This document shows, one piece after another, positions 1 through 64,000 of a stretch of DNA of 64,000 nt. A program made the translations under genes and the position numbers. The notes under the pieces were generated by a model. That model saw nothing but the letters and a program-made list of their open reading frames with translations. It did no database searches and was not told the origin of the DNA. The stretch is from Parvibaculum sp. (GTDB lineage Bacteria > Pseudomonadota > Alphaproteobacteria > Parvibaculales > Parvibaculaceae), in NCBI RefSeq assembly GCF_030694575.1, contig NZ_JAUYUS010000100.1:1-64000 (forward strand), given 5' to 3'. Positions within the stretch are counted from its first letter, which is position 1; each line of letters begins with the position of its first letter.

Positions 1-76
1 CGTCCGCTGACCGCTGTCTTGCTGCCGCCGCATTGCCCGGCCATGATCCCCCGTCACATGCTGCCCGGAGATCGTC

Positions 77-949
77 ATGGCGCTTCCCTACCGTGAGCTT
101 TTTTACACCAGCCAGGATGGCCTCAGGCTTTTCGCCCGCGACTACGGAGAGCGCACCTCACCCGGCACGCCAATCATCTGCCTCCCCGGTCTGACCCGTA
201 ATTCGAAGGACTTCGAATCGCTGGCCGTTCATCTCTCCGCTGCACACCGCGTCATCTGTCCCGATCTTCGCGGCCGGGGCCGTTCCGGTTATTGCGAGAA
301 CTGGTCCGACTATACGCCCGCTCACGAGATGATGGACACACTCGACCTTATGGGTGCGGCCGGCGTGGCGCAGGCAATTTTCATTGGTACCTCGCGTGGA
401 GGGCTCATCGTCATGGCGCTCGCGGCCTTCCGGCCGAACGTCATCAAGGCCGCAATCCTGAACGATGTCGGGCCGGAACTCGATCCGAGAGGCATCCAGC
501 GCATCGCGGGCTATGTGGGCGTCATGGAAACGCCGGCCACATGGGACGAAGCAGCGGTAAAGCTTCGCATGATGAACGAACGCGAATTCCCCAACCTCTC
601 CAGCGAAGACTGGCGTGCTTTCTCGCGCCGCACGTTTGCCGAAGAGAACGGCGCACCGAAACTGGACTACGATCCGAAAATCGGAACGGCCATGCGCAAG
701 GGCATGGAAGCGGCAAAAGGTGAAATCCCCACCTTGTGGCCTCAGTTCAAGGCGCTCGCCCACATGCCGGTGCTGGTCGTGCGCGGCGAGTATTCTGATC
801 TTCTGACGGCGGAGATCGTGGCGCGCATGGCGGAGGAGCATCCTGCCATGAAAACAGTTGTCGCGAAGGATCGCGGCCACGCCCCGTTCCTCGACGAGCC
901 CGAAGTTCTCGCCGCCATCGACGACTTCCTCGCGACCGGCATCGCTTAG
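77..949 (+). CDS. alpha/beta-fold hydrolase
   Basis: This 290-residue protein has the alpha/beta hydrolase fold. An oxyanion-type segment CLPGLTRNSKDF lies near residue 35, followed by DLRGRGRSGY. The nucleophile elbow GTSRGG near residue 104 places the catalytic Ser. A late Asp (GEYSDLL) and the His of DRGHAPFLDEP complete a plausible triad. No signal peptide is visible, so it is probably cytosolic. The start is an ATG with GGAG about 9 bases upstream. The substrate cannot be read from sequence; such enzymes are esterases, lactonases or C-C hydrolases. It converges on the Na/Pi transporter gene with only 2 bases between them. Confidence 0.85.
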   Translation: MALPYRELFYTSQDGLRLFARDYGERTSPGTPIICLPGLTRNSKDFESLAVHLSAAHRVICPDLRGRGRSGYCENWSDYTPAHEMMDTLDLMGAAGVAQAIFIGTSRGGLIVMALAAFRPNVIKAAILNDVGPELDPRGIQRIAGYVGVMETPATWDEAAVKLRMMNEREFPNLSSEDWRAFSRRTFAEENGAPKLDYDPKIGTAMRKGMEAAKGEIPTLWPQFKALAHMPVLVVRGEYSDLLTAEIVARMAEEHPAMKTVVAKDRGHAPFLDEPEVLAAIDDFLATGIA

Positions 950-951
950 GT

Positions 952-2616
952 TTACTCGTTCGATTTCACTTCTTCTGCAGCCTCTTCTTGTGCCTGCCCG
1001 GCCGGCGCCGCGACAATGTCCTGCGCCGCCTGCAGCCGCAGGGCGCCCCTGACCGCATGGTGAGCAACACGACGAATGAGGTCCGCCTCGCGCATCGCAT
1101 CGTCGAGATAAGCGAGATGAACGAAATCGCCGCGCGATGCGGCCGACAACACGATCTGTTTCATCTCCTGATATTGCCCCTCGAACTGGTTCCCCGCCGC
1201 CGCCAACCATTCCACATCGGTGTGTTCGGCGTGAATCTGCGGATTGGCCAGAAACGCCGCCACATCACCCCGGAATTGCACCATGGCATGACGCGCACCG
1301 TCGGGCATTCGCCCTTCCGCCGCTGCATAGACCATCAGCGACTGCAACTCGTGAACCACGCCATTGTAGTGCTGCAGGGCGCGCAGGCTGTGCGCGAGAG
1401 AATCGGGCAAGCCGGCGGGCAGGCGCGCCTCGGACATGGTCGCCGCATATTCCCGTATCGTTTCCGCCAGCCGCGACGCGACAGCGAACCGGCGCCGCAC
1501 ATATACGGCTTGCGCTGCAGGGTTTCGCAGATAATTTGCTCCCGCCTCCGTCACGATCGCGCCAAGACGCTGCAGCTCCAGCAACAGACTTGGCACCGCC
1601 AGCGATGGCATATTGCGCAGCGTCCGATCCAGATGTCGCGGCCGCGCCTCATTTTCTTCTTCCGACACGAAGAATGTTTCAAGCCTCGCGATCAGACGGT
1701 CCGTCAGGCCCCAAAACAGGATCACCCCGAACACGTTGAAGAGCGTATGGAACAGCGCCAGAGTAGCCGCCGGCTCGAGCTCAAACCCGTTCGCTGAAAT
1801 CCATGCAAAGACGGCAACGAACCCCGGCAGGATGAGAAGCGCGATAACGCCCGTCGCGAGATTGAAAATCAGATGACCCGCCGCCACTCGTTTGGCATTG
1901 GACGTGGCGTTGAGAACGGCGAGCAGCCCGGTCACCGTCGTACCCAGATTGGCGCCTATCACCATGGCCGCGCCGGTCTCGATACCGATCAGCCCACCCG
2001 ACACCGCCGACAGCGCAACGACGATGGACGCGCTGGACGACTGCGCCAGCGCCGTGATGGAAAATCCCGCCAATACAAAAAGGAAATCCTGGAAGAAGCC
2101 ACCGGCCAGCGCATCGACCGGGAGTCCTGCCGCAATACCCCCGAACGTATCTTTCAGCACCGCCACGCCGAGAAAGAACAGCCCGAAACCTGTCACCGCC
2201 TCGCCCAGCGCACCGCGCGCCGTACCGGGCGCAGTCAGCCGCACGATCATCCCCGCGCCGATCATCGGCAGGGCCAGGAATTCGATATTCACATTGAAGC
2301 CGATGGTGGCAACGATCCACCCGGTCATCGTGGTCCCGACATTGCTGCCGAAGATCACCCACACCGCCTGCCGGAGCGTTAGCACACCGGCATTGACGAA
2401 GCCGATAGCCGCCACCGTCACCGCACTCGATGATTGTACCAGTGCGGTAAGGGCGAAGCCGGAGGCGAGCCCCCGAAGCCGCGTATTGGTCCAGCGTTCG
2501 AGCAGCGTTTTCAGCGAGGGCCCGGCCGCGACTTTCAAGCCTTCCGTCATCAGCCACATGCCGACGAGGAAAAGGCCAAGCCCGCCGACAAGGCCCGTCA
2601 CGCTTTCAATGCTCAT
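952..2616 (-). CDS. Na/Pi cotransporter family protein (NptA/PhoU-like)
   Basis: This 554-residue membrane protein has the two inverted repeats of type II Na/phosphate cotransporters. Each contains the QSSSA signature (LVQSSSAVTV and LAQSSSASIV). About eight hydrophobic segments fill residues 1-310. The C-terminal 220 residues are soluble and helical and resemble the PhoU-type domain fused to bacterial NptA proteins. In the family the role is Na+-driven phosphate uptake or efflux across the inner membrane. It is transcribed in the same direction as the methyltransferase upstream, 67 bases away. Confidence 0.88.
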   Translation of the reverse strand: MSIESVTGLVGGLGLFLVGMWLMTEGLKVAAGPSLKTLLERWTNTRLRGLASGFALTALVQSSSAVTVAAIGFVNAGVLTLRQAVWVIFGSNVGTTMTGWIVATIGFNVNIEFLALPMIGAGMIVRLTAPGTARGALGEAVTGFGLFFLGVAVLKDTFGGIAAGLPVDALAGGFFQDFLFVLAGFSITALAQSSSASIVVALSAVSGGLIGIETGAAMVIGANLGTTVTGLLAVLNATSNAKRVAAGHLIFNLATGVIALLILPGFVAVFAWISANGFELEPAATLALFHTLFNVFGVILFWGLTDRLIARLETFFVSEEENEARPRHLDRTLRNMPSLAVPSLLLELQRLGAIVTEAGANYLRNPAAQAVYVRRRFAVASRLAETIREYAATMSEARLPAGLPDSLAHSLRALQHYNGVVHELQSLMVYAAAEGRMPDGARHAMVQFRGDVAAFLANPQIHAEHTDVEWLAAAGNQFEGQYQEMKQIVLSAASRGDFVHLAYLDDAMREADLIRRVAHHAVRGALRLQAAQDIVAAPAGQAQEEAAEEVKSNE

Positions 2617-2683
2617 ACGACCCCTCTTCTTCCTGCCGCGAGCAATATCGCAAGGTTCGCGCGAAAAGGAAAAGCGATCCTCA

Positions 2684-3394
2684 CTATCCCCTCGATACTT
2701 TCAGCATCCGTTTCGCCCCCATCTGGAATTCAAACGGTACATCCACAAGTTCAGGCCGAGCGCCCTCCTCCGCAAGAGCCTTCATGATGCCGGGCAGATG
2801 GCTCGACGGCCGCCCGTCCAGATTGACGAGTGGAAAGACGCGCACCTCCCCGGCCACGCGCAAAAGCTCGCGCATTGCGGCCAGATGAAATGCAAAGTCG
2901 AGATCGTCGCCATAGAGAAACAGCAGGTGCGACGACAACGCCAGCCGGAAGGCGTTGTCCGGAAACGGCAGCCCCGGTAAGGCGGCCGTTACATATCGGC
3001 CGTCCTTTTTCCCCACCTCGAAATCAGCAAGGAAAAGCTCGAGCGCTTCGCGCCTCAACCGATGCACGGCCTCCTCCGATCCGTAATAGTCCCACCTGAA
3101 GCGATAAGCGGCGCGGTGCATGCCCGTTCGCATGGCAACCGCCGTCTCCTCGAAGCGCGCCCGGATGTCGTCGCCCGAAAACCGGTAGATCGGATCGGTC
3201 GCAACCACCCGAATACCGGCAGCGGCTGCCTCCGCCGCGAAGGACGACGGCCCTCCGCCTGCATCCAGTACCGGCGACAGACCCGCCAGTTCCTTGAGCC
3301 CGAAGAACGCCTCATACTCGCGAAGGCGGCGGCCCCACGGCACGACGCCGCCGAGATCGAACTCCCTTTCCGGGACGGCTTCGAATTTCCTCAT
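2684..3394 (-). CDS. class I SAM-dependent methyltransferase of unknown substrate
   Basis: A Rossmann methyltransferase of 236 residues. Motif I reads VLDAGGGPSSFAAEA near residue 45, an acidic residue ends the second strand (VVATDP), and LPFPDNAFRLALSSHLLF covers motifs II-III. I start it at the ATG at 3394, which has GAGGAAG just upstream; a longer reading frame would run through the hairpin at 3465-3495 and is unlikely. It follows the glycine betaine methyltransferase genes but lacks their substrate-binding features. A short Trp-rich leader ORF and an intrinsic terminator sit 70-180 bases upstream, so expression may be attenuated. Confidence 0.78.
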   Translation of the reverse strand: MRKFEAVPEREFDLGGVVPWGRRLREYEAFFGLKELAGLSPVLDAGGGPSSFAAEAAAAGIRVVATDPIYRFSGDDIRARFEETAVAMRTGMHRAAYRFRWDYYGSEEAVHRLRREALELFLADFEVGKKDGRYVTAALPGLPFPDNAFRLALSSHLLFLYGDDLDFAFHLAAMRELLRVAGEVRVFPLVNLDGRPSSHLPGIMKALAEEGARPELVDVPFEFQMGAKRMLKVSRG

Positions 3395-3464
3395 CTTCCT
3401 CGCGCCTCCACGCGCATGGAAGCCGCCCCGGGGAAGGCGCCTTTCGATGGGAAACCCGCAAACG

Positions 3465-3495
3465 AAAAGGCCGCCTCCATGAGGGGCGGCCTTTT
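3465..3495 (-). terminator. intrinsic terminator / attenuator hairpin
   Basis: The arms AAAAGGCCGCC (3465-3475) and GGCGGCCTTTT (3485-3495) form a perfect 11-bp stem with a 9-base loop. Read on the minus strand, the stem is followed by TTTTCGTTT, giving a good intrinsic terminator between the Trp-rich leader ORF and the methyltransferase. The first arm on the minus strand (3491-3484) can instead pair with GGGTGGCC at 3531-3524, which would stop the terminator forming. Confidence 0.8.
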
Positions 3496-3532
3496 CCGGT
3501 TTGGTCGTCAGACGACGGAACGGGGCCACCCT

Positions 3533-3577
3533 TCAGGTGGTCCACCATGCGCCGTTCGTGACATGCGAAATAGTCAT
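3533..3577 (-). CDS. 14-residue Trp-containing leader peptide
   Basis: A tiny ORF reads MTISHVTNGAWWTT and stops with TGA. It has a ribosome site (GAGGA) about 7 bases before the ATG. The adjacent Trp codons sit in the arm of a small hairpin (CCACC at 3540-3536 with GGTGG at 3530-3526), and the terminator hairpin follows 37 bases after the stop. This matches the layout of a trp attenuator leader (compare the 14-residue TrpL of Sinorhizobium). The downstream gene here is a methyltransferase, not trpE. It is an inference from architecture only. Confidence 0.6.
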   Translation of the reverse strand: MTISHVTNGAWWTT

Positions 3578-3586
3578 CTCGATCCT

Positions 3587-3613
3587 CTTCGCCCGGCACA
3601 GCGCCGGGCGAAG
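3587..3613 (-). other. 11-bp hairpin after the SDMT gene
   Basis: CTTCGCCCGGC (3587-3597) pairs perfectly with GCCGGGCGAAG (3603-3613) across a 5-base loop. It lies between the stop codon of the sarcosine/dimethylglycine methyltransferase and the Trp leader ORF. No T-run follows on either strand, so it may be an mRNA 3' stabiliser or a weak terminator. Confidence 0.5.
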
Positions 3614-3617
3614 GAAA

Positions 3618-3644
3618 CTTATGCCCGCCGCGTCACTTTGCCAA
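3618..3644 (-). promoter_or_regulatory. possible promoter for the Trp leader
   Basis: Reading the minus strand, TTGGCA (3644-3639) and CATAAG (3623-3618) are 15 bases apart and overlap the end of the SDMT gene. This could start the leader transcript. The -10 match is weak and the spacing is short, so read-through from the betaine genes is an equal alternative. Confidence 0.25.
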
Positions 3645-4472
3645 GCGGTAATGCATGACGCCCCAGGCGAGATAGCCCTTATCCGCGCCGTCCACCCAGT
3701 GACCCAGGCCCTTGATCATATTGTCGAGATAATCCGTGCTCGCGCCTTTGGACAGGCGCTCGTATTTTGCCTTCAACTCCTCACCCACGCGCCAGTAGTG
3801 GCGGCGCAGCTGGTGCGTCAGCACCTTCACCTCGACCTTCTCGAAGCCCCGCTTGCCGAGCTCCGCATCGTAGAAGCCGAAACTGCCGAGCGTTTCGAGA
3901 TGAATGCGGTCCAGAATGGGCTGCAACACGCCTTCCGGACAATCGTCCGCCTGCATTGGATCGGTGAAAATGAACTGGCCACCCGGCCTCAGCACCCGCT
4001 TGACCTCGTCGAGCACGCGACGGCGATTGCCGCTATGCAGGATTGCGTCCTGCGACCACACCACATCCATGCTCGCATCTTCAGCCGGAATATTCTCGAA
4101 GTCGCCGTAGACGACATCGACCTTGCCGGCGAGCCCCGCCTTATCGTTCAATTCGCGGTTGAGCCTGTTCTGCGTCTCGCTGATATTCAGGCAGGTGACG
4201 TGGCAGCCGCGCGTTCGCGCGAGATGCCGTGCCGCACCCCCGTAGCCCGCGCCAATATCCAGCACCTTCGTCGTCTGGTCTACGCCTCGCAGCATCGATG
4301 CCAGCGTCTCGTCATTCCGATGGCTCGCCGTAACGATCGGTTCGCTGTCGTCCTTGTACATCCCGATATGGATGTCCTCGCCTCCCCATATCGTGAAGTA
4401 GAAAGAATCCGCGTCGGGGCTATCGTAATAGGCTTCGGCCTGGGCGACTGCTTTCGACTTACCGGTCGTCAT
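3633..4472 (-). CDS. sarcosine/dimethylglycine N-methyltransferase (glycine betaine synthesis)
   Basis: This 279-residue class I methyltransferase resembles the SDMT half of the glycine-to-betaine pathway. It begins with the family-type AYYDSPDADSFYFTIWGGED segment. Motif I is VLDIGAGYGGAARHLA, and a VWSQDAILHS post-I region and LRPGGQFIFTDPMQ follow. It adds methyl groups from SAM to sarcosine and dimethylglycine, producing the osmoprotectant betaine. I use the ATG at 4472 (MTTGKSKAV), which overlaps the end of the upstream GSMT gene by 14 bases and suggests translational coupling. The pair forms a complete pathway. Confidence 0.88.
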   Translation of the reverse strand: MTTGKSKAVAQAEAYYDSPDADSFYFTIWGGEDIHIGMYKDDSEPIVTASHRNDETLASMLRGVDQTTKVLDIGAGYGGAARHLARTRGCHVTCLNISETQNRLNRELNDKAGLAGKVDVVYGDFENIPAEDASMDVVWSQDAILHSGNRRRVLDEVKRVLRPGGQFIFTDPMQADDCPEGVLQPILDRIHLETLGSFGFYDAELGKRGFEKVEVKVLTHQLRRHYWRVGEELKAKYERLSKGASTDYLDNMIKGLGHWVDGADKGYLAWGVMHYRLAK

Positions 4473-5268
4473 GATAGGTCTTCTCCGCGACGTGAATGAA
4501 AAAATCGGCGTCGGCTTCCTTGTAGGTTTCCTGGAAGTCGCCATAGGTGGAGACTTTCTGAAAACCTATTTCATGCATGAGACGCCGCATGTAGTCCTTG
4601 CGCAGAGGAAACATGTTGAGGTGATAAACGCTCTGGTCCGGGAACGTGTAACAGAACCGTGCAAGCGTCTCGTCCACATGTTCCGGTTCGGCCGTAACCT
4701 TGTCGCCGCAATAGTAATATTTGTGCTTGGAGCTGAATCCGTGATCCAGGATGGCGTCGTAGTTGCGCTGATCGAGTATGAGGATGCCGTCATGTTTCAG
4801 CGCTGCATAGAATTCAGCGAGCGCACGGCGGCGATCCTTTTCCTCGAACAGATGCGTAAACGAATTGCCCAGACATATGATGGCGTCGAACTTTCCATGC
4901 ACGTCCTTGTTGAGCCAGCGCCAGTCGGCGTGAACGGTCTGCATGACGAAGCCGTGCTCGCGGCCGTTCGCAAAGGCGCGGGACAGCATCTCCGCACTTC
5001 CGTCGACACTCGTCACATCGAAGCCTGCCTTTAGAAGCTGCACGGAATTGAATCCCGTTCCCGTCGCAACATCGAGGATCTTGTGCTTGCCACGCTCCTT
5101 CAGGATGTCGATGAAGAAATGCCCTTCACTTTCCGCACGGCTGTCCCAGTCGATGAGATCGTCCCACTTCTCGACAAACGACTCGACATATTCGTTCTGG
5201 TAATTGTCCGTCTCGCGCCTGGCCAGCGGGTCCTCTCCAAACTCCTGTTCCCTCTTGAGTTGTTTCAT
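4459..5268 (-). CDS. glycine/sarcosine N-methyltransferase
   Basis: This 269-residue SAM methyltransferase matches GSMT of the betaine pathway, which converts glycine to sarcosine and dimethylglycine. Visible motifs are YVESFVEKWDDLIDW near the N terminus, motif I ILDVATGTGFNSVQLLKAG, the acidic loop VTSVDGS and ICLGNSFTHLF. A Tyr-rich segment KHKYYYCGDKV lies in the substrate region. The start is the ATG at 5268, preceded by GGAGGA at good spacing; the longer frame upstream is not needed. It is the first gene of a two- or three-gene methyltransferase operon likely used against osmotic stress. Confidence 0.88.
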   Translation of the reverse strand: MKQLKREQEFGEDPLARRETDNYQNEYVESFVEKWDDLIDWDSRAESEGHFFIDILKERGKHKILDVATGTGFNSVQLLKAGFDVTSVDGSAEMLSRAFANGREHGFVMQTVHADWRWLNKDVHGKFDAIICLGNSFTHLFEEKDRRRALAEFYAALKHDGILILDQRNYDAILDHGFSSKHKYYYCGDKVTAEPEHVDETLARFCYTFPDQSVYHLNMFPLRKDYMRRLMHEIGFQKVSTYGDFQETYKEADADFFIHVAEKTYHDDR

Positions 5269-5611
5269 GACGACATTCCTCCGGAAATGGCGGCGACCGC
5301 GCATGCGTCTCCGCTGCCGCCAAAATGAACAAACGGCTCCGGCCGATCCCGCCGGTAGCCTATGAATTCGGTTTCGAAAGCCCGCAAAGGTCAGCCGTGC
5401 ACACGCACGAAAACGGGCCGTGTCCATAAGCGTCGACAAAAACATACGACAAGGTGACTGAAGTCACAGGACGCGACTGGGAACGGCACTGCATTCTCGA
5501 TGCAGCACGGATTATGCCCGCTCAGCGACTGCACGCTAACAAACCACACTGCCGGGATCAACCGCGTGAGGAAAAAAGTTCCAGAAAACGCTGTCGCATA
5601 TGAGTTTTTTG
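5269..5611. other. intergenic region upstream of the betaine genes
   Basis: No convincing gene is visible in these 343 bases. They should hold the promoter of the methyltransferase operon. On the minus strand a TTGTCG hexamer (5452-5447) lies beside the dyad GTGACTtcAGTCAC. The remaining sequence near 5600 has a T-run at the 3' end of the MscS gene. Confidence 0.5.
5454..5467. promoter_or_regulatory. palindromic operator candidate
   Basis: GTGACT (5454-5459) and AGTCAC (5462-5467) are a perfect 6-bp inverted repeat with a 2-base spacer. It sits about 190 bases upstream of the GSMT start and next to a possible -35 element. It could bind a dimeric regulator of the osmoprotectant genes; no regulator is encoded beside it. 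Confidence 0.35.
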
Positions 5612-6736
5612 TCAGGCGTCGTCGATAATGGCGCCGCCGGTTGATTTATCGCGGCGCCCGCCATCATCGTCCAGCGCCAGACTGCGTATCTGCGGCAGCG
5701 AGTCGGGATGATGTTCCCGAAGATAAGCGATCAGCTTCTCCCGTACATGGCACCTCAGATCCCACGCTTGCGGCGACGTTGCGGCACTGACAAGCGCGCG
5801 TATTTCAATCGTTCGGTTGGTCGCATCCGTTACCTGAAGATTGACCACCTTTCCGTCCCACAGCGGCGACGACTTCGCCACCTCTGTCAGATAGCCGCGT
5901 AATTCGTCCACCGGCAGTTTGTAGTCCGCATGCAGAAAGACCGTGCCGATGATCGAGGCGCTCTCTCGCGTCCAGTTCGTGAACGGGTTCTGGATGAAGT
6001 AGGAAAGCGGCACGATCAGCCGCCGCCAGTCCCAGATGCGGATGACGACATAGGTGCCGGTAATCTCCTCGATCCAGCCCCACTCGCCTTCCACCACCAC
6101 GGCATCGTCGATGCGGATCGGCTGTGTAACGGCAATCTGAATACCGGCAATGAGGTTCTCAAGCACCGGCCGCGCCGCAAATCCGAGCACCAGGCCGGCG
6201 GCCCCTGCGGACGCAAAGATGCTGACACCATATTGCCTCACGGATTCGAACGACATCAGCACCGCACCCAAGGTGAGCATGACGATCAGCGTGTCCGCGG
6301 CGCGCCGCAGGATGCGGATTTGCGTCACATGCTTCCGGGCCATGAGATTGTCGGCCACATCGATCCGGAAACGTGCCAGATAGACGTCGGCGGCAATATG
6401 CGTCGCCATCAGCACGGTCCAGCCGAGGATGACGACAAGACACGCTCCCAGAATGGCGCTCAGCAAGGAAAGGCCGCTGTCGGAGAGCGGCGCTGCCTGA
6501 ACCACGACCGAGCAGACGATGAAGATGACGACCACCCGCGTCAGCAGTCGCGTGCGTCGGAGCAGCGTCTGCACATAGACCGCGCGTCGCGAGAATGTAG
6601 CAAGCAGCACTCTCACTGCAATCGTATGCACGACAACGGCAATGACGATCGCCATGGCCAACAGCAGCGCCGTCGCGCTCCACGCCGGCATCCAGCCGAA
6701 CATCTCGTAAAAAAGGGCAAACTGGCGATCGGACAA
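5612..6736 (-). CDS. mechanosensitive ion channel, MscS family
   Basis: A 374-residue inner-membrane protein with hydrophobic helices around residues 17-45, 65-85, 88-112 and 150-190. The pore helix and beta domain of MscS follow: ASAGAAGLVLGFAARPVLENLIAGIQI uses the Gly/Ala packing typical of TM3, and VEGEWGWIEEITGTYVVIRIWDWRRLIVP is the beta domain. In the family these open on membrane tension and release osmolytes, which suits its place beside betaine synthesis genes. The frame begins with TTG at 6736; an internal ATG at 6703 is the alternative start. Confidence 0.88.
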   Translation of the reverse strand: MSDRQFALFYEMFGWMPAWSATALLLAMAIVIAVVVHTIAVRVLLATFSRRAVYVQTLLRRTRLLTRVVVIFIVCSVVVQAAPLSDSGLSLLSAILGACLVVILGWTVLMATHIAADVYLARFRIDVADNLMARKHVTQIRILRRAADTLIVMLTLGAVLMSFESVRQYGVSIFASAGAAGLVLGFAARPVLENLIAGIQIAVTQPIRIDDAVVVEGEWGWIEEITGTYVVIRIWDWRRLIVPLSYFIQNPFTNWTRESASIIGTVFLHADYKLPVDELRGYLTEVAKSSPLWDGKVVNLQVTDATNRTIEIRALVSAATSPQAWDLRCHVREKLIAYLREHHPDSLPQIRSLALDDDGGRRDKSTGGAIIDDA

Positions 6737-6841
6737 GGCGGCTTCTCGTTGATGACACGAAAGCTGCCGATGGAACTAGATCGCCCGGCTCCGGGAACAA
6801 GCACGATCGGGGAAAAATGCACCGCGGTCGGAGAGCGAAGC

Positions 6842-7471
6842 CTACTCCTGGTCGCCCGGTTCGATGCGAAACGTGGGAATGGACCAGTTGCGTGCGATTG
6901 CCAGCAGGCGGATGATGAGAATGACCGCCATCGAGCACCAGAGGTTGAGCATCGATGGCACCTCCAGATACTGTCCGAGCACATAAAGCGTCGCACCGGT
7001 CAGCGCCGCCAGCGCATAAATTTCCTTCCGCAGGATAATGGGCGAGCGGTTCGCCAGCACATCGCGGATGATGCCGCCGAATATTCCGGTAATCAGACCC
7101 ATCAGGATCGCGACGAAACCCGGTGTCCCGGCATCGAGCGCCTTCTGCGTACCCAGAACCACGAAGACCGCAAGCCCCACCGCGTCGGCAATGGAAATGG
7201 GTCGCCGTACCCTCTGGCTCCAGCGCGCAAGCGGTATGGTGGCAAGCGCCGCCGCCCCCGCCAGCACGATGTACCAGGGCGCGTCGATCCAGAAGACGGG
7301 CACGTCCAGCAGCACATCCCGGAGCGTCCCCCCGCCCACGGCCACGATGACGCCGAGTACGATCGCACCGAACCAGTCCATCTGGCGTTCGCCCGCGACA
7401 AGCGCTCCCGACACCGCGAAAGCCGCGATGCCGATAAGCTGCAGGGACATCAGAAGATCGAGATGGATCAT
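6842..7471 (-). CDS. TRIC-like (UPF0126) cation channel protein
   Basis: A 209-residue membrane protein with about seven hydrophobic segments. It has two internally similar halves, each carrying the family glycine motif: VGGGTLRDVLLD and FGGIIRDVLANR. These mark the trimeric intracellular cation channel family (formerly UPF0126 or YadS), whose bacterial members conduct monovalent cations. I start at the second Met (7471, MIHLDLLMSL), since the preceding ten residues are Arg-rich and not conserved in type. It is on the same strand as the MscS gene, 105 bases apart. Confidence 0.85.
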   Translation of the reverse strand: MIHLDLLMSLQLIGIAAFAVSGALVAGERQMDWFGAIVLGVIVAVGGGTLRDVLLDVPVFWIDAPWYIVLAGAAALATIPLARWSQRVRRPISIADAVGLAVFVVLGTQKALDAGTPGFVAILMGLITGIFGGIIRDVLANRSPIILRKEIYALAALTGATLYVLGQYLEVPSMLNLWCSMAVILIIRLLAIARNWSIPTFRIEPGDQE

Positions 7472-7520
7472 GCCGCCGAACTTAATTGCCCGGCGTCGCA
7501 ATAGCCAGCCGCACCGCCGA

Positions 7521-8285
7521 CTACTCGCCTGCCTGCAGCAGGCGCCCGTTCAGTGGATGCGTCGGACGGTTGTTTGGCCCGATCAGCGCCGCGATATGCG
7601 CTATTGCCTCATCCCCCGCCACCGCGTGAGATCGCATGACGATCCAATGCACACCCTCGCTGCAGGGCGGCGTCGTGAGCGACCCCTCGAAAGTCAGATA
7701 ACCGGTATCGTCCGGCAGCATGTCGAAGGGATTGAGCGGTGCATCCAGCGCCACTGTCCCGCCCACCTCCCCGGGCATCGGCAACAGGTCCAGAGGGCCG
7801 GCGCCGCCCGCCCGAACCATTACGGAAACCACGGCCAGCCGCCCCGCCCCATCCCGATGAACGAAATGAATTTCCAGCGGATGATGTGCGCCCTCGAATG
7901 TGTTTTCGCTTGGCGTATGGAAATGAAACTGAACCAGTTCGTAGCTCTCGCCGCCGAACTCGAGCGAATTGCCGGGCGCAACATTCACCTGCACTGTATG
8001 GCCGAGATTGACGACGCTCGCCGGACCCGCCCGGTAGGCAAATGAAACCGGCGGCGCGTCTGAAGAGGCTTCCCCGGAAATATCGATTGGCGACTGCCGT
8101 TGCCCGGTGCCGCATGTCGCGAAAGCGGGATCGATCTCCGCCCAGTGCTCCGGTCCCAGATCGCGGCCATAATCCCACTCGGGATGCCCATCCCTGTGCT
8201 CGTCCCCGGCCGCCAGCGCCAGCATGGAGATGACGCAAGCCACAAACACGCTCGCGAACGTATACCCTCGCCATCTCATGGGCAT
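7521..8285 (-). CDS. periplasmic alpha-type carbonic anhydrase
   Basis: A 254-residue alpha-class carbonic anhydrase. An N-terminal signal peptide (hydrophobic VFVACVISMLALAA) is followed by the mature enzyme beginning near residue 28. The zinc ligands are the two His of QFHFHTPSEN and the His of LEIHFVHRDG. GQRQSPIDI, the Gln/His hydrogen-bond network and LTTPPCSEGVHW are all present. It converts CO2 and bicarbonate in the periplasm. The length is normal for bacterial Cah. A start at the second Met (MRWRG) is equally possible. The Mu-like prophage begins 111 bases beyond its 5' end. Confidence 0.93.
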   Translation of the reverse strand: MPMRWRGYTFASVFVACVISMLALAAGDEHRDGHPEWDYGRDLGPEHWAEIDPAFATCGTGQRQSPIDISGEASSDAPPVSFAYRAGPASVVNLGHTVQVNVAPGNSLEFGGESYELVQFHFHTPSENTFEGAHHPLEIHFVHRDGAGRLAVVSVMVRAGGAGPLDLLPMPGEVGGTVALDAPLNPFDMLPDDTGYLTFEGSLTTPPCSEGVHWIVMRSHAVAGDEAIAHIAALIGPNNRPTHPLNGRLLQAGE

Positions 8286-8396
8286 CCCCCCGTTTATTGA
8301 CCGGCCTCATCCTGACGCCGATCAACGATGTGACGTTTATCATGTCATATAAACCGCCCGGCAGGTCGAGCGCCGGAAGGAGCTACACCTTGAGAT

Positions 8397-8423
8397 TGTG
8401 GGGAGGTGATCGCTTTGGCACGG
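8397..8423 (+). repeat. prophage left end with first transposase-binding core
   Basis: The end begins TGTGGGG at 8397 with the core TTTGGCAC at 8414-8421. Compared with the right end at identical spacing, TGT, several G residues and the core match. Host DNA ending in AGAT precedes it. Confidence 0.75.
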
Positions 8424-8824
8424 GCTATCGAGGAACCGAAAACACCGGGCGCGGCGGAAAGTGTTGTGAGTATCGGCACTTAGGAGGCCATCGACAAGCA
8501 GGAACATCGGCGCGCGCTTTGGCACGGAATGAGCGCGAATGAGCGGAAGCGATCAATTTGTGCACTCGTTTTGGCACGGGACCGAGCGGGAACGATCACC
8601 CTGCGCGCGTATCGTGAGCACTCGGAAAGCCGCAGAAAGCCTCGCCCTTCCTTCGTCGCACTCGCCACCGCACCGCCAAAAACGCGGTCCGACTTTCAGA
8701 GGCACATCCCGCAACTAGTGCACAGCCACACCATTCAAGTTGCTGGTTATACTAACCCATTGACACTAAAAGGAAAAATTGAGCGATGCGCAAATTCTCG
8801 TTGCGGCGCAAGTAGCAACTGAAA
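8424..8824. other. prophage left-end control region
   Basis: No real gene is evident between the left end and the repressor. The stretch holds two more copies of the TTTGGCAC core (8518-8525 and 8570-8577), both followed by GG like the first. A related 15-base pair of direct repeats, GAGCGGAAGCGATCA (8541-8555) and GAGCGGGAACGATCA (8584-8598), lies next to them. These are likely transposase-binding sites as at the Mu left end. Confidence 0.6.
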
Positions 8825-9316
8825 TCACCATCCCCGAAGCCTCTTCCGTTCGCGCCCAATCGCCACCGCCAGCCCGCCCCGAACCTCGTCGTCGGTGTCC
8901 ATGTCCCACACCTCTTCATAGAGCTGCGCCGCCAGTTCGCTTCGCTCTGAAGGCGGTGCCTTGCCGCCGAGCTCTTCGAACAGCGCCTCGACGGCTGCGA
9001 TGACGAGGGCAAGCCTCTTGGGGTCGATAGCGGCCTTGCTCGGGTTCACATGGATCGGCGGAAACGCCGAGAGCATTTCGCCTTTTCCGTCAGCAAGCCA
9101 GTCGAGCGACACCCCCATTACCGCCGCCGCGTGTGCCAGGAGCCCGAAGCCAGGGTCCGCCGCGCCCGACCGCCACTTTTTTACACCGGACTCCGAAGTG
9201 CCGATTTCCTCGGCGAGCGTCTTGGTCGATTTGCCGGACGATTTCATCGCCACTTTCAGGCGCTCAGCGAAGCCCGTCCTGTCCAATCCGGGCACTTTAG
9301 GGTCACTTTCCTCCAT
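8825..9316 (-). CDS. prophage repressor, XRE/CI-type HTH
   Basis: This 163-residue protein has an N-terminal Cro/CI helix-turn-helix at about residues 15-75. The recognition part reads KTLAEEIGTSESGVKKWRSG, followed by LAHAAAVMGVSLDWLADGKG, the typical XRE tail. The C-terminal half is helical with no visible peptidase motif. It is transcribed leftward away from the Ner-like gene, with about 160 bases of AT-richer control DNA between them. This is the position of the Mu c repressor, so it most likely holds the lysogenic state. A GTCACTTT motif overlaps its first codons. Confidence 0.85.
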   Translation of the reverse strand: MEESDPKVPGLDRTGFAERLKVAMKSSGKSTKTLAEEIGTSESGVKKWRSGAADPGFGLLAHAAAVMGVSLDWLADGKGEMLSAFPPIHVNPSKAAIDPKRLALVIAAVEALFEELGGKAPPSERSELAAQLYEEVWDMDTDDEVRGGLAVAIGRERKRLRGW

Positions 9317-9405
9317 ATTTCGTTCCCGCCCCTAGCGCCTTAACCATTTGAAAAAGCTTGAAAATTCGTAATGCCTCAGACGCCCGTCTTGGTTAAGGGC
9401 CTGAT

Positions 9406-9436
9406 AGTGACTTTTTCGCCTTGAAGAAAGGTCACT
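9406..9436. promoter_or_regulatory. operator dyad of the lysis/lysogeny switch
   Basis: AGTGACTTTTTC (9406-9417) and GAAAGGTCACT (9426-9436) form an imperfect inverted repeat between the repressor and the Ner-like gene. A further GGTCACTTTCC copy covers the start of the repressor gene (from 9301). The right arm overlaps the spacer of the predicted early promoter, as expected for a repressor operator. Confidence 0.5.
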
Positions 9437-9448
9437 TTTAGGTACTAT
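9421..9448 (+). promoter_or_regulatory. predicted early promoter
   Basis: TTGAAG (9421-9426) and TACTAT (9443-9448) are 16 bases apart and lie 28 bases upstream of the Ner-like start. The element overlaps the GTCACT dyad arm. It is the natural candidate for the prophage early promoter. Confidence 0.5.
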
Positions 9449-9475
9449 CATCGTCATTAACCAATCGAGGCCCTT

Positions 9476-9793
9476 ATGCAAATACGAACTGAAGACATCC
9501 CAAAAGAACCCGCCGTTCGGCGGGCGTGGATCATCTATCAGCTCAAGATTCGCGGGATCACGCTAACGGCGATCGCCCGCGACGAAGGTGTTTCGGCGAA
9601 CGCGGTCGCCAATGCTCTTCTCAATCCATCCAGCTACCTGGAAGAAGCGATTGCCCGGCGCCTCGACCTGACCGCGCGGCAGCTCTTCGCTGAACGTTTC
9701 AACAAGGCCGGCGAGCGGATCAACCAGACGAAGCCGCGCAATCGTATCAGCCCGGCCCCCGCGCACAATGTCCATTTCGCCGGGGCCCGCTGA
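9476..9793 (+). CDS. Ner-like DNA-binding protein
   Basis: A 105-residue protein, divergent from the repressor. It has a Ner/Nlp-type helix-turn-helix: IIYQLKIRGITLTAIARDEG, then VSANAVANALLNPSSYLEEAIA, which matches the layout of Mu Ner (short basic N terminus, HTH, then a helix). Mu Ner turns down early and repressor transcription after induction. The C-terminal 30 residues are polar and unstructured. It starts the rightward early operon, preceded by GAGG about 8 bases before the ATG. Confidence 0.8.
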   Translation: MQIRTEDIPKEPAVRRAWIIYQLKIRGITLTAIARDEGVSANAVANALLNPSSYLEEAIARRLDLTARQLFAERFNKAGERINQTKPRNRISPAPAHNVHFAGAR

Positions 9794-9794
9794 C

Positions 9795-10286
9795 ATGGCG
9801 CGCCGCCCATCGCCGCACGCTCCCTCTCCCAATCAGCCGGGCTTCTTCGACCGGCCAGACACGATCCTCGAAGGCGCGGCACTTTCTACCGCGATTCGCG
9901 AGGCCGTCTCCGATGCGCTGGCCTTCGCCAAGGCGCAGGGCCGCGACCGCTTCGCCGTCGCCTCCGACATGTCGCGCCTCACGGGCCGCGACATGACCAA
10001 GAACATGCTCGACCGCTATGCCGCGCCCTCGGCCGACGACTGGCGGTTTCCGCTCGAAGCGCTGCCGGCACTCGTGAAGGCGACGGGCGATACGCGGCTC
10101 GTGACGCTCATTGCCGAAGCCTGCGGCTTCAAGGCGCTGCCCGGCGAGGCGACCGCCGTCGCCGAACTCGTGACGCTCGAACTCCAGCAACGCGCGATCA
10201 GCGCGCGCATCGCCGCCGCGAAGAAGAACCTTCCGCAACAGGCGCTCGACTGGGCCGAACGCGAAGCCGAAGCGCGGGGGCAGTAA
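9795..10286 (+). CDS. CII/CP76-like phage DNA-binding protein
   Basis: A 163-residue protein whose central part resembles the phage regulatory CII (CP76) fold. SDMSRLTGRDMTKNMLDRYA looks like a turn plus recognition helix, and LPALVKATGDTRLVTLIAEA is the family-type helix ending in ATGD. The C terminus is helical with QQALDWAEREAE. It sits between the Ner-like gene and the transposase gene. The ATG at 9795 overlaps closely with the upstream stop; an ATG at 9768 is the alternative. The assignment rests on pattern only. Confidence 0.5.
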   Translation: MARRPSPHAPSPNQPGFFDRPDTILEGAALSTAIREAVSDALAFAKAQGRDRFAVASDMSRLTGRDMTKNMLDRYAAPSADDWRFPLEALPALVKATGDTRLVTLIAEACGFKALPGEATAVAELVTLELQQRAISARIAAAKKNLPQQALDWAEREAEARGQ

Positions 10287-12382
10287 TGAAGAGCTGGCTA
10301 ACCGCATCGCAGCTCGCCGATCTCCGCCTTCCGGGCCTCCCGGCGACCGCGTTTGGCATTCGCAAGGCAGCCACGCGGGAGCGGTGGCAAAACCGGATGC
10401 GCACAGATCGTGGTGGCGGTAGCGAATACTGCGTCCAATCGCTTTTGAAATCGCTGCCCGAAGGTGCGCGACGTTCGCTCCTGAAGGCCGTGACCAAGAC
10501 GACAGACGATCTTCCGGTGCCCGCGAAACCTTCCCGCGCTATCGAGCTGGCCGCGCCCGCCGCTCCGCTCGCCGATTGGCAGCTCCGTTGCGCCGAAGCA
10601 CGCGCCGCGATCCTCCTCGAAGTCGAGCGGCTGGCCTGTTTCGTGGGCGTCGAAGCCGCGATCGAGGAAGTCGTGCAGCTCGCCGCCGAAGGTCAGTTGC
10701 GCCCCGACCTGCAAGAACTGGTTGCCGCCGCCAATGCGCGGACGGGCAAAGATGGCAAGCGGGCGCTCTCGATACGGACAATCAAGCGCTGGCGCAGCCT
10801 TCACGGCGCGGGCGGTGTCGACGCATTGACGCCCGCCGCCCCGGCACCCACCGCGCCGCCGGCATGGGGCGCCACCCTCCTCAAGCTCTACAACACGCCC
10901 ACAAAGCGCAGCCTCGCGGCTGTCATGGAAGACCTTCCCGCCGCGCTCCCGGAAGGCATTCTCTGCCCCGACTATCATGCCGCCCGCCGCTTCCTCGCCC
11001 GCGTCTCCGTCGTCGATCGCGAGCGCGGCCGTCACGGCCCGAACGGGCTCCTGAAATTCAAGGGCTTCAAGCGCCGCTCGACGGGAGGGCTGCAACCGCT
11101 CGATGTCGTGACGGCCGACGGCCACAGCTTCAAGGCCGATGTTGCGCATCCCGTTCACGGCAAGCCGTTCCGGCCGGAAGTCTGCGCATTGCAGGATGTC
11201 ACGACCCGCTACGTCTTCGGCTGGAGCACGGGCCTCGCGGAAAGCTCGCATGTCGTCATGGACTCGATCCGTCATGGCGTTTCATCGCTCGGCCTCTTCG
11301 CGCTCTTCTACACCGACAACGGCTCCGGCTTCGTCGCCCAGGCGATGACGGCCGATGTGACCGGCTTCCTGTCTCGCCTCGGCGCCACGCCGGACAACTC
11401 GCTCCCCGGCCGCGCCCAGTCGCGCGGCAAGATCGAGCGCCTGCAATCCTCGCTCTGGAAGCGCGCGGCGCGGAAGCTGCCGAGCTATTCCGGCCGGGAC
11501 ATGGACGGCGAGGCCCGCCGCAAGGTCGTGAAGCTCATCACGAAAGACCTCAAGGAACACGGCGCGAGCCGCTTCCTGATCGGCTGGCAAGACTTCCTCG
11601 ATTTCTGCACGGCGGAAGTCGAAGCCTACAACAACCGCCCGCACCGCAGCCTCAAGCGCATTCGCGACGAAGAGACGGGGAAGCTCCGTCATCAATCGCC
11701 CGCCGAGGCGCTGGAAGAGCATCGCGCGAACGGATGGCAGCCGGACACACTGACGCCGGAAGCGATGACCGATCTCTGGCGGCCCTACGAAATCCGCACG
11801 ACGCAGCGCGGTGAGGTCCGCCTCCCCTGGGGAACCTATTACGCGCAAGAGCTTGTGCCCTTCGGCGGAGAGAAGGTCCGCGTCGGCTACGACATTCACG
11901 ACGGTTCGAGGGCGTGGGTTCGCACGCTGGAAGAGGGCCGCCTGATCGCGATTGCCAGGCGCGACGCGAACGTCGTTCCCGAACAGCCCGCCTCGAAAGT
12001 CGAGTATGCGCGCCAGCGCCGCGCGGCCGGGCGCGAGAAATTGCTGACCAAGCATATCGAGGACGTGCGCGCCGAACTCGGCCCGGCCCTCATCGAGCTT
12101 TCCGCCGAACAGGAATTCTCGCCGGCGCTCGAAGCGCGGCAACGCGAGATCGAGGCGGAACTCCTTCACCCGATACCAGCCGAGCCGGACCCGATCGTTC
12201 ATCAGCTCGAAACCCGCCGCACACGCTTCCTTCGCGCGCTCGACATCGAAGCCCGGATGGAGGCGGGCGAGAAGGTGAGCGCGGAGGACGAACGCTGGCA
12301 CAGCGTCTACAGCACCCAGCCCGAGTACCGGGCGACACGTCACATCTATGAGGATTTCGGCGCGGACGCGCTGGAAGCGTGA
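10286..12382 (+). CDS. Mu-type transposase (MuA-like, DDE)
   Basis: A 698-residue transposase. Residues 1-65 form the MuA-type N-terminal winged helix (WLTASQLADLRLPGLP, then GIRKAATRERWQNR). The rve catalytic core carries D278 (VVTADGHSF), D344 (FYTDNGSGF) and E384 (GKIERLQS), with 39 residues between the last two. The mu-transposase C-terminal beta-barrel follows (EIRTTQRGEVRLPWGTYYA). The tail near residues 570-690 is helical and should contact the MuB ATPase. It cuts and joins the prophage ends during integration and replicative transposition. The start overlaps the upstream stop codon. Confidence 0.95.
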   Translation: MKSWLTASQLADLRLPGLPATAFGIRKAATRERWQNRMRTDRGGGSEYCVQSLLKSLPEGARRSLLKAVTKTTDDLPVPAKPSRAIELAAPAAPLADWQLRCAEARAAILLEVERLACFVGVEAAIEEVVQLAAEGQLRPDLQELVAAANARTGKDGKRALSIRTIKRWRSLHGAGGVDALTPAAPAPTAPPAWGATLLKLYNTPTKRSLAAVMEDLPAALPEGILCPDYHAARRFLARVSVVDRERGRHGPNGLLKFKGFKRRSTGGLQPLDVVTADGHSFKADVAHPVHGKPFRPEVCALQDVTTRYVFGWSTGLAESSHVVMDSIRHGVSSLGLFALFYTDNGSGFVAQAMTADVTGFLSRLGATPDNSLPGRAQSRGKIERLQSSLWKRAARKLPSYSGRDMDGEARRKVVKLITKDLKEHGASRFLIGWQDFLDFCTAEVEAYNNRPHRSLKRIRDEETGKLRHQSPAEALEEHRANGWQPDTLTPEAMTDLWRPYEIRTTQRGEVRLPWGTYYAQELVPFGGEKVRVGYDIHDGSRAWVRTLEEGRLIAIARRDANVVPEQPASKVEYARQRRAAGREKLLTKHIEDVRAELGPALIELSAEQEFSPALEARQREIEAELLHPIPAEPDPIVHQLETRRTRFLRALDIEARMEAGEKVSAEDERWHSVYSTQPEYRATRHIYEDFGADALEA

Positions 12383-12451
12383 GGAAGAAGAAAGGCGCTG
12401 CCCGCCGGAAACGGACAACGCCCTAAGCCATCAACAAGTGAGGCCAGAAGA

Positions 12452-13198
12452 ATGACAAAATCGACTACCGCCGTCAATACCGCACCGACCATCGCGCCGC
12501 TTCGCAACGTGACGTTGCTTGCCGAACTCGTGGAACGCGTGCAGAACCGGGCGCCCAATCTTCCCGGCATGGCGACCTTCAGCGGGCCGTCCGGCTACGG
12601 AAAAAGCAATGCGGCGATGTATGCCGCCAATCGCTTCCGCGCCTATCATGTCGAGGTGCGGAGCGTCTGGACGCGCAAGAACCTCTGCCTTTCGATCCTG
12701 CAAGAAATGGGTGTCACGCAGCCCGCGACCACGGTTGCCGGCATGGTCGATCAGATTGGCGATCAGCTCGCGCGCTCGCAGCGCCCGCTTCTCGTCGATG
12801 AGGCGGACTACCTCGTGAAGAAAAGCCTGATCGAGGTCATCCGCGATATCTACGAGGCTTCCCAGGCGACGGTGATCCTCATCGGCGAAGAGAACCTGCC
12901 GAACGCCCTGAAGCGCTGGGAGCGCGTGCACGGCCGCATGCTCGACTGGATACAGGCACAGCCCGCCTCGCATTCCGACACCCGCCACCTCTCCAAGGTC
13001 TACTGCCCCGGCATCGAGCTTGCCGACGACCTCATGAGCGAGGCCCATGTGAAGGCGCGCGGAAGCGTGCGCCGCGTCTGCGTCAATCTCGACCGCATCC
13101 GCGAGAAGGCATCCACGCTCGGCAAGCCGCGAATGACGCTCGCCGACTTTCCCGCCGAAGCCTTCTTCACCGGCGAGCCGCCGGCCGGGAGGCAGTAA
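12452..13198 (+). CDS. MuB-like AAA ATPase, target selector
   Basis: A 248-residue ATPase next to the transposase gene, as in Mu. Walker A is GPSGYGKS (residues 45-52) and Walker B is RPLLVDEADYLV (around residue 116). A sensor-like LIGEENLPNALKRW follows. In Mu, MuB forms ATP-dependent filaments on DNA, selects target sites and stimulates MuA. This copy lacks a long N-terminal HTH and is shorter than Mu MuB (312 residues), like the BcepMu- and B3-type relatives. The ribosome site is AGAAGA before the ATG. Confidence 0.92.
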   Translation: MTKSTTAVNTAPTIAPLRNVTLLAELVERVQNRAPNLPGMATFSGPSGYGKSNAAMYAANRFRAYHVEVRSVWTRKNLCLSILQEMGVTQPATTVAGMVDQIGDQLARSQRPLLVDEADYLVKKSLIEVIRDIYEASQATVILIGEENLPNALKRWERVHGRMLDWIQAQPASHSDTRHLSKVYCPGIELADDLMSEAHVKARGSVRRVCVNLDRIREKASTLGKPRMTLADFPAEAFFTGEPPAGRQ

Positions 13199-13830
13199 TG
13201 GCGCGCAAGCCCGTTCACCTCACCATGAAGCGCGGCAAGGCGACCGGCAGGCAGGCGGTCTGGGAGGCCATCCGCGCGCGCCGCGAGTTCTCTTTGAACG
13301 ATCTATGGCACGACACGAAACAGGAGCGCGACACGATCCGCTCCTATCTCACCGCGCTCCGTCGCGGCGGCTATGTCGAGGAGGCGGGCGTCAGGCCCGC
13401 TTCCAACGGTATCGTCGGCAGCAAGCACAAGAACGCCATCCCGATGAAGGTGTTCCGCCTCGTCCGGGATATCGGCGTGGAAGCGCCGCGTCTCAAGCGG
13501 GACGGCACACCCTGCGCGCAGGGCCTCGCGCAGGAAGCGATGTGGCGGACGATGAAGCGGCTTCCCGACTTCACCCTCCGCGACCTCGCCGTCATGTCGC
13601 GCACCGAAGAGGTGCCGGTAACGGAAGCGGCGGCGAAGGACTATCTGAAACATCTTTCGGCAGCGGGATATCTCGTCGTCGTACAGGAAGGCAACGCGCA
13701 CCGCCTTGCCTCCTATCGCTTCGTGAAGTCGCGCAACACCGGCCCACGTGCGCCGATGATCCAGCGGCTGAAAACGGTCTTCGATCCAAACCTCTGCGAA
13801 GTCGTCTGGCAGGAGGAGGTTTCGGAATGA
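13198..13830 (+). CDS. early phage protein with two winged-helix-like repeats
   Basis: A 210-residue protein. Two segments look like tandem copies of one winged-helix module: residues about 18-60 (VWEAIRARREFSLNDLW, then IRSYLTALRRGGYVEEAG) and about 113-165 (MWRTMKRLPDFTLRDLA, then AKDYLKHLSAAGYLVVV). Both end in the wing-like GY-hydrophobic strand. It overlaps the stop codon of the MuB-like gene. A DNA-binding or regulatory role is inferred from this fold; no family name is certain. Confidence 0.6.
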   Translation: MARKPVHLTMKRGKATGRQAVWEAIRARREFSLNDLWHDTKQERDTIRSYLTALRRGGYVEEAGVRPASNGIVGSKHKNAIPMKVFRLVRDIGVEAPRLKRDGTPCAQGLAQEAMWRTMKRLPDFTLRDLAVMSRTEEVPVTEAAAKDYLKHLSAAGYLVVVQEGNAHRLASYRFVKSRNTGPRAPMIQRLKTVFDPNLCEVVWQEEVSE

Positions 13831-14216
13831 CTTCCTCCATCGACAAGGCGCGCGAGGCGTGGGGCGGCGAGCTGCCGGAATGGGTGGAAGCGCTCGCCCG
13901 CGAATGCGATGCCCACGGCCAGCGCGCGACCGCCGCCCGCGTCGGCTATTCGCAGACCGTCGTCAACCACGTCCTATCCGCCAAGTACGGGCAGACCGGC
14001 GAGACGACGGCGCGCGGCAAGCTCTCGGCCGTCGAAATGGCCGTGCGCGGAACGCTCCTTCAGCAATCCGTCACCTGCCCGTTGCTCGGCGAAATCCCCG
14101 CCGATCGCTGCAACGAAAACCAGAAAGCGCCCTGGGCTTCTCACAACCCCACCCGCGTCCTGCTTTACCGCGCCTGCCGGAACGGCTGCGTCAACTCAAG
14201 GATCAAACCGAAATGA
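13827..14216 (+). CDS. HTH protein with C-terminal Cys cluster
   Basis: A 129-residue protein starting at an ATGA overlap with the previous gene. An HTH-like stretch reads GQRATAARVGYSQTVVNHVL. The C-terminal half has Cys residues in CPLLGEIPADRC and CRNGC, which could bind a metal. Similar small HTH proteins are common in the early region of transposable phages. No catalytic motif is visible. Confidence 0.55.
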   Translation: MTSSIDKAREAWGGELPEWVEALARECDAHGQRATAARVGYSQTVVNHVLSAKYGQTGETTARGKLSAVEMAVRGTLLQQSVTCPLLGEIPADRCNENQKAPWASHNPTRVLLYRACRNGCVNSRIKPK

Positions 14217-14440
14217 CAATCGCATCGGAAATCAGGAATGCGACCGGCGCAATGGCCTCCCGTATTCGCGCGGGAACCATGTCCGAAAAGTACCTCGAAG
14301 CGTGGGGCGAAGTCATGTCGGCGCTGGCCGATCAGGTCGCCCAGCTCGAAGGCATGCAGGTGCCACCATCCGCACGGGTAAACCACGGCGACCTTCCGCC
14401 CGGCATCGTCTCGCTTCTCAACGAAAGGAAAAGAGCATGA
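14213..14440 (+). CDS. small early phage protein, unknown
   Basis: A 75-residue, mostly helical protein (MTIASEIRNATGAMASRI at the start). It is coupled to the preceding gene by an ATGA overlap. No motif is recognised. Tight packing, the shared strand and gene-like codon use support it as real. Confidence 0.55.
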   Translation: MTIASEIRNATGAMASRIRAGTMSEKYLEAWGEVMSALADQVAQLEGMQVPPSARVNHGDLPPGIVSLLNERKRA

Positions 14441-14619
14441 GCGATAACCTCCCGACCGCGCCGGAGCTAGTGCAGAAGGCATATCACCTTCTTCGCAACA
14501 TCCGGAGGGTTGAAGCAAACCAAGGTCGTCTTCCCTCCTATTCGGACGAAGTGAACGGCTTCCTCACCGAGGCCGACGCCTATCTGAAAAAGGCCGGCAT
14601 GGACGGAGACGGCGCATGA
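14437..14619 (+). CDS. small early phage protein, unknown
   Basis: A 60-residue polar protein with an amphipathic N-terminal helix (PELVQKAYHLLRNIRRVEAN) and an acidic C terminus. It overlaps its neighbours by 4 bases at both ends (ATGA), which suggests translational coupling. Function unknown. Confidence 0.5.
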   Translation: MSDNLPTAPELVQKAYHLLRNIRRVEANQGRLPSYSDEVNGFLTEADAYLKKAGMDGDGA

Positions 14620-14903
14620 GCGATCTCGTCGACGTTGTTGCGGTCGCACGCCGCATTCTCGGTGGAGGCGTGCGCGAGGAGACGGGCGTTTCAAACATGG
14701 AAGTGCGCGCGCTATGCCGTGCCGTTCTCGACATGCGGCTGCGGCTGGACTACGGCGCGCGTGCCGTCATCACCATCGACCGACTAGCAGACGACGTATC
14801 GCCGGATGGCCGGGTCGCGGCGAGCCAAGCGCTGGATACGTTCGCGGGCATTCTCAAGGAGGTCGGATTGTTGGAGCGTCGCCATGACACAACGCCCGCG
14901 TGA
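14616..14903 (+). CDS. small early phage protein, unknown
   Basis: A 95-residue protein with no recognised domain. It is predicted helical, with a central VRALCRAVLDMRLRLDYGA segment. The start overlaps the preceding stop by 4 bases, and its 3' end overlaps the next gene by 20 bases. Part of the early small-gene string between the transposition and activator genes. Confidence 0.5.
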   Translation: MSDLVDVVAVARRILGGGVREETGVSNMEVRALCRAVLDMRLRLDYGARAVITIDRLADDVSPDGRVAASQALDTFAGILKEVGLLERRHDTTPA

Positions 14904-15129
14904 CTACCTCCTGACAGCGATCGAAGCGCTAGACCACTACATGGCGGTTGCAATCATCGCGCTTCGCGACATCGCCCACCACATCCGCGCCGCACGAGCG
15001 GAGCGGATCGAAGCGCAGCGTCGCACCGCCGCCCTTCGCCGCCGCAAAGCCGAATACGAGCGCATCCACTACATCGCGCTCGGTGTCCACCTACAGAACA
15101 CCTCTCGCACAAGGAACATTCATCAATGA
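14884..15129 (+). CDS. small basic helical phage protein, unknown
   Basis: An 81-residue protein. The N-terminal half has a mildly hydrophobic helix (MAVAIIALRDIAHHI) and the second half is a highly basic helix rich in Arg (RAERIEAQRRTAALRRRKAEYE). It could bind nucleic acid or the membrane surface; neither can be decided from sequence. It overlaps both neighbours. Confidence 0.45.
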   Translation: MTQRPRDYLLTAIEALDHYMAVAIIALRDIAHHIRAARAERIEAQRRTAALRRRKAEYERIHYIALGVHLQNTSRTRNIHQ

Positions 15130-15836
15130 AACCAGAACTTCTTCCCCCCACCGTCGAAGTCGGTGGCAACGTCTGCATGGTGGACGGCCAGGGCAGGTTC
15201 AAGCCCATCGATCTCGTAGAGCCGGAACACCGGCTCGAAGACGAGCTTGTCCGCGACCTCTTCGCACGCGCCCTTGGCGTCTACGAAATCCTTGCGGCGT
15301 TCAAGTCGCTCGCATTCGGGAACATCGACACGTTTCAAGACCTTCTCGCGGAGAAGTACGGCTTGAAGCGTCGCGGCGGCGCGAAGGGCAACACAACCTT
15401 TTCGAGCTATGACGGCCGTCTGCAAGTCATGATCCGCGTGTCGGACATTCTGAGCTTCGGGCCGGAACTCCAGACCGCCAAGGAAATCTGCGACGAATGC
15501 CTCATCGAGTGGGGCGCGAGCGCACCGCCCGTCATCCGCGATCTTATCCAGGACGCCTTCAAGACCGGCAAGGCCGGTCAGGTCGCCCGCGACCAGATTT
15601 TCCGGTTGCTGCGGACCGAGCATGACGACCCGCGATGGAAGCGCATGCAGGATGCGCTCCGCGCCGCGATCCGCGTCGACAGCAGCAAGTCCTACCTCCA
15701 TTTCCGCTTCCGGCCGCATGCCAATGCGAGCTGGATCACGCTCACGCTCGACATTGCGGCCGTGCCGCTCGCGGGAGACGAGCGCACCGATTGGAAGGCG
15801 ATTGCCGATGTTCTCAATCTCGGGTGGGCGGCATGA
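15126..15836 (+). CDS. DUF3164 family phage protein
   Basis: A 236-residue protein of the DUF3164 type found in the early region of Mu-like phages. It shows the family layout: a leading VDGQGRFKPIDLVEPEHRLEDELV segment, a central KGNTTFSSYDGRLQVMIRVSD strand region, and a C-terminal KSYLHFRFRPHANASWITL domain. The molecular function is unknown; the position suggests a role in replication or host takeover. The start is an ATGA overlap with the previous gene. Confidence 0.8.
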   Translation: MKPELLPPTVEVGGNVCMVDGQGRFKPIDLVEPEHRLEDELVRDLFARALGVYEILAAFKSLAFGNIDTFQDLLAEKYGLKRRGGAKGNTTFSSYDGRLQVMIRVSDILSFGPELQTAKEICDECLIEWGASAPPVIRDLIQDAFKTGKAGQVARDQIFRLLRTEHDDPRWKRMQDALRAAIRVDSSKSYLHFRFRPHANASWITLTLDIAAVPLAGDERTDWKAIADVLNLGWAA

Positions 15837-16024
15837 GCGTGCGGGTTCTTCGCGAGGGTATCGCGTGCGGTATTCAAGCCGCCATCGATTGGCATCGCGC
15901 GATGCGCGATGGAGCTAGGCGTCCGTCGCACCGCGACCTCGAAGCCCACGACACCGCAATCCGTGAACTCGGCAAGTTGAAGTCAATATTCATTGATGCG
16001 GCGGAGTCCAAAACAAATGGCTGA
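15833..16024 (+). CDS. small early phage protein, unknown
   Basis: A 63-residue protein with two predicted helices and a His- and Arg-rich middle (DWHRAMRDGARRPSHRDLE). It is coupled to the DUF3164 gene by an ATGA overlap and overlaps the next start by 8 bases. No family recognised. Confidence 0.45.
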   Translation: MSVRVLREGIACGIQAAIDWHRAMRDGARRPSHRDLEAHDTAIRELGKLKSIFIDAAESKTNG

Positions 16025-16226
16025 GAACCCCGACCTTCTCGCGCCCTTCCGCGAGGCCGCTCTCGCCGGCGAGCGCGTGCGCAAGGCAGTCCGGACCCTC
16101 CGCGCCTTTCAGGAAGACGATGCGATCCGGCCCGGCGATCTCGACGACACGCTTGTCGAGCTGGGCCTTATTGCCGCCTGCCGGCAGCTCAACTGGGCGG
16201 CCTTCGCCGCGCTTCTCGAAGACTAG
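16017..16226 (+). CDS. small early phage protein, unknown
   Basis: A 69-residue all-helical protein (PFREAALAGERVRKAVRTLR, then LDDTLVELGLIAACRQLN). It overlaps the previous gene and is followed 11 bases later by the next start. Function unknown; operon position and coding-like composition are the only support. Confidence 0.5.
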   Translation: MAENPDLLAPFREAALAGERVRKAVRTLRAFQEDDAIRPGDLDDTLVELGLIAACRQLNWAAFAALLED

Positions 16227-16237
16227 GAACACCGGAA

Positions 16238-16735
16238 ATGTCCGAACGGCAGATTAGCGCATTGCTGGAGGCCGAGAACGCGGCCACGACGGACGCGGCG
16301 CAACTCGCTTCCGTCGATGAGGCCACGCGGGAAATCCGCGATGCGTTCATCGTGACGATGCGCGATCTTGCCGCATCCAAGCGCGAAGCGAAAGCGCTCC
16401 AGGCAAAAGGACCGAACGAGCTGGAGCCTTATGCGGCCTTCGTCCTGCGCGAGCACACCAACCGCCTCTTTGCCGCCGTGAGTGCCCTCCTCGTGGATAT
16501 GCGCCTCTATGAAGCGCAGGCCGTGCTCTCCTGCATCGACATGATCGTCGATCTCTCGCGCGACGAGGGCTTCCGCGACGAACTGGCGGCGCGTCTCAAC
16601 CTCTATGAGAGCACGCTTGCCGACATGCGGCGTCAGACATCGCCCTTGTCGGCCGAGGAGCTGCGCATGGCGCGCTCCGTCGCGCGCATTCTCCGCTCCC
16701 GTGAAGAGCGTCTGGAGCGGGAGGCGCACAAATGA
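16238..16735 (+). CDS. helical early phage protein, unknown
   Basis: A 165-residue protein, almost entirely alpha-helical and charged, with likely coiled-coil character (ATREIRDAFIVTMRDLAASK near residue 30 and MARSVARILRSREERLEREA at the C terminus). No catalytic or binding motif is seen. It has an AGGA-type ribosome site (ctAGGAacaccggaa) and lies in the early operon before the gemA-like gene. Confidence 0.55.
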   Translation: MSERQISALLEAENAATTDAAQLASVDEATREIRDAFIVTMRDLAASKREAKALQAKGPNELEPYAAFVLREHTNRLFAAVSALLVDMRLYEAQAVLSCIDMIVDLSRDEGFRDELAARLNLYESTLADMRRQTSPLSAEELRMARSVARILRSREERLEREAHK

Positions 16736-16983
16736 GCCGCCGCCAGCGCCGCAAGGGCCGGTATCTCGAAGCGCTCACCGCGCATGACATGGCCCGGATC
16801 GCAACCGCCAACGCCGATCTTGCGGCGCTTCACAACCTCTTGCTCGACGACGGTTACAGCCTCGTCCCGTCGTCGCGGCCCTATCTCCGCGCAGATCGCA
16901 CCGTCACGCTTCGTTTTGTGTGGCGGAGGCGCGAGCCCGGCGTGTCGCTCACCGTCTCCCGTTCAATCGTCGTGAGGATCTGA
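16732..16983 (+). CDS. small basic phage protein, unknown
   Basis: An 83-residue protein with a strongly basic N terminus (MSRRQRRKGRYLEAL) and a beta-rich C-terminal part (TVTLRFVWRRREPGVSLTVS). The basic ends suggest nucleic-acid contact. It overlaps the preceding stop by 4 bases, and its stop overlaps the ATG of the GemA-like gene. Confidence 0.5.
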   Translation: MSRRQRRKGRYLEALTAHDMARIATANADLAALHNLLLDDGYSLVPSSRPYLRADRTVTLRFVWRRREPGVSLTVSRSIVVRI

Positions 16984-17630
16984 TGCAAGCCGCCCCCGAC
17001 CTCCGCAAAAAGCTCTATGCGAAGCTCCACATCGCCAAGAAGCAGCTCGGCCTGGACGACGATGCCTGGCGCGATCTTCTCGAGCGGGTGACCGGCGACC
17101 GGTCGCTGAAAGTGCTGGACGACACCCAACTCAAGGGCCTTGTGGAGGAATGCCGCCGTCTCGGCTTCAAGCCGGCGAAGCAATCGAAGCCGCTCGCCGG
17201 CGGCCGGGAAATCCGCAAGGCACGTGCGCTCTGGCTCTCGCTCTGGCATCTCGGCGTCATCCCGGACCCCTCTGAAGAAGCGCTGGCGGGCTTCGCGCGG
17301 CGCGTAACGGGCGGAAAGGAACTCGGCCTCGCCGCTCTCCAATGGGTGCGCGGGGACGACGCCTTCGCCCTTATCGAGGCTCTGAAGGAACGCGCAGCGC
17401 GGGATGCGGGCGTGGATTGGTCGCCGTACCGGCAGGGCAAGCGTGTCGTTAGCCATAACCCGCGTGCACGGGTCATTGAGGCGCAACGTCGCATCCTCAA
17501 ACAAGCAGGTGATTCGTGCCCATGGGTTGACATACACAAGCTCTCCGCAGTCAAGGCCGATGCTTTGATTGCGGAACTTGGGGAGAAGATACGAACCATC
17601 CGGGGGGCTGGGGCCGATGTCAGAGATTGA
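16983..17630 (+). CDS. GemA-like regulatory protein (Mu gp16 family)
   Basis: A 215-residue protein of the gp16/GemA family found just before the mor gene in Mu-like phages. Residues 1-60 carry the signature KKLYAKLHIAKKQLGLDDDAWRDLLE, followed by SLKVLDDTQLKGLVEECRRLGF. The later half has a WLSLWHLGVIPDPSEEALAGFARR stretch, also typical. Mu GemA affects host gene expression and DNA topology; the exact role is unclear. The ATG overlaps the previous stop. Confidence 0.85.
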   Translation: MQAAPDLRKKLYAKLHIAKKQLGLDDDAWRDLLERVTGDRSLKVLDDTQLKGLVEECRRLGFKPAKQSKPLAGGREIRKARALWLSLWHLGVIPDPSEEALAGFARRVTGGKELGLAALQWVRGDDAFALIEALKERAARDAGVDWSPYRQGKRVVSHNPRARVIEAQRRILKQAGDSCPWVDIHKLSAVKADALIAELGEKIRTIRGAGADVRD

Positions 17631-18039
17631 AGAAACGCAGGGATGGCCTGCATCGCTTGTTCAGGTCAAGGGGAGCATCGGGCTTGCCGCGACGCTCCGC
17701 CTCGTCGAAGCCTTTGGCGGCACCGCTTGCTACATTCCGGCGACACCCGATCCCTCTAACAGGCTGACGCAGGTGATTGGCATCGAAGCGACCGAGAAGC
17801 TTATTCGCGATCTCGGCGCCGGTTCCTTCGACGTGCCGAACCTTGCATCCGTCAGACACAAGCGGCGCCTCATCATGCGCGCCAAGGGCACGGCACGTGA
17901 AGTCGCCCGGAAGTTCTCGGTGACGGAGCGCTGGGTACGCATGGTCCGCGCCAATGAGCGCGGCGGCATTGACGAACGGCAGATCGATATGTTCGGCTCG
18001 CCACGCAACACGGATCACACCGGAAGCGCTTCCGACTAG
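17617..18039 (+). CDS. Mor/C-type transcription activator
   Basis: A 140-residue protein of the Mor transcription activator family. A dimerisation-type N-terminal half contains LRLVEAFGGTACYIPATP. A C-terminal helix-turn-helix follows (MRAKGTAREVARKFSVTERWVRMVR). In Mu, Mor switches on the middle promoter and C the late promoters with host RNA polymerase. Only one such protein is present, and the lysis genes begin 32 bases later, so it probably drives late transcription directly. The start at 17617 overlaps the GemA-like gene. Confidence 0.88.
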   Translation: MSEIEETQGWPASLVQVKGSIGLAATLRLVEAFGGTACYIPATPDPSNRLTQVIGIEATEKLIRDLGAGSFDVPNLASVRHKRRLIMRAKGTAREVARKFSVTERWVRMVRANERGGIDERQIDMFGSPRNTDHTGSASD

Positions 18040-18071
18040 GTAGCGGCGCATTAGGCGGCTTTCATGCTGCC

Positions 18072-18554
18072 ATGAACATTCGGCACCTTCGCGATCACGT
18101 CATCCAACCGACGTTGCTCTATCTGGGCGACGAGCTTCCCGGCTTTGCGCGCGACGGCGCGGTTGAGCTTCTTCTCGGCACCATCGCCCAAGAGAGCAAC
18201 TTCCGCCACCTCGTGCAGCTTAAAGGCCCCGCGCGCGGGCTCTACCAGGTCGAGCCCGCCACCTATCGCGACATTCAGGAAAACTACCTGCGCTTCAAGC
18301 CCGCCGCGCGCGAGGCCGTCATGTCGCTATGCGCGGCTTGGCCCGATCCTGAAGGCCAGCTCGTGACGAACCTCGCCTTCGCCACCGCGATTGCGCGCCT
18401 TGTCTACTACCGCTCTCCCGCCGCCGTTCCCGCACCCGGCGACATTGCCGGTCAGGCGAATGTCTGGAAGCGCGTCTACAACACGCCGCTCGGCAAAGGA
18501 ACCGAAGCGGAGTTCATCGCCAACTTCAATCGTTTCGTCGCGCCCAACCTCTAG
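18072..18554 (+). CDS. phage endolysin / lysozyme-like muramidase
   Basis: A 160-residue protein of lysozyme-like fold. The probable catalytic Glu is in GTIAQESNFRHL (near residue 40), followed by GPARGLYQVEPATYRDI, the usual substrate-cleft strand region of phage transglycosylase or lysozyme proteins. No signal peptide is visible, so release would depend on the holin that follows. It is the first gene of the late block after the Mor-like activator. Confidence 0.78.
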   Translation: MNIRHLRDHVIQPTLLYLGDELPGFARDGAVELLLGTIAQESNFRHLVQLKGPARGLYQVEPATYRDIQENYLRFKPAAREAVMSLCAAWPDPEGQLVTNLAFATAIARLVYYRSPAAVPAPGDIAGQANVWKRVYNTPLGKGTEAEFIANFNRFVAPNL

Positions 18555-18562
18555 GAGGCTTC

Positions 18563-19039
18563 ATGCCGCGCTTCAAATCCTTTGCGTCTGTTCTGTTCCT
18601 CGCCGTCTCGCTCGTCTTCGCGAGCGCGGTCGCCTTCGCCCTCCCGGCACTCGCGGCCGACGAGGCGACCTACACCATCGACCTCGCTCCCGTCGCTCTT
18701 CTCGTCATCGCCGCCATCGCGGCTGCAATCGGCCTCGCGATCCGCAAGGGCATTCATGCGCTCATCGACTATCTGGCGGAGCGCGCTGGCCTCGAACTGG
18801 ACGAGAAGACGAGAACCTATCTCGATGCGGCGCTCGACAATGCGCTTGCCTGGGGAAGCCGCAACCTGACCGACTACGCGGCGGGGAAGATTCCCGACAT
18901 CGAGACGAAGAACAAGGTTCTGGCCGATGCCGTGAACTATCTCACCGAACGCGTTCCCGATGCCCTCGATCATTTCGACCTGATGCCCGAAGACATCGAG
19001 ATAATGCTCGAAGCGCGGCTCCTGAAGAAATCCGCCTGA
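18563..19039 (+). CDS. putative holin (LLH-like) with signal or TM segments
   Basis: A 158-residue protein. A signal-like hydrophobic segment covers residues 8-31 (VLFLAVSLVFASAVAF) and a second TM covers about 41-61 (LAPVALLVIAAIAAAIGLAI). The cytosolic or periplasmic C-terminal part, TYLDAALDNALAWG through IEIMLEARL, resembles LLH-family holins. It has a strong AGGAGG ribosome site and lies between endolysin and spanin genes, which supports a lysis role. Confidence 0.65.
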   Translation: MPRFKSFASVLFLAVSLVFASAVAFALPALAADEATYTIDLAPVALLVIAAIAAAIGLAIRKGIHALIDYLAERAGLELDEKTRTYLDAALDNALAWGSRNLTDYAAGKIPDIETKNKVLADAVNYLTERVPDALDHFDLMPEDIEIMLEARLLKKSA

Positions 19040-19248
19040 TGTGGGCGAAGCTCGCCGCCTCGCTCATCGCCTTCTTGGCCCGGCTTCTCGCCGGGCCAAT
19101 TGCCGCGCGGGCGGCGGGCAAGAGCGAGGCGGCGGCAAGCCAGTCGGCCGAGCAACGGAAAATTCTCGATGAACAAGCGGACATTGCGGCTCGGCCTCAC
19201 GCTTCTCGCGATGAGCTGCTTGAGCGCATGCGCAACGGCGACCTCTGA
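19039..19248 (+). CDS. putative i-spanin (Rz-like)
   Basis: A 69-residue protein with an N-terminal membrane anchor (LAASLIAFLARLLAGPIAA) followed by a charged helical tail (QSAEQRKILDEQADIAARPH). The ATG overlaps the holin stop. It is short for an Rz protein, but a lipoprotein gene with an Rz1 look begins inside it in another frame, the classic embedded spanin arrangement. Confidence 0.55.
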   Translation: MWAKLAASLIAFLARLLAGPIAARAAGKSEAAASQSAEQRKILDEQADIAARPHASRDELLERMRNGDL

Positions 19249-19405
19249 CGCGCCGGTTTCGCCTCAAGCGTGTCCCGCCTGGCCGGTGGCAGGGCCGCAG
19301 GTGGCAGCCGAGCTGGAGCGCCTTGGCGACGACGACTTCCCGGCCCTCTGGGAATGGATGGCGCGTCTCGACAAGCTTCACGATCAACTGGAGACGACGC
19401 GGTGA
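19169..19405 (+). CDS. putative o-spanin lipoprotein (Rz1-like)
   Basis: A 78-residue lipoprotein. The signal peptide RLGLTLLAMSCLSAC ends in an LSAC lipobox, with the Cys to be lipidated near residue 20. The mature part is short with several Pro residues. It starts inside the upstream i-spanin-like gene in a different frame and ends beyond it. Spanins bridge inner and outer membranes at lysis. The next gene starts at a GTGA overlap with its stop. Confidence 0.65.
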   Translation: MNKRTLRLGLTLLAMSCLSACATATSDAPVSPQACPAWPVAGPQVAAELERLGDDDFPALWEWMARLDKLHDQLETTR

Positions 19406-19638
19406 GCGACGATTTCGACCGGGCATCCGCGCGCGAGACGGAAGAGCGCGATGCAATCATCGCCTCGCGGAAGCGCTTCCCGCTGCCGGCGATGGCCGCA
19501 CCTTGCGAAACTGTTTACTGCGTCGATTGCGATGACGAGATTCCGGCCGCCCGCCTTGCGGCCGTGCCGACGGCGCGGCGATGCACATTCTGCGAAGAGC
19601 CGATCAGACGTCACAGAAAGTTGCGGGGAAAAGGGTGA
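19402..19638 (+). CDS. TraR/DksA-type C4 zinc finger protein
   Basis: A 78-residue protein with a C4 zinc finger: CVDCDDEIPAARLAAVPTAR followed by RCTFC, the TraR/DksA pattern. The N terminus is an acidic helix that in TraR enters the RNA polymerase secondary channel. Phage and plasmid members alter host transcription. The start is GTG at 19402, overlapping the o-spanin stop (GTGA). Confidence 0.8.
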   Translation: MSDDFDRASARETEERDAIIASRKRFPLPAMAAPCETVYCVDCDDEIPAARLAAVPTARRCTFCEEPIRRHRKLRGKG

Positions 19639-19964
19639 GCGCGCTTCTCGAATATTGGCCGGTCGTCGGCTTTGTCATCAACCTCCTAATCGCGTGGTTC
19701 TTTTGGTCCATGAGAAAGCAATTCGCATCGAAGGATGAGTTGGCGGAAATCGAGCGCCGTCTCGACAAGACGGAAAGCACGCTCAGCCAGCTACCGACAC
19801 GCCGCGACCTGACAGAGCTTCACGTCGCGATGGCGGGCATCGCAGGCGGGGTAAAGGAAACGAATGCCGAGTTGCGCGGTCTCGGCAGGCTCGTCGAGCG
19901 GGTGGAAAATGCGGTAACGCGGCACGAAGAAATCTTCGCCAACGCTGCGAGAGGACAGAAATGA
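19635..19964 (+). CDS. DUF2730 family phage protein (Mu gp25-like)
   Basis: A 109-residue protein with one N-terminal TM helix (LEYWPVVGFVINLLIAWFFW) and a long coiled-coil-like tail with LPTRRDLTELHVAMAGI and VERVENAVTRHEE. This is the DUF2730 layout found just before the terminase genes in Mu-like phages. The start is GTG at 19635, coupled to the preceding stop. Function unknown. Confidence 0.75.
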   Translation: MSALLEYWPVVGFVINLLIAWFFWSMRKQFASKDELAEIERRLDKTESTLSQLPTRRDLTELHVAMAGIAGGVKETNAELRGLGRLVERVENAVTRHEEIFANAARGQK

Positions 19965-20302
19965 TGGAAGACGCCGCCCAGGCATGGACACAGCACCTCC
20001 GCATCGCGGTCTTGCGCTCGCTTCTCGACCTGCCGGAACAGACCGGCCACGAAAGCCTTCTCGTCGATCTCGTGAACGGTGTCGCGATCATGGCCGATCG
20101 CGACCAGGTGCGCGGCGCGATCTCCTGGCTGCATGAACAAAACCTCGTCGTCGCGGAAGTCCGTCGCGGCGCGCTTTGCGCCTCGCTGACCGAGCGCGGT
20201 GTGCTCGTCGCGGAAGGCAAGCGGAGCTATCCCGGCGTCAAGAAGCCCTCTCGCGCCCTTACCGCCGCTGCCACGCTCGCCATCGACAAGCTGAAGGGCT
20301 GA
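19961..20302 (+). CDS. Mu gp26-like winged-helix phage protein
   Basis: A 113-residue protein resembling the VpaChn25_0724-type or ArsR-like proteins of Mu-like phages. The helical N terminus (QHLRIAVLRSLLDLPEQTGH) leads to DQVRGAISWLHEQNLVVAEV and a final SLTERGVLVAEG wing. It lies just before the small terminase-like gene. A DNA-binding role is likely but not shown. Confidence 0.7.
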   Translation: MMEDAAQAWTQHLRIAVLRSLLDLPEQTGHESLLVDLVNGVAIMADRDQVRGAISWLHEQNLVVAEVRRGALCASLTERGVLVAEGKRSYPGVKKPSRALTAAATLAIDKLKG

Positions 20303-20305
20303 GGC

Positions 20306-20806
20306 ATGGCGCATCCGCCCGAACTCCGCGCAAAAGTCAGAGCTTCCTATGTGCATGACCGGCTGCCGCTCGAAACGGCAGCCGAAAAGCATGGCATCGG
20401 ATATGCGACCGCGCGGCGCTGGAAATCGGATGCGGAGAACGACGGCGACGATTGGGAGCGCGCCCGCTCGGCCGCGCGCCTTTCGGGCGACGGTATTCGC
20501 AATGTCGCACAGCTCATGCTCGAAGACTATCTGACGCTTCACCAGGCGACGGTGGATGCGGTGAAGAGCGCCGACAATATCGGTCCGCTCGCAAAGGCGG
20601 AAGTTCTCTCGCGCCTCGCAGATGCCTTCACGAAAACCATGTCGGCCGTCGGCAAGGCCTCGCCGGAGCTTTCACGCCTCGCCGTCGCGACCGACGTACT
20701 TCAGCGCTTCGCGGGCTATGTCGGCGACGAACGGCCCGATCTCGTCGGCTCTCTTCTCGAAGTCATCGAGCCCTTCGCCGCCGAGCTGGCAAAGGAATAT
20801 GGCTGA
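20306..20806 (+). CDS. DUF1804 protein, probable small terminase (Mu gp27-like)
   Basis: A 166-residue DUF1804 protein. The N-terminal HTH reads ELRAKVRASYVHDRLPLETA, then AEKHGIGYATARRWK. The rest is helical (LTLHQATVDAVKSADNIGPL, then LADAFTKTMSAVGKASPELS). In Mu-like phages this gene precedes the large terminase and likely recognises phage DNA for headful packaging. Its stop overlaps the terminase start. Confidence 0.82.
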   Translation: MAHPPELRAKVRASYVHDRLPLETAAEKHGIGYATARRWKSDAENDGDDWERARSAARLSGDGIRNVAQLMLEDYLTLHQATVDAVKSADNIGPLAKAEVLSRLADAFTKTMSAVGKASPELSRLAVATDVLQRFAGYVGDERPDLVGSLLEVIEPFAAELAKEYG

Positions 20807-22500
20807 TGGCACAGCGCGGGCTTCGCTGGCAAAGCCAGAAGGTCACAAGGAAGGAATTCCGCGATCTCATCGCCGGTGTCGCAACCGAGCTGCGGCAGAA
20901 GGTCGAAGCGGAAGTAACCGGTCTCGACGACAGCCCGTCCGCGATTGCCGAACGCCGCGCGAAGGTGCTCGCGGGGGACGGCTATGAGTTCTTCGCGCGG
21001 ACCTACTTTCCCCACTACATCAAATCGGAAAGCGCCTCTTCGCTTCACCAGTATCTCTTCAAGCGGCTTCCTGAGATCGTCGCCGACCCGCGCGGCCAGA
21101 ACGATGTGATTGCCGCGCCGCGCGGCGAAGCGAAGTCGACGCATTGCTCCCAGCTCTTCCCGATTTGGTGCATCGTGCGTAATCTGAAGTTCTACATCCT
21201 GCTTCTCATGGACGCCTTCGATCAGGCGGCGTCCATGCTGGAAGCGATCAAGGTGGAGCTGGAGGCGAACCCGCGTCTCAAGCTCGACTTCCCTGAAATC
21301 TGCGGGCAGGGCCGCGTCTGGAAGGAGGGCGTCGCGATCACGCGTTCCGGCGTCAAGCTCCAGGCGTTCGGCAACGGCAAGCGCCTTCGTGGTATGCGCC
21401 ACGGCCCGCACCGCCCGGACCTCGTTGTCCTGGACGACATTGAGAACGACGAGAATGTGAGGCGGCCGGAACAGCGCGACAAGACGGAAGATTGGGTGGA
21501 CAAGGCGGTCGCCAACGTCGGCGCCGCCGATGGCTCGCTCGATCAGCTCTATATCGGCACCATCCTGCACTATGACAGCGTGCTTGCCCGCAAGCTCCGT
21601 AATCCAATGTGGAAGTCGATCAAACTCTCCAGCATTCGCCGCTGGCCGGATCGCATGGACCTCTGGGAGCGCTGGGAGGAAATTCTCCGCAATGAAGGCC
21701 GCGACGTTGCGGAGGCGTTCTTCCAGGCACGCCGCGCCGAAATGGAGGAAGGCGCGGAAGTGAGCTGGCCGGAAGTTCGTCCGCTCTACTCGCTCATGGA
21801 GCTGCGCGTTCGCATTGGCGTTGCCGCCTTCGATGCGGAACAGCAGAACGATCCGATCTCGAGCGAGGATGCACTTTTCGGCACCGTCACTTTCTGGGTC
21901 GAGCGGCTGTCCAATTGGATCTTCTTCGGCGCCTGCGATCCGTCGCTCGGCAAGAACAACAAGGGCCGCGACCCGTCGGCCGTCCTGATCGGCGGCATGA
22001 ACCGCGAAACCGGCGTTCTCGATGTCGTAGAGGCGAGCATCCGGCGGCGTCTGCCGTCGCGCATCATCTCCGACATCATCGCCTTCCAGGAGGAATATCG
22101 CTGTCTCAGATGGGCGATCGAGGCCGTGCAGTTTCAGGAGTTCTTTCGCACTCAGCTCGTCTCGGAATCCGCGAAGCTGGGCGTGCCCGTTCCCGCCGTG
22201 CCCGTCATCCCACAGACCGACAAGGCGCTACGCATCGAGTGCATCCAGCCGCATGTCGGCAACGGCCTCATCCGACTGCACCCGCGCCAGCAAGTCCTTA
22301 TTGACCAGATGCGGCACTACCCGATGGTCGATCATGACGACGGTCTCGACGCGCTCGAAATGCTCTGGTCTATCGCGATCGGCGGAAAGCCTTCGGCCGG
22401 CGCAACCGTGGAAGACAAGAGTATTCGATCAAGTGAACGGCGCGGCATGTTCGGCCGCAACGGCGGACGCCGCATGTTTGAGAGGCGATCATGGCAATAG
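20806..22500 (+). CDS. terminase large subunit (Mu gp28-like)
   Basis: A 564-residue packaging motor. The ATPase domain has a Walker A-like APRGEAKST (residues 104-112) and Walker B DLVVLDDIE (residues 205-213). The C-terminal RNase H-type nuclease begins at IFFGACDPSLGKNNKGRDPS and ends with the acidic DDGLDALEM. It cuts replicated DNA and translocates it into proheads. I start at the ATG at 20806 because it overlaps the previous stop; the open frame further upstream is a shadow of the small subunit gene. Confidence 0.92.
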   Translation: MAQRGLRWQSQKVTRKEFRDLIAGVATELRQKVEAEVTGLDDSPSAIAERRAKVLAGDGYEFFARTYFPHYIKSESASSLHQYLFKRLPEIVADPRGQNDVIAAPRGEAKSTHCSQLFPIWCIVRNLKFYILLLMDAFDQAASMLEAIKVELEANPRLKLDFPEICGQGRVWKEGVAITRSGVKLQAFGNGKRLRGMRHGPHRPDLVVLDDIENDENVRRPEQRDKTEDWVDKAVANVGAADGSLDQLYIGTILHYDSVLARKLRNPMWKSIKLSSIRRWPDRMDLWERWEEILRNEGRDVAEAFFQARRAEMEEGAEVSWPEVRPLYSLMELRVRIGVAAFDAEQQNDPISSEDALFGTVTFWVERLSNWIFFGACDPSLGKNNKGRDPSAVLIGGMNRETGVLDVVEASIRRRLPSRIISDIIAFQEEYRCLRWAIEAVQFQEFFRTQLVSESAKLGVPVPAVPVIPQTDKALRIECIQPHVGNGLIRLHPRQQVLIDQMRHYPMVDHDDGLDALEMLWSIAIGGKPSAGATVEDKSIRSSERRGMFGRNGGRRMFERRSWQ

Positions 22501-23936
22501 GCGATTTCTTCAAGGGGTTCTTCGCCAAGACGAGGGTGAAGGAAGCGGCCGGGGCGTCGGCCGAAGAGGACGGCTGGCGGCGCGTCGGCGCGGATAAGGG
22601 CCGCGACCTCGCTCCGATGACGCAATCGAGGATGCAGAAGCTCGCCGCGCATCTCTGGGAAAGCAACAACATCGCCAACCGGCTCATCGAGCTGAAGACG
22701 GCCTTTCTTCTCGGTGAGGGCGTCACGCTTCAGGTCGGAGATACGGAGGCCCAAGTCTGGCTCGACAAGTTCTGGATGGACCCCATCAACAGGATGGACC
22801 TGAACCTTGAGAAGCATGTGCGCGAACTGGGGCTCTTCGGCGAACAGCTCTGGCCGGTCTTCGTGAACGAGCTGACCGGGCATGTCCGCCTGGGCAAGAT
22901 CGACCCGTCGCAAATTGAAAGCGTGATCTGCGATCCCGATAATGCCGCCGTGCCGATCGGCGTCCGCGTCACACAGTCGAACGGTAGGAAGAAGCTCTTC
23001 CGGGTGATCTACAATGGCGACGATTACGATCTCTTTGGCATCGGCGCATGCAAGATGCGCGAGGCGATGAACGACGGCGAATGTTTCTTCTGGCGCGTCA
23101 ACGATCTCTCGAACGGCCGCCGGGGCCGGAGCGACATTCTTTCGTCGCTCGACATGGCGGATGCCTATGAGGAGCTAGTCTTCGGGGAGATCGACGGCGC
23201 GGTGCAGAAGCGAAGCGTCGTCTGGGATGTGACGCTCAAGAATGCCACGCCGGAAGAGGTTGAAGACCGCGCGAAGACGATCCAGCCGCCCGGCCCGAAT
23301 TCGGTGCGCGTTCACAATGATGCGGAAGAGTGGGAAGTTCTGACGCCGGACCTCAAGGCGGCCGACGCCGACGGCATCGCTCGCATCGCGCGGAACCACA
23401 TCCTTTCCGGGTCGACCGTTCCGGAACATTGGTTTGGCGGCGGCGGCGATGTGAACCTCGCAACCGCTTCGAGTATGGGCGAGCCCACATACAAGGTCTT
23501 CGCGCAGCGGCAGCGCTTCCTGAAGGCCATTCTCGAAGAGGTCGCCAAATACGTCATCCGCCAGCGCCTCGCCGCCCTCGGGCTCATCGGCATGGAGAAT
23601 GAAGACGCCTTGCAGCCGACGGCCGTCTTCCCCGAACTCACGGCGAAGGACATCGCCAAGTATGCGTCGGCGTTGCAGCAGGTCGTCGTATCCGTCACAC
23701 AGGCGATCGCCGGCGGCGTCATGTCGGAAGACACGGGCGTCCGGCTCATCGCACTCACAGCCTCGCTTCTCGGTCTTGAAATCGATCCGGTGGAAGAACT
23801 GAAGATCGCCCAGTCGGAAGCAGAGAAGCGGCGCGAGCGCGATGCGTTCTCGCTTCCGTCCCTACCACCGATGGAACCGCTTCCCGCGCAGCCTCAGCCT
23901 GTAGAGGTCGAGCCGCAGGTAAAGGGCGATGAATGA
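22491..23936 (+). CDS. portal protein (Mu gp29-like, DUF935)
   Basis: A 481-residue portal of the DUF935 family. It shows the usual order: an N-terminal arm, MTQSRMQKLAAHLWESNNIANRLIE, the stem and wing regions, and a Pro-rich tail (SLPPMEPLPAQPQPVEVEP). Twelve copies form the ring through which DNA enters the head. It overlaps the terminase gene by 10 bases and the gpF-like gene by 8, consistent with a packaging operon. Confidence 0.88.
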   Translation: MAIGDFFKGFFAKTRVKEAAGASAEEDGWRRVGADKGRDLAPMTQSRMQKLAAHLWESNNIANRLIELKTAFLLGEGVTLQVGDTEAQVWLDKFWMDPINRMDLNLEKHVRELGLFGEQLWPVFVNELTGHVRLGKIDPSQIESVICDPDNAAVPIGVRVTQSNGRKKLFRVIYNGDDYDLFGIGACKMREAMNDGECFFWRVNDLSNGRRGRSDILSSLDMADAYEELVFGEIDGAVQKRSVVWDVTLKNATPEEVEDRAKTIQPPGPNSVRVHNDAEEWEVLTPDLKAADADGIARIARNHILSGSTVPEHWFGGGGDVNLATASSMGEPTYKVFAQRQRFLKAILEEVAKYVIRQRLAALGLIGMENEDALQPTAVFPELTAKDIAKYASALQQVVVSVTQAIAGGVMSEDTGVRLIALTASLLGLEIDPVEELKIAQSEAEKRRERDAFSLPSLPPMEPLPAQPQPVEVEPQVKGDE

Positions 23937-24822
23937 CCGCGAACGCGCGAAGCGTTTTGCGGCCGACCGCGAGGCGCGGCTGCGCGAAGGCATCCGTCTC
24001 ACGGCCGACACCGGCAAGGAAGTCCGGGCACAGCTCATCAAGGCTCAAAAGGACATCGCCGAAATCCTCTCCGGTGCGCCCACTGACTACCGGCGCTGGC
24101 AGCTCGGTCAGCTTCAGCAATCGGTAGCCCGCGCCCTCGCGGAGCTGGAGGCAGGTGCGAACGCGGTATTGCAATCGGGCCTCTCATCGACATGGACGGC
24201 GGGCGTCGCGCTTGTCGATGGACCGCTCGCCTCGGCCGCCGTCGACATATCGGCCGATCTCTTCGCGATCGACAACCGCCGGCTTCTCGCCATGCGCCGC
24301 TTCACGACCGATCGCATCAAGGACGTGACGGTGACGCTGGCGAACAGCATCAACAGCGAACTGGCGCAAGCGGCCATCGGAACGCAGACGCCCTTCGAGG
24401 CGGCACAGAAGATCGCGGGAAGGCTCCAGACAGGCGGACTCGATCGGGCGGCAACGATCACGCGCCATCAGCTCGGCACCGCCTTCTCTACCGCCGCCCA
24501 GGAGCGGCAGGAACAGGCGGCGGCGGCCGTGCCTGGTCTCAGGAAGCAATGGCGGCGAAGCGGCAAGACACATAGCCGCATCGAACACGACCTCATCGAC
24601 GGTCAGGTGAGAGAGGTGGACAAGCCCTTCGACCTCCCCGACGGAACCAAGCTGATGCACCCGCGCGATCCGGCCGGCCCAGCGAAGCACACGATCAACT
24701 GCGGGTGCAGCTCGATACCCTTCATGAAGAGCTGGGAGGTCATGCGGCCGGGCCGTCAGGAGTTCACCCCTGAGGAGATCGCCGCCAACCGGCAAAAGCG
24801 GATGATCGCGAACGCCCTCTGA
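23929..24822 (+). CDS. Mu gpF-like head morphogenesis protein
   Basis: A 297-residue minor head protein with the phage Mu F-like domain in its C-terminal half: TRHQLGTAFSTAAQERQEQAA, then QWRRSGKTHSRIEHDLIDGQ and HTINCGCSSIPF. The N-terminal part is helical and may contact the portal. It is needed for head assembly in Mu (gp30/F). The length is somewhat short compared with Mu F. It is followed by a 280-base gap, the largest within the structural region. Confidence 0.88.
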   Translation: MNDRERAKRFAADREARLREGIRLTADTGKEVRAQLIKAQKDIAEILSGAPTDYRRWQLGQLQQSVARALAELEAGANAVLQSGLSSTWTAGVALVDGPLASAAVDISADLFAIDNRRLLAMRRFTTDRIKDVTVTLANSINSELAQAAIGTQTPFEAAQKIAGRLQTGGLDRAATITRHQLGTAFSTAAQERQEQAAAAVPGLRKQWRRSGKTHSRIEHDLIDGQVREVDKPFDLPDGTKLMHPRDPAGPAKHTINCGCSSIPFMKSWEVMRPGRQEFTPEEIAANRQKRMIANAL

Positions 24823-25102
24823 TTTGCCTCAGGCGCGCCGGGACGCCCTTACCCCTCCCCGACTACCCAAAAACCTCAAACGCCTCTCCTGCGCGATTAA
24901 CAACCCGATTAACAACCGCGCTGTTTGCGTTCGCCCGGTCGCGGCGCCCTCAGGCGGGCTCCGAAGAGGGATTTGGGTGGAATTTTGTGCCTGGCCACAC
25001 GCCGCACCGCACTGCAACGGGTGCATGACCGGAAGGGCTTCCGGCTAGAGAAGGCACGCTCACGTCGCGATGGTGCAGCACCAATCACGACGGAGCAAGA
25101 GC
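24823..25102. other. gap between minor head gene and capsid genes
   Basis: No convincing gene is present here. An 11-bp direct repeat GATTAACAACC occurs at 24895-24905 and 24907-24917, one base apart. A perfect short hairpin CCGGAAGGGCTTCCGG lies near 25029. The gap may contain a promoter or processing site ahead of the capsid genes, as abundant proteins are made from here on. Confidence 0.45.
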
Positions 25103-25453
25103 GTGTCTCAGAAAACTGCGAACGGCGGTGACGCCGCCGAAGATACTGCCGCCGACAAGGCCCGCATCGCGGAGCTGGAAGCGGAGAACAAGGCCGTCGC
25201 CGAAAAGCTCGCGGCGGCCGAAGAACAGGTTGCTGCCCTCGGCAAGCAGCTCGGCGCGGCGCAGGCCGCGTCCCAGGAGAAGGCCCTCGCCGACCTTCCC
25301 GAACGCAAGCCCTCCCGCGATTTCACGAAGGATGAGCTTGCCTTGGCGAAGAAGCTCGGCGTCCCGGCCGGCTACATCCAGGCGGTCAACACCAAGACTG
25401 GCACCGTGGTCACGGTGGACGGCCGCAAGCTTCGCGCTGGCGGTGACGAATGA
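25103..25453 (+). CDS. coiled-coil protein before the capsid gene, unknown
   Basis: A 116-residue protein. Residues 15-70 are a long Ala/Glu/Lys coiled coil (ARIAELEAENKAVAEKLAAA). The C terminus has a small basic domain ending in TGTVVTVDGRKLRAGGDE. I choose the GTG at 25103, which has GGAG upstream; an ATG at 25070 lacks a ribosome site. It may assist head assembly. It overlaps the next gene by 4 bases. Confidence 0.6.
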   Translation: MSQKTANGGDAAEDTAADKARIAELEAENKAVAEKLAAAEEQVAALGKQLGAAQAASQEKALADLPERKPSRDFTKDELALAKKLGVPAGYIQAVNTKTGTVVTVDGRKLRAGGDE

Positions 25454-27738
25454 AGCGCGAGCAACTGAAAAAGCTGCTCGGCAAGCGCGGCGTCTCGGGC
25501 GTCCGCCTTCGCGAGGCGACCGAGCCCGACATGCTGACCGTCCGCGATCTCTTGCAGGGCAAGATTCGCGAGGTACTGAAGTTGACGGGTGACGACGATC
25601 CATGGCCCTACGTCGTCGCCCTCTATCCAGAAAACGTCGTCGTCGATATCGACGGCAAGCTCATGTCCTATGGCTATACGATTTCCGGTCAGGACGTGGC
25701 GCTCGGCAATCCCGTCGAGGTGACGCGCGAATTCCGCCCGCTCGGCGAGACGCCGCCGCCCGTCGTTCCCGACACCGCCGCCACGCTTGCGGCGACCGTC
25801 GTCGAAGCCGTCGACGGCAGCGAGGGAACCTATCTCGTCCGCGTCATTCGCGCGGGCATGAGCGGCAACCGCAACTTCTACTCCGATGCGGTTCTCCGCG
25901 AAGCCGTTTCGCTTTTCGAGGGCGTCCGCGTCTTTGTGAAGTCCGATCTCGAACATCTCCGCGAAGGCGGCAAGGATGTCCGAAATCTTCTTGGCGCGCT
26001 TTCGGAGCCGGTCTTCGTCGAAGGCAAGCTTCCCGACAGCGGCGAAATCCGCGCCAAGCTCACGCTGATCGTCGGCGACGACGATCCCTCGGCCGTCCGT
26101 CTTCGCGAGGCCACCAAGAAGGGCCTCTCGAAACTCTTCGGTCTTTCCATCGACGCGAACGGTTCGGCCCGCAAGGGGGCTAACGGCGTCCGTGTCCTGG
26201 AAGCCTTCACCAAAATCAATTCGGTTGATCTCATCGTGGAGCCCGGCGCGGGCGGTGAGGTCATTTCGTTCCTTGAAGCGCTGGGAGAAGAAGGAACCAA
26301 GGTAATGGATCGCGACGAAATCATCGCGCTTATCCAGGCGAACGCCCCGCACCTGCTGGAAGGCAAGGATGTCGCGGCCCTGACCGACGATGAACTGAAA
26401 GCCCTTCTCGCCACGGCGATGAAGAAGGAAGAAGAAGCTGCTCCCGCCGGCGACAGCACCGCACTCGTGGAGGCGGTCGAACGCCGCACGCGCATGCGTG
26501 AAGCAGTCAATGCCTCGAAGCTCCCCGCCCCGGCGAAGCAGCGCCTCATCGAACGCTTCTCCGAAGCGAAGAGCTTCAGCGATGCGCAGGTGACGCAGGC
26601 GATCAAGGACGAGGCCGCCTATCTCTCGTCCAGCGGCATTCGTGGCGGCCATGTACTCGATCTCGGCGACGGCGGACGCTTCATCGAAAGCGAGTCGCGC
26701 CCCGACAAGATCGCGGACATGATCGACGCCTTCTTCGATCCGTCGCATGAGCATCATCGCCATGCGCGCTCGTTCAAGGAGTGCTACATCGAGATCACGG
26801 GCGACCGTCAGGTGACGGGCCGCGCGCGTGACGCCGTGCGGCTCGCGGAAGCTCTCGACAGCTCATCCTTCTCCGAAGTGCTGGGCGACGGTATTCACCG
26901 CCGCATGGTGGCCGAGTACCGCGGCGCCATCGAATACGACTTCTGGAAGCTCCTCACCGGCACGCCCGTACCCGTGAACGACTTCCGCAAGCAGGAACGC
27001 ACGCGCATCGGCGGCTATGGCGACATGCCAGCCGTGGCCCAGGGTGCGGACTATGTTGCCCTCACCTCGCCGACGGACGAGAAGGCCGAGTACTCCGTCA
27101 CGAAGCGCGGCGGGCTTGAGACGATCACGCTGGAGATGATCAAGAACGACGATGTCGGCGCGATCCAGCGTATTCCCGGCAAACTCGCCCGCGCGGCGAA
27201 GCGGACGCTCGCCAAGTTCGTGCTCGACTTCATCCGCGCGAACCCGGCGATCTACGACACCAAGGCTCTCTTCCACGCGGATCATGCCAACTTGGGTTCG
27301 GCGGCACTTACCGCTCAATCCTACGCGGCGGCGCGTCTCGCGATGGTGTCGCAGGTGGAGTATGGCGCGACCGACCCGATCGGCGTCGGTCCGAAATATC
27401 TCTGGCTCCCGCCCGGTCTCGAAGAGACGGCTTACAATCTCTTCCAGCGCTCGACCAACCACGACAAGACCTTCGTGCAGTCGCTCGTCCCGGAGATCAT
27501 GCCGGTCTGGTACTGGACGGACCCGAGCGATTGGGCGGCGACGGCGGATGTGGCCGACATCCCGTTCATCGAACTCGGCTTCCTTGACGGGAACGAAGAG
27601 CCCGAACTCTTCGTCCAGGACAGCCCGACCGTCGGCTCTCTCTTCAGTGCCGACAAGGTGACCTACAAACTCCGTCACATCTATGGCGGCAACGTTGTCG
27701 ACTGGCGCGGCGCCTACAAGTCCGTCGTCGCCGACTGA
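25450..27738 (+). CDS. fused prohead protease, scaffold and major capsid protein
   Basis: A 762-residue single ORF. Residues about 125-275 look like a prohead serine protease: RVIRAGMSGNRNFYSDAVL, candidate His in SDLEHL (H169), candidate Ser in FGLSID (S233), and NSVDLIVEPGAGG. Residues about 285-400 are helical, polar and scaffold-like. Residues about 410-762 form a Mu gpT-type capsid (HK97 fold), with ALFHADHANLGSAALTA. Mu encodes protease/scaffold (I, Z) and capsid (T) separately. The fusion implies that self-cleavage releases the capsid. Confidence 0.85.
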   Translation: MKREQLKKLLGKRGVSGVRLREATEPDMLTVRDLLQGKIREVLKLTGDDDPWPYVVALYPENVVVDIDGKLMSYGYTISGQDVALGNPVEVTREFRPLGETPPPVVPDTAATLAATVVEAVDGSEGTYLVRVIRAGMSGNRNFYSDAVLREAVSLFEGVRVFVKSDLEHLREGGKDVRNLLGALSEPVFVEGKLPDSGEIRAKLTLIVGDDDPSAVRLREATKKGLSKLFGLSIDANGSARKGANGVRVLEAFTKINSVDLIVEPGAGGEVISFLEALGEEGTKVMDRDEIIALIQANAPHLLEGKDVAALTDDELKALLATAMKKEEEAAPAGDSTALVEAVERRTRMREAVNASKLPAPAKQRLIERFSEAKSFSDAQVTQAIKDEAAYLSSSGIRGGHVLDLGDGGRFIESESRPDKIADMIDAFFDPSHEHHRHARSFKECYIEITGDRQVTGRARDAVRLAEALDSSSFSEVLGDGIHRRMVAEYRGAIEYDFWKLLTGTPVPVNDFRKQERTRIGGYGDMPAVAQGADYVALTSPTDEKAEYSVTKRGGLETITLEMIKNDDVGAIQRIPGKLARAAKRTLAKFVLDFIRANPAIYDTKALFHADHANLGSAALTAQSYAAARLAMVSQVEYGATDPIGVGPKYLWLPPGLEETAYNLFQRSTNHDKTFVQSLVPEIMPVWYWTDPSDWAATADVADIPFIELGFLDGNEEPELFVQDSPTVGSLFSADKVTYKLRHIYGGNVVDWRGAYKSVVAD
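26290..26307 (+). promoter_or_regulatory. possible internal translation start (scaffold-capsid)
   Basis: Within the protease-capsid ORF, AAGGAACCAAGGTA precedes an in-frame ATG at 26305 (Met 286, MDRDEII). This gives a good ribosome site exactly at the protease/scaffold boundary. It recalls Mu Z and lambda Nu3, which start inside the protease gene. Use of this start would yield scaffold-capsid without protease. Confidence 0.45.
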
Positions 27739-27814
27739 CGAGCCTCGCCCCGCACGCGAAGAGCGCCGGGCGGCCCACCGCCCGGTGCTTATCCCTCAAA
27801 ACGGTCCAGGCGCA

Positions 27815-28474
27815 ATGAGAGCCGATTTCCTGACGATTAGCACCGACCTCCTGCGCGACGAACGCGCCCGCGTGAGCGATGCGCAGCTCGGCCGCGCGCT
27901 CGATCTCGCTCTCGCTCAATATGGCAAGGACCGCCCGCGCAGGATCGTGCGCGACGAAACGCTTTCCGCCGCCTCGCGGCTCGACTGGCCCGCCGACGGC
28001 AACGTCTCGGCGATCGAGCATCCGATCGGCAGCATTCCCCCCTCCCTTCTGCCCCGACAGAGCTGGCAGCGCTATGACGCGCCCGCCGGCGCGGAGCTGA
28101 TATTCCCAGGCGGCCTTCCCGCCGGCACCACCATCCGCCTCACCATTCTCGGCCCCCATCTTCTCACCGACGAAACCGATACGGTGCCCGACGCCGATCG
28201 CGAAGCGGTGGCAAGCTATGCCGCCGCCCTCCTTTTCGATCAAATGGCCGCCGACACCTCCGGCGACGGCAACCCGCTCATCGCGGCCGATGCGGTCGCG
28301 CACGGAACGAAGCCCGACAATTACGCCCGCCGCGCCGAACGGCTTCGCGCCCGCTATTTCGAAATTCTCGGTCTCGACCCGAAGCGCACGCGCCCTGCCA
28401 GCGTCACGGTCTCGCAACCGACGCCCGCATCCGACGGCGGCCGGCGCGTGACGCAACGGAGGCCGCGGCTGTGA
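27815..28474 (+). CDS. putative head-tail connector protein
   Basis: A 219-residue protein that begins MRADFLTISTDLLRDERARV. The helical N terminus and the YAAALLFDQMAADTSGDGNP segment resemble head completion (connector) proteins found between capsid and tail genes. The C terminus is Pro/Arg-rich. The start is the ATG at 27815; the longer frame runs into the capsid gene. The family assignment is by position and composition only. Confidence 0.55.
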   Translation: MRADFLTISTDLLRDERARVSDAQLGRALDLALAQYGKDRPRRIVRDETLSAASRLDWPADGNVSAIEHPIGSIPPSLLPRQSWQRYDAPAGAELIFPGGLPAGTTIRLTILGPHLLTDETDTVPDADREAVASYAAALLFDQMAADTSGDGNPLIAADAVAHGTKPDNYARRAERLRARYFEILGLDPKRTRPASVTVSQPTPASDGGRRVTQRRPRL

Positions 28475-28977
28475 CGGACGATCTTCGCATCTCACCTCGC
28501 GGCGCGACGATCGAGGCGGCGCTTGAGAAGTGCCCGGAGTTCTTCCTTGAGGAGGCCTTCGCCGCAACTGTCGAGAGCACGATGCTCATCGAGCGCGAAG
28601 TGAAGGAGCGGACGCCCACAAGCGGCGCGGCCACCTTGCGCGAAAGCATCGGCGCCATGCCGGTCGTCGTCTCGGCTCACGCGGTGCGCGGCCAGGTAGC
28701 GACGAGCCTTGCCTATGCGGCGCCGGTCGAGCATGGCTCAAAGCCGCATTGGGCGCCGATCGAGCCCCTGATCGACTGGGTGACGCGCAAGCTCGGCAAA
28801 CGGGGCGAGGAAGCGGAAGAGGTCGCCAGCGCCATCCGCTTCAAGATCGCCGCACGCGGCACCGAAGGCGCGCATATGTTTCGCGACGGCGTGAAGGCGG
28901 CGGAAGGTCAGGTTGCCGCGTTTTACGAGGCTGCGGCACAACGCGCCCTGGCACGGCTTGAAGAGGCTGCGCGATGA
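28471..28977 (+). CDS. HK97 gp10-like head-tail/morphogenesis protein
   Basis: A 168-residue protein with the gp10-like pattern: an N-terminal helix, IEREVKERTPTSGAATLRES (the conserved TPTsGxLR site), then TSLAYAAPVEHGSKPHWAP, and a C-terminal helix. Such proteins join head and tail or complete the tail end. It overlaps its neighbours by 4 bases. Confidence 0.75.
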   Translation: MTDDLRISPRGATIEAALEKCPEFFLEEAFAATVESTMLIEREVKERTPTSGAATLRESIGAMPVVVSAHAVRGQVATSLAYAAPVEHGSKPHWAPIEPLIDWVTRKLGKRGEEAEEVASAIRFKIAARGTEGAHMFRDGVKAAEGQVAAFYEAAAQRALARLEEAAR

Positions 28978-29600
28978 CCGGCTCCGCGCAAATCAGAGAG
29001 GCAATCGCGGCTCGCCTCGAAACCGTGCCCGCGATCGGCCGCGTTCACCGCTTCGAGCGCTATGCGATGAACGAAGGACCGTTCCGCACCTTCTATGCCT
29101 GGGAAAGCGGGGGTACGACGCATATTCGCGGCTGGTATGTTCGCCGCATCGGCTTTCGCCGTCGCCCGCATCTCAACTCGACCGTGCTCGTCACGACGGA
29201 ATGGCGCATCGCCGGATTTCTCGCTGTCGTGGACGAAGCAGAGAGCGAAATCGTCATGGATGCGCTCGTGGACGCGGCGACGGCCGCCTTCGCATTGGAT
29301 CTCACGCTGGGCGGCCTCTTGAACCCCGAGCCCGCCCAGGCGGGCGCGGAGCGCGGGCTCCAGCTTCTCGAAAGCCGCCCCTACATGCTGGCGAACGTGC
29401 TCTGCCACGGCGTGCAGCTCGGCCTGACGACCGAACACAACGAGCGCGAATACGACGAAAGCGCCCTCGCCGATCTCGTCACCATCCATGCGAATTGGGA
29501 ATTGCCGCCGCGCGATCTCACCGGCCCGGCGCTGCCGGACGATGAAGACGCAGCGGCTACCGATCGTCTAACCAACCTCAACCAGGAAGAGGAAAGCTGA
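28974..29600 (+). CDS. putative tail terminator (Mu gp37-like)
   Basis: A 208-residue protein located just before the small DUF2635 gene and the tail sheath, the place of Mu gp37. The layout fits a tail terminator: an N-terminal helix ending in ETVPAIGRVHRFERY, a beta strand with TTEWRIAGFLAVVDEAESEI, and a long helix. The C-terminal 30 residues are acidic and disordered. The function is inferred from order. Confidence 0.6.
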   Translation: MTGSAQIREAIAARLETVPAIGRVHRFERYAMNEGPFRTFYAWESGGTTHIRGWYVRRIGFRRRPHLNSTVLVTTEWRIAGFLAVVDEAESEIVMDALVDAATAAFALDLTLGGLLNPEPAQAGAERGLQLLESRPYMLANVLCHGVQLGLTTEHNEREYDESALADLVTIHANWELPPRDLTGPALPDDEDAAATDRLTNLNQEEES

Positions 29601-29800
29601 TGAGCGAGACCGCGAAGGTCTGGGTCAAGCCGATGCCCGGCCGTGTCGTCAACATGCCGGGCACGAAGGAAGAGCTTCCGCCTACCGGGAAGCCCGTGAT
29701 TTTCACATCGTACTGGGAACGCCGCAAGCGCGACGGCGACATCGAGATCGTCGCCGCGCCGAAAGCGCAGAGCCGGGCGCGCAAGGAAGGAACCGAGTAA
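29600..29800 (+). CDS. DUF2635 family protein (Mu gp38-like)
   Basis: A 66-residue protein with the DUF2635 pattern: VKPMPGRVVNMPGTKEELP near the start, then TSYWERRKRDGDIEIV. In Mu-like phages this small protein always precedes the sheath gene. Its function is unknown. It begins at the stop of the preceding gene and is followed directly by the sheath ATG. Confidence 0.8.
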   Translation: MSETAKVWVKPMPGRVVNMPGTKEELPPTGKPVIFTSYWERRKRDGDIEIVAAPKAQSRARKEGTE

Positions 29801-31270
29801 ATGGGCGAAATCCTCTTCGAGAACATTCCGGTCGATCTCCTGACGCCGGGCACCTTTGTAGAATTCGACAACTCGCAGGCCAATCAGGGCCTCGCGCTCA
29901 TGCCGCACCGGATTCTCATCATCGGTCAGAAGCTCGCTGCCGGCACGGCGGAAACCGACCGGCCCATCCTCGTCTTCGATCATCGGCAGGCCGCCGCGCT
30001 CGGCGGACAGGGCAGCACGGCGCACCGGATGATCCGCGCGCTGAAGCGCGTGAACAGCACGACGGAGACGTGGGCGGCATTCATCGACGACGCCGATGCG
30101 AGCACAGCGGCGGCCGGATCGCTCAAATTCTCCGGCCCGGCAACGGCGGCCGGCGTCATCTCGCTTTATGTGGCGGGCGAGCGTATCCAGGTGGGCGTTG
30201 CGGCGACCGACACGGCGGCCGAGATCGCGACGGCCGTAGTGGCGGCGATCAATGCGAACGCCGATCTCCCGGTGACGGCCGCCGTCGATGGTGCAGATAC
30301 CACGCTTGTCGTCGTCACCGCGCGGAACAAGGGCGAGTGCGGGAACGACATCGACCTCCGCGCGAACTACTACGCGGACGAGAAGCTGCCGGCGGGCGTC
30401 GGGATCGTCTTTGCCGCGATGGCGGGTGGCGCTGGCAACCCGGACGTGACGGATGTCTTCGCCGCGATTGGCGACGAATGGTACACGACCTACGTCATGC
30501 CCTGGACGGACGCCGCGAACCTCGCGGCGCTCGAAACCGAGCTGCGTGTGCGCTCCGGGCCAATGAAGATGATCGACAGCATCGCCTATGCCTGCAAGCG
30601 CGGCTCACAGGGCACGCTCGCCGCTCATGGCCTGACGCGGAACTCACCCTGGGTGACGACGATGGGCGCACACAAGGCGCCCGACACGCCCTGTGAATGG
30701 GCGGCGGCCTATGCGGGCGCGGCGGCCTTTGCGGCGGGTATCGACCCGGCACAGCCGGTCAGCGACATCATCCTGACCGGCCTCAAGCCGCCCGCGAAGC
30801 CAGACATCTTCACGCGCGAGGAACGCGACATTCTGTTGCACAACGGCATTGCCACATTCACGGTCGACGCCTCCGGCAATGTCGTCATCGAGCGCGCAAT
30901 CACCGGCTATCGCCTCGACGGGAACGGTCTCTCCGACCGCTCCTATCTCGACAGCGAAACGCTGCGCAACCTTTCCTATCTGCGCTACACGCTCCGCGCC
31001 CGCTGGAGCGCGCGGTTCCGCCGCAAGAAAATCGGACAAGATGGATCGAAGGGTCCGAATGTCGTGACGCCCAAGAGAGCGCGCGGCGAATTGGTCGCGC
31101 TCGCCGGCGATTGGCACGAACTCGGCCTCATTCAGGATATCGAGCAGTTCAAGCGCGATGCCCGCGTCGAAATCTCATCGACCGATCCGAACCGCTTCAA
31201 CGTGCTGATCCCCGCGCATCTCATCAACCAGCTCCGCGTCACGGCGGCGGCGATCCAGTTCATCCTCTAG
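29801..31270 (+). CDS. contractile tail sheath protein (Mu gpL-like)
   Basis: A 489-residue sheath. The N-terminal ENIPVDLLTPGTFVEFDNSQ is the Mu gpL arm, and ILIIGQKLAAGTAETDRPIL leads into the sheath domain. C-terminal features include SYLDSETLRNLSYLRYTLRA and RFRRKKIGQDGSKGPNVVTP. It forms the contractile outer tube. An AGGAGG site after its stop starts the tube gene, and the two form the tail core. Confidence 0.93.
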   Translation: MGEILFENIPVDLLTPGTFVEFDNSQANQGLALMPHRILIIGQKLAAGTAETDRPILVFDHRQAAALGGQGSTAHRMIRALKRVNSTTETWAAFIDDADASTAAAGSLKFSGPATAAGVISLYVAGERIQVGVAATDTAAEIATAVVAAINANADLPVTAAVDGADTTLVVVTARNKGECGNDIDLRANYYADEKLPAGVGIVFAAMAGGAGNPDVTDVFAAIGDEWYTTYVMPWTDAANLAALETELRVRSGPMKMIDSIAYACKRGSQGTLAAHGLTRNSPWVTTMGAHKAPDTPCEWAAAYAGAAAFAAGIDPAQPVSDIILTGLKPPAKPDIFTREERDILLHNGIATFTVDASGNVVIERAITGYRLDGNGLSDRSYLDSETLRNLSYLRYTLRARWSARFRRKKIGQDGSKGPNVVTPKRARGELVALAGDWHELGLIQDIEQFKRDARVEISSTDPNRFNVLIPAHLINQLRVTAAAIQFIL

Positions 31271-31278
31271 GAGGCGAC

Positions 31279-31638
31279 ATGACGCAGTTTCTCGGCCGGG
31301 CGAAAATCTCGGCCAACGGAAAGACCATCGAGACGGCACCCGGCGCGTCGCTCGATCTCGGCGGGGTCAAGAACAACACCGTCGTCACCGGCTCGAAGAT
31401 CGGCCGGGCGGAGGAACTCGTTCCCTCCGTCATTAACTGCACAACCTCGCTTGAGGCGGGCATGTCGCTCGAAGACCTGCGCAACCTCAAGGACGCGACG
31501 GTCATGTTTGAATGCGATACCGGCCAATCCTACGTCATCCGCAACGCCTTCCGTACCGATACGACGACGCTGAAGGACGGTGCGGGCGGTGAAGTCACCC
31601 TCGTCATCAATGGCGATCCGGCGGAGGAACTTCTCTGA
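31279..31638 (+). CDS. tail tube protein (Mu gpM-like)
   Basis: A 119-residue tube protein of the Mu gpM family. It reads FLGRAKISANGKTIETAPGA, then LEAGMSLEDLRNLKDATVMF and GEVTLVINGDPAEELL, all beta-rich. The ATG at 31279 has a strong AGGAGG site. It follows the sheath directly, as in other myophages. Confidence 0.9.
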   Translation: MTQFLGRAKISANGKTIETAPGASLDLGGVKNNTVVTGSKIGRAEELVPSVINCTTSLEAGMSLEDLRNLKDATVMFECDTGQSYVIRNAFRTDTTTLKDGAGGEVTLVINGDPAEELL

Positions 31639-31997
31639 TGGACAACACGCTCACGCTGACAAAGCCTCTCGAACGGAAGACGAAGGATACCGGCGAAGTT
31701 GTCGAGCGCATCGACACGCTCACCTTCCGCCCGCTCGTCGCGGGCGATCTCTTCGCCGCGCTCGACGCCGGCGGCGAGGCCGGACAAGGTTCGCTTGTCC
31801 GCGCGCTTCTCGCCCGCTCGGTCAACATGGGGCACAAGGACGTTGACCGTCTCGATCTCGAAGACCTCGTTGCGGCTATGGGGAAACTCGAAGGTTTTTT
31901 GCCCGCTTCCCTCCGGACTGGAGGGAAGCCATCGGCCTTGTTGCAGGGACTTTCGGGTTCCCGGCCGGATGGGAGCGATGGGGCCCAGCCGAGCTGA
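31638..31997 (+). CDS. tail assembly chaperone (Mu gp41-like), zero-frame product
   Basis: A 119-residue chaperone between tube and tape measure genes. It has the TAC-type core: LTLTKPLERKTKDTGEVVER, then IDTLTFRPLVAGDLFAALDA and VDRLDLEDLVAAMGKLEGF. The zero frame ends in a Ser/Gly-rich tail that looks non-conserved. A slippery heptamer at 31895-31901 allows a -1 shift to a second, more protein-like C terminus. Confidence 0.85.
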   Translation: MDNTLTLTKPLERKTKDTGEVVERIDTLTFRPLVAGDLFAALDAGGEAGQGSLVRALLARSVNMGHKDVDRLDLEDLVAAMGKLEGFLPASLRTGGKPSALLQGLSGSRPDGSDGAQPS

Positions 31998-32053
31998 GGT
32001 TCTGGGTTAGCCAGGCGCGCGCCTGGCAAAAGCGGATCGGAGCCGGCACGTGA
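31638..32053 (+). CDS. tail assembly chaperone, -1 frameshift product
   Basis: After a -1 slip at T_TTT_TTG (31895-31901), the chaperone would continue with FFARFPPDWREAIGLVAG and WERWGPAELRFWVSQARAW to a TGA at 32051-32053. The extension is rich in Trp and typical of gpGT/gp42-type partners (PAEL.FW). The fusion would be about 138 residues. The tape measure starts at a GTGA overlap with this stop, which supports use of the frame. The join lies at about 31900. Confidence 0.8.
31895..31928 (+). promoter_or_regulatory. programmed -1 ribosomal frameshift signal
   Basis: The slippery heptamer TTTTTTG (31895-31901) is in the correct phase as T_TTT_TTG. Four bases later, CTTCCCTCC (31906-31914) and GGAGGGAAG (31920-31928) make a perfect 9-bp stem with a 5-base loop. 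This is a standard slippery site plus stimulatory hairpin. The same heptamer is used in the P2 E/E' genes. Confidence 0.85.
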
Positions 32054-33732
32054 TCAATCTCGGCGTCATTCTGGAGCTTGTCGACCGCGTGTCCGCCCCT
32101 GCAAGGCGGATCGCGGCTTCGGCGCGCCGATTGAATGCCGATCTCGGTTTCTCGCGCATCGCCTCCTCGGCCGCGAATGTCGGCAAATCCTTTCAGGCTG
32201 TCGGCCGCGACGTTTCGACGATGGCCAGGAGGATCGTCGCCGGCGTCGGCATTGTCGGCGGCGCGCTGTTCGCTCTGACAAAGAGCGCGGCGAGCGCTGG
32301 CGACGCGGCGGCGAAATCGGCCCAGATCGTCGGCATGAGCGCTCGCGACTGGCAGCGTACAGCCTATGCGGCGGAAGCCTATGGCGCGGAAGCGGAACAA
32401 CTCAAACAGGGCCTCTTCGATCTCAACAAGCGCACGGTCGAAGCGATCCGTGGCAGCGAGGATGCGCAAGGCGCTTTCAAACGCCTTGGCATCGAGCTTC
32501 TCGACAACAACGGCAAGGTGAAATCGACTTCGGTTCTTCTCGCCGAAATCTCCGACCGCTTCGCCGCGATGCCCGACGATGCGCGCAAGGCCGAAGCCGC
32601 CGATCGTCTCTTCGCCGGCGCGGCCTTGCAGCTCATCCCGATCCTCAACAAGGGCTCGGGCGCGCTTCGCGAGCTGGGCGACGAAGCCGAGCGTGTCGGT
32701 TATGTCATGGGCGATGAAGCCCTCGCGGAGAGTGAAGCCTTCGGCAAGGGCCTCGCCCGCCTGTTCGCCCTGGTAAAGGGGCTCGGCAGCATCCTCGCGA
32801 CCTATCTCCTGCCGATCCTCAATCCGCTTATCGCGAGCATGGGCGACTGGATCGTCGCCAACCGGGAGTTCATCGACACCAACATCGCGGATTTCGTTCA
32901 GCGATTGCCGGGATATTTCAAGACGCTGCTTGAGGTCTTGAAAGGCATCCGCGCAGCCTTCTCGCCGTTCCTCGCGGCATTGCGCTGGCTTGTCGCCCTC
33001 ATGGGCCCGGCAAATGCCGCGCTCCTCATCATGGGTGTGTTGATCGGCGGCAAGCTGATCTTCTCCGTCGCCAAACTCATCCTCACCTTCGGCGGGCTCG
33101 CGAAGGCGATCGCGCTCACCACCTTCGCGCTCGGCCGCCTCGCGATCGGCGGCCTGATTTCGATGCTCGGCCACCTCTTCCTCGCCATCAAGGCCGGCGC
33201 TGGCATCATGGGCGTCTTCAACGCAATTCTCGTTGCCAATCCCATCGGCCTCGTCATCGTCGCGGTCGCAGCACTCGCGGGCGCGGCCTATCTCATCTAT
33301 CGGAACTGGGGCGATATCGTTCCCTTCTTCGCGGACGCGCTTTCCGCGCTCACGAAAATCTTCACCGGCTTCGTGGAGATCGTCGCGGGCCTCTTCACGC
33401 TGGATTTTACGCGCGCCTTCGAGGGGCTGAAGTCCTTCCTTTCCGGCTGGGTCGACTGGTTCTCCGTTCTTTTCCGGCCCGTGCTTGCGATCGTGGAGGG
33501 TGTCAGCGGCTTCGCCTCCAAGGCGGGAAAGTTCATCGGCTTCGGCGGCAATGACGATGTGCCGCCCGGCGCGCCGACGGGCGCAGCGGCTGTGCCCGTC
33601 GCGGCGCGAAACGAAGTCGGCGGTGAGGTTCGGATCGGCGTCGACGATGAGCGCGTTCGGGTCAAGCAGGTGAAGTCCAAAAATCCCCGCGCTCCGCTCG
33701 TGCCGGACACCGGAAAGGCGATGGCGCCATGA
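32050..33732 (+). CDS. tail tape measure protein
   Basis: A 560-residue tape measure. The N terminus is helical (VSAPARRIAASARRLNADLG), followed by the phage TMP core (TKSAASAGDAAAKSAQIVGM, then SARDWQRTAYAAEAYGAEAE). Several hydrophobic segments lie between residues 265 and 420. The short length predicts a short tail. The start is GTG at 32050, coupled to the frameshift-product stop by a GTGA overlap. Confidence 0.92.
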   Translation: MINLGVILELVDRVSAPARRIAASARRLNADLGFSRIASSAANVGKSFQAVGRDVSTMARRIVAGVGIVGGALFALTKSAASAGDAAAKSAQIVGMSARDWQRTAYAAEAYGAEAEQLKQGLFDLNKRTVEAIRGSEDAQGAFKRLGIELLDNNGKVKSTSVLLAEISDRFAAMPDDARKAEAADRLFAGAALQLIPILNKGSGALRELGDEAERVGYVMGDEALAESEAFGKGLARLFALVKGLGSILATYLLPILNPLIASMGDWIVANREFIDTNIADFVQRLPGYFKTLLEVLKGIRAAFSPFLAALRWLVALMGPANAALLIMGVLIGGKLIFSVAKLILTFGGLAKAIALTTFALGRLAIGGLISMLGHLFLAIKAGAGIMGVFNAILVANPIGLVIVAVAALAGAAYLIYRNWGDIVPFFADALSALTKIFTGFVEIVAGLFTLDFTRAFEGLKSFLSGWVDWFSVLFRPVLAIVEGVSGFASKAGKFIGFGGNDDVPPGAPTGAAAVPVAARNEVGGEVRIGVDDERVRVKQVKSKNPRAPLVPDTGKAMAP

Positions 33733-34931
33733 GCTTCCTGGACAGCCTTCGCCCGGCAAGCTTTCGCGGTGTCGCCTTCTTCGTGGATATCGCCTCCAAG
33801 GAATTCGGCCCGCGTACCGTCTCGCATGGGATGACGCTGCGAACGTCGCCCGTCCATGAATTCCTTGGCACACTCCCCGAAAGCTTCACCATCGAAGCCT
33901 TGCTCTATGGCGACGATCTCGAAGCCCAATCGCGCGTCTTCGACGGCGCGCTCACCGAACAGGCGACCGGCCGCCTCGTCCATCCGCTCTATGGCGAGCT
34001 GGACGCCGTTGTTATGGGGCCCGTGCGCTCCAGCCTCTCGACCCGCGAAGGCCGCGTGTTGCGTTATTCGATCCCGTTCCAGCGCGCTGGCGGCGAAGCA
34101 TCGCCAACGACGCGTGTCGATACCGTAGCGCGTGTCAGCTCGGCGGCGGCACTCGCGAAGACGGCCGCGATCGAGGAATTCAACAATGCCTTCGCCGTGG
34201 CCGGTCAGCATGCGCTTGTCCTGGACGCGGCGCGCGCCTCGCTCACGTCGCTCACATCCTCGATCCTAGGTCAGTTCCGGGGCTGGGCGGCCACGTCGAT
34301 CGTAACCAACGCCTCGCCTGCGGCCGTGCGCCTGGCGGACGCGCCGGAAGCGCTTCTTGCTGCTCCCGCGAGCCTCGCAAGCGAGCTTTACGGCCTCGTT
34401 CAGGCCGGCGCTGGCGCCGCGAGCGGTGCGGGACTGTTGCTCTCGATCGCGGCGGATGGCGCGCTCACCCTACCGTCCGCACCCGTCACGACACCCGCCC
34501 GCATTCGCGCGGCCGAGAATGACGCCGCACTCGTCCAGTTGGTGCGTGCGGCGGCGGCGATCGAGGCGGTCACGGCCGGGACGACGACGGGCTGGGAAAG
34601 CCGCGAGGAGGCCGAGGCGTGGCGAAACGATGCTGGCGACTTGCTCGCGGCAATCTCGGAAAGCGCCGGCACGGAAACGACATGGAAGCGCATGGCCGAT
34701 CTCCGGGCGGCCGTGACGCGGGATGTGGCGGTTCGCGCTCTGCCTCTGCCACGGCTGCGCGCGACGGTGCCCGCGCAAACGGAAAGCTCCCTCCTCATCG
34801 CCTACCGCCTGGACGGCGACAATCTGGCGACGCTCTTCGACCGCGCCGGCGAAATCGTGACGCGGAACCGCATCCGGCATCCGGGCTTTGTGCCGGGCGG
34901 CCGGTCGCTGGAGGTGCTTGTCGATGAGTGA
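33729..34931 (+). CDS. DNA circularisation / tail protein (Mu gpN-like)
   Basis: A 400-residue protein whose N terminus is the gpN (DNA circularisation N) domain: PASFRGVAFFVDIASKEFGP, then HEFLGTLPESFTIEALLYGD and AVVMGPVRSSLSTREGRVLR. The C-terminal half is alpha-helical. In Mu, gpN is a baseplate-proximal tail component. It overlaps the tape measure stop by 4 bases. Confidence 0.88.
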   Translation: MSFLDSLRPASFRGVAFFVDIASKEFGPRTVSHGMTLRTSPVHEFLGTLPESFTIEALLYGDDLEAQSRVFDGALTEQATGRLVHPLYGELDAVVMGPVRSSLSTREGRVLRYSIPFQRAGGEASPTTRVDTVARVSSAAALAKTAAIEEFNNAFAVAGQHALVLDAARASLTSLTSSILGQFRGWAATSIVTNASPAAVRLADAPEALLAAPASLASELYGLVQAGAGAASGAGLLLSIAADGALTLPSAPVTTPARIRAAENDAALVQLVRAAAAIEAVTAGTTTGWESREEAEAWRNDAGDLLAAISESAGTETTWKRMADLRAAVTRDVAVRALPLPRLRATVPAQTESSLLIAYRLDGDNLATLFDRAGEIVTRNRIRHPGFVPGGRSLEVLVDE

Positions 34932-36018
34932 CGCGGTGGAACTGGCGGTCGACGGCGCGATTTACGGCGGCTGGCAGGAGTTCTCCTTCACGCGGCGGAT
35001 CGACGATTGCGCGGCCTTGATGTCGCTGACAGTCACCGAAAAATGGGCGGGCATCGAGGCGCGCCGGCCGATCCGGCAGGGTTCGGCCTATTCGCTTTCC
35101 CTGGGCGGCGTGGAAAAGGCAGCCGGCTACGTCGACGGGCTCACGGTCGATTACGACCCGGACAATCACAACGTGAACATCGAGACGCGCTGTGCGATGG
35201 CGGACATCGTCGATTGCGCGGCGGCCGTCGACGGGCCTCACGAATTCCGCAACCTCACCCTCACCGCCCTGGCACAAAAGCTCTGCCAGCCCTACGGCCT
35301 GACCGTGCGCGCCGAATGCGACACGGGCGCGCCCTTCGCCCGCTTCGCCATCCAGCCCGGTGAAACCGCCTGGGCGGCGATCGAGCGCGCGGCGCGGCAA
35401 CGCGCGGTGCTCGCCTTCGGCGACGGCCGCCGTGAACTTGTAATCACGCGGGCCGGGCTCTCCGGATCGGCCTCCGGTTCGATCCGCCTGGGCGAGAACG
35501 CCAAATCCGCTACCGGGCGCTTCAGCCAGGCCGAGCGCTTCAGTCTTGTCGTTGTGCGCAGCCAACAGGAGAGCGCAGACGGCCTCGATAGCGAGAGTGA
35601 GCTGCACCCGGAGGGCCGCGCGCAAGACGAGGCGATCACGCGATACCGGCCGACGGTGATTGTCGGCGAGGAACCCGGCCCCGGTCAGACGCTCGGGCAA
35701 CGCGCGGCATGGCACAAGGCCGTTGCTCGGGGGCGCGGCGCGAGCGTCACTTACGTCATGCAGGGCTGGCGCGACGACGGCGGAGCATTCTGGATGCCCA
35801 ATACGACCGTTCATGTCCGCGATGACTACATGAACATCGACCGCGAGCTTTTGATTGGCGCCGTGACACACCGGCTCACGGAAAGCGCCGGCCGGGAAAC
35901 CGAACTGGAGGTTGCGCCGCGCGAAGCCTATGACCTCCTGCCGGAGGCCGAAGACAAGAGCGGCGGCGAAGGCAGCGCCGGCGGTGTCGTCTACGACGAA
36001 AACTCGGTCTGGAACTGA
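34924..36018 (+). CDS. baseplate hub protein (Mu gpP/gp44-like)
   Basis: A 364-residue tail protein resembling Mu gp44 (P). The beta-rich N terminus (GAIYGGWQEFSFTRRIDDCA) is followed by the LysM-like FAIQPGETAWAAIERAARQR and QRAVLAFGDGRRELVI. It forms the central hub below the tail tube. The start is the ATG at 34924, overlapping the gpN-like stop by 8 bases. Confidence 0.87.
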   Translation: MSDAVELAVDGAIYGGWQEFSFTRRIDDCAALMSLTVTEKWAGIEARRPIRQGSAYSLSLGGVEKAAGYVDGLTVDYDPDNHNVNIETRCAMADIVDCAAAVDGPHEFRNLTLTALAQKLCQPYGLTVRAECDTGAPFARFAIQPGETAWAAIERAARQRAVLAFGDGRRELVITRAGLSGSASGSIRLGENAKSATGRFSQAERFSLVVVRSQQESADGLDSESELHPEGRAQDEAITRYRPTVIVGEEPGPGQTLGQRAAWHKAVARGRGASVTYVMQGWRDDGGAFWMPNTTVHVRDDYMNIDRELLIGAVTHRLTESAGRETELEVAPREAYDLLPEAEDKSGGEGSAGGVVYDENSVWN

Positions 36019-36020
36019 GC

Positions 36021-36572
36021 ATGACAGAGCGCACTCTCCGCGACCGCGTGATGCTGATGCTCGCCAAGGCGCGAGCCCGCCTCTTCGACGATACGGGCGG
36101 CTTCCAGCGGGTGCAGATCGAAGTCCTGAAGGGCGAGGTCCGCGACGACGCAGTAAGGTTGCAGGAATACGGCTTCAGCTCGCATCCCTTCGCCGGGGCG
36201 ACGGCTCTGGTCGCCTTCCTTTCCGGTAACCGCTCGCATCCGGTCATCGTCGCGCTTGACGATGCGGCGCGCCGAAGGAAGGGGCTCCAGCAAGGCGAGG
36301 TGATCATCTATGACGATCTCGGCCAGGAGGTGCATCTGACGCGCGACGGCATCTTCATTCGCGGCGCCGGCAAGCCGGTGACGATAACGAATGCCGGGAA
36401 GGTGCGGATGGAAACGCCGCTTCTCGAAGTAACCGGCGAAATCCGCGACCTCTGCGATACGGGCACCGGCCAATCCATGAGCGGAATGCGTTCCGTCTAC
36501 AACGGCCACACGCACCCGGAGAACAATATCGGCAGCACCGACGACCCGAACCAGAAGATGTCTGGCACATGA
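36021..36572 (+). CDS. baseplate spike protein (Mu gp45-like, gpV family)
   Basis: A 183-residue spike with the gp45 pattern: an OB-like N-terminal domain, VRLQEYGFSSHPFAGATALV, then GQEVHLTRDGIFIRGAGKPV and a beta-helix. The H-x-H of YNGHTHPE near the C terminus matches the iron-binding tip of Mu and P2 spikes. It pierces the outer membrane at infection. Confidence 0.92.
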   Translation: MTERTLRDRVMLMLAKARARLFDDTGGFQRVQIEVLKGEVRDDAVRLQEYGFSSHPFAGATALVAFLSGNRSHPVIVALDDAARRRKGLQQGEVIIYDDLGQEVHLTRDGIFIRGAGKPVTITNAGKVRMETPLLEVTGEIRDLCDTGTGQSMSGMRSVYNGHTHPENNIGSTDDPNQKMSGT

Positions 36573-37009
36573 TCGCACTCGAATGGAACGAGAGATTTCA
36601 GGCGGCCGACCTCGTGAACACGGGGAGCGGGCTCGCGCGCGACGACACGCTTGCGACCGCCATCATCGTTTCGCTCTTCACCGATGCACGCGCCCGGCCG
36701 GACGATATTCTTCCTTCCGGCGAAAGCGACCGGCGCGGCTGGGTTGGCGACACGCTCTCGGAGGATGGCGACCGCATCGGTTCGCGCCTCTGGCTTCTCC
36801 GCCGCGCCAAGCAGACCGAAGAGACCCGCCGCCGTGCGATCGACTATGCGCGCGAAGCTCTCGCATGGATCGTAAAGCGCGGTCTTGCCCGCACGATCGA
36901 GGTCTCCGCGCAATGGATCGGGCGAGGTCTTCTCGCCCTTTCGATTGCAATCGTCATGCCCGGCTCGCAAACCGAAACCTATTCTCACATCGTTTCGGCA
37001 GGTGCCTGA
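36569..37009 (+). CDS. baseplate wedge protein (Mu gp46-like)
   Basis: A 146-residue protein of the gp46 type, corresponding to the gpW/gp25 baseplate position. The pattern DTLATAIIVSLFTDARARPD, then DRRGWVGDTLSEDGDRIGSR and RLWLLRRAKQTEETRRRAID is characteristic. It overlaps its neighbours at start and stop and is the sheath-polymerisation platform. Confidence 0.9.
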   Translation: MIALEWNERFQAADLVNTGSGLARDDTLATAIIVSLFTDARARPDDILPSGESDRRGWVGDTLSEDGDRIGSRLWLLRRAKQTEETRRRAIDYAREALAWIVKRGLARTIEVSAQWIGRGLLALSIAIVMPGSQTETYSHIVSAGA

Positions 37010-38070
37010 TGCCTTTGCCGCGCTCCACACCGCCGCAAATTCGCGATCGCATGGCCACCGAGATGGAGACCGTTATCAGCGGCAGCGATCCGCGTTCCAC
37101 GCGAAGCGTCGAAGGCGCTCTCATCCGCGCGGTTGCCCTGGTATCGCACGAGCTGCAAGGCCGGATCGAATATGTCTTCCGGCAACGCTTTCCCGACACG
37201 GCAGAGGACGAATATCTGGAGCGGCATGGCGCTCTCTGCCGCCCTATCGTGACACGAGGAGCTGCCATCGCCGCATCCGGCTCCGCCACGCTCACGGGCG
37301 AGCCTGCAACGACGGTTCCCGCATGGACCGAGCTTCGCCGCAGCGACGACGAGCGCTATGCGACACTCGACGACGCGACGATGGACGGGGCCGGCGCCGC
37401 GACGGTGGAGATCACCGCCCTCGTCGCCGGCGCGGCGGGCAATACGGCGGCTGGAACCAAACTCACTTTCATCTCACCGGTCGCCGGCGTCCAGTCGCAA
37501 GCCACGGTCGCCGCGCCTGGCATAGGCGGCGGTGCGGATATCGAACGCGACGAATCTCTCCGCGCGCGCATCATCGAGCGATTGCAGGAAGAAGCAGACG
37601 GCGGCAACAATGCGGATTGGCGCGGCTGGGTGCAGGAAGTCGTCGGCGCGACACGCGTCTGGCCCTACCCGCTTCATATGGGGCCGGGCACCGTCGGCGT
37701 CACGTTCATCATGCCGGACGGTTCCATGCCAGACGCTCCGACGCTCGAAGCGGTAGCGGCCAATCTGCATGTGAAGCGGCCGGTGACGGCAACCCTTCAC
37801 CTCTTCGCGCCCGCCGTCACTGCAATCGACCTCACAATCGAGATATCGCCGGACACGGCGGCCGTGCGCGCCGCCGTCGAAGCCGAAGCCGCCGACTTCT
37901 TCATCCGCGAGGCCGAACCGGGCGGGACGCTTCCACGCTCGCGGCTCTCCGATGCCATCTCTTCGGCGACGGGCCAGTATTCGCACAAGTTCGTCGGCGT
38001 GCCCGAGGAAATCACGACTGCGGCCGGTCACATCGCTCGTCTTGGCGCAATCACCTGGGCGGCGCCATGA
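37009..38070 (+). CDS. baseplate J-like protein (Mu gp47-like)
   Basis: A 353-residue protein of the baseplate J / gp47 family. Features are RVFRQRFPDTAEDEYLERHG-type N-terminal helices, ASGSATLTGEPATTVPAWTE (domain I), GGADIERDESLRARIIERLQ and WVQEVVGATRVWPYPLHMGP. It forms the baseplate wedge with gp46 and gp48. The start at 37009 overlaps the gp46 stop. Confidence 0.92.
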   Translation: MPLPRSTPPQIRDRMATEMETVISGSDPRSTRSVEGALIRAVALVSHELQGRIEYVFRQRFPDTAEDEYLERHGALCRPIVTRGAAIAASGSATLTGEPATTVPAWTELRRSDDERYATLDDATMDGAGAATVEITALVAGAAGNTAAGTKLTFISPVAGVQSQATVAAPGIGGGADIERDESLRARIIERLQEEADGGNNADWRGWVQEVVGATRVWPYPLHMGPGTVGVTFIMPDGSMPDAPTLEAVAANLHVKRPVTATLHLFAPAVTAIDLTIEISPDTAAVRAAVEAEAADFFIREAEPGGTLPRSRLSDAISSATGQYSHKFVGVPEEITTAAGHIARLGAITWAAP

Positions 38071-38651
38071 ATGCGGACGCTTACAAGGAACTCCTTCTCT
38101 CCCTGCTTCCGACAGGCACCGCATGGCCGCGCGAGGAGGGAAGCATGTTGCGGGCACTTGCCGAAGCGCCAGCGCAGGAGCTTGCGCGCGTGGACGCCCT
38201 CCTCTCGCTGCTCGAAGACGAGCTGGACCCGAACACGACCGACATTGCACTGCCGGAATGGGAAGGTGCCTATGGCCTTCCGGACGCCTGTGCTGGAGAG
38301 GATCAACCGTTCGAGGCGAGACGAGAGCGTGTCGTCCAGAAGGTCACGACAAAAGGCGGACAGTCCATCCCCTTCTTTGTCGGCCTCGCCGCCGCTCTTG
38401 GCTATGAGGTGACGATTACGGAATTCCTTCCGTTTAGCTGCGAAAGCGACTGCGAGGATATTCTCTATACCGAGGATTGGGCCCACGCTTTCCGCGTGAA
38501 TGCCCCCGAAGTCACCGTCAGGGAAGCAACCGTCGATATGTCGTGTGAAGACCCGCTCAGGTCATGGGGCAATGAAGTGCTGGAATGCGCGCTCCGCCGT
38601 CGCACGCATTCGCATTCCATCATTCAATTCGGCTACGGAGACGCGGAATGA
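38067..38651 (+). CDS. tail protein gp48-like (DUF2313)
   Basis: A 194-residue DUF2313 protein: YKELLLSLLPTGTAWPREEG, then LARVDALLSLLEDELDPNTT and RRERVVQKVTTKGGQSIPFF. It is the Mu gp48 homologue, equivalent in position to P2 gpI, linking baseplate and fibres. The ATGA overlap with gp47 supports the start. Confidence 0.9.
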   Translation: MNADAYKELLLSLLPTGTAWPREEGSMLRALAEAPAQELARVDALLSLLEDELDPNTTDIALPEWEGAYGLPDACAGEDQPFEARRERVVQKVTTKGGQSIPFFVGLAAALGYEVTITEFLPFSCESDCEDILYTEDWAHAFRVNAPEVTVREATVDMSCEDPLRSWGNEVLECALRRRTHSHSIIQFGYGDAE

Positions 38652-39559
38652 AGCGTATCAACACGGCAACAAAAGCCGTCGACCTGTTTGGACCGGGGAA
38701 GCACGGCTTCAAGCCCGGCAACGTTCTCGGGGGCGAGTCGCCTACCAAGCTCTCTGCCGAATGGTTCAACGCCATACAGGAAGAAGCCGCCAATCTTGTG
38801 GAACAACTCTTCGGCGCGGAGCTTGACGGCGAAGCCGTAAACCAGCTCGCGACACTCTTCGCGGCGAAGTTCGCGACGCTTGCTCCCTTGCATGACGCGC
38901 CGCTTACCGGCATCCCGACCGCGCCGACGGCGGCGCCGGGAACCGACACAAACCAGATCGCGACGATGGCCGCCGTCAAAGCCGCGCTCAATGATCTCGT
39001 CGGCGCCGCGCCGGGTGTGCTCGACACTCTCGAAGAATTCGCCATCGCGCTCGCGAACGACCCGAACTTTGCCGCGACGCTCACCGCCTCTCTTGCGCTG
39101 AAAGCGCCCCTCGCTTCTCCGGCTTTGACCGGCGACCCGACAGCGCCGACGCAGGCATTGGGCGATGATTCCACGCGGCTTGCGACAACCGCCTTCGTGG
39201 CCGCCGCGCTTGCGGCCGTCTATTCGCCGCCCTTTGAGAGCGCGGAGATTGCCTTCGCGCCGGGCGCCTCGTTCCGCGCGCTCGCGCATGGGTTGGGCTC
39301 AAGGCCGATGACGGTTCGATCCTTCCTCCGTTGCAAGACCGCCGACTTGGGATATCAGGTCGGCGACGAAGTTCCTGTCATGATTTCGACCGGTGGCACG
39401 ACCTCCTACAACATAACGGCATACGCCATCGACGAAACCTATCTCGGCTACATCATCGGCTCCGGGCTGCACATTCACAGACTGAGCGACGGCGCCATCG
39501 TCGACAACTCAGCGAATGCCGCGCGATGGCGCTATTTCATTCGCGCGTGGAAGGTATAG
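38648..39559 (+). CDS. tail fibre protein with PTAPT repeats
   Basis: A 303-residue fibre. Two copies of the Mu/P2-type fibre repeat are visible: LTGIPTAPTAAPGTDTNQIA near residue 85 and LTGDPTAPTQALGDDSTRLA near residue 160, each followed by a helix. The N terminus (INTATKAVDLFGPGKHGFKP) is the conserved attachment domain. The C-terminal 110 residues are beta-rich and may contribute to binding. It overlaps the gp48 stop by 4 bases. Confidence 0.8.
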   Translation: MKRINTATKAVDLFGPGKHGFKPGNVLGGESPTKLSAEWFNAIQEEAANLVEQLFGAELDGEAVNQLATLFAAKFATLAPLHDAPLTGIPTAPTAAPGTDTNQIATMAAVKAALNDLVGAAPGVLDTLEEFAIALANDPNFAATLTASLALKAPLASPALTGDPTAPTQALGDDSTRLATTAFVAAALAAVYSPPFESAEIAFAPGASFRALAHGLGSRPMTVRSFLRCKTADLGYQVGDEVPVMISTGGTTSYNITAYAIDETYLGYIIGSGLHIHRLSDGAIVDNSANAARWRYFIRAWKV

Positions 39560-39563
39560 TCCC

Positions 39564-39890
39564 ATGACCAAACTCAAAATGCCGCTCGACAATAACGCTC
39601 ACCCGGTCCCGGTTCTCGCCGCGCGCGGCGGTGGGGCGAAGCAAGGCAGCGCGCAAGCGGCGTCATCCACAATCGGGCCGTTCGGCGCAGGTACGCGCGT
39701 CATCGAAATCTACGCGGACGAAAAAATCCGGTACGAAATCGGCGGCGAGGACGTGGAAGCAAGCGGCACGTCGCATCTTCTCGCTGCGGGCGAGCGTCAC
39801 ACGCGCGCGGTGCCAGAAGGTCACACACACGTCGCCATCATTCGCGTCGGCGCGGCCGACGTGCCAGTGGATGTGTCGGAGCTTGAGTAG
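39564..39890 (+). CDS. small beta-rich tail-region protein, unknown
   Basis: A 108-residue protein with predicted beta strands (GTRVIEIYADEKIRYEIGGE) and His residues in GERHTRAVPEGHTH. It sits between two fibre-like genes and may be a fibre tip or decoration subunit. No named family is recognised. Confidence 0.5.
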   Translation: MTKLKMPLDNNAHPVPVLAARGGGAKQGSAQAASSTIGPFGAGTRVIEIYADEKIRYEIGGEDVEASGTSHLLAAGERHTRAVPEGHTHVAIIRVGAADVPVDVSELE

Positions 39891-39894
39891 GCGC

Positions 39895-41139
39895 ATGCTT
39901 CCGCTCGCGACATTTCAGACCCGCCAACGGCGGCTGACGCGCTATCCCTGGCTGATCCCGAATGCCGTTTGGGGCTTCAAAACCCATAACCTCACGGCGC
40001 CGCAATTCTGGCGAAACGATCAGCCTTCCGCCCTCGCCGACGTGCTTGCGAACACGCGCGCGGGCGATGCGATCAAGGCGGACGTTGCTTTCAATCACCA
40101 TGTGTTCGGCACCAATGCGCCCGCCATCCTCGGAGGGCTCGGGCTGGACTGCTGGGGCCAATTCAGTTCTCGGCTGGCTAACGGTCACAACCTTGCGGCG
40201 GCTGGTTGGGGCAGTGTCGGCGGGCTGACGGTCGCCGATCTCGGGCCGTCGCCGCTCGGAGTGTTCCAGCGTGCGCGCCTGGCGAGCGGCGGTGCCACTG
40301 CGGACCGTCGGCGGCAGACAGCGAACATGTCGGCGGGCGTCAAATACTACGTGACGGCTCTTTACGAGCCGGAAACCAGCGGCAACTTCCGCGTTCAGGG
40401 CTTCGGCGGAGGCGACAACATCGTGATCGTCGGAAGTCCCGGCAACCCGAATACCAGCACTAACTCAGGCGGTTTGCTTGGGGGGCTGGCGGAGGTCAAC
40501 GTCGTCGGGAACCTTTGGCATCGCAGCTTCTTCTGGACCCCTTCCGTAAACACAAACTATGAGTGGAACGTCGGCCCGCAGTCGGGTGTCGAAGGAGCAT
40601 CGGTCATCGTGCATGGCTTCGATGTCGTGGCGGCCGGCATCGCGACACCGTGGATCAGCAATGCGTCGCCCGCTCCCACACGCTTCGCCGATGCACTGAG
40701 CATCCCGGACTTCCCGTCGATTGTCTCCACCCATGGCTTGCAGGATGGCTTTGCGGGGCGCGACACCGTCAATCTGGCGCGGCTGGGCGACAGCAGCAAT
40801 CGTTACATCTGGAGCTACGGCACCGTCACCGATGGAGTGCGCTTGTTCTACACGACCGCCAATCTGCTGAGGATGGAAACCCGCAAAGGAGGCTCGGCCG
40901 TCGGACTCGTCACCACGTCGGCTGTGAACGCGCCTGGCGTCTGGACCATCGATTATCAATGCAAGCCCGGTGCATACTGGATGAGGATCAACGGCGGCGA
41001 CCAGATTGCGCCTTTGTCGGGCGCGGGGGAGACCCTTCCTGACATTTCCGGCGAGCGGGCCATCGGCCGGTTGGTCACAAACAGCAATTCCTACTTCAGG
41101 GGCGCGATCCTCTCTTCTCAGATTGCGAGGGCGGCATGA
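39895..41139 (+). CDS. putative receptor-binding/tail-tip protein
   Basis: A 414-residue protein, beta-rich throughout and rich in Gly, Asn, Ser and aromatic residues (NFRVQGFGGGDNIVIVGSPG, then HGLQDGFAGRDTVNLARLGD). It resembles the adhesive parts of tail-tip proteins or lectin-like jelly rolls. No known motif is certain. It follows the fibre genes and probably decides host range. The start is the ATG at 39895. Confidence 0.55.
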   Translation: MLPLATFQTRQRRLTRYPWLIPNAVWGFKTHNLTAPQFWRNDQPSALADVLANTRAGDAIKADVAFNHHVFGTNAPAILGGLGLDCWGQFSSRLANGHNLAAAGWGSVGGLTVADLGPSPLGVFQRARLASGGATADRRRQTANMSAGVKYYVTALYEPETSGNFRVQGFGGGDNIVIVGSPGNPNTSTNSGGLLGGLAEVNVVGNLWHRSFFWTPSVNTNYEWNVGPQSGVEGASVIVHGFDVVAAGIATPWISNASPAPTRFADALSIPDFPSIVSTHGLQDGFAGRDTVNLARLGDSSNRYIWSYGTVTDGVRLFYTTANLLRMETRKGGSAVGLVTTSAVNAPGVWTIDYQCKPGAYWMRINGGDQIAPLSGAGETLPDISGERAIGRLVTNSNSYFRGAILSSQIARAA

Positions 41140-41435
41140 GCGAGGTCATTTATCGCCTTCGCGCCGAAAGCGAAGCCGCGCTGATAGCGATGCTGGAAGC
41201 CGCGCGAGCCGACCTCGTGGTCACGGACGAAGAGGGCGTGAAGCACGTTGCCGAAAACCTCGTCAAGCGGCCCTACCCGGAAATGGTCGACGGTGAACCT
41301 GTCGTCGACGAAGAAACCGGCGAGACCACCACGCCGATAGAGCCGACAGGATATTGGCGCTGCGCAGCGCGTCTCGCGGAATCGGATGCGGAGCTTTCCG
41401 CCGTCTCGTTCCAAGAGATCGAGATATCGGAATGA
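41136..41435 (+). CDS. small acidic protein after the tip gene, unknown
   Basis: A 99-residue acidic protein with a helical start (YRLRAESEAALIAMLEAARA) and a loop rich in Glu and Thr. Position after the receptor-binding gene suggests a fibre assembly or small structural protein. Coupled by an ATGA overlap. No family recognised. Confidence 0.5.
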   Translation: MSEVIYRLRAESEAALIAMLEAARADLVVTDEEGVKHVAENLVKRPYPEMVDGEPVVDEETGETTTPIEPTGYWRCAARLAESDAELSAVSFQEIEISE

Positions 41436-41470
41436 CTTCCGTGATGCCCGAAGAAGGCTAGCAACCGAGC

Positions 41471-41587
41471 ATGGTAAAGATCGACACCACCGTGGCGGCC
41501 GCCGTCGCTGCAAAGGCGACAGTAGCGACCGATAAAATCCAGAGCCGTCGACGGCGCGTAAGACGCTGTTGCATGGAGGCTGACTGA
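41471..41587 (+). CDS. possible 38-residue basic peptide
   Basis: An ATG at 41471 opens a 38-codon frame with an Ala/Val-rich start (MVKIDTTVAAAVAAKATVAT) and a basic end. Its stop codon shares one base with the ATG of the next gene (TGATG). Coupling is the only support. Confidence 0.25.
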   Translation: MVKIDTTVAAAVAAKATVATDKIQSRRRRVRRCCMEAD

Positions 41588-41772
41588 TGGCACAGATTCT
41601 ATCGCTTGAAAAGGTACGCAGTGATCCGCTCCGCTGCCCTGGCATCGGCCGGGACAGCGAGAACCCCAAGACCTTAGTCATCTACCTCAATCGGCGGGCC
41701 ACCGACGACGAGATGCGCTTCCTCCATGAAGTCCTTCAGCGCGCCGCGCCTAGCGCGCCGAAGGACGATTAG
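41587..41772 (+). CDS. small protein at the end of the late operon, unknown
   Basis: A 61-residue protein (MAQILSLEKVRSDPLRCPGI at the start; DDEMRFLHEVLQRAAP near the end). It is the last rightward gene of the prophage. A short hairpin follows it. Function unknown. Confidence 0.45.
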   Translation: MAQILSLEKVRSDPLRCPGIGRDSENPKTLVIYLNRRATDDEMRFLHEVLQRAAPSAPKDD

Positions 41773-41773
41773 G

Positions 41774-41789
41774 AAGAGCTTCCGCTCTT
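41774..41789 (+). terminator. short hairpin after the late operon
   Basis: AAGAGC (41774-41779) and GCTCTT (41784-41789) form a 6-bp stem with a 4-base loop just after the last rightward gene. Only a very short T-run follows. It may end the late transcript where the opposing cargo gene converges. Confidence 0.35.
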
Positions 41790-41806
41790 TGACATCGTGA
41801 ATCTGG

Positions 41807-42520
41807 TTAGCTGCCCAGCGCTGCGCGGCAAAAGGCGAGCGACGAACGCAGATTGTCGTCGTCCGCACAATATGTTGCCGCCGCCTTCTTGCCGAGCGGA
41901 GTTGCGGTCACGGTCGCGAGGTTGAGAAGCTGGTCGAAGCCGATGCCCTCCCAGTTCACTTGAACATAGTCCTCCGGCTTGATCTCCAGGACGAAGGCCA
42001 GGCCGACACCGGAGTTGCCGTATTTGTCCGTCGTGGGCGTCCAGGCGGCCAAAGAAAAACCCTCAACGGGAACCCCGCTCTTCGTCGCATACCGGCCTAT
42101 GTCGTTTAGCTGCATGCCGAGCCCTGACACATAGGAGGATGTTGACCATATGGCGGTGGGCTTGTAGGTCGCGGCGATCTGGAACTTGCCGTTGCGGTCC
42201 TCCAGCTCGACCGTGATATCGGCCATCTTTTCGACGGCCGCCTTGAGCGTTTCGGCTGGATCGGCCGGCGGCGCTGGCTGGGGCTCAGGCTCCGGCTCTG
42301 CGGCGGCCGTGTCGATTACGGGTTCTTCTCCGGCCACTTCCCCCTCGGGAGGAAGGGAGTTGCCAAATGCAGCGAAGAGAATTGCTGCCAGAAAGCCATA
42401 AATGAAGCCAACACGGCCGCGCGTGCGGGGCTCGCCGAAAAGGACGAGCCGAGGCCGGACAAGGCCAACGGTCAAAACGATGAGGGTGATCAGCAACAGC
42501 ACGGTAAGGATATCGGTCAT
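41807..42520 (-). CDS. membrane-anchored prophage cargo protein, unknown
   Basis: A 237-residue protein encoded against the late genes, inside the right prophage end. Two TM helices occur (LTVLLLITLIVLTVGLV and VGFIYGFLAAILFAAFG), followed by a Glu/Pro-rich linker (AAAEPEPEPQPAPPADP), a helix and a C-terminal folded domain of about 130 residues. The start is the ATG at 42520 with GGGAG upstream. The place and direction fit a lysogenic-conversion or superinfection-exclusion gene. No family recognised. Confidence 0.6.
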   Translation of the reverse strand: MTDILTVLLLITLIVLTVGLVRPRLVLFGEPRTRGRVGFIYGFLAAILFAAFGNSLPPEGEVAGEEPVIDTAAAEPEPEPQPAPPADPAETLKAAVEKMADITVELEDRNGKFQIAATYKPTAIWSTSSYVSGLGMQLNDIGRYATKSGVPVEGFSLAAWTPTTDKYGNSGVGLAFVLEIKPEDYVQVNWEGIGFDQLLNLATVTATPLGKKAAATYCADDDNLRSSLAFCRAALGS

Positions 42521-42672
42521 GGCAGCTCCCCAGCTAAGAAACGGAACCGGGACTTTAGCATGGCCCGCACCGGAAGTTTCACCCTCCGAGAAGCCAAAAA
42601 TCCAGCGATTGGGAAGCTTTTCACCGTGCCAAATCAGGCGCAAAAAAGTGCCAAATCGCGCGCCGCGCTACA
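42521..42672. other. prophage right-end sequence with transposase sites
   Basis: This short stretch holds two inverted copies of the end core, GTGCCAAA at 42626-42633 and 42648-42655, 22 bases apart. A weaker third match (GCCAAAA) lies near 42595. It is the right attachment end, with the prophage finishing CTACA at 42672, next to AGAT of the host. Confidence 0.7.
42646..42672 (-). repeat. prophage right end
   Basis: Read inward, the end starts TGTAGCG with the core TTTGGCAC after 17 bases, the same spacing as the left end. AGAT follows immediately in host DNA. Confidence 0.75.
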
Positions 42673-42741
42673 AGATAAAGCGTCCGGTCCCGGAATCGGG
42701 CCAATTTGTCTGACCAATTTGTCTGACATGTATCGGGGGGA

Positions 42742-42834
42742 TGGCGGAGAGGATGGGATTCGAACCCACGGTACAGCTTTACACTGTACAACGGTTTAGC
42801 AAACCGCCGCCTTCAGCCACTCGGCCACCTCTCC
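42742..42834 (-). tRNA. tRNA-Ser (GCU anticodon)
   Basis: The acceptor stem GGAGAGG pairs with CCTCTCC. The anticodon loop reads TTGCTAA with anticodon GCT. A long variable arm is present, as in class II tRNA-Ser, and the TTCGAAT T-loop and an encoded CCA end are visible. It decodes AGC and AGU. The prophage right end lies about 70 bases away, but it is not inserted into the tRNA. Confidence 0.95.
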
Positions 42835-42901
42835 GGCTCCCCGTGTATGCCCAAGATTGGGCGCCGCATCAAGCGCGATTCCGGGCAAGGCCCCGGGCTC
42901 G

Positions 42902-43795
42902 TCAGCCTTTCGGCTTGCCGTGGTAGCGAATAAGCCCTTCCTGCGCTACCGAGGCGACGAGCTTGCCGTCCCGCGTGTAGAGGCTGCCCCGGTTGAAACC
43001 GCGCGCGCCCGAGGCGCTCGGGCTGTCCTGCGTATAAAGCAGCCACTCGTCGCTCCGGAATGGCGCATGGAACCACATAGCGTGGTCGAGGCTCGCGGAC
43101 TGCAGCTTCCCCGACAGCCAGCTCACCCCGTGTGGACGGATGCAGGTATCGAGCAGCGTCATGTCCGAAGCATAGGCGGCGATGCACTGGTTGAGCGCGA
43201 TGTCGTCGCCGACGCTCTTGCGCGCCCGAAACCAGACATGCTGAAACGGCTCCATCGGCGCCGGATCGATATAGTCCTGCGGATTGACCGGACGGATTTC
43301 GATCGGCCGCGGACGCGCGAAATGCTTTGCAATTTCCGGCGGCAGCCGCGACTCGATGGCTTTCCTCAGTTCCCGCTCGTTCGGCAGGTCTTCCGGCTGC
43401 GGCACATCGGGCATCGTGCTCTGGTGCTCGAAGCCCGTCTCCGGCGTCTGAAACGACGCGGCCAGATTGAATATCTGCTTTCCGTGCTGGATGGCGACGA
43501 CCCGCCGCGTGGTGAAGCTCTTGCCGTCGCGCGCGCGATCGACCTCATAGACGATCGGCACCTTCGGATCGCCCGGCCGGATGAAATAGGCGTGAAGCGA
43601 ATGACAGACCCGCTCCTCCACCGTCCGGTACGCGGCGACCAGCGCCTGCCCGATCACCTGCCCGCCGAACACGCGCTGCCAGCTCACATCGGGGCTGTGG
43701 CCCCGGAACAGGTTCATCTCGATCCGCTCGAGATCGAGAAGCTCGATCAGGTCTTCGACGGCGGACTGGTCGGCTTCGGGGGAATTGTCGGTCAT
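42902..43795 (-). CDS. tesB: acyl-CoA thioesterase II (TesB-like)
   Basis: A 297-residue double hot-dog thioesterase. The N-terminal half contains RVFGGQVIGQALVAAYRTVE and SLHAYFIRPGDPKVPIVYEV. The C-terminal half has YASDMTLLDTCIRPHGVSWL (the Asp of the catalytic triad region) and LQSASLDHAMWFHAPFRSDE. It hydrolyses medium- and long-chain acyl-CoA to free fatty acids. The length is normal for the family. No operon partner is evident. Confidence 0.93.
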   Translation of the reverse strand: MTDNSPEADQSAVEDLIELLDLERIEMNLFRGHSPDVSWQRVFGGQVIGQALVAAYRTVEERVCHSLHAYFIRPGDPKVPIVYEVDRARDGKSFTTRRVVAIQHGKQIFNLAASFQTPETGFEHQSTMPDVPQPEDLPNERELRKAIESRLPPEIAKHFARPRPIEIRPVNPQDYIDPAPMEPFQHVWFRARKSVGDDIALNQCIAAYASDMTLLDTCIRPHGVSWLSGKLQSASLDHAMWFHAPFRSDEWLLYTQDSPSASGARGFNRGSLYTRDGKLVASVAQEGLIRYHGKPKG

Positions 43796-43901
43796 GGCCT
43801 CTCCTGCGGCGCGGGCGCTACGGAAGGCCGGAACATAAGCGCAAGGCCCGGCGCTGTCACCGGCTTTGGCTGAACCGCAAAATACAAGGAAATGCGAGCC
43901 G

Positions 43902-44171
43902 TTACTGGTGGGCCAGCCACTCGCGCGCCTGGCGTTGCGCCTCGGCGATCTGCGCCGGCGTCATCTCGACCGTCAGCTCCGCCCGGCATGTCCGCGCGGG
44001 CAGACTGCCCTGCATCGCCGCCAGGTTGAACCACTTGTGAGCCGTAACGAGATCCACCTCGACGCCGTTACCGGTCGAATACATCAGCCCCAGATTATAA
44101 AGCGCATCACACTTGCCACCTTCGGCGGCAAGCTCGCCTTTCTCGAGCGTATCGAGCTGCATGCGAGCCAT
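43902..44171 (-). CDS. Sel1-repeat protein, short
   Basis: An 89-residue protein with one or two Sel1-like repeats: CDALYNLGLMYSTGNGVEVD, then LVTAHKWFNLAAMQGSLPAR. The rest is a helical tail. Sel1 repeats mediate protein contacts. No signal peptide, so probably cytosolic. The partner is unknown. Confidence 0.75.
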   Translation of the reverse strand: MARMQLDTLEKGELAAEGGKCDALYNLGLMYSTGNGVEVDLVTAHKWFNLAAMQGSLPARTCRAELTVEMTPAQIAEAQRQAREWLAHQ

Positions 44172-44349
44172 GTGCGTTCTCTCCTCAGGATATCGGCTTC
44201 AAGCCCAGTGATTGCCGTATCGGCGGAACGTCGAGTTCTGCCCCCCGCAATCAATTTCCATGACCCCGCTGAAAAAATGGTTAACGGCCGCCCTCATGTT
44301 TCCTCATGGTGAGCGGCCGTTAAAGAATCCATCGAGAGATCGGCCGTCC

Positions 44350-44982
44350 TCAGACCTTCGGAACCGCCATGCCGCGCTGCACCGCCGGCCGCGCGCCGAC
44401 GGCGGCCAGCCAGCGTTTCACATTCGCGCCCTCACCCACAATTTCGGGCTTCCCCTGCGCGATCAGGTCGAATGCGACCGCGAGCCAGGGATATGTCGCC
44501 ATGTCGGCAATGGAGTAATCGCCACCCATATATTCGGCCTTGCCGAGCCGTGTATCGAGCACCTTGATGAGGCGCGCCGCTTCGGAAATGTAGCGATCGA
44601 TGGCGTAGGGAATTTTCTCGGGCGCCGCATTGACGAAGTGGCTGGCCTGCCCAAGCATCGGCCCGACGCCACCCATCTGCCACATCAGCCATTCGAGCGT
44701 CTTCGCGCGTTGCTCGCCTTTGGCGGCGAGGAACTTGCCGGTCTTCTCCGCGAGATAGAGGAGGATGGCGCCGGACTCGAACACGGAAAGCGGACCGCTG
44801 TCGGCGTCGCGATCGACGATGGCGGGGATGCGATTGTTGGGGCTGATCTTCAGGAAGGCCGGTTCGAACTGCTCGTTCTTGCCGATGTTGACGGCATGCA
44901 CTTCATAGGGAAGCCCTGTCTCCTCGAGCATGATGGAGACCTTGCGGCCGTTCGGCGTCGTCCATGTGTAGAGATCGATCAT
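44350..44982 (-). CDS. glutathione S-transferase, Nu class (YfcG/YghU-like)
   Basis: A 210-residue GST. The N-terminal thioredoxin-like domain begins [20 protein letters not shown], with the TPNG active-site motif of Nu-class GSTs. NNRIPAIVD and [10 protein letters not shown] bind the GSH backbone. The C-terminal helical domain contains [11 protein letters not shown]. It likely acts as a disulfide-bond reductase. I start at the ATG at 44982 (MIDLYT). A second gene of the same class lies 600 bases upstream. Confidence 0.9.
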
Positions 44983-45111
44983 CGTTCTCGCCTTTCGCAT
45001 ATGCGAGAAGCGCACGGATCGTGCCGCCCCCCGCCGGATATCTGGTCGCCGGGATATGGGGAGGGCACCGCGCGTCGGCGAGATAAAAAATCCGGCACGG
45101 ACAGCGAAACG

Positions 45112-45471
45112 TCAGTACTCGACCGTCAATTCGACGTGATGATGCCGGTGTTTCGCGCAGACATATGGCCGCAGGCTGTATTCGCCCGCCGCAAGTTCGA
45201 GTCCCAGCGCCTGCTGCGGCAACAGGAAATCGCCAACCGACTCACCCTCGGCATTCAGGATGGAGAAGCCGTAAGTCGCATCCATCACCCGCACCACCTT
45301 GCCCGCGCGCGGCAGTACCAAGCTGCGTCCCCACGCCTGCTCGGTGCCATAGGCGTCTTTCATCTGCAGCGTACCCGTCGCCGTCACGGTTTCCGCCGAG
45401 GCGGCACCCGTCAACGCCGCACCGGCCAGCGCCAGTCCGGCAATCGCCGCAATCGTCGGTCGTTTTCGCAT
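45112..45471 (-). CDS. small exported protein, unknown
   Basis: A 119-residue protein. The N-terminal signal peptide (KRPTIAAIAGLALAGAALTGAASA) is probably cleaved near residue 25. The mature part is beta-rich and ends in a His-rich segment (CAKHRHHHVELTVEY), which may bind metal. The start is the second Met, at 45471. It lies between the two GST genes on the same strand. No family recognised. Confidence 0.65.
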   Translation of the reverse strand: MRKRPTIAAIAGLALAGAALTGAASAETVTATGTLQMKDAYGTEQAWGRSLVLPRAGKVVRVMDATYGFSILNAEGESVGDFLLPQQALGLELAAGEYSLRPYVCAKHRHHHVELTVEY

Positions 45472-45585
45472 CGGGCAACCTCGCAAAGCCTGAACGCACC
45501 GCGTGAAAGGCAAACAGCGCCCCCGGTTTCCCGGAAGCGCTGCAAGCTTATCATATGAGGAGGGGCCGTTAAGCCCCGCACCCTC

Positions 45586-46377
45586 TTATTGTGCGCGTTG
45601 TCCGAAAAGGATCTTGCGAGCCTTCTCGGCTTCCTTGGATTCGTCACCGATGGTGCCCCGGCGCCAATCGCGACCGAGGGCAAATCCCCGTCTGACGGCC
45701 GGGCGGGCACTGACCCGCTCGAACCAGTCTTTCAGGAATGGGAAATCGTCGATCTGCTGGCCCTGGTTCTTGTAGGGTACGATCCAGCCCCAGCAGGCCA
45801 TATCCGCGATCGAGTAGCGGCCGGCGAGGTAGTCGCGGTCCTTCAGGCGCTTGTTCATCACGCCGTAGAGCCGGTTGACCTCGTCGGTATACCGTTTGAT
45901 CGCATAGGGGATCTTTTCCTGAGCGTACTGACGAAAATGATGGGCTTGGCCCGCCATGGGACCAAGCCCAGCCATCTGCCAGAACAGCCATTGGTCGACC
46001 TCAACTCTCGAGCGCTCGCTGTCGGGATAGAATTTCCCTGTCTTGCGCCCGAGATATTGAAGGATTGCCCCCGACTCGAAGATCGAGATCGGTTTCCCCC
46101 CTGGACCGCCGGGGTCCACGATGGCCGGCATCCGATTGTTCGGCGCGATCTTCAGAAAGGATCGCTTGAACTGATCGCCAACACCGATATTCACCGGCTT
46201 GACCTCGTAAGGCAGCTTGCATTCCTCAAGCATGATCGAAACCTTCCAGCCGTTAGGTGTCGGCCAGTAGTAGAGATCGATCAGCTTGGCGTCGCCCCGC
46301 TTTGTCGCGGGACTCCGCCTCGCTGAGGAATGTTTCGCCGCTGCCTTCGCAGGCTTCGGCCGGCGTCTATCGCTCAT
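45586..46377 (-). CDS. glutathione S-transferase, Nu class, with basic N-terminal extension
   Basis: A 263-residue GST. It has a basic 32-residue extension ([20 protein letters not shown]) before the GST fold at [40 protein letters not shown] and the C-terminal [11 protein letters not shown] match YghU-type enzymes. The extension resembles the adjacent H1-like protein in composition. The downstream part continues past the fold with [12 protein letters not shown]. It may protect against peroxides. Confidence 0.9.
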
Positions 46378-46386
46378 TGCGGCGCT

Positions 46387-46860
46387 TTAGGCCGCCTTCT
46401 TGCGAGCTGCGGGCTTGCGCTTCGCAGCAGGCTTCTTGGCGGCGGGCTTGCGCTTCGCCGGTGCCTTCTTCGCGGCGGTCTTGCGAGCAGCCGGCTTCTT
46501 GGCGGTCGTCTTCTTCGCGGCGGGCTTGCGCTTCGCCGGCGCTTTCTTGGCGGCCGTCTTCTTGGCTGCGGGCTTCTTCGCAGCCGGCTTCTTCTTGGCT
46601 GCGGGCTTCCGCTTCGCAGGCGCCTTCTTGGCGACGGTCTTCTTCGCCACGGCCTTCTTCACGGTCTTCTTGGCAGCGGGCTTCTTCTTCGCTGCCGGCT
46701 TCTTCTTGGCCGGGGCCTTCTTCGCGGCCGTCGTCTTGGCGGCGAGCTTCTTCACGGTCTTCTTCGCAGCCGGCTTCTTCTTGGCTGCGGGCTTCTTGGC
46801 GGCCGGCTTTTTGGCGGCGGCGGCCTTCGGCTTAGCTTTCGTCTTCGTGGTGGTAGCCAT
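46387..46860 (-). CDS. histone H1-like Lys/Ala/Pro-rich protein
   Basis: A 157-residue low-complexity protein built of AAKKPAAKK-type repeats from [20 protein letters not shown] to the end, with no hydrophobic core. This composition matches histone H1-like DNA-binding proteins of alphaproteobacteria and some other bacteria, which condense DNA. It is 9 bases upstream of the GST gene and could share a transcript. The lysine-rich repeats resemble the C-terminal tail of TopA later in this window. Confidence 0.8.
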
Positions 46861-47079
46861 GTTTCTCTAGCTCCTGATGTGCCGTTTTGTTTGGCGACAA
46901 TCCATTTACTCGCAACGCACACATTGCTGGCGCCCTCGTACCCCTCAGGCGCTCGCGAATAATATGAGCGCCGAATTTGCGCTCGGCAACACAATGCAAA
47001 GGTTTTGTGCAAGCGCGCCCGTTCCCACTCTTCAGGTAAAGTGGTTTACAAACGGTTCACTTGGGGGCCGAAATTTTCG

Positions 47080-48597
47080 TCAGCCGTCGGACGATAGCCC
47101 GAGTTTTCGCGCCAGAATTTCGTTCACGACGCGCGGATTAGCCTTGCCAGACGTGGATTTCATGATTTGACCGACAAACCATGCGGCAAGTTGAGGCTTG
47201 ACTTTTGTTTGCTCGACTTTATCGGGGTTTGCGGCGATGACGGCGTCGATCGCGGCCTCGATTTCCCCAAAATCCGTGACTTGCTGCAGGCCTTCATCCT
47301 TGACGATTTTGGCCGGGTCTCGACCCGTTTTGTACATCGAATCAAAAACCTGCTTCGCGATTCGCCCCGAGATCGTCCCGTCCGAGATGAGATCGATGAG
47401 CTCTCCGAGCTGTTTTGCGGTCACCGGAGTCTCCTCGATGGAGTGCCCTTCGCGGTTCAGCGCGCCGAAGAAATCGCCCGTCACCCAGTTCGCCGCGAGC
47501 TTCGCATCGCGCCCTTTCGCGACCGCTTCGAAGAAGTCGGCACGCGCCGCTTCGCCGACCAGCACGGTCGCGTCATATGGCGATAGGCCATACTCGGATA
47601 TCAGCCGGGCCTTTTTCTCGTCCGGAAGTTCCGGCAGCGACGCCTTGATCGCGTCGACATCGTCCTGCAGCAGTTCCAGCGGCAGAAGATCGGGATCGGG
47701 GAAGTAGCGATAGTCATGCGCCTCTTCCTTGGAGCGCATCGAGCGCGTCTCGCCCGTCTTCGGATCGAAAAGCCGCGTTTCCTGCGAGATGCTGCCGCCT
47801 TCTTCCAGGATTTCGATCTGCCGGCGCGCCTCGTATTCGATCGCCTGCCCGATGAAGCGGATCGAGTTCACATTCTTGATTTCGCAGCGTGTGCCGAGCG
47901 GAGTGCCGGGCTTCCGCACCGAAACGTTAACGTCCGCGCGCAGGCTTCCTTCTTCCATGTTGCCGTCGCACGTGCCGAGATAGCGCAGGATCGTTCTGAG
48001 CTTCGTCACGTAAGCCCTTGCTTCGTCTGCGGAACGCATGTCCGGCTTTGAAACGATTTCCATCAGCGCAACGCCCGAACGATTGAGATCGACGAAGCTC
48101 ATCGCCGGATGCTGGTCGTGCAGGCTCTTGCCCGCATCCTGTTCCAGGTGCAGCCGTTCGATACCGACCGTCACCGTCCGCCCGTCCTTCATGTCGAGCA
48201 CGACTTCGCCCTCGCCCACGATCGGGTGTTTGTACTGGGAGATCTGGTAGCCCTGCGGCAGGTCCGGATAGAAGTAGTTCTTCCGGTCGAACACCGAGCG
48301 CAGGTTGATCTGCGCCTTGAGGCCGAGCCCGGTCCGCACCGCCTGCTCCACGCAATAGCGGTTGATGACCGGCAGCATGCCCGGCATCGCCGCGTCGACG
48401 AAGCTCACCTGCGTGTTCTGCTCCGCGCCGAACTTGGTGGAAGAAGCCGAGAAAAGCTTGGCGTTCGACGTCACCTGGGCGTGAACTTCGAGCCCGAGAA
48501 TGATCTCCCAGTCGCCCGTCTGCCCTTTGATCAGGTCTTCCGGCCGCGCCTCGCGCTTGCGCATCGTGCGCTCGAAATCGCTCACCATCGTTGTCAT
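47080..48597 (-). CDS. gatB: Asp/Glu-tRNA amidotransferase subunit B
   Basis: A 505-residue GatB. It has the catalytic Mg-binding core: [20 protein letters not shown], then [27 protein letters not shown]-type [10 protein letters not shown] and [16 protein letters not shown]. The C-terminal YqeY-like tail runs to [20 protein letters not shown]. It phosphorylates and amidates the mischarged Glu- or Asp-tRNA with ammonia from GatA. The ATG at 48597 overlaps the gatA stop (ATGA). Confidence 0.95.
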
Positions 48598-50072
48598 GCT
48601 TTCCACCACGCTTCGGGTGCCGCCTTGAAATCCGCCGCCTGCTCGATCGCATAGGCCGCCTTGAGCAGCGTCTCTTCGTCGAATGTCCGCCCGATCAGTT
48701 GCAGTCCGAGCGGCAGTCCGTCGCTCGAAAGCCCGGCGGGAACCGAAATGCCCGGCAATCCGGCCAGGTTCACCGGCACCGTGAACACGTCGTTCAGGTA
48801 CATCGACAGCGGATCGTCGGTTTTTTCGCCGATGGCGAACGCCGCGGAGGGCGCCGTCGGCGTCAGCAGCACGTCGACCTCGGAGAACGCTTCCGCGAAA
48901 TCCCGCGCGATCAGCGACCTCACCTTCTGCGCCTTCAGGTAATAGGCGTCGTAATAGCCCGCCGACAGCACATAGGTGCCCATCAGCACGCGCCGCCGCA
49001 CTTCCGCGCCGAAGCCCGCCGCCCGCGTCTTCTCGTACATGTCCGTGATGTCGTGCCCGTCCACCCGCAGCCCGTACCGCACGCCGTCATAGCGCGCGAG
49101 GTTGGAGGAGCATTCGGCGGGCGCCACGATGTAATAGGTCGGCAGCGCATATTTGGTATGCGGCAGGCTCACTTCCTTGACCGTCGCACCGGCCGCCTTC
49201 AGCCACTCGATGCCGCGCGTCCAGAGTTCGTCGATCTCGCCCGGCATGCCGTCGACCCGGTATTCCTTCGGAATGCCGACGCTGAGGCCCTTGATGCTCT
49301 GCCCGAGTACCGCCTCGTAGTCCGGCACCGCGCGGTCGACGCTCGTCGTGTCCTTCTCGTCATGTCCCGCCATGGAACCCAGCATGATCGCCGTGTCGCG
49401 CACGTCGCGGCCGATCGGCCCCGCCTGGTCGAGCGACGAGGCGAACGCGACGATCCCCCAGCGCGAGCAGCGCCCGTATGTCGGCTTGAGGCCCACCGTG
49501 CCCGTGAACGCCGCCGGCTGGCGGATGGAGCCGCCCGTATCCGTCGCCGTCGCCGCGAGGCAGAGCCCCGCCGCCACCGCCGCCGACGAACCGCCCGACG
49601 AACCGCCGGGCACAAGCTTCGCATCCGATCCCTTGCGCCGCCACGGATTGACCACGGAGCCGTAATGGCTCGTCTCGTTCGACGAACCCATGGCGAACTC
49701 GTCATTATTGAGCTTGCCGAGCATCACCGCCCCGTCGCGCCACAGATTGGCGGTAACGGTCGACTCGTAAGCCGGCTTGAACCCGTCGAGGATATGGCTG
49801 CACGCCGTCGTCAGCACGTCCTTCGTGCAATAGAGATCCTTGATGCCGAGCGGCAGCCCTTCCAGCGGTCCGCCCTCGCCCTTCGCGAGCTTCGCGTCGG
49901 ACGCCTTCGCCATCTCCATCGCCTTGTCGGCCGTCACCGTCACATAGGCGTTGAGCGGCGCGGCGGCCTCCATCTCCTTGAGATAGGCGCCGGTCAGCTC
50001 CGTGGAGGTGATCTCTTTCTTCTTCAGCGCGTCGCGCGCGCCGGCGAGCGTCAGTTTTGTCAGGTCGCTCAT
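48594..50072 (-). CDS. gatA: Asp/Glu-tRNA amidotransferase subunit A
   Basis: A 492-residue amidase-signature enzyme. The Ser-cisSer-Lys triad is K78 (GLPLGIKDL), S158 region (GGSSGGSS) and S182 (GGSIRQPA). It releases ammonia from glutamine for GatB. It lies between gatC and gatB, and the gatC stop is 3 bases upstream of the gatA start, so all three form one operon. Confidence 0.96.
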
Positions 50073-50075
50073 CGC

Positions 50076-50363
50076 TTACTCCACCACCTTCGGCACCACA
50101 TAGAACCCGTCCTCGGAGTTCGGCGCGTTGCGCGTCACTTCCGCCTGCAGGTTCTGCACGGCCACCACGTCGTCCCGCATCTTCATGGCGACGGCGACGG
50201 CGCTCGTCATCGGCTCCACGCCCGACGTGTCCACCTCGCCGAGTTGCTCCACCCAGTCGAGAATGCCGTTGAGTTCCTTCGCAAGCGCTTCCAGCTCATC
50301 GTCCCGCACGGCTATCCGCGCAAGCCGGGCGATGTGCCGGACCGTTTTCTGATCGACCGACAT
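50076..50363 (-). CDS. gatC: Asp/Glu-tRNA amidotransferase subunit C
   Basis: A 95-residue GatC: VRHIARLARIAVRDDELEAL, then LNGILDWVEQLGEVDTSGVE and the C-terminal NSEDGFYVVPKVVE. It wraps GatA and GatB and stabilises the complex. The start is the ATG at 50363 (MSVDQK), preceded by GGCGG; the longer frame is not conserved in character. It is first in the gatCAB operon. Confidence 0.95.
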   Translation of the reverse strand: MSVDQKTVRHIARLARIAVRDDELEALAKELNGILDWVEQLGEVDTSGVEPMTSAVAVAMKMRDDVVAVQNLQAEVTRNAPNSEDGFYVVPKVVE

Positions 50364-50568
50364 GGGTCCGCCTTTGTTGGTGGTCGGAAAGGGGCCGGCG
50401 AAGGCCGGAAGCCTGCGGGCGCCCCTTGCTCGTTGAATCGCGGGGGAACATAACAAGCCGAGGCCCCGCGCCGCAACGGCGCACCTCTATATATATGTAC
50501 CCGCCGATTGCCTCCCGCGCGCGCCCCGCCTATGGTCCGCGCGTCGGATATTATTCAAGGATCGCAAC

Positions 50569-50589
50569 CACTTGAGCCCCAATCTGAAG
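50569..50589 (+). repeat. upstream copy of the 21-bp direct repeat
   Basis: The copy carries TTGAGCCCCAATCTGAAG at its core, beginning with the original ruvX TTG codon at 50572. It is now separated from the rest of ruvX. Confidence 0.8.
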
Positions 50590-50623
50590 TCATTGTGCGA
50601 AGTTCGTCAGTAGCTTGTGGGAT

Positions 50624-51103
50624 ATGACGAAATTGCGCACCATCGCTCGGGAGCAAAGCTTGGCCGTGCAATGGGAGGGCTCCGTGGATCACTTTGCACT
50701 TTTGTTTCGTCTAAACTCAAACCATTGGAAGGATTGGCGATCAGACCTAAGAGACCATCCAGAGCAATGGTTTCGTACGGGCCGCCGACGGCCACAGGAA
50801 ATATCGGCAGGCATTCCTGCGATCATTCTTGGAACCGGCTCGCTAGGGCTCGTCGGCTATGGCAAGACGATTTCGGCGGTCCACACCAAAAGCGACCCCA
50901 ATTGGCATCTAGCACCGAAGGAGCATCAAGACTGGTACAAGCAATCCGAAAGTCGGGTAGAGGTTCGAATCGTGATCGCCAGATGCCCGCTGGAACGCTT
51001 AATCTCCAATTCGGTTGTCGATCACATTCGTCGAACTCGCCGGGAAACCGCAACTTGGCTTACTTCCGAGCAATACCGCGAATTTCGCTCAATGATGCCG
51101 TGA
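50624..51103 (+). CDS. unknown protein carried by the small insertion (possible PUA/EVE-like fold)
   Basis: A 159-residue protein ([20 protein letters not shown] at the start). The middle, [20 protein letters not shown], resembles the small beta-barrel of PUA/EVE-like proteins that bind modified bases or RNA, but this is tentative. Basic residues are clustered in the C-terminal helix ([16 protein letters not shown]). It is the only gene within the repeat-bounded unit and has a lower GC content than its neighbours. The start is an ATG at 50624; a TTG at 50615 is possible. Confidence 0.5.
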
Positions 51104-51152
51104 TCACCTTGACGCCTACATCAATCAATCACGCCCGCCGTTGGGGCGTCAG

Positions 51153-51173
51153 CACTTGAGCCCCAATCTGAAG
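51153..51173 (+). repeat. downstream copy of the 21-bp direct repeat
   Basis: This copy supplies the first six codons of the present ruvX frame, starting with TTG at 51156. The bases before it (GGGGCG) may act as a new ribosome site. Confidence 0.8.
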
Positions 51174-51626
51174 CCTCTGGAAGAGCTGAAACCCGGCCTG
51201 AAGCGCAACCAGCGCCTGATCGGCGTCGATCTCGGCTCGAAAACCATCGGCCTTGCCCTCTCGGACGTCTCCCTTTCGATCGCCAGCCCGCTCGAAACCA
51301 TCCGCCGGACGAAGTTCACCGCCGACGCAGAACGCCTCATCGCGCTCGCGAAGCAGCACGACGCCGGGGCCCTCGTCTTCGGCCTGCCGCTCAACATGGA
51401 CGGCACCGAGGGGCCGCGCTGCCAGTCCACCCGCGCCTTCGTCCGCAATCTCGAAAAACTGACCGATCTGCCCATCGCCTTCTGGGACGAGCGCCTCTCC
51501 ACCATGGCCGTCACCCGCACTCTGCTCGACGCCGACGCCAGCCGCGCGCGCCGTGCCGAACTCGTGGACAAGATGGCCGCCGCCTACATCCTCCAAGGCG
51601 CCCTCGACCGCCTGCGGAAGCTCTGA
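51156..51626 (+). CDS. ruvX: Holliday junction resolvase-like / 16S rRNA processing nuclease (YqgF)
   Basis: A 156-residue RNase H-fold protein: [20 protein letters not shown], then [40 protein letters not shown] and [16 protein letters not shown], with the catalytic Asp and Glu in the usual places. It matures the 5' end of 16S rRNA. The frame has no ATG; the TTG at 51156 lies in the direct repeat, and a TTG at 51141 is also in frame. Its original start was probably at 50572 before the insertion. Confidence 0.85.
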
Positions 51627-51727
51627 GCCAGCATCATCATTGCGAGAAGCGCGACAGCGCGGCGAAGCAATCCAGGGGCGGCAAGGGCAGAGCTGCAATT
51701 CTTCTACAATCTCGTCCCGGCCGGTCT

Positions 51728-52183
51728 CTAGCCTTTCTCCCGAGCCGCCTTCAGCAGCGGCTCGTTGCTGAGAACGGTCATGTCGCCACTCGCCTTCGCA
51801 GCGAGCTTTCCATCCGGCGTCGTGAACGTCACGTCGACATGCACGCTTTTCTTCGCGCGGTTGACGACCCTGCCCTCGATTTTCACGGGCCCCGCCGCAA
51901 TCGGCCGGAAGAACCGAATTTGCATGTCGCTGGTTCGGAGACTCTCATGATCTTCCAGCACCGTCATTGCCGTGAAAGTGAACACCTGGTCCGCCAGCAC
52001 ACCGACATAGCCGCCGAACAACACATTGGCCGGATTGAGCATGTCGGGATCGAGTTCCCATTCCTTCCGCACATACCCGGGCGACCATTCCGCGATGCGG
52101 CCGATATTGAGCCGTTGCACGACCTTCGGCAGTTCCGACGATCCGTCGATATTCCGATCGATTTGCTCCGCCCACCATCCCAT
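51728..52183 (-). CDS. hot-dog thioesterase (PaaI-like)
   Basis: A 151-residue single hot-dog protein: NPANVLFGGYVGVLADQVFT has the family Asn-x-x-x-x-x-x-Gly-Gly loop, then LRTSDMQIRFFRPIAAGPVK and VTFTTPDGKLAAKASGDMTV. It probably hydrolyses acyl-CoA thioesters. The start is the ATG at 52183 after a GGGGGGCAGG ribosome site; Met codons up to 54 bases earlier are less likely. Confidence 0.8.
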   Translation of the reverse strand: MGWWAEQIDRNIDGSSELPKVVQRLNIGRIAEWSPGYVRKEWELDPDMLNPANVLFGGYVGVLADQVFTFTAMTVLEDHESLRTSDMQIRFFRPIAAGPVKIEGRVVNRAKKSVHVDVTFTTPDGKLAAKASGDMTVLSNEPLLKAAREKG

Positions 52184-52270
52184 AGCCTGCCCCCCCATCA
52201 TCTGGTACGACAGAAAAACACCGCCGCAATCCGACAAAAATAAGGCGGGAGATAAAGACTGGACCTGCCC

Positions 52271-53185
52271 ATGCTCCCCATCCTGAACGCCCTCGTCCCC
52301 GTCTTCCTCGTCATCGCGCTCGGCTTCGTCATCCGCCGCAAGGATTTCCCGGGCGAGGCGCTCTGGGCGCCGCTCGACCAGATCAACTACTACGTCCTCT
52401 TTCCGGCGCTGCTCTGCTACACGCTCGCCGTCGCCGACATCGCGCTTGGCGAAGTCGGCGCGATGGCTGCCGCGCTCGCCGCCGGCATGATGGCGATGGT
52501 TGTCGTGCTGATGCTCTCGAAGCGCTTCCTCCCCATGACCGGCCCGGAATTCTCGAGCGTCTTCCAGGGCGCCGCGCGCTGGAACAGCTTTGTGGCGCTT
52601 GCCGCCATCGCCTCGCTATGGGGAAAGCCGGGCCTCACGCTCGCCGCCGTCGCGGTCGCGGTGATGGTGCCCATCGCCAACATCGTCTCCGTCACCGTGC
52701 TGACGCGCTATGCGGGCGCGACGCCCGCCGGCCCCGCCACGGTCGCGAAGCTCCTCTCGCGAAATCCGCTGATCCTCGCCTGCGCGGCGGGCATCGCGCT
52801 CAACCTCACCGGCATCGGCCTCCCCGGTCCGCTCGCCACCACCTTCAAGATCGTCGGCGACGCCTCGCTCACCCTCGGCCTCCTCGCCGTCGGCGCCGGC
52901 CTTCAGATCGTGAACGTGCTCGAAAAGAAATGGATCGTGCTCTACACGAGCTTCCTGAAGCTCATCGCGATGCCTTTCATCATGATGGGCTTCTGCCTCG
53001 TCTTCGGCGTCGAAGGCTTGCCCCGCCTCGTCGTCCTCATCTGCGCCGCCGTCCCCGGCGCCACATCCTCCTACATGCTCGCCCGCCAGCTCGGCGGCGA
53101 CATGCACCTGATGGCGAGCCTCATCACCGGCGGCACTATCCTCGCCGTCGTCACGATGCCGCTGATGTTGTGGTTGCTGGGGTAG
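52271..53185 (+). CDS. AEC family transporter
   Basis: A 304-residue inner-membrane transporter with ten predicted TM helices in two halves, as in the auxin efflux carrier family. The N-terminal half starts MLPILNALVPVFLVIALGFV, and LSRNPLILACAAGIALNLTG, then LPGPLATTFKIVGDASLTLG mark the second half. Substrates in bacteria are organic acids or unknown. It converges with the acyl-CoA dehydrogenase gene, which ends 1 base beyond. Confidence 0.88.
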   Translation: MLPILNALVPVFLVIALGFVIRRKDFPGEALWAPLDQINYYVLFPALLCYTLAVADIALGEVGAMAAALAAGMMAMVVVLMLSKRFLPMTGPEFSSVFQGAARWNSFVALAAIASLWGKPGLTLAAVAVAVMVPIANIVSVTVLTRYAGATPAGPATVAKLLSRNPLILACAAGIALNLTGIGLPGPLATTFKIVGDASLTLGLLAVGAGLQIVNVLEKKWIVLYTSFLKLIAMPFIMMGFCLVFGVEGLPRLVVLICAAVPGATSSYMLARQLGGDMHLMASLITGGTILAVVTMPLMLWLLG

Positions 53186-54895
53186 CTAGGCCACCCGCGC
53201 CCGCTCCACGATCGCGGCAATATCCGCCCCCGCCGGCAGCGTCCCGTACAAATCCCCCCAGTCGCGCCCGAGCCTCGTCTGGCAATAGGCATCCGACACG
53301 AACGACGGCGCGTGCTGCAGCAGCACCGAACCCGCCGCCACTTTCGCCATCTGCTCCACCACCTGCCTTGAGCGCCCCTCCAGCGAGCCGAAATCCGCGA
53401 ACGCCTCCTTCAGCGCGTCGAGTGCGCCGTCATAAGCCGCATTCGCGCCCTTCGCCTTGTCGAGTTCCGCGAACACGACATCGAGCGCCTGCGGCTCGCG
53501 CATCAGCGCGCGCAGCACGTCGAGGCACATGACGTTCCCCGACCCCTCCCAGATCGCGTTCACCGGCATCTCGCGATAGATGCGCCCCGCAATGCCCTCC
53601 TCGACATAGCCATTGCCGCCGAGACACTCCATCGCCTCATAGGCGAGGTTCGGCGCGCGCTTGCAGACCCAGTATTTCGCCACCGGCGTCATGATCCGCC
53701 GGAACGCCGCCTCTGCCTCGTCCTCATGCGCCCGGTCGAACGCGCGTGCCACGCGGAAGGAAAGCGCCGTCGCCGCTTCGGTCTCCAGCGCAAGATCGGC
53801 CAGCACATTCGCCATCAGCGGCTGGTCGATCAATTTCTTCTGGAACACGGTGCGATACGAACAATGATGCACGGCCTGCGATACCGCCTGCCGCATCATC
53901 CCCGCCGTCGCCACCGCGCAGTCGAGCCGCGTATAGGTCGCCATCTCGATGATGTTGCGCACGCCCCGCCCCTCCTCGCCGATCAGCCAGCCGCTCGCCG
54001 CCTGGAACTCGACCTCGGAAGAGGCATTCGACTTGTTCCCCACCTTGTCCTTCAGCCGCTGGATGCGGATCGCGTTCGGCTCGCCGTCCGGCGTGAAGCG
54101 CGGCATCAGGAAACAGGAAATGCCCCCACCTTTTCCATTCAAGGAGGGCGCCTGCGCCAGCACCAGAAACGCGTCGCACATCGGCGCCGAGAAAAACCAT
54201 TTATGCCCAGTGATGCGATACTCCGCCCCCGGCCCGCCGCCATTGACCGGCACAGCCTCTGTCGTATTGGCGCGCACATCCGTCCCGCCCTGCTTCTCCG
54301 TCATCCCCATGCCGAGCGTCACGCCGCGCTTTTCCGCCGCCGGTATAAACCGCTCGTCATACTCGCGAGAGAGAATCCGCGGAATCCATTCCTTCGCCAG
54401 CGATGGCTGGAACAGCAGCGCCGGCACGGCGGCATTCGTCATGGTGATCGGGCAGCCATGCCCCGCCTCCACCTGCGTCATCATGTAGGTGCCGGCAAGC
54501 CGCGCCACGACGGCGCCCGGCTTCGGCTTCGCGGCGAGCCCGTCCTTGAGGTGGTCCCAAGGGGAGCCATGCAGCCCCTGAGCGACCGAAATCGCCATCA
54601 GCTTGTGATAGGACGGATGAAACTCCACCCGGTCCGCCCGGTGCCCGAACCGGTCGAAGCTCTTCAGCACCGGCAGATAGGCATTCGCCTGCCGCCCGAG
54701 ATCGATCGTCTCTGCGCTCCCCACAATCTTCCCGAATGCCGTCAGCGACGCCTCCGCATCGCCCGCCCCCTCGCGCTTCACGGTCTCGCGCAGCGCCTTG
54801 TCGGCGGTAAAGAGGTTCACATCCTCCAGCGGCGGCGGCTGGTTGAACACCTCATGGGTCGCGAAATCCGCAGGCGTTTCCACATGCTTGTCCAT
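53186..54895 (-). CDS. AidB-like acyl-CoA dehydrogenase
   Basis: A 569-residue flavoenzyme, longer than ordinary acyl-CoA dehydrogenases and of AidB type. The N-terminal ATHEVFNQPPPLEDVNLFTA is characteristic of AidB. GMGMTEKQGGTDVRANTTEA and YRITGHKWFFSAPMCDAFLV form the FAD-binding beta domain. ECLGGNGYVEEGIAGRIYRE and NAIWEGSGNVMCLDVLRALM contain the catalytic region near Glu. In Escherichia, AidB is induced by alkylation; the substrate here is unknown. Confidence 0.88.
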   Translation of the reverse strand: MDKHVETPADFATHEVFNQPPPLEDVNLFTADKALRETVKREGAGDAEASLTAFGKIVGSAETIDLGRQANAYLPVLKSFDRFGHRADRVEFHPSYHKLMAISVAQGLHGSPWDHLKDGLAAKPKPGAVVARLAGTYMMTQVEAGHGCPITMTNAAVPALLFQPSLAKEWIPRILSREYDERFIPAAEKRGVTLGMGMTEKQGGTDVRANTTEAVPVNGGGPGAEYRITGHKWFFSAPMCDAFLVLAQAPSLNGKGGGISCFLMPRFTPDGEPNAIRIQRLKDKVGNKSNASSEVEFQAASGWLIGEEGRGVRNIIEMATYTRLDCAVATAGMMRQAVSQAVHHCSYRTVFQKKLIDQPLMANVLADLALETEAATALSFRVARAFDRAHEDEAEAAFRRIMTPVAKYWVCKRAPNLAYEAMECLGGNGYVEEGIAGRIYREMPVNAIWEGSGNVMCLDVLRALMREPQALDVVFAELDKAKGANAAYDGALDALKEAFADFGSLEGRSRQVVEQMAKVAAGSVLLQHAPSFVSDAYCQTRLGRDWGDLYGTLPAGADIAAIVERARVA

Positions 54896-55008
54896 CGGGC
54901 GCTCCTCTTCTTGCGAAAGGTCGTTAACCGAAGCCTATCACCCGCCCTCCGGCCCGGCCAATTCCACCTTGCCGCACTCCGGAATCGGCCCTATACAATG
55001 CGGCTTTA

Positions 55009-55992
55009 ATGACCAGCGCTGAAAAACAGCTCCCGCCCCTCTTCCCGCACCGGCATCTGCTGGGAATAGAGGGCCTTTCCCCCGACGACATCACAAGCCT
55101 TCTCGATCTCGCCGATACCTATGTCGAGCAGAACCGCCAGGTCGACAAGAAGGGCTCCGTCCTTCGCGGCCGCACCCAGATCAATCTCTTCTTCGAGGCC
55201 TCCACCCGCACGCAAAGCTCCTTCGAGCTGGCGGGCAAGCGCCTCGGCGCCGACGTCATGAACATGTCGGTCTCCTCCTCCTCCGTAAAGAAGGGCGAGA
55301 CGCTGATCGACACGGCGGTGACGCTGAACGCGATGCACCCCGACCTCATCATCATTCGTCACCAGAATTCCGGCGCGGTTGAGCTTCTCTCGCAGAAAGT
55401 CTCCTGCTCGGTCATCAATGCGGGCGACGGCGCGCATGAGCATCCGACCCAGGCATTGCTCGACGCACTCACCATCCGCCGCCGCAAGGGCCGCCTTCAG
55501 GGGCTCACCGTCGCCATCTGCGGCGACATCCTCCACAGCCGCGTCGCCCGCTCCAACATCCTGCTGCTGAACGCGATGGGCGCCCGCGTCCGCGTCGTCG
55601 CGCCGCCGACGCTCCTCCCCGCCGGCGTGGAGCGCCTCGGCGTCGAAGTCTTCCACGACATGATGAAGGGCCTCGAAGGCGTCGACATCGTGATGATGCT
55701 CCGCCTCCAGCTCGAGCGCATGGCCGGCTCCTACGTGCCCAGCCAGCGCGAATATTTCCACTTCTACGGCCTCGACTACGCCAAGCTCGCCGTCGCGAAG
55801 CCGGATGCGCTCGTCATGCACCCGGGCCCGATGAACCGCGGCGTCGAGATCGACAGCGCCGTCGCCGACGACATCGACCGCAGCCTCATCCGTGAACAGG
55901 TGGAAATGGGCGTCGCCGTCCGCATGGCCGTGCTCGACGCCCTCTCGCGCAACCTGCCGAATGAGTTGCCTCTCGCCGGAGGCCGCTCATGA
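55009..55992 (+). CDS. pyrB: aspartate carbamoyltransferase catalytic subunit
   Basis: A 327-residue ATCase. The carbamoyl phosphate motif is [11 protein letters not shown] (STRT), then [32 protein letters not shown] and HPTQALLD. The Asp-binding loop LQLERM is present. It makes carbamoyl aspartate, step two of pyrimidine synthesis. It overlaps the downstream dihydroorotase-like gene by 4 bases, so the two are translated together. Confidence 0.95.
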
Positions 55993-57290
55993 GCCGCACC
56001 GCCTTCGTCAACGCCCGCCTCCTCGACCCCGCCAGCGGCTACGACGCCAAGGGCGGCCTTCTCGTCGAGGACGGCCGCATCGCCGATCTCGGCCCGCAAC
56101 TCTTCAATGACGGCCTGCCGGAAGGCGCCGAAGTCGTCGACTGCAACAACCGCGTCCTCGCGCCCGGCCTCATCGACTGCCGCGTCTTCACCGGCGAGCC
56201 CGGCGCCGAGCACCGCGAAACGCTCGCGCTCTCCAGCCAGGCGGCAGCGGCAGGCGGCGTCACCACCATGATCGTGATGCCGAACACCGATCCCGTCATC
56301 GACGACGTCGCACTGGTCGATTTCATCGAGCGCCGCGCCCGCGCGACGGGCGTCGTCAACGTCCACACCATGGCCGCGCTCACCAAGGGCCTCCACGGCG
56401 AACAGATGACCGAGATCGGCCTCCTGCGCGACGCCGGCGCGGTCGGCTTCACCGACGGCGTGAAATCCGTCGCCAACGCACAGGTCATGCGCCGCGCCCT
56501 GAGCTACGCCGCTCATTTCGGCGCCCTCGTCGTCCAGCACGCCGAAGAGCCGACGCTCGCCACCGGCGTCATGAACGAGAGCGAGCTCGCCGGCCGCCTC
56601 GGCCTCGCCGGCATCCCCGCTGTCTCCGAAACAATCATCATCGAACGCGACCTTCGCCTGCTCGAAACGACCGGAGGCCGCTATCACGTCTCGCAGGTCT
56701 CCTGCGAGGCATCGGTGGACATCATCCGCCGCGCCAAGACGCGCGGCCTCCCCGTCACCTGCGGCGTCTCCGCGGCCCATCTCCAGCTCAACGAAAACGA
56801 CGTCCAGAGCTACCGCACCTTCTTCAAGCTCTCGCCGCCGCTCCGCTCCGAGCAGGACCGCAAGGCGCTCGTCGCGGGTCTCGCCGACGGCACCATCGAC
56901 GTCGTCGTCTCCGGCCACGATCCGCAGGACCCGGAAGTGAAGCGCCGCCCCTTCGCCGAGGCGAATTTCGGCGCCATCGGCCTCGAAACGCTGCTGCCGG
57001 CCGGCCTCGCCCTCGTCCACAACGGCGACCTGCCGCTCGGCCGCTTCCTCGCCGCCCTCACCTGCATTCCCTCCGACCTGCTCGGCCTCGGTCGCGGCCG
57101 CCTCGCCACCGGCCTCCCCGCCGATCTCGTCCTCATCGATACGGACGTGCCTTGGCGCCTCGATCCCGCTAGGCTCAAATCGATCTCGAAGAACACACCC
57201 TTCGAGGACCGCCTCTTCCAGGGCCGCGCCTTGCGCACCATGGTAGGCGGCCGCATGGTCTATGTTCACGGGGAAGACGCAGACCGATAA
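55989..57290 (+). CDS. dihydroorotase-like protein lacking zinc ligands (PyrC-prime)
   Basis: A 433-residue amidohydrolase-fold protein of dihydroorotase type. The canonical Asp-x-His-x-His motif is changed to DCRVF (residues 63-67), so both His are missing. YHVSQVS lacks a further His, and the catalytic Asp segment is VSGHDPQ with Gly at the Asp position (G309). It is therefore probably inactive, like PyrC-prime of pseudomonads, which supports ATCase assembly. The ATGA overlap with pyrB fits that role. Confidence 0.88.
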
Positions 57291-57346
57291 TCTGTCGAAC
57301 AATCTGAGGGATTGTTTGAAGGGGTACGGGGGAGGATACCAACACA

Positions 57347-57991
57347 ATGCCCGCTGAAATCGATTTCATGGCCGCCGCGCCGCTGCTGCTCGTCGCGCTC
57401 GCGCTCGGCTACTTGCTGGGCTCCATTCCCTTCGGCCTTCTGCTCACAAAGGCCGCCGGCCTCGGCGACATCCGCGACATCGGCTCGGGCAACATCGGCG
57501 CGACCAACGCGCTGCGCACCGGCAACCGCTGGGTCGCGATCGGCACGCTGATCGGCGACGCGGGCAAGGGCGCGGTCGCGGTTCTCGTTGCCGGCCTCCT
57601 CGCCGCCCGCACCGGCGTCGATCCCACATGGATGGTGAGCATCGCCGCGCTCGGTGCCTTCCTCGGTCACCTCTTTCCCGTCTGGCTCGGCTTCAAGGGC
57701 GGCAAGGGCGTCTCCACCTTCATCGGCATCCTGCTCGCGCTGCACTGGCCGGTCGGTCTTCTCTTCTGCGCCACCTGGGCGATCGTCGCCACCGTCTCGC
57801 GCTACTCCTCGCTCTCCGCGCTTGTCGCCGCGCTGCTCACGCCCGTCTATCTCGCCTGGCTCGACCAGTGGCATCTCGTCGGCCTCGGCGTTCTCCTCGT
57901 CATTCTCATCTACATCGCGCATCGCGATAATATCTCGCGGCTCCTCTCCGGCACCGAGTCGCGCATCGGGCAAAAGAAAACCGGGGCCTGA
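57347..57991 (+). CDS. plsY: glycerol-3-phosphate acyltransferase PlsY
   Basis: A 214-residue membrane enzyme with about five TM helices. The conserved loops are GYLLGSIPFGLLLTKAAG, IGSGNIGATNALRTGNR and GHLFPVWLGFKGGKGVSTF. It uses acyl-phosphate to acylate glycerol-3-phosphate in phospholipid synthesis. It has one base-perfect start at an ATG at 57347 and is followed by dprA 6 bases later, the common plsY-dprA pair. Confidence 0.93.
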   Translation: MPAEIDFMAAAPLLLVALALGYLLGSIPFGLLLTKAAGLGDIRDIGSGNIGATNALRTGNRWVAIGTLIGDAGKGAVAVLVAGLLAARTGVDPTWMVSIAALGAFLGHLFPVWLGFKGGKGVSTFIGILLALHWPVGLLFCATWAIVATVSRYSSLSALVAALLTPVYLAWLDQWHLVGLGVLLVILIYIAHRDNISRLLSGTESRIGQKKTGA

Positions 57992-57997
57992 CCGCGA

Positions 57998-59113
57998 ATG
58001 GCATCGCCGCTCTCGCCCGCCGAGCGGCTTGCCCGTCTCCGCCTCGCCCGCAGCGAGAATGTCGGCCCCGTCACGTTCCGCGATCTTCTCGGCCATTTCG
58101 GCAATGCCGTCGCCGCGCTCGACGCGCTGCCCGAACTCGCGTCGCGCGGCGGCGCGAAGCGGCGGATAGAAATCGCAACCGCCGCCGACGCCGAAGCCGA
58201 ATTCGCGAAGACGGAAAAATCCGGCGGCAGGCTTCTCGTCCTCGGCGACGAGGAGTTTCCTTTCAGGCTTGCCGCCGTCGATCCGCCCCCGCCGGTCATC
58301 TCGGTCGCGGGCGACGTCGCGCTCCTTGCGCGCAAATCCATCGCCATCGTCGGCTCGCGCAACGCTTCCGCCGCCGGCCGCCGCATCGCCGCCACCATGG
58401 CCGAAGCCCTGGCCGCCGAAGGCTTCGCCATCGTCTCCGGCCTCGCGCGCGGCATCGACACCGCAGCGCATCGCGCCTCGCTCGCCACCGGCACCGTCGC
58501 CGTCCTCGCCGGCGGCCTCGACATCGTCTACCCGGAAGAAAATCGGGACCTGCAAACCACGATCGCATCGCAAGGCGCGCTCGTCACCGAAATGCCGCCC
58601 GGCACCAGCCCGCAGGCACGTCATTTCCCGCGCCGCAATCGCCTGATCTCCGGTCTCTCTCTCGCCGTCGTCGTTGTGGAAGCCGCGCTGCGTTCCGGCT
58701 CGCTCATCACCGCGCGTTTCGCGCTGGAGCAGGGCCGCGATGTCTTCGCCGTGCCGGGCTCCCCGCTCGACCCGCGCGCGCAGGGCGCGAACCGCCTCAT
58801 CAAGGAAGGTGCGCCGCTCGTCGAAAATGCCGCCGATGTAATTGCCGCTCTCGCCGAACCTCCGGGCCGCCGCTTCGGGGAGCCGGAACCTCCCTCCTGG
58901 GCACCGCGCGCCGCGCCCGGCATCCCCGACGACGAAGATGCCCGCGCGCGCATCCTCTCCGCGCTCGGGCCGACGCCAACGCCGCTGGATGACATCGTGC
59001 GTCAGTCGGGCGCTTCCGTACCGCTGGTGCGGTCGGTCCTTCTGGAACTGGAGCTTGCCGGCCGTCTCCACCGCGATCCCGGCGACCGGGTCAGCCTCCT
59101 TCCGGAGGCGTGA
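57998..59113 (+). CDS. dprA: DNA-processing protein DprA
   Basis: A 371-residue DprA. The N-terminal SAM-like region is LARLRLARSENVGPVTFRDL, the Rossmann fold starts with VGSRNASAAGRRIA and continues with IVSGLARGIDTAAHRASLAT, and the C-terminal winged helix covers the last 60 residues (LDDIVRQSGASVPLVRSVLL). It loads RecA on single-stranded DNA taken up during transformation. It follows plsY at 6 bases. Confidence 0.93.
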   Translation: MASPLSPAERLARLRLARSENVGPVTFRDLLGHFGNAVAALDALPELASRGGAKRRIEIATAADAEAEFAKTEKSGGRLLVLGDEEFPFRLAAVDPPPPVISVAGDVALLARKSIAIVGSRNASAAGRRIAATMAEALAAEGFAIVSGLARGIDTAAHRASLATGTVAVLAGGLDIVYPEENRDLQTTIASQGALVTEMPPGTSPQARHFPRRNRLISGLSLAVVVVEAALRSGSLITARFALEQGRDVFAVPGSPLDPRAQGANRLIKEGAPLVENAADVIAALAEPPGRRFGEPEPPSWAPRAAPGIPDDEDARARILSALGPTPTPLDDIVRQSGASVPLVRSVLLELELAGRLHRDPGDRVSLLPEA

Positions 59114-59116
59114 CCC

Positions 59117-59404
59117 TCAGCGCTTGTCGGCGGTGCCCTTTTGCCCCGCGCCGGAGCGGCCAAGCGTCAGCAGCCGGGATTCCTCCGCTGCCACGCCTGT
59201 CAGGTAGGCGAGAAAGCTGAATCCCCTTGTTGCCGCCACCCGGCGCGCCGCGATCATCAGGTCGAGCAGATAGGCGGCCACCGCCTCGTCGTCTGCATCG
59301 GCCATCGGATCGGCCGGCTTCTGGTAATTTCTCAGCCTCAGGGGCTCCGCAGGCATGTCGCCGACTTGCGGCACGGTTTCGGCTCTCAGCAACGTCTTCC
59401 GCAT
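59117..59404 (-). CDS. small hypothetical protein
   Basis: A 95-residue protein with a helical core (DDEAVAAYLLDLMIAARRVA) and a basic, flexible C terminus (GRSGAGQKGTADKR). It converges with dprA with only 3 bases between. It resembles short uncharacterised proteins of alphaproteobacteria, but no family is certain. An AT-rich palindrome about 95 bases upstream may be in its promoter. Confidence 0.6.
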   Translation of the reverse strand: MRKTLLRAETVPQVGDMPAEPLRLRNYQKPADPMADADDEAVAAYLLDLMIAARRVAATRGFSFLAYLTGVAAEESRLLTLGRSGAGQKGTADKR

Positions 59405-59795
59405 TTTGACGATCCTGTGCTTCGTGCCCGCCGGCAGGCGAGCGATGCTGCCTCTCCCGGGTCGATCTACGCACGCCCAAGGAACTAGACCTTAAGTCTA
59501 TAATATATTATGGCAACCGGTTTGTGCCGAATAGCCGACTTGGTTCATCCCGGACGGAAAACCGGCCTCCAGCTCGAAAACCCCTTCATTTCCGCGATAT
59601 TTCCGCCGGATTTGACAGGCCCCGCCCTTTTCACCATGTTCAGCCGGCGGCTCAGGACGGCCGGATGCGGCGGCGCCTCTTGGCTTTTCCCGATTTTTCG
59701 GTGACAAGCGCGTCCGGTCTCTCTCGGGCCGGACCGTTTCCGCGCCCCGGTTCAGTCGCGTGCAGGCCACATTATAAGAGAGTTCAGCGGTTCCG
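59405..59795. other. intergenic region before topA
   Basis: About 390 bases with no convincing gene. It contains a striking AT-rich spot at 59488-59511 with AGAC/GTCT around CTTAAG and the perfect palindrome ATAATATATTAT (59500-59511). Promoters for topA (rightward) and the small hypothetical protein (leftward) should lie here. A minus-strand frame of 122 codons crosses it but lacks family features. Confidence 0.5.
59500..59511. promoter_or_regulatory. AT-rich palindrome
   Basis: ATAATATATTAT is a perfect 12-bp palindrome in a region otherwise above 60% GC. It lies 285 bases upstream of topA and 96 bases upstream of the divergent small gene. It offers TATAAT-like -10 hexamers on both strands and may be a divergent promoter core or operator. 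Confidence 0.4.
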
Positions 59796-62468
59796 ATGGA
59801 CGTCGTAATTGTCGAGTCGCCTGCCAAGGCGAAAACCATCAACAAATATCTCGGCAAGGACTTCAAGGTCCTGGCCTCCTACGGCCATGTCCGCGACCTG
59901 CCCTCGAAGGACGGCTCCGTCCTCCCCGACCAGGACTTCGCGATGGCCTGGGACGTGGACGCCAAATCCCAGAAGCGCCTCAACGAAATCGCCACCGCCG
60001 TGAAGGGTGCCAACCGTCTGATCCTCGCAACCGACCCGGATCGCGAGGGCGAGGCCATTTCCTGGCATGTGCTGGAAGTCCTGAACAAGAAGAAGGTGCT
60101 GAAGGACGTCGAAGTCCAGCGCGTCGTCTTCAACGCCATCACCAAGAAATCCGTTACCGAGGCGATGGAGCATCCGCGCGGCCTCGACAAGGAGCTGATC
60201 GACGCCTATCTCGCGCGCCGCGCCCTCGACTATCTCGTCGGCTTCACCCTTTCGCCCGTCCTCTGGCGCAAGCTTCCGGGCTCGCGCTCGGCCGGGCGCG
60301 TGCAATCCGTCGCGCTCCGCCTCATCTGCGACCGCGAACTCGAAATCGAGGCCTTCCGCGCCCGCGAATACTGGACCGTCGAAGCCGACATGAAGACGGG
60401 CGCCGACGCCGCCTTCGTCGCCCGCCTCGTCATGCTCGACGGCCGGAAGCTCGACAAGTTCGACATCCCGGACAAAAAGTCCGCCGACGAGATCGAAGCG
60501 CGCATCAAAACCTCGCGCTTCTCCGTGAAGTCGGTCGAGAGCAAGCCGACGCGGCGCAACCCGAACCCGCCCTTCACCACCTCCACCATCCAGCAGGAAG
60601 CCTCGCGCAAGCTCGGTTTCTCGGCGAGCCGCACCATGCAGGTCGCCCAGCGTCTCTATGAGGGCGTGGAGATCGACGGCGAAACGACGGGTCTCATTAC
60701 CTACATGCGAACCGACGGCGTGCAGATCGCGCCGGAAGCGATCGCGCAGGCCCGCACCGTCATCAACAACGAATTCGGCGAGGCCTATCTGCCGGACGCG
60801 CCCCGCGTCTACACCACCAAGGCGAAGAATGCGCAGGAAGCGCATGAAGCGATCCGTCCGACCGATCTCGCCCGCCTGCCGAAACATGCCGCGAAATATC
60901 TCGACGACGACCAGCGCCGCCTCTACGAACTCGTCTGGAACCGCACCGTCGCCAGCCAGATGGAAAGCGTGCAGCTTGAGCGCACGACCATCGAGATCGA
61001 GGCGGACGACGCGCCCATCGGCCTGCGCGCCACTGGCTCCGTCATCGTCTTCGACGGTTTCCTGCGTCTCTACCAGGAAGGCCGCGACGAACCGGAAGAG
61101 GGCGAGGATGGCGGCCGCCTGCCGAAGGTCGCCCGCGGCGACAAGCTCGGCCTCGAGAAGGTCCGCCCCGAACAGCATTTCACCGAGCCGCCGCCCCGCT
61201 TCACCGAGGCGAGCATCGTCAAGCGTATGGAAGAGCTCGGCATCGGCCGTCCCTCGACCTATGCCTCGACGCTGCAGACGTTGCGCGACCGCGACTATGT
61301 CCATATGGACAAGAACCGCCTCGTGCCGCAGGACAAGGGCCGCCTCGTCACCGCCTTCCTCGAAAGCTTCTTCACCCGCTATGTCGAATACGACTTCACG
61401 GCGGAACTCGAGGAGAAGCTCGACAAGGTGTCGGCCGGCGAGCTCGACTGGAAAGATCTGCTGCGCGAATTCTGGAAGGAATTCACGGTCAACGTCGCCG
61501 AGGCGCTGGAGCTGCGCATCACCGAGGTGCTCGACCGTCTCAACGAAGTGCTCGGCCCCCATGTCTTCCCGGAAAAGGAAGACGGTTCCAGTCCTCGCGC
61601 CTGCCCGTCATGCGGCGACGGCATTCTTTCGCTCAAGGTCGGCCGCTTCGGCGCGTTCGTCGGTTGCTCGAACTATCCAGACTGCAAATTCACGCGCCAG
61701 CTCACTGTCGGCGCCGAAGGCGAGGAGCAGACGGGCGACCGCGTCCTCGGCACGGACCCTGAGACCGGCGCCGAAGTCTCGCTGAAAACCGGCCGCTTCG
61801 GTCCCTATGTCGAGCGTGCGCCGCTCGGCGAGGACGAAAAGCCGAAGCGCAGCGGCCTGCCCGCGAAAATGTCCGCCGCCGATGTCGATCTCGAAACGGC
61901 GCTGCGCCTTCTCACACTCCCGCGCGAAGTCGGCATCCATCCCGAAACCGGCAAGAAGATCACCGCCGGCCTCGGCCGCTTCGGTCCCTTCGTGCTCCAC
62001 GACGGCACCTACGCCAATCTGAAAGACCCGGAAGAGCTTTTCGACATCGGCCTCAACCGCGCCGTCGCCGTCCTCGCCGAAAAGATCGTCCGCGCCGAGG
62101 AGCGCGCCGGCAAAATCCTGAAGGAACTGGGCGAGCATCCCGACACCGGCAAGCCCGTGCAGGTCCGCGAAGGCAAATACGGCCCCTACATCAAGCACGG
62201 CTCGACCAACGCGACGCTGCCCAAATCCGCCGATCCTTCCGCCGTAACGCTGGAAGAAGCATTGGCTCTCGTCGCCGAAAAAGACGCGAAGAGCGGCAAG
62301 AAGAAACCCGCTGCGAAGAAGGCGGCGAAAAAGCCCGCCGCCGAAAAGAAACCGGCCGCGAAGAAAGCGCCAGCGAAAAAGAAAGCGCCGGCGAAGAAGA
62401 AGGCGCCGGCGAAAAAACCGGCGGCGAAAGCAAGGAAGACCGACAAAGCCTCCGAACTGGCGGATTGA
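59796..62468 (+). CDS. topA: DNA topoisomerase I
   Basis: An 890-residue type IA topoisomerase. The Toprim domain begins VVIVESPAKAKTINKYLGKD and has DPDREGEAISWH. The catalytic Tyr is in ITYMRTDG (residue 303). A C4 zinc-finger region follows (CPSCGDGILSLKVGRFGAFV, then CSNYPDC) and additional repeat domains. The last 60 residues are a Lys/Ala/Pro-rich tail (KKPAAKKAAKKPAAEKKPAA) as in many alphaproteobacterial and actinobacterial TopA. It relaxes negative supercoils. Confidence 0.95.
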   Translation: MDVVIVESPAKAKTINKYLGKDFKVLASYGHVRDLPSKDGSVLPDQDFAMAWDVDAKSQKRLNEIATAVKGANRLILATDPDREGEAISWHVLEVLNKKKVLKDVEVQRVVFNAITKKSVTEAMEHPRGLDKELIDAYLARRALDYLVGFTLSPVLWRKLPGSRSAGRVQSVALRLICDRELEIEAFRAREYWTVEADMKTGADAAFVARLVMLDGRKLDKFDIPDKKSADEIEARIKTSRFSVKSVESKPTRRNPNPPFTTSTIQQEASRKLGFSASRTMQVAQRLYEGVEIDGETTGLITYMRTDGVQIAPEAIAQARTVINNEFGEAYLPDAPRVYTTKAKNAQEAHEAIRPTDLARLPKHAAKYLDDDQRRLYELVWNRTVASQMESVQLERTTIEIEADDAPIGLRATGSVIVFDGFLRLYQEGRDEPEEGEDGGRLPKVARGDKLGLEKVRPEQHFTEPPPRFTEASIVKRMEELGIGRPSTYASTLQTLRDRDYVHMDKNRLVPQDKGRLVTAFLESFFTRYVEYDFTAELEEKLDKVSAGELDWKDLLREFWKEFTVNVAEALELRITEVLDRLNEVLGPHVFPEKEDGSSPRACPSCGDGILSLKVGRFGAFVGCSNYPDCKFTRQLTVGAEGEEQTGDRVLGTDPETGAEVSLKTGRFGPYVERAPLGEDEKPKRSGLPAKMSAADVDLETALRLLTLPREVGIHPETGKKITAGLGRFGPFVLHDGTYANLKDPEELFDIGLNRAVAVLAEKIVRAEERAGKILKELGEHPDTGKPVQVREGKYGPYIKHGSTNATLPKSADPSAVTLEEALALVAEKDAKSGKKKPAAKKAAKKPAAEKKPAAKKAPAKKKAPAKKKAPAKKPAAKARKTDKASELAD

Positions 62469-62471
62469 CCT

Positions 62472-64000
62472 TTGCCCTCACGCAAGCCCCCGAAAAAGAC
62501 CGGCCCCGCACAAAAGGACACCGGCTCGAAAAAGAAAGCCCGAGGCCTTCCCTCGCGTGAGGAAGTGCTTGCCTTTCTCGCCGACAATCCGGGCAAGACC
62601 GGCAAGCGCGAGATCGGCCGCGCCTTCGGCGTGAAGGGCGACGACCGTATCGGCCTGAAGCAGATGCTGAAGGCCATGTCGGACGAAGGCCTGATCGCGA
62701 AGGACGAAACGAAAAGCCTCCGCCGCGTCGGCGAGATGCCGCCCGTCACCGTGATCGAGATCACCCACACCGACACCGACGGCGAACTGATCGCGCGTCC
62801 CGTCTCCTGGCCCGGCGAAGACCCCGCCCCGCTCATCGTCATCGCGCCGGACACGCGCCGCCGCGGCAAGCACGAAGTCGACGAACCGCCCGCCGGTGTC
62901 GGCGACCGCGTCCTCGCCCGCGTCGCCAAATCGGACGACGAAACCTATCCTTACGAGGCGCAGATCATCCGCCGCGTCGGCAAGGGCGCGGAGCGCGTCC
63001 TCGGCCTCTTCCGCCACGCCCCGAAAGCCAAAACCGCGCGCCTCATTCCCGTCGACAAGAAGATGCGCGTCGAATTCGAGATCGCCGTCGAGGACATCGG
63101 CGACGCCGAGGACGGCAGCCTCGTCCTCGCCGAAACCATCCCCGGCAAGCGTTACGGCGTCCCGCGCGCGCGCGTCCGCGAAGTCTTCGGCGACATCGCC
63201 GACCCGCGCTCCATCAGCCTCATTGCCATCCACACTCACGGCATCCCGGATGCCTTCCCGGATGCCGTCATCGCCGATGCCGAGGCCGCGAAGCATCACG
63301 GCCTCAAGGGCCGCACCGACCTGCGCGACATCCCCCTCATCACCATCGATCCCGTCGATGCGCGCGACCATGACGACGCCGTCTGGGCGGCGCCGGACGA
63401 CGATCCGAAAAACGAAGGCGGCATCGTCGCCATCGTCGCCATCGCCGACGTCGCGGCTTACGTTCGCCCCAACTCGCCGATGGACCGCGAAGCTCTGAAG
63501 CGCGGCAACTCCACCTATTTCCCGGACAGCGTCGTGCCGATGCTGCCCGAGCGCATCTCCAACGACCTCTGCTCGCTGATCGAAAAGGAAGACCGCGCCT
63601 GCCTCGCCGTCCGCATGACCTTCGACCGCAACGGCAACAAGCGCGGCCACGATTTCATCCGTGGCCTGATGAAGTCCGCCGCCAGCCTGAGCTACAAGCA
63701 GGTCCAGCAGGCGATCGACGGCCATCCCGACGACGCCACCGGCCCCCTGCTCGAACCCGTGCTGAAGCCGCTATGGGCCGCCTACAAAATTCTCGTCGAG
63801 GCCCGCGAGGCACGCGGCCCCCTCGACCTCGACCTCCCCGAATACAAGATCGACATCGACGAAAAAGGCGGTGTCGGCGGCATCCGCGTCGGCGAGAAAT
63901 TCGAATCCATGAAACTCATCGAGGAGTTCATGATCCAGGCGAATGTCTGCGCCGCCGAAACCTCGGAGGCCCAGCGCCGCGCCGTCATCTACCGCATCCA
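62472..64000 (+). CDS. rnr: ribonuclease R, 3' end outside the window
   Basis: The first 509 codons of an RNase II/R-family exonuclease. The basic N terminus (RKPPKKTGPAQKDTGSKKK) is followed by a winged helix (REIGRAFGVKGDDRIGLKQM), cold-shock domains and the RNB domain, where ITIDPVDARDHDDAVWA holds the catalytic Asp residues. It degrades structured RNA. The frame opens with TTG at 62472, three bases after topA, suggesting co-transcription and translational coupling. It is cut by the window end. Confidence 0.88.
   Translation, partial: MPSRKPPKKTGPAQKDTGSKKKARGLPSREEVLAFLADNPGKTGKREIGRAFGVKGDDRIGLKQMLKAMSDEGLIAKDETKSLRRVGEMPPVTVIEITHTDTDGELIARPVSWPGEDPAPLIVIAPDTRRRGKHEVDEPPAGVGDRVLARVAKSDDETYPYEAQIIRRVGKGAERVLGLFRHAPKAKTARLIPVDKKMRVEFEIAVEDIGDAEDGSLVLAETIPGKRYGVPRARVREVFGDIADPRSISLIAIHTHGIPDAFPDAVIADAEAAKHHGLKGRTDLRDIPLITIDPVDARDHDDAVWAAPDDDPKNEGGIVAIVAIADVAAYVRPNSPMDREALKRGNSTYFPDSVVPMLPERISNDLCSLIEKEDRACLAVRMTFDRNGNKRGHDFIRGLMKSAASLSYKQVQQAIDGHPDDATGPLLEPVLKPLWAAYKILVEAREARGPLDLDLPEYKIDIDEKGGVGGIRVGEKFESMKLIEEFMIQANVCAAETSEAQRRAVIYRI

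Follow-up and report, generated by a model that had tools for sequence, protein, structure and literature searches.

The window, i.e. the whole stretch of 64,000 nucleotides of Parvibaculum DNA that was analysed, contains on its minus strand a compact element, spanning 3644 down to 3465, that opens with the promoter-like pair TTGGCA-N17-TAAGTT. Along this strand, the promoter pattern is followed by a Shine-Dalgarno (SD) sequence, a short leader ORF, mutually exclusive hairpins, a terminator and a methyltransferase gene. The features are the following:

3639..3644, minus strand: TTGGCA, predicted -35 element of the leader promoter (pattern kept in 22/24 same-genus loci)
3616..3621, minus strand: TAAGTT, predicted -10 element of the leader promoter (pattern kept in 22/24 same-genus loci)
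3583..3586, minus strand: SD sequence AGGA of the leader ORF (read directly)
3533..3577, minus strand: leader ORF MTISHVTNGAWWTT, 14 codons, stop TGA (read directly, and conserved)
3542..3547, minus strand: tandem Trp codons TGG TGG (3547-3545 and 3544-3542) near the end of the ORF (read directly)
3536..3543, minus strand: arm 1, GGACCACC, partner of arm 2 (from folding and from pairing at each locus)
3524..3531, minus strand: arm 2, GGGTGGCC, partner of arm 1 or arm 3 (from pairing at each locus)
3484..3491, minus strand: arm 3, GGCCGCCC, forming the antiterminator with arm 2 or the terminator with arm 4
3465..3478, minus strand: intrinsic terminator, arm 4, GGAGGCGGCC (3478-3469), and T-run (3468-3465)
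2684..3394, minus strand: putative class I SAM-dependent methyltransferase gene, companion of the leader (weak Pfam matches)

The stem of the first hairpin is made of CCACC (3540-3536) and GGTGG (3530-3526), and the duplex of arms 2 and 3 counts 8 bp in the window, one of them G-U. Direct reading confirmed the 14-codon ORF, the hairpin, the arms, the terminator and the T-run, and the positions that the first-pass annotation had given are right to the nucleotide. Upstream of the leader, also on the minus strand (3633-5445), are found genes for a glycine/sarcosine and a sarcosine/dimethylglycine methyltransferase, which likely constitute a glycine-betaine synthesis pair. The first of these genes scores 495.5 bits with NCBIfam, above the cut-off, and the second 360.5 bits, below its cut-off.

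The 161-nt region folds with an energy of -71.7 kcal/mol (z = -2.97), equalled by 2 of 200 shuffled sequences. When the window was scanned for an SD sequence followed by a short ORF with TGGTGG and a stop codon, two ORFs were retrieved, and a terminator follows one of them, the leader described here. In comparison, 60 dinucleotide shuffles yielded a mean of 0.23 such SD-led TGGTGG ORFs and none with a terminator. In view of the fold and of the scan, chance is a poor explanation of the element. The element stays below the gathering score of every Rfam family, T-boxes and known leaders included, and the sole match in the window is a tRNA.

Conservation was studied in 40 genomes of the order, all belonging to the family of the window. 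The downstream methyltransferase gene is present in 27 of them (24 of the same genus and 3 from two other genera), and each of the 27 copies is preceded by a leader ORF in which Trp codons stand close to the end, as a tandem pair in 26 cases and singly in one. The first-pass reading had been staked on such conservation in relatives, which is what the family displays. Within the genus, the leader occurs in exactly the 24 genomes having the methyltransferase, including the Parvibaculum indicum DSM 25305 record, which carries the same cluster. It was not found in the three same-genus genomes without the gene (G018, G022 and G026, the latter 74% complete), where a DNA search gave either no match or a match to the terminator hairpin alone. 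This search matched 30 genomes, and six with a match to the terminator part alone were left out.

Among the family matches listed for a covariance model of the element, scores of at least 67.7 bits are reached only at the 24 same-genus loci, the next best match being at 38.4 bits. Over the 40 family genomes and 385 genomes of the class, the other matches listed do not exceed 41 bits. The sequences of 41 of these weaker matches were read, and 39 lack a short tandem-Trp ORF. The two exceptions are L145, described below with the trpS genes, and L144 (1501-1582, minus strand; G243:C15), where the match overlaps a short tandem-Trp ORF. The leaders of the other two genera came to light when the sequence ahead of the methyltransferase gene was read; two of them score 30.1 and 26.7 bits with the model, and the third is absent among the family matches listed. 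These three leaders end with GLWWAAF, GLWWTAF and DWWTVF, each directly followed by the stop codon.

The arms had been proposed at first pass to follow the 1:2 / 2:3 / 3:4 logic of a trp attenuator. This logic extends to the whole set, since the duplexes of arms 1:2, 2:3 and 3:4 have energies of -10 kcal/mol or better in 27/27 loci and the antiterminator pairing 2:3 is unbroken in 25 of the 27. Pairings were judged locus by locus, not from an alignment. RNAalifold returned no consensus structure for the arm 2-arm 3 region of the 27 loci, in a MAFFT alignment that left the other-genus loci out of register. No two-sided covariation of the pairings was observed among the same-genus loci, because the arms hardly vary. 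Between genera, the arm 1:2 stem changes from CCACC:GGTGG to CCGCC:GGCGG in two loci (L080 and L081), corresponding to one A-U to G-C compensatory pair. As pairs barely vary within the genus and RNAalifold gave a null result, the structural evidence consists of conservation and kept complementarity, not of covariation.

Judging from its sequence, the element very probably is a ribosome-mediated Trp transcription attenuator controlling an uncharacterised SAM methyltransferase gene. In its anatomy it corresponds to a classical Trp attenuator, and it is conserved and has an unusual target, in line with the initial annotation of a Trp attenuator ahead of a methyltransferase; its dependence on Trp is presumed. 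Transcription would start at the leader's own promoter and a ribosome would translate the 14-codon leader. When charged tRNA-Trp is scarce, the ribosome would wait at TGG-TGG and mask arm 1; arms 2 and 3 would then form the antiterminator and let RNA polymerase enter the methyltransferase gene. When tRNA-Trp is plentiful, the ribosome would proceed to the stop codon and mask arm 2, which would leave arm 3 to form the terminator with arm 4.

The spacing of the arms is compatible with this mechanism. Counting from the first TGG, arm 1 corresponds to positions 5-12 and arm 2 to positions 17-24. A ribosome covers about 12 nt beyond the first nucleotide of its A-site codon. With this footprint, a ribosome placed on the first or the second Trp codon would reach position 13 or 16, respectively, arm 1 being masked and arm 2 free, and a ribosome placed on the stop codon would reach position 25, all of arm 2 being masked. 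In partition-function folding, either Trp stall gives 7-10 expected arm 2:3 pairs in 24/24 same-genus loci. With the ribosome on the stop codon, at most 1.2 such pairs are predicted in 18 of these loci, in agreement with the mechanism, and 3.1-4.8 in the remaining six, where the agreement is weak; the predicted values are 5.2-6.9 in the three other-genus loci, which do not agree, and 3.6-6.7 in the five loci of the trpS type considered below. At equilibrium and without a ribosome, arm 2:3 is favoured in 22/24 same-genus loci (at least 7.8 pairs), so that the arm 1:2 hairpin has to fold earlier in order to prevail. The arm 2:3 pairs left over in the stop state and the ribosome-free preference point to a limitation either of the folding model or of the switch itself. 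We infer the positions taken by the ribosome, a response to Trp and a usefulness of the methyltransferase when Trp-tRNA is low.

The leader is predicted to be translated. An AGGA SD sequence is located 4-10 nt ahead of the ATG in all 24 same-genus loci and was not found in the three other-genus loci. In two of the latter (L080 and L081), a -10-like TATTCT lies 7 nt ahead of the leader ATG; the leader RNA may be leaderless there, like that of Sinorhizobium meliloti trpL. All 27 loci retain an early stop as well as an ATG that shares the frame of the Trp codons, and indels inside the ORF of the 24 same-genus loci are multiples of three. The first TGG is invariant (27/27) and the second is found in 26/27 loci. 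At the remaining locus (L010, 1500-1649, minus strand), the second codon is CGG, and Trp-Arg replaces Trp-Trp; this may reflect a weakened switch or a sequencing error. Measured from the beginning of the first Trp codon, the stop codon starts at 12 nt in 19/24 same-genus loci and at 15 nt in the three other-genus loci. In the five same-genus loci without this early stop, it is found at 27 nt, i.e. 15 nt later and after five more residues, still over arm 2.

The peptide itself is conserved only at the Trp codons and adjoining residues (the two that follow, within the genus), and the residues preceding the Trp codons drift between loci. This bears on the possibility that the function lies with the leader peptide or with the terminated RNA, acting in trans in the manner of peTrpL or rnTrpL, the link with the methyltransferase being secondary; an sRNA role of the terminated RNA was the second option of the first-pass annotation. 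There is a precedent in S. meliloti, where the 14-aa peTrpL and the sRNA rnTrpL act in trans (PMC7298713). However, such a product is difficult to reconcile with the drift of the residues ahead of the Trp codons, and the element tracks the methyltransferase gene, and was not found in the same-genus genomes devoid of the gene. Such a primary role in trans is therefore very unlikely, and a trans role may be additional to attenuation.

A second possibility is a translation-independent hairpin switch, for instance an RNA binding a protein or a ligand, in which TGG-TGG would be kept for pairing only. Indeed, local folding of arm 1:2 leaves two or more nucleotides of the first TGG paired at all 27 loci. 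Because the codons pair in this way, the invariance of TGG-TGG cannot by itself distinguish codon sensing from structure. Pairing does not, however, account for the in-frame ATG and the early stop of every locus or for the SD sequence of the same-genus loci, and a similar arrangement precedes accessory trpS genes (see below). A switch operating without translation is thus very unlikely; the retained ATG, SD sequence and stop argue for codon sensing.

The genes located upstream of the leader are more variable. The neighbour is the sarcosine/dimethylglycine methyltransferase gene in 18/24 same-genus loci and, by reading, other genes in six; it differs in the three other-genus loci too, which have the same kind of leader. 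Since upstream neighbours vary while the leader stays, the switch is assigned to the methyltransferase. The promoter pattern TTGGCA-N17-T(A/G)xxxT is present in 22/24 same-genus loci, including the six with a different upstream gene; of 4800 upstream regions that were shuffled, 3 contain it. It is predicted to work as the leader's own promoter, its activity and the transcription start being presumed. In the window, the sarcosine/dimethylglycine methyltransferase gene ends 55 nt before the leader ORF and a strong terminator follows, so that the region could be seen as the mere terminator of this gene with an accidental Trp-Trp ORF. The nine loci with other upstream genes, six of them in the genus and retaining the promoter pattern, and the conservation of the leader ORF and its Trp codons make this highly improbable. 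That the short ORF adjoining the methyltransferase gene encodes a precursor peptide modified by the enzyme (a RiPP-like pair) is scarcely credible, given a terminator between the two genes, no conserved core beyond the Trp codons and, in same-genus loci, the two residues after them, and five extra residues in five relatives. On these grounds, namely the conserved leader ORF and Trp codons, the varied upstream genes and the intervening terminator, the plain terminator, the RiPP precursor and the accidental ORF were rejected.

The controlled gene encodes a protein of 236 aa which, on the basis of weak Pfam matches, would have a class I SAM fold and belong to an uncharacterised family. The window protein matches the generic domains Methyltransf_25 and Methyltransf_11 below the cut-offs, and Methyltransf_11 is matched at E 0.01 or better in 18/23 members of the methyltransferase family. 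NCBIfam has no match for the window protein and weak matches in at most 5/23 relatives. No family naming the function of the enzyme was retrieved from Pfam, NCBIfam, PADLOC or solved structures. Among the latter, a profile search gave two weak matches, YcgJ (E 0.0058) and 3sm3 (E 0.04), and a single-protein search gave one weak, unrelated match. PHROGs gave one weak match, and no match was found in phages. PADLOC has none for the window protein; in relatives, it gives a weak mads_2 match in 3/23, and each of two type II methyltransferase models weakly matches a single relative. AlphaFold2 reached a pLDDT of 43 with a 4-sequence alignment.

Relatives of the enzyme are scattered, being found in 7/385 genomes of the class and 5/398 genomes of the phylum, those of the family included, and in 22 of 72,556 plasmid records. 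In another alphaproteobacterium (L084, 1492-2175, minus strand), a stop codon lies within the frame of the relative. At a further locus (L173, 1489-3239, minus strand), a distant relative is placed directly behind a gene identified as trpS by reading, and the two share one direction; this adjacency is a single case, as the methyltransferase is present in just 2/78 genomes of that order. A tandem-Trp ORF is absent from the 400-500 nt upstream of 13 relatives outside the family (8 genome loci and 5 of the 22 plasmid records). Therefore, the control is probably a family-level acquisition.

The expected target of a Trp attenuator is trpE, and the first-pass annotation had raised the question of whether the real trpE has its own leader. 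TrpE was found in 39/40 family genomes, and a short tandem-Trp ORF is absent from the 400 nt before trpE in all 30 loci read, which answers in the negative for that interval. Many trpE genes abut or overlap the preceding ORF. At one locus (L118), tandem-Trp ORFs are located about 490-420 nt upstream of trpE, inside the preceding gene. Similarly, no conserved Trp-Trp leader precedes the main trpS gene in the 30 genomes, out of 38, where it was read, an isolated ORF of this kind being present in 2/30.

Four genomes, including that of the window, have a second trpS above the family cut-off. All four accessory trpS genes (L204, L205, L206 and L207) are preceded by a tandem-Trp leader ORF, then by attenuator-like arms. 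In the window's own genome (L204, 1079-1236; G000:C40), the leader reads MKRTMIIAKLWWLAC, ended by a stop codon. Another alphaproteobacterium (L145, 1453-1611, minus strand; G220) has the leader MVNRPHLPAFIWWRSF, likewise closed by a stop, and attenuator-like arms; the gene that follows is a trpS of this type. Since accessory trpS genes have them, tandem-Trp leaders are used in the lineage at genes for which a Trp signal is readily understood. By its predicted features, the methyltransferase leader shares the arrangement of the accessory trpS leader.

Attenuation by Trp would thus place a scattered methyltransferase family under probable control of Trp-tRNA charging in one bacterial family, and low Trp-tRNA would be a concrete condition for seeking the substrate of the enzyme. 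The common attenuator type in one genome, the scattered occurrence of the methyltransferase, plasmids included, and the trpS adjacency in L173 are hints that the methyltransferase and the accessory TrpRS might form a small regulon induced by failed tRNA-Trp charging, the methyltransferase protecting against a blocker of charging. It could, for example, methylate a TrpRS inhibitor or a Trp analogue. We consider this regulon doubtful. More generally, the element suggests that amino-acid attenuators can govern genes beyond biosynthesis and charging.

As judged by titles and abstract openings, in a literature from which subscription papers are mostly absent, the element appears to be undescribed. 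Its closest counterparts are Trp attenuators of other genes. Escherichia coli trpL has tandem Trp codons and the 1:2 / 2:3 / 3:4 logic, as does the Parvibaculum leader, which differs from it in sequence, target operon and arm spacing. Outside the trp operon, an auxiliary TrpRS gene is reportedly the subject of work by Vecchione and Sello in 2010. A candidate attenuator is located upstream of trpS2 in Streptomyces avermitilis, among actinobacterial trp and trpS attenuators (PMC1262725), and the trpS mRNA of Caulobacter has a small leader CDS (PMC4117421). Duplicated synthetases are the subject of two other studies (PMC4787780; PMC9437257), and the main text of a paper on premature terminators is without a methyltransferase (PMC2965389). 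As in the trpS attenuators, the leader described here would govern a gene outside the trp operon; unlike them, its target is a methyltransferase instead of a synthetase, and the genome of the window has the trpS type as well. In Sinorhizobium and other rhizobia, trpL is a 14-residue leader with Trp codons and antiterminator/terminator alternatives, placed before trpE(G) (PMC7298713). The Parvibaculum leader has the same length, Trp codons and alternative structures. However, it precedes a methyltransferase gene, not trpE, and it has an SD sequence, whereas the rhizobial trpL is leaderless.
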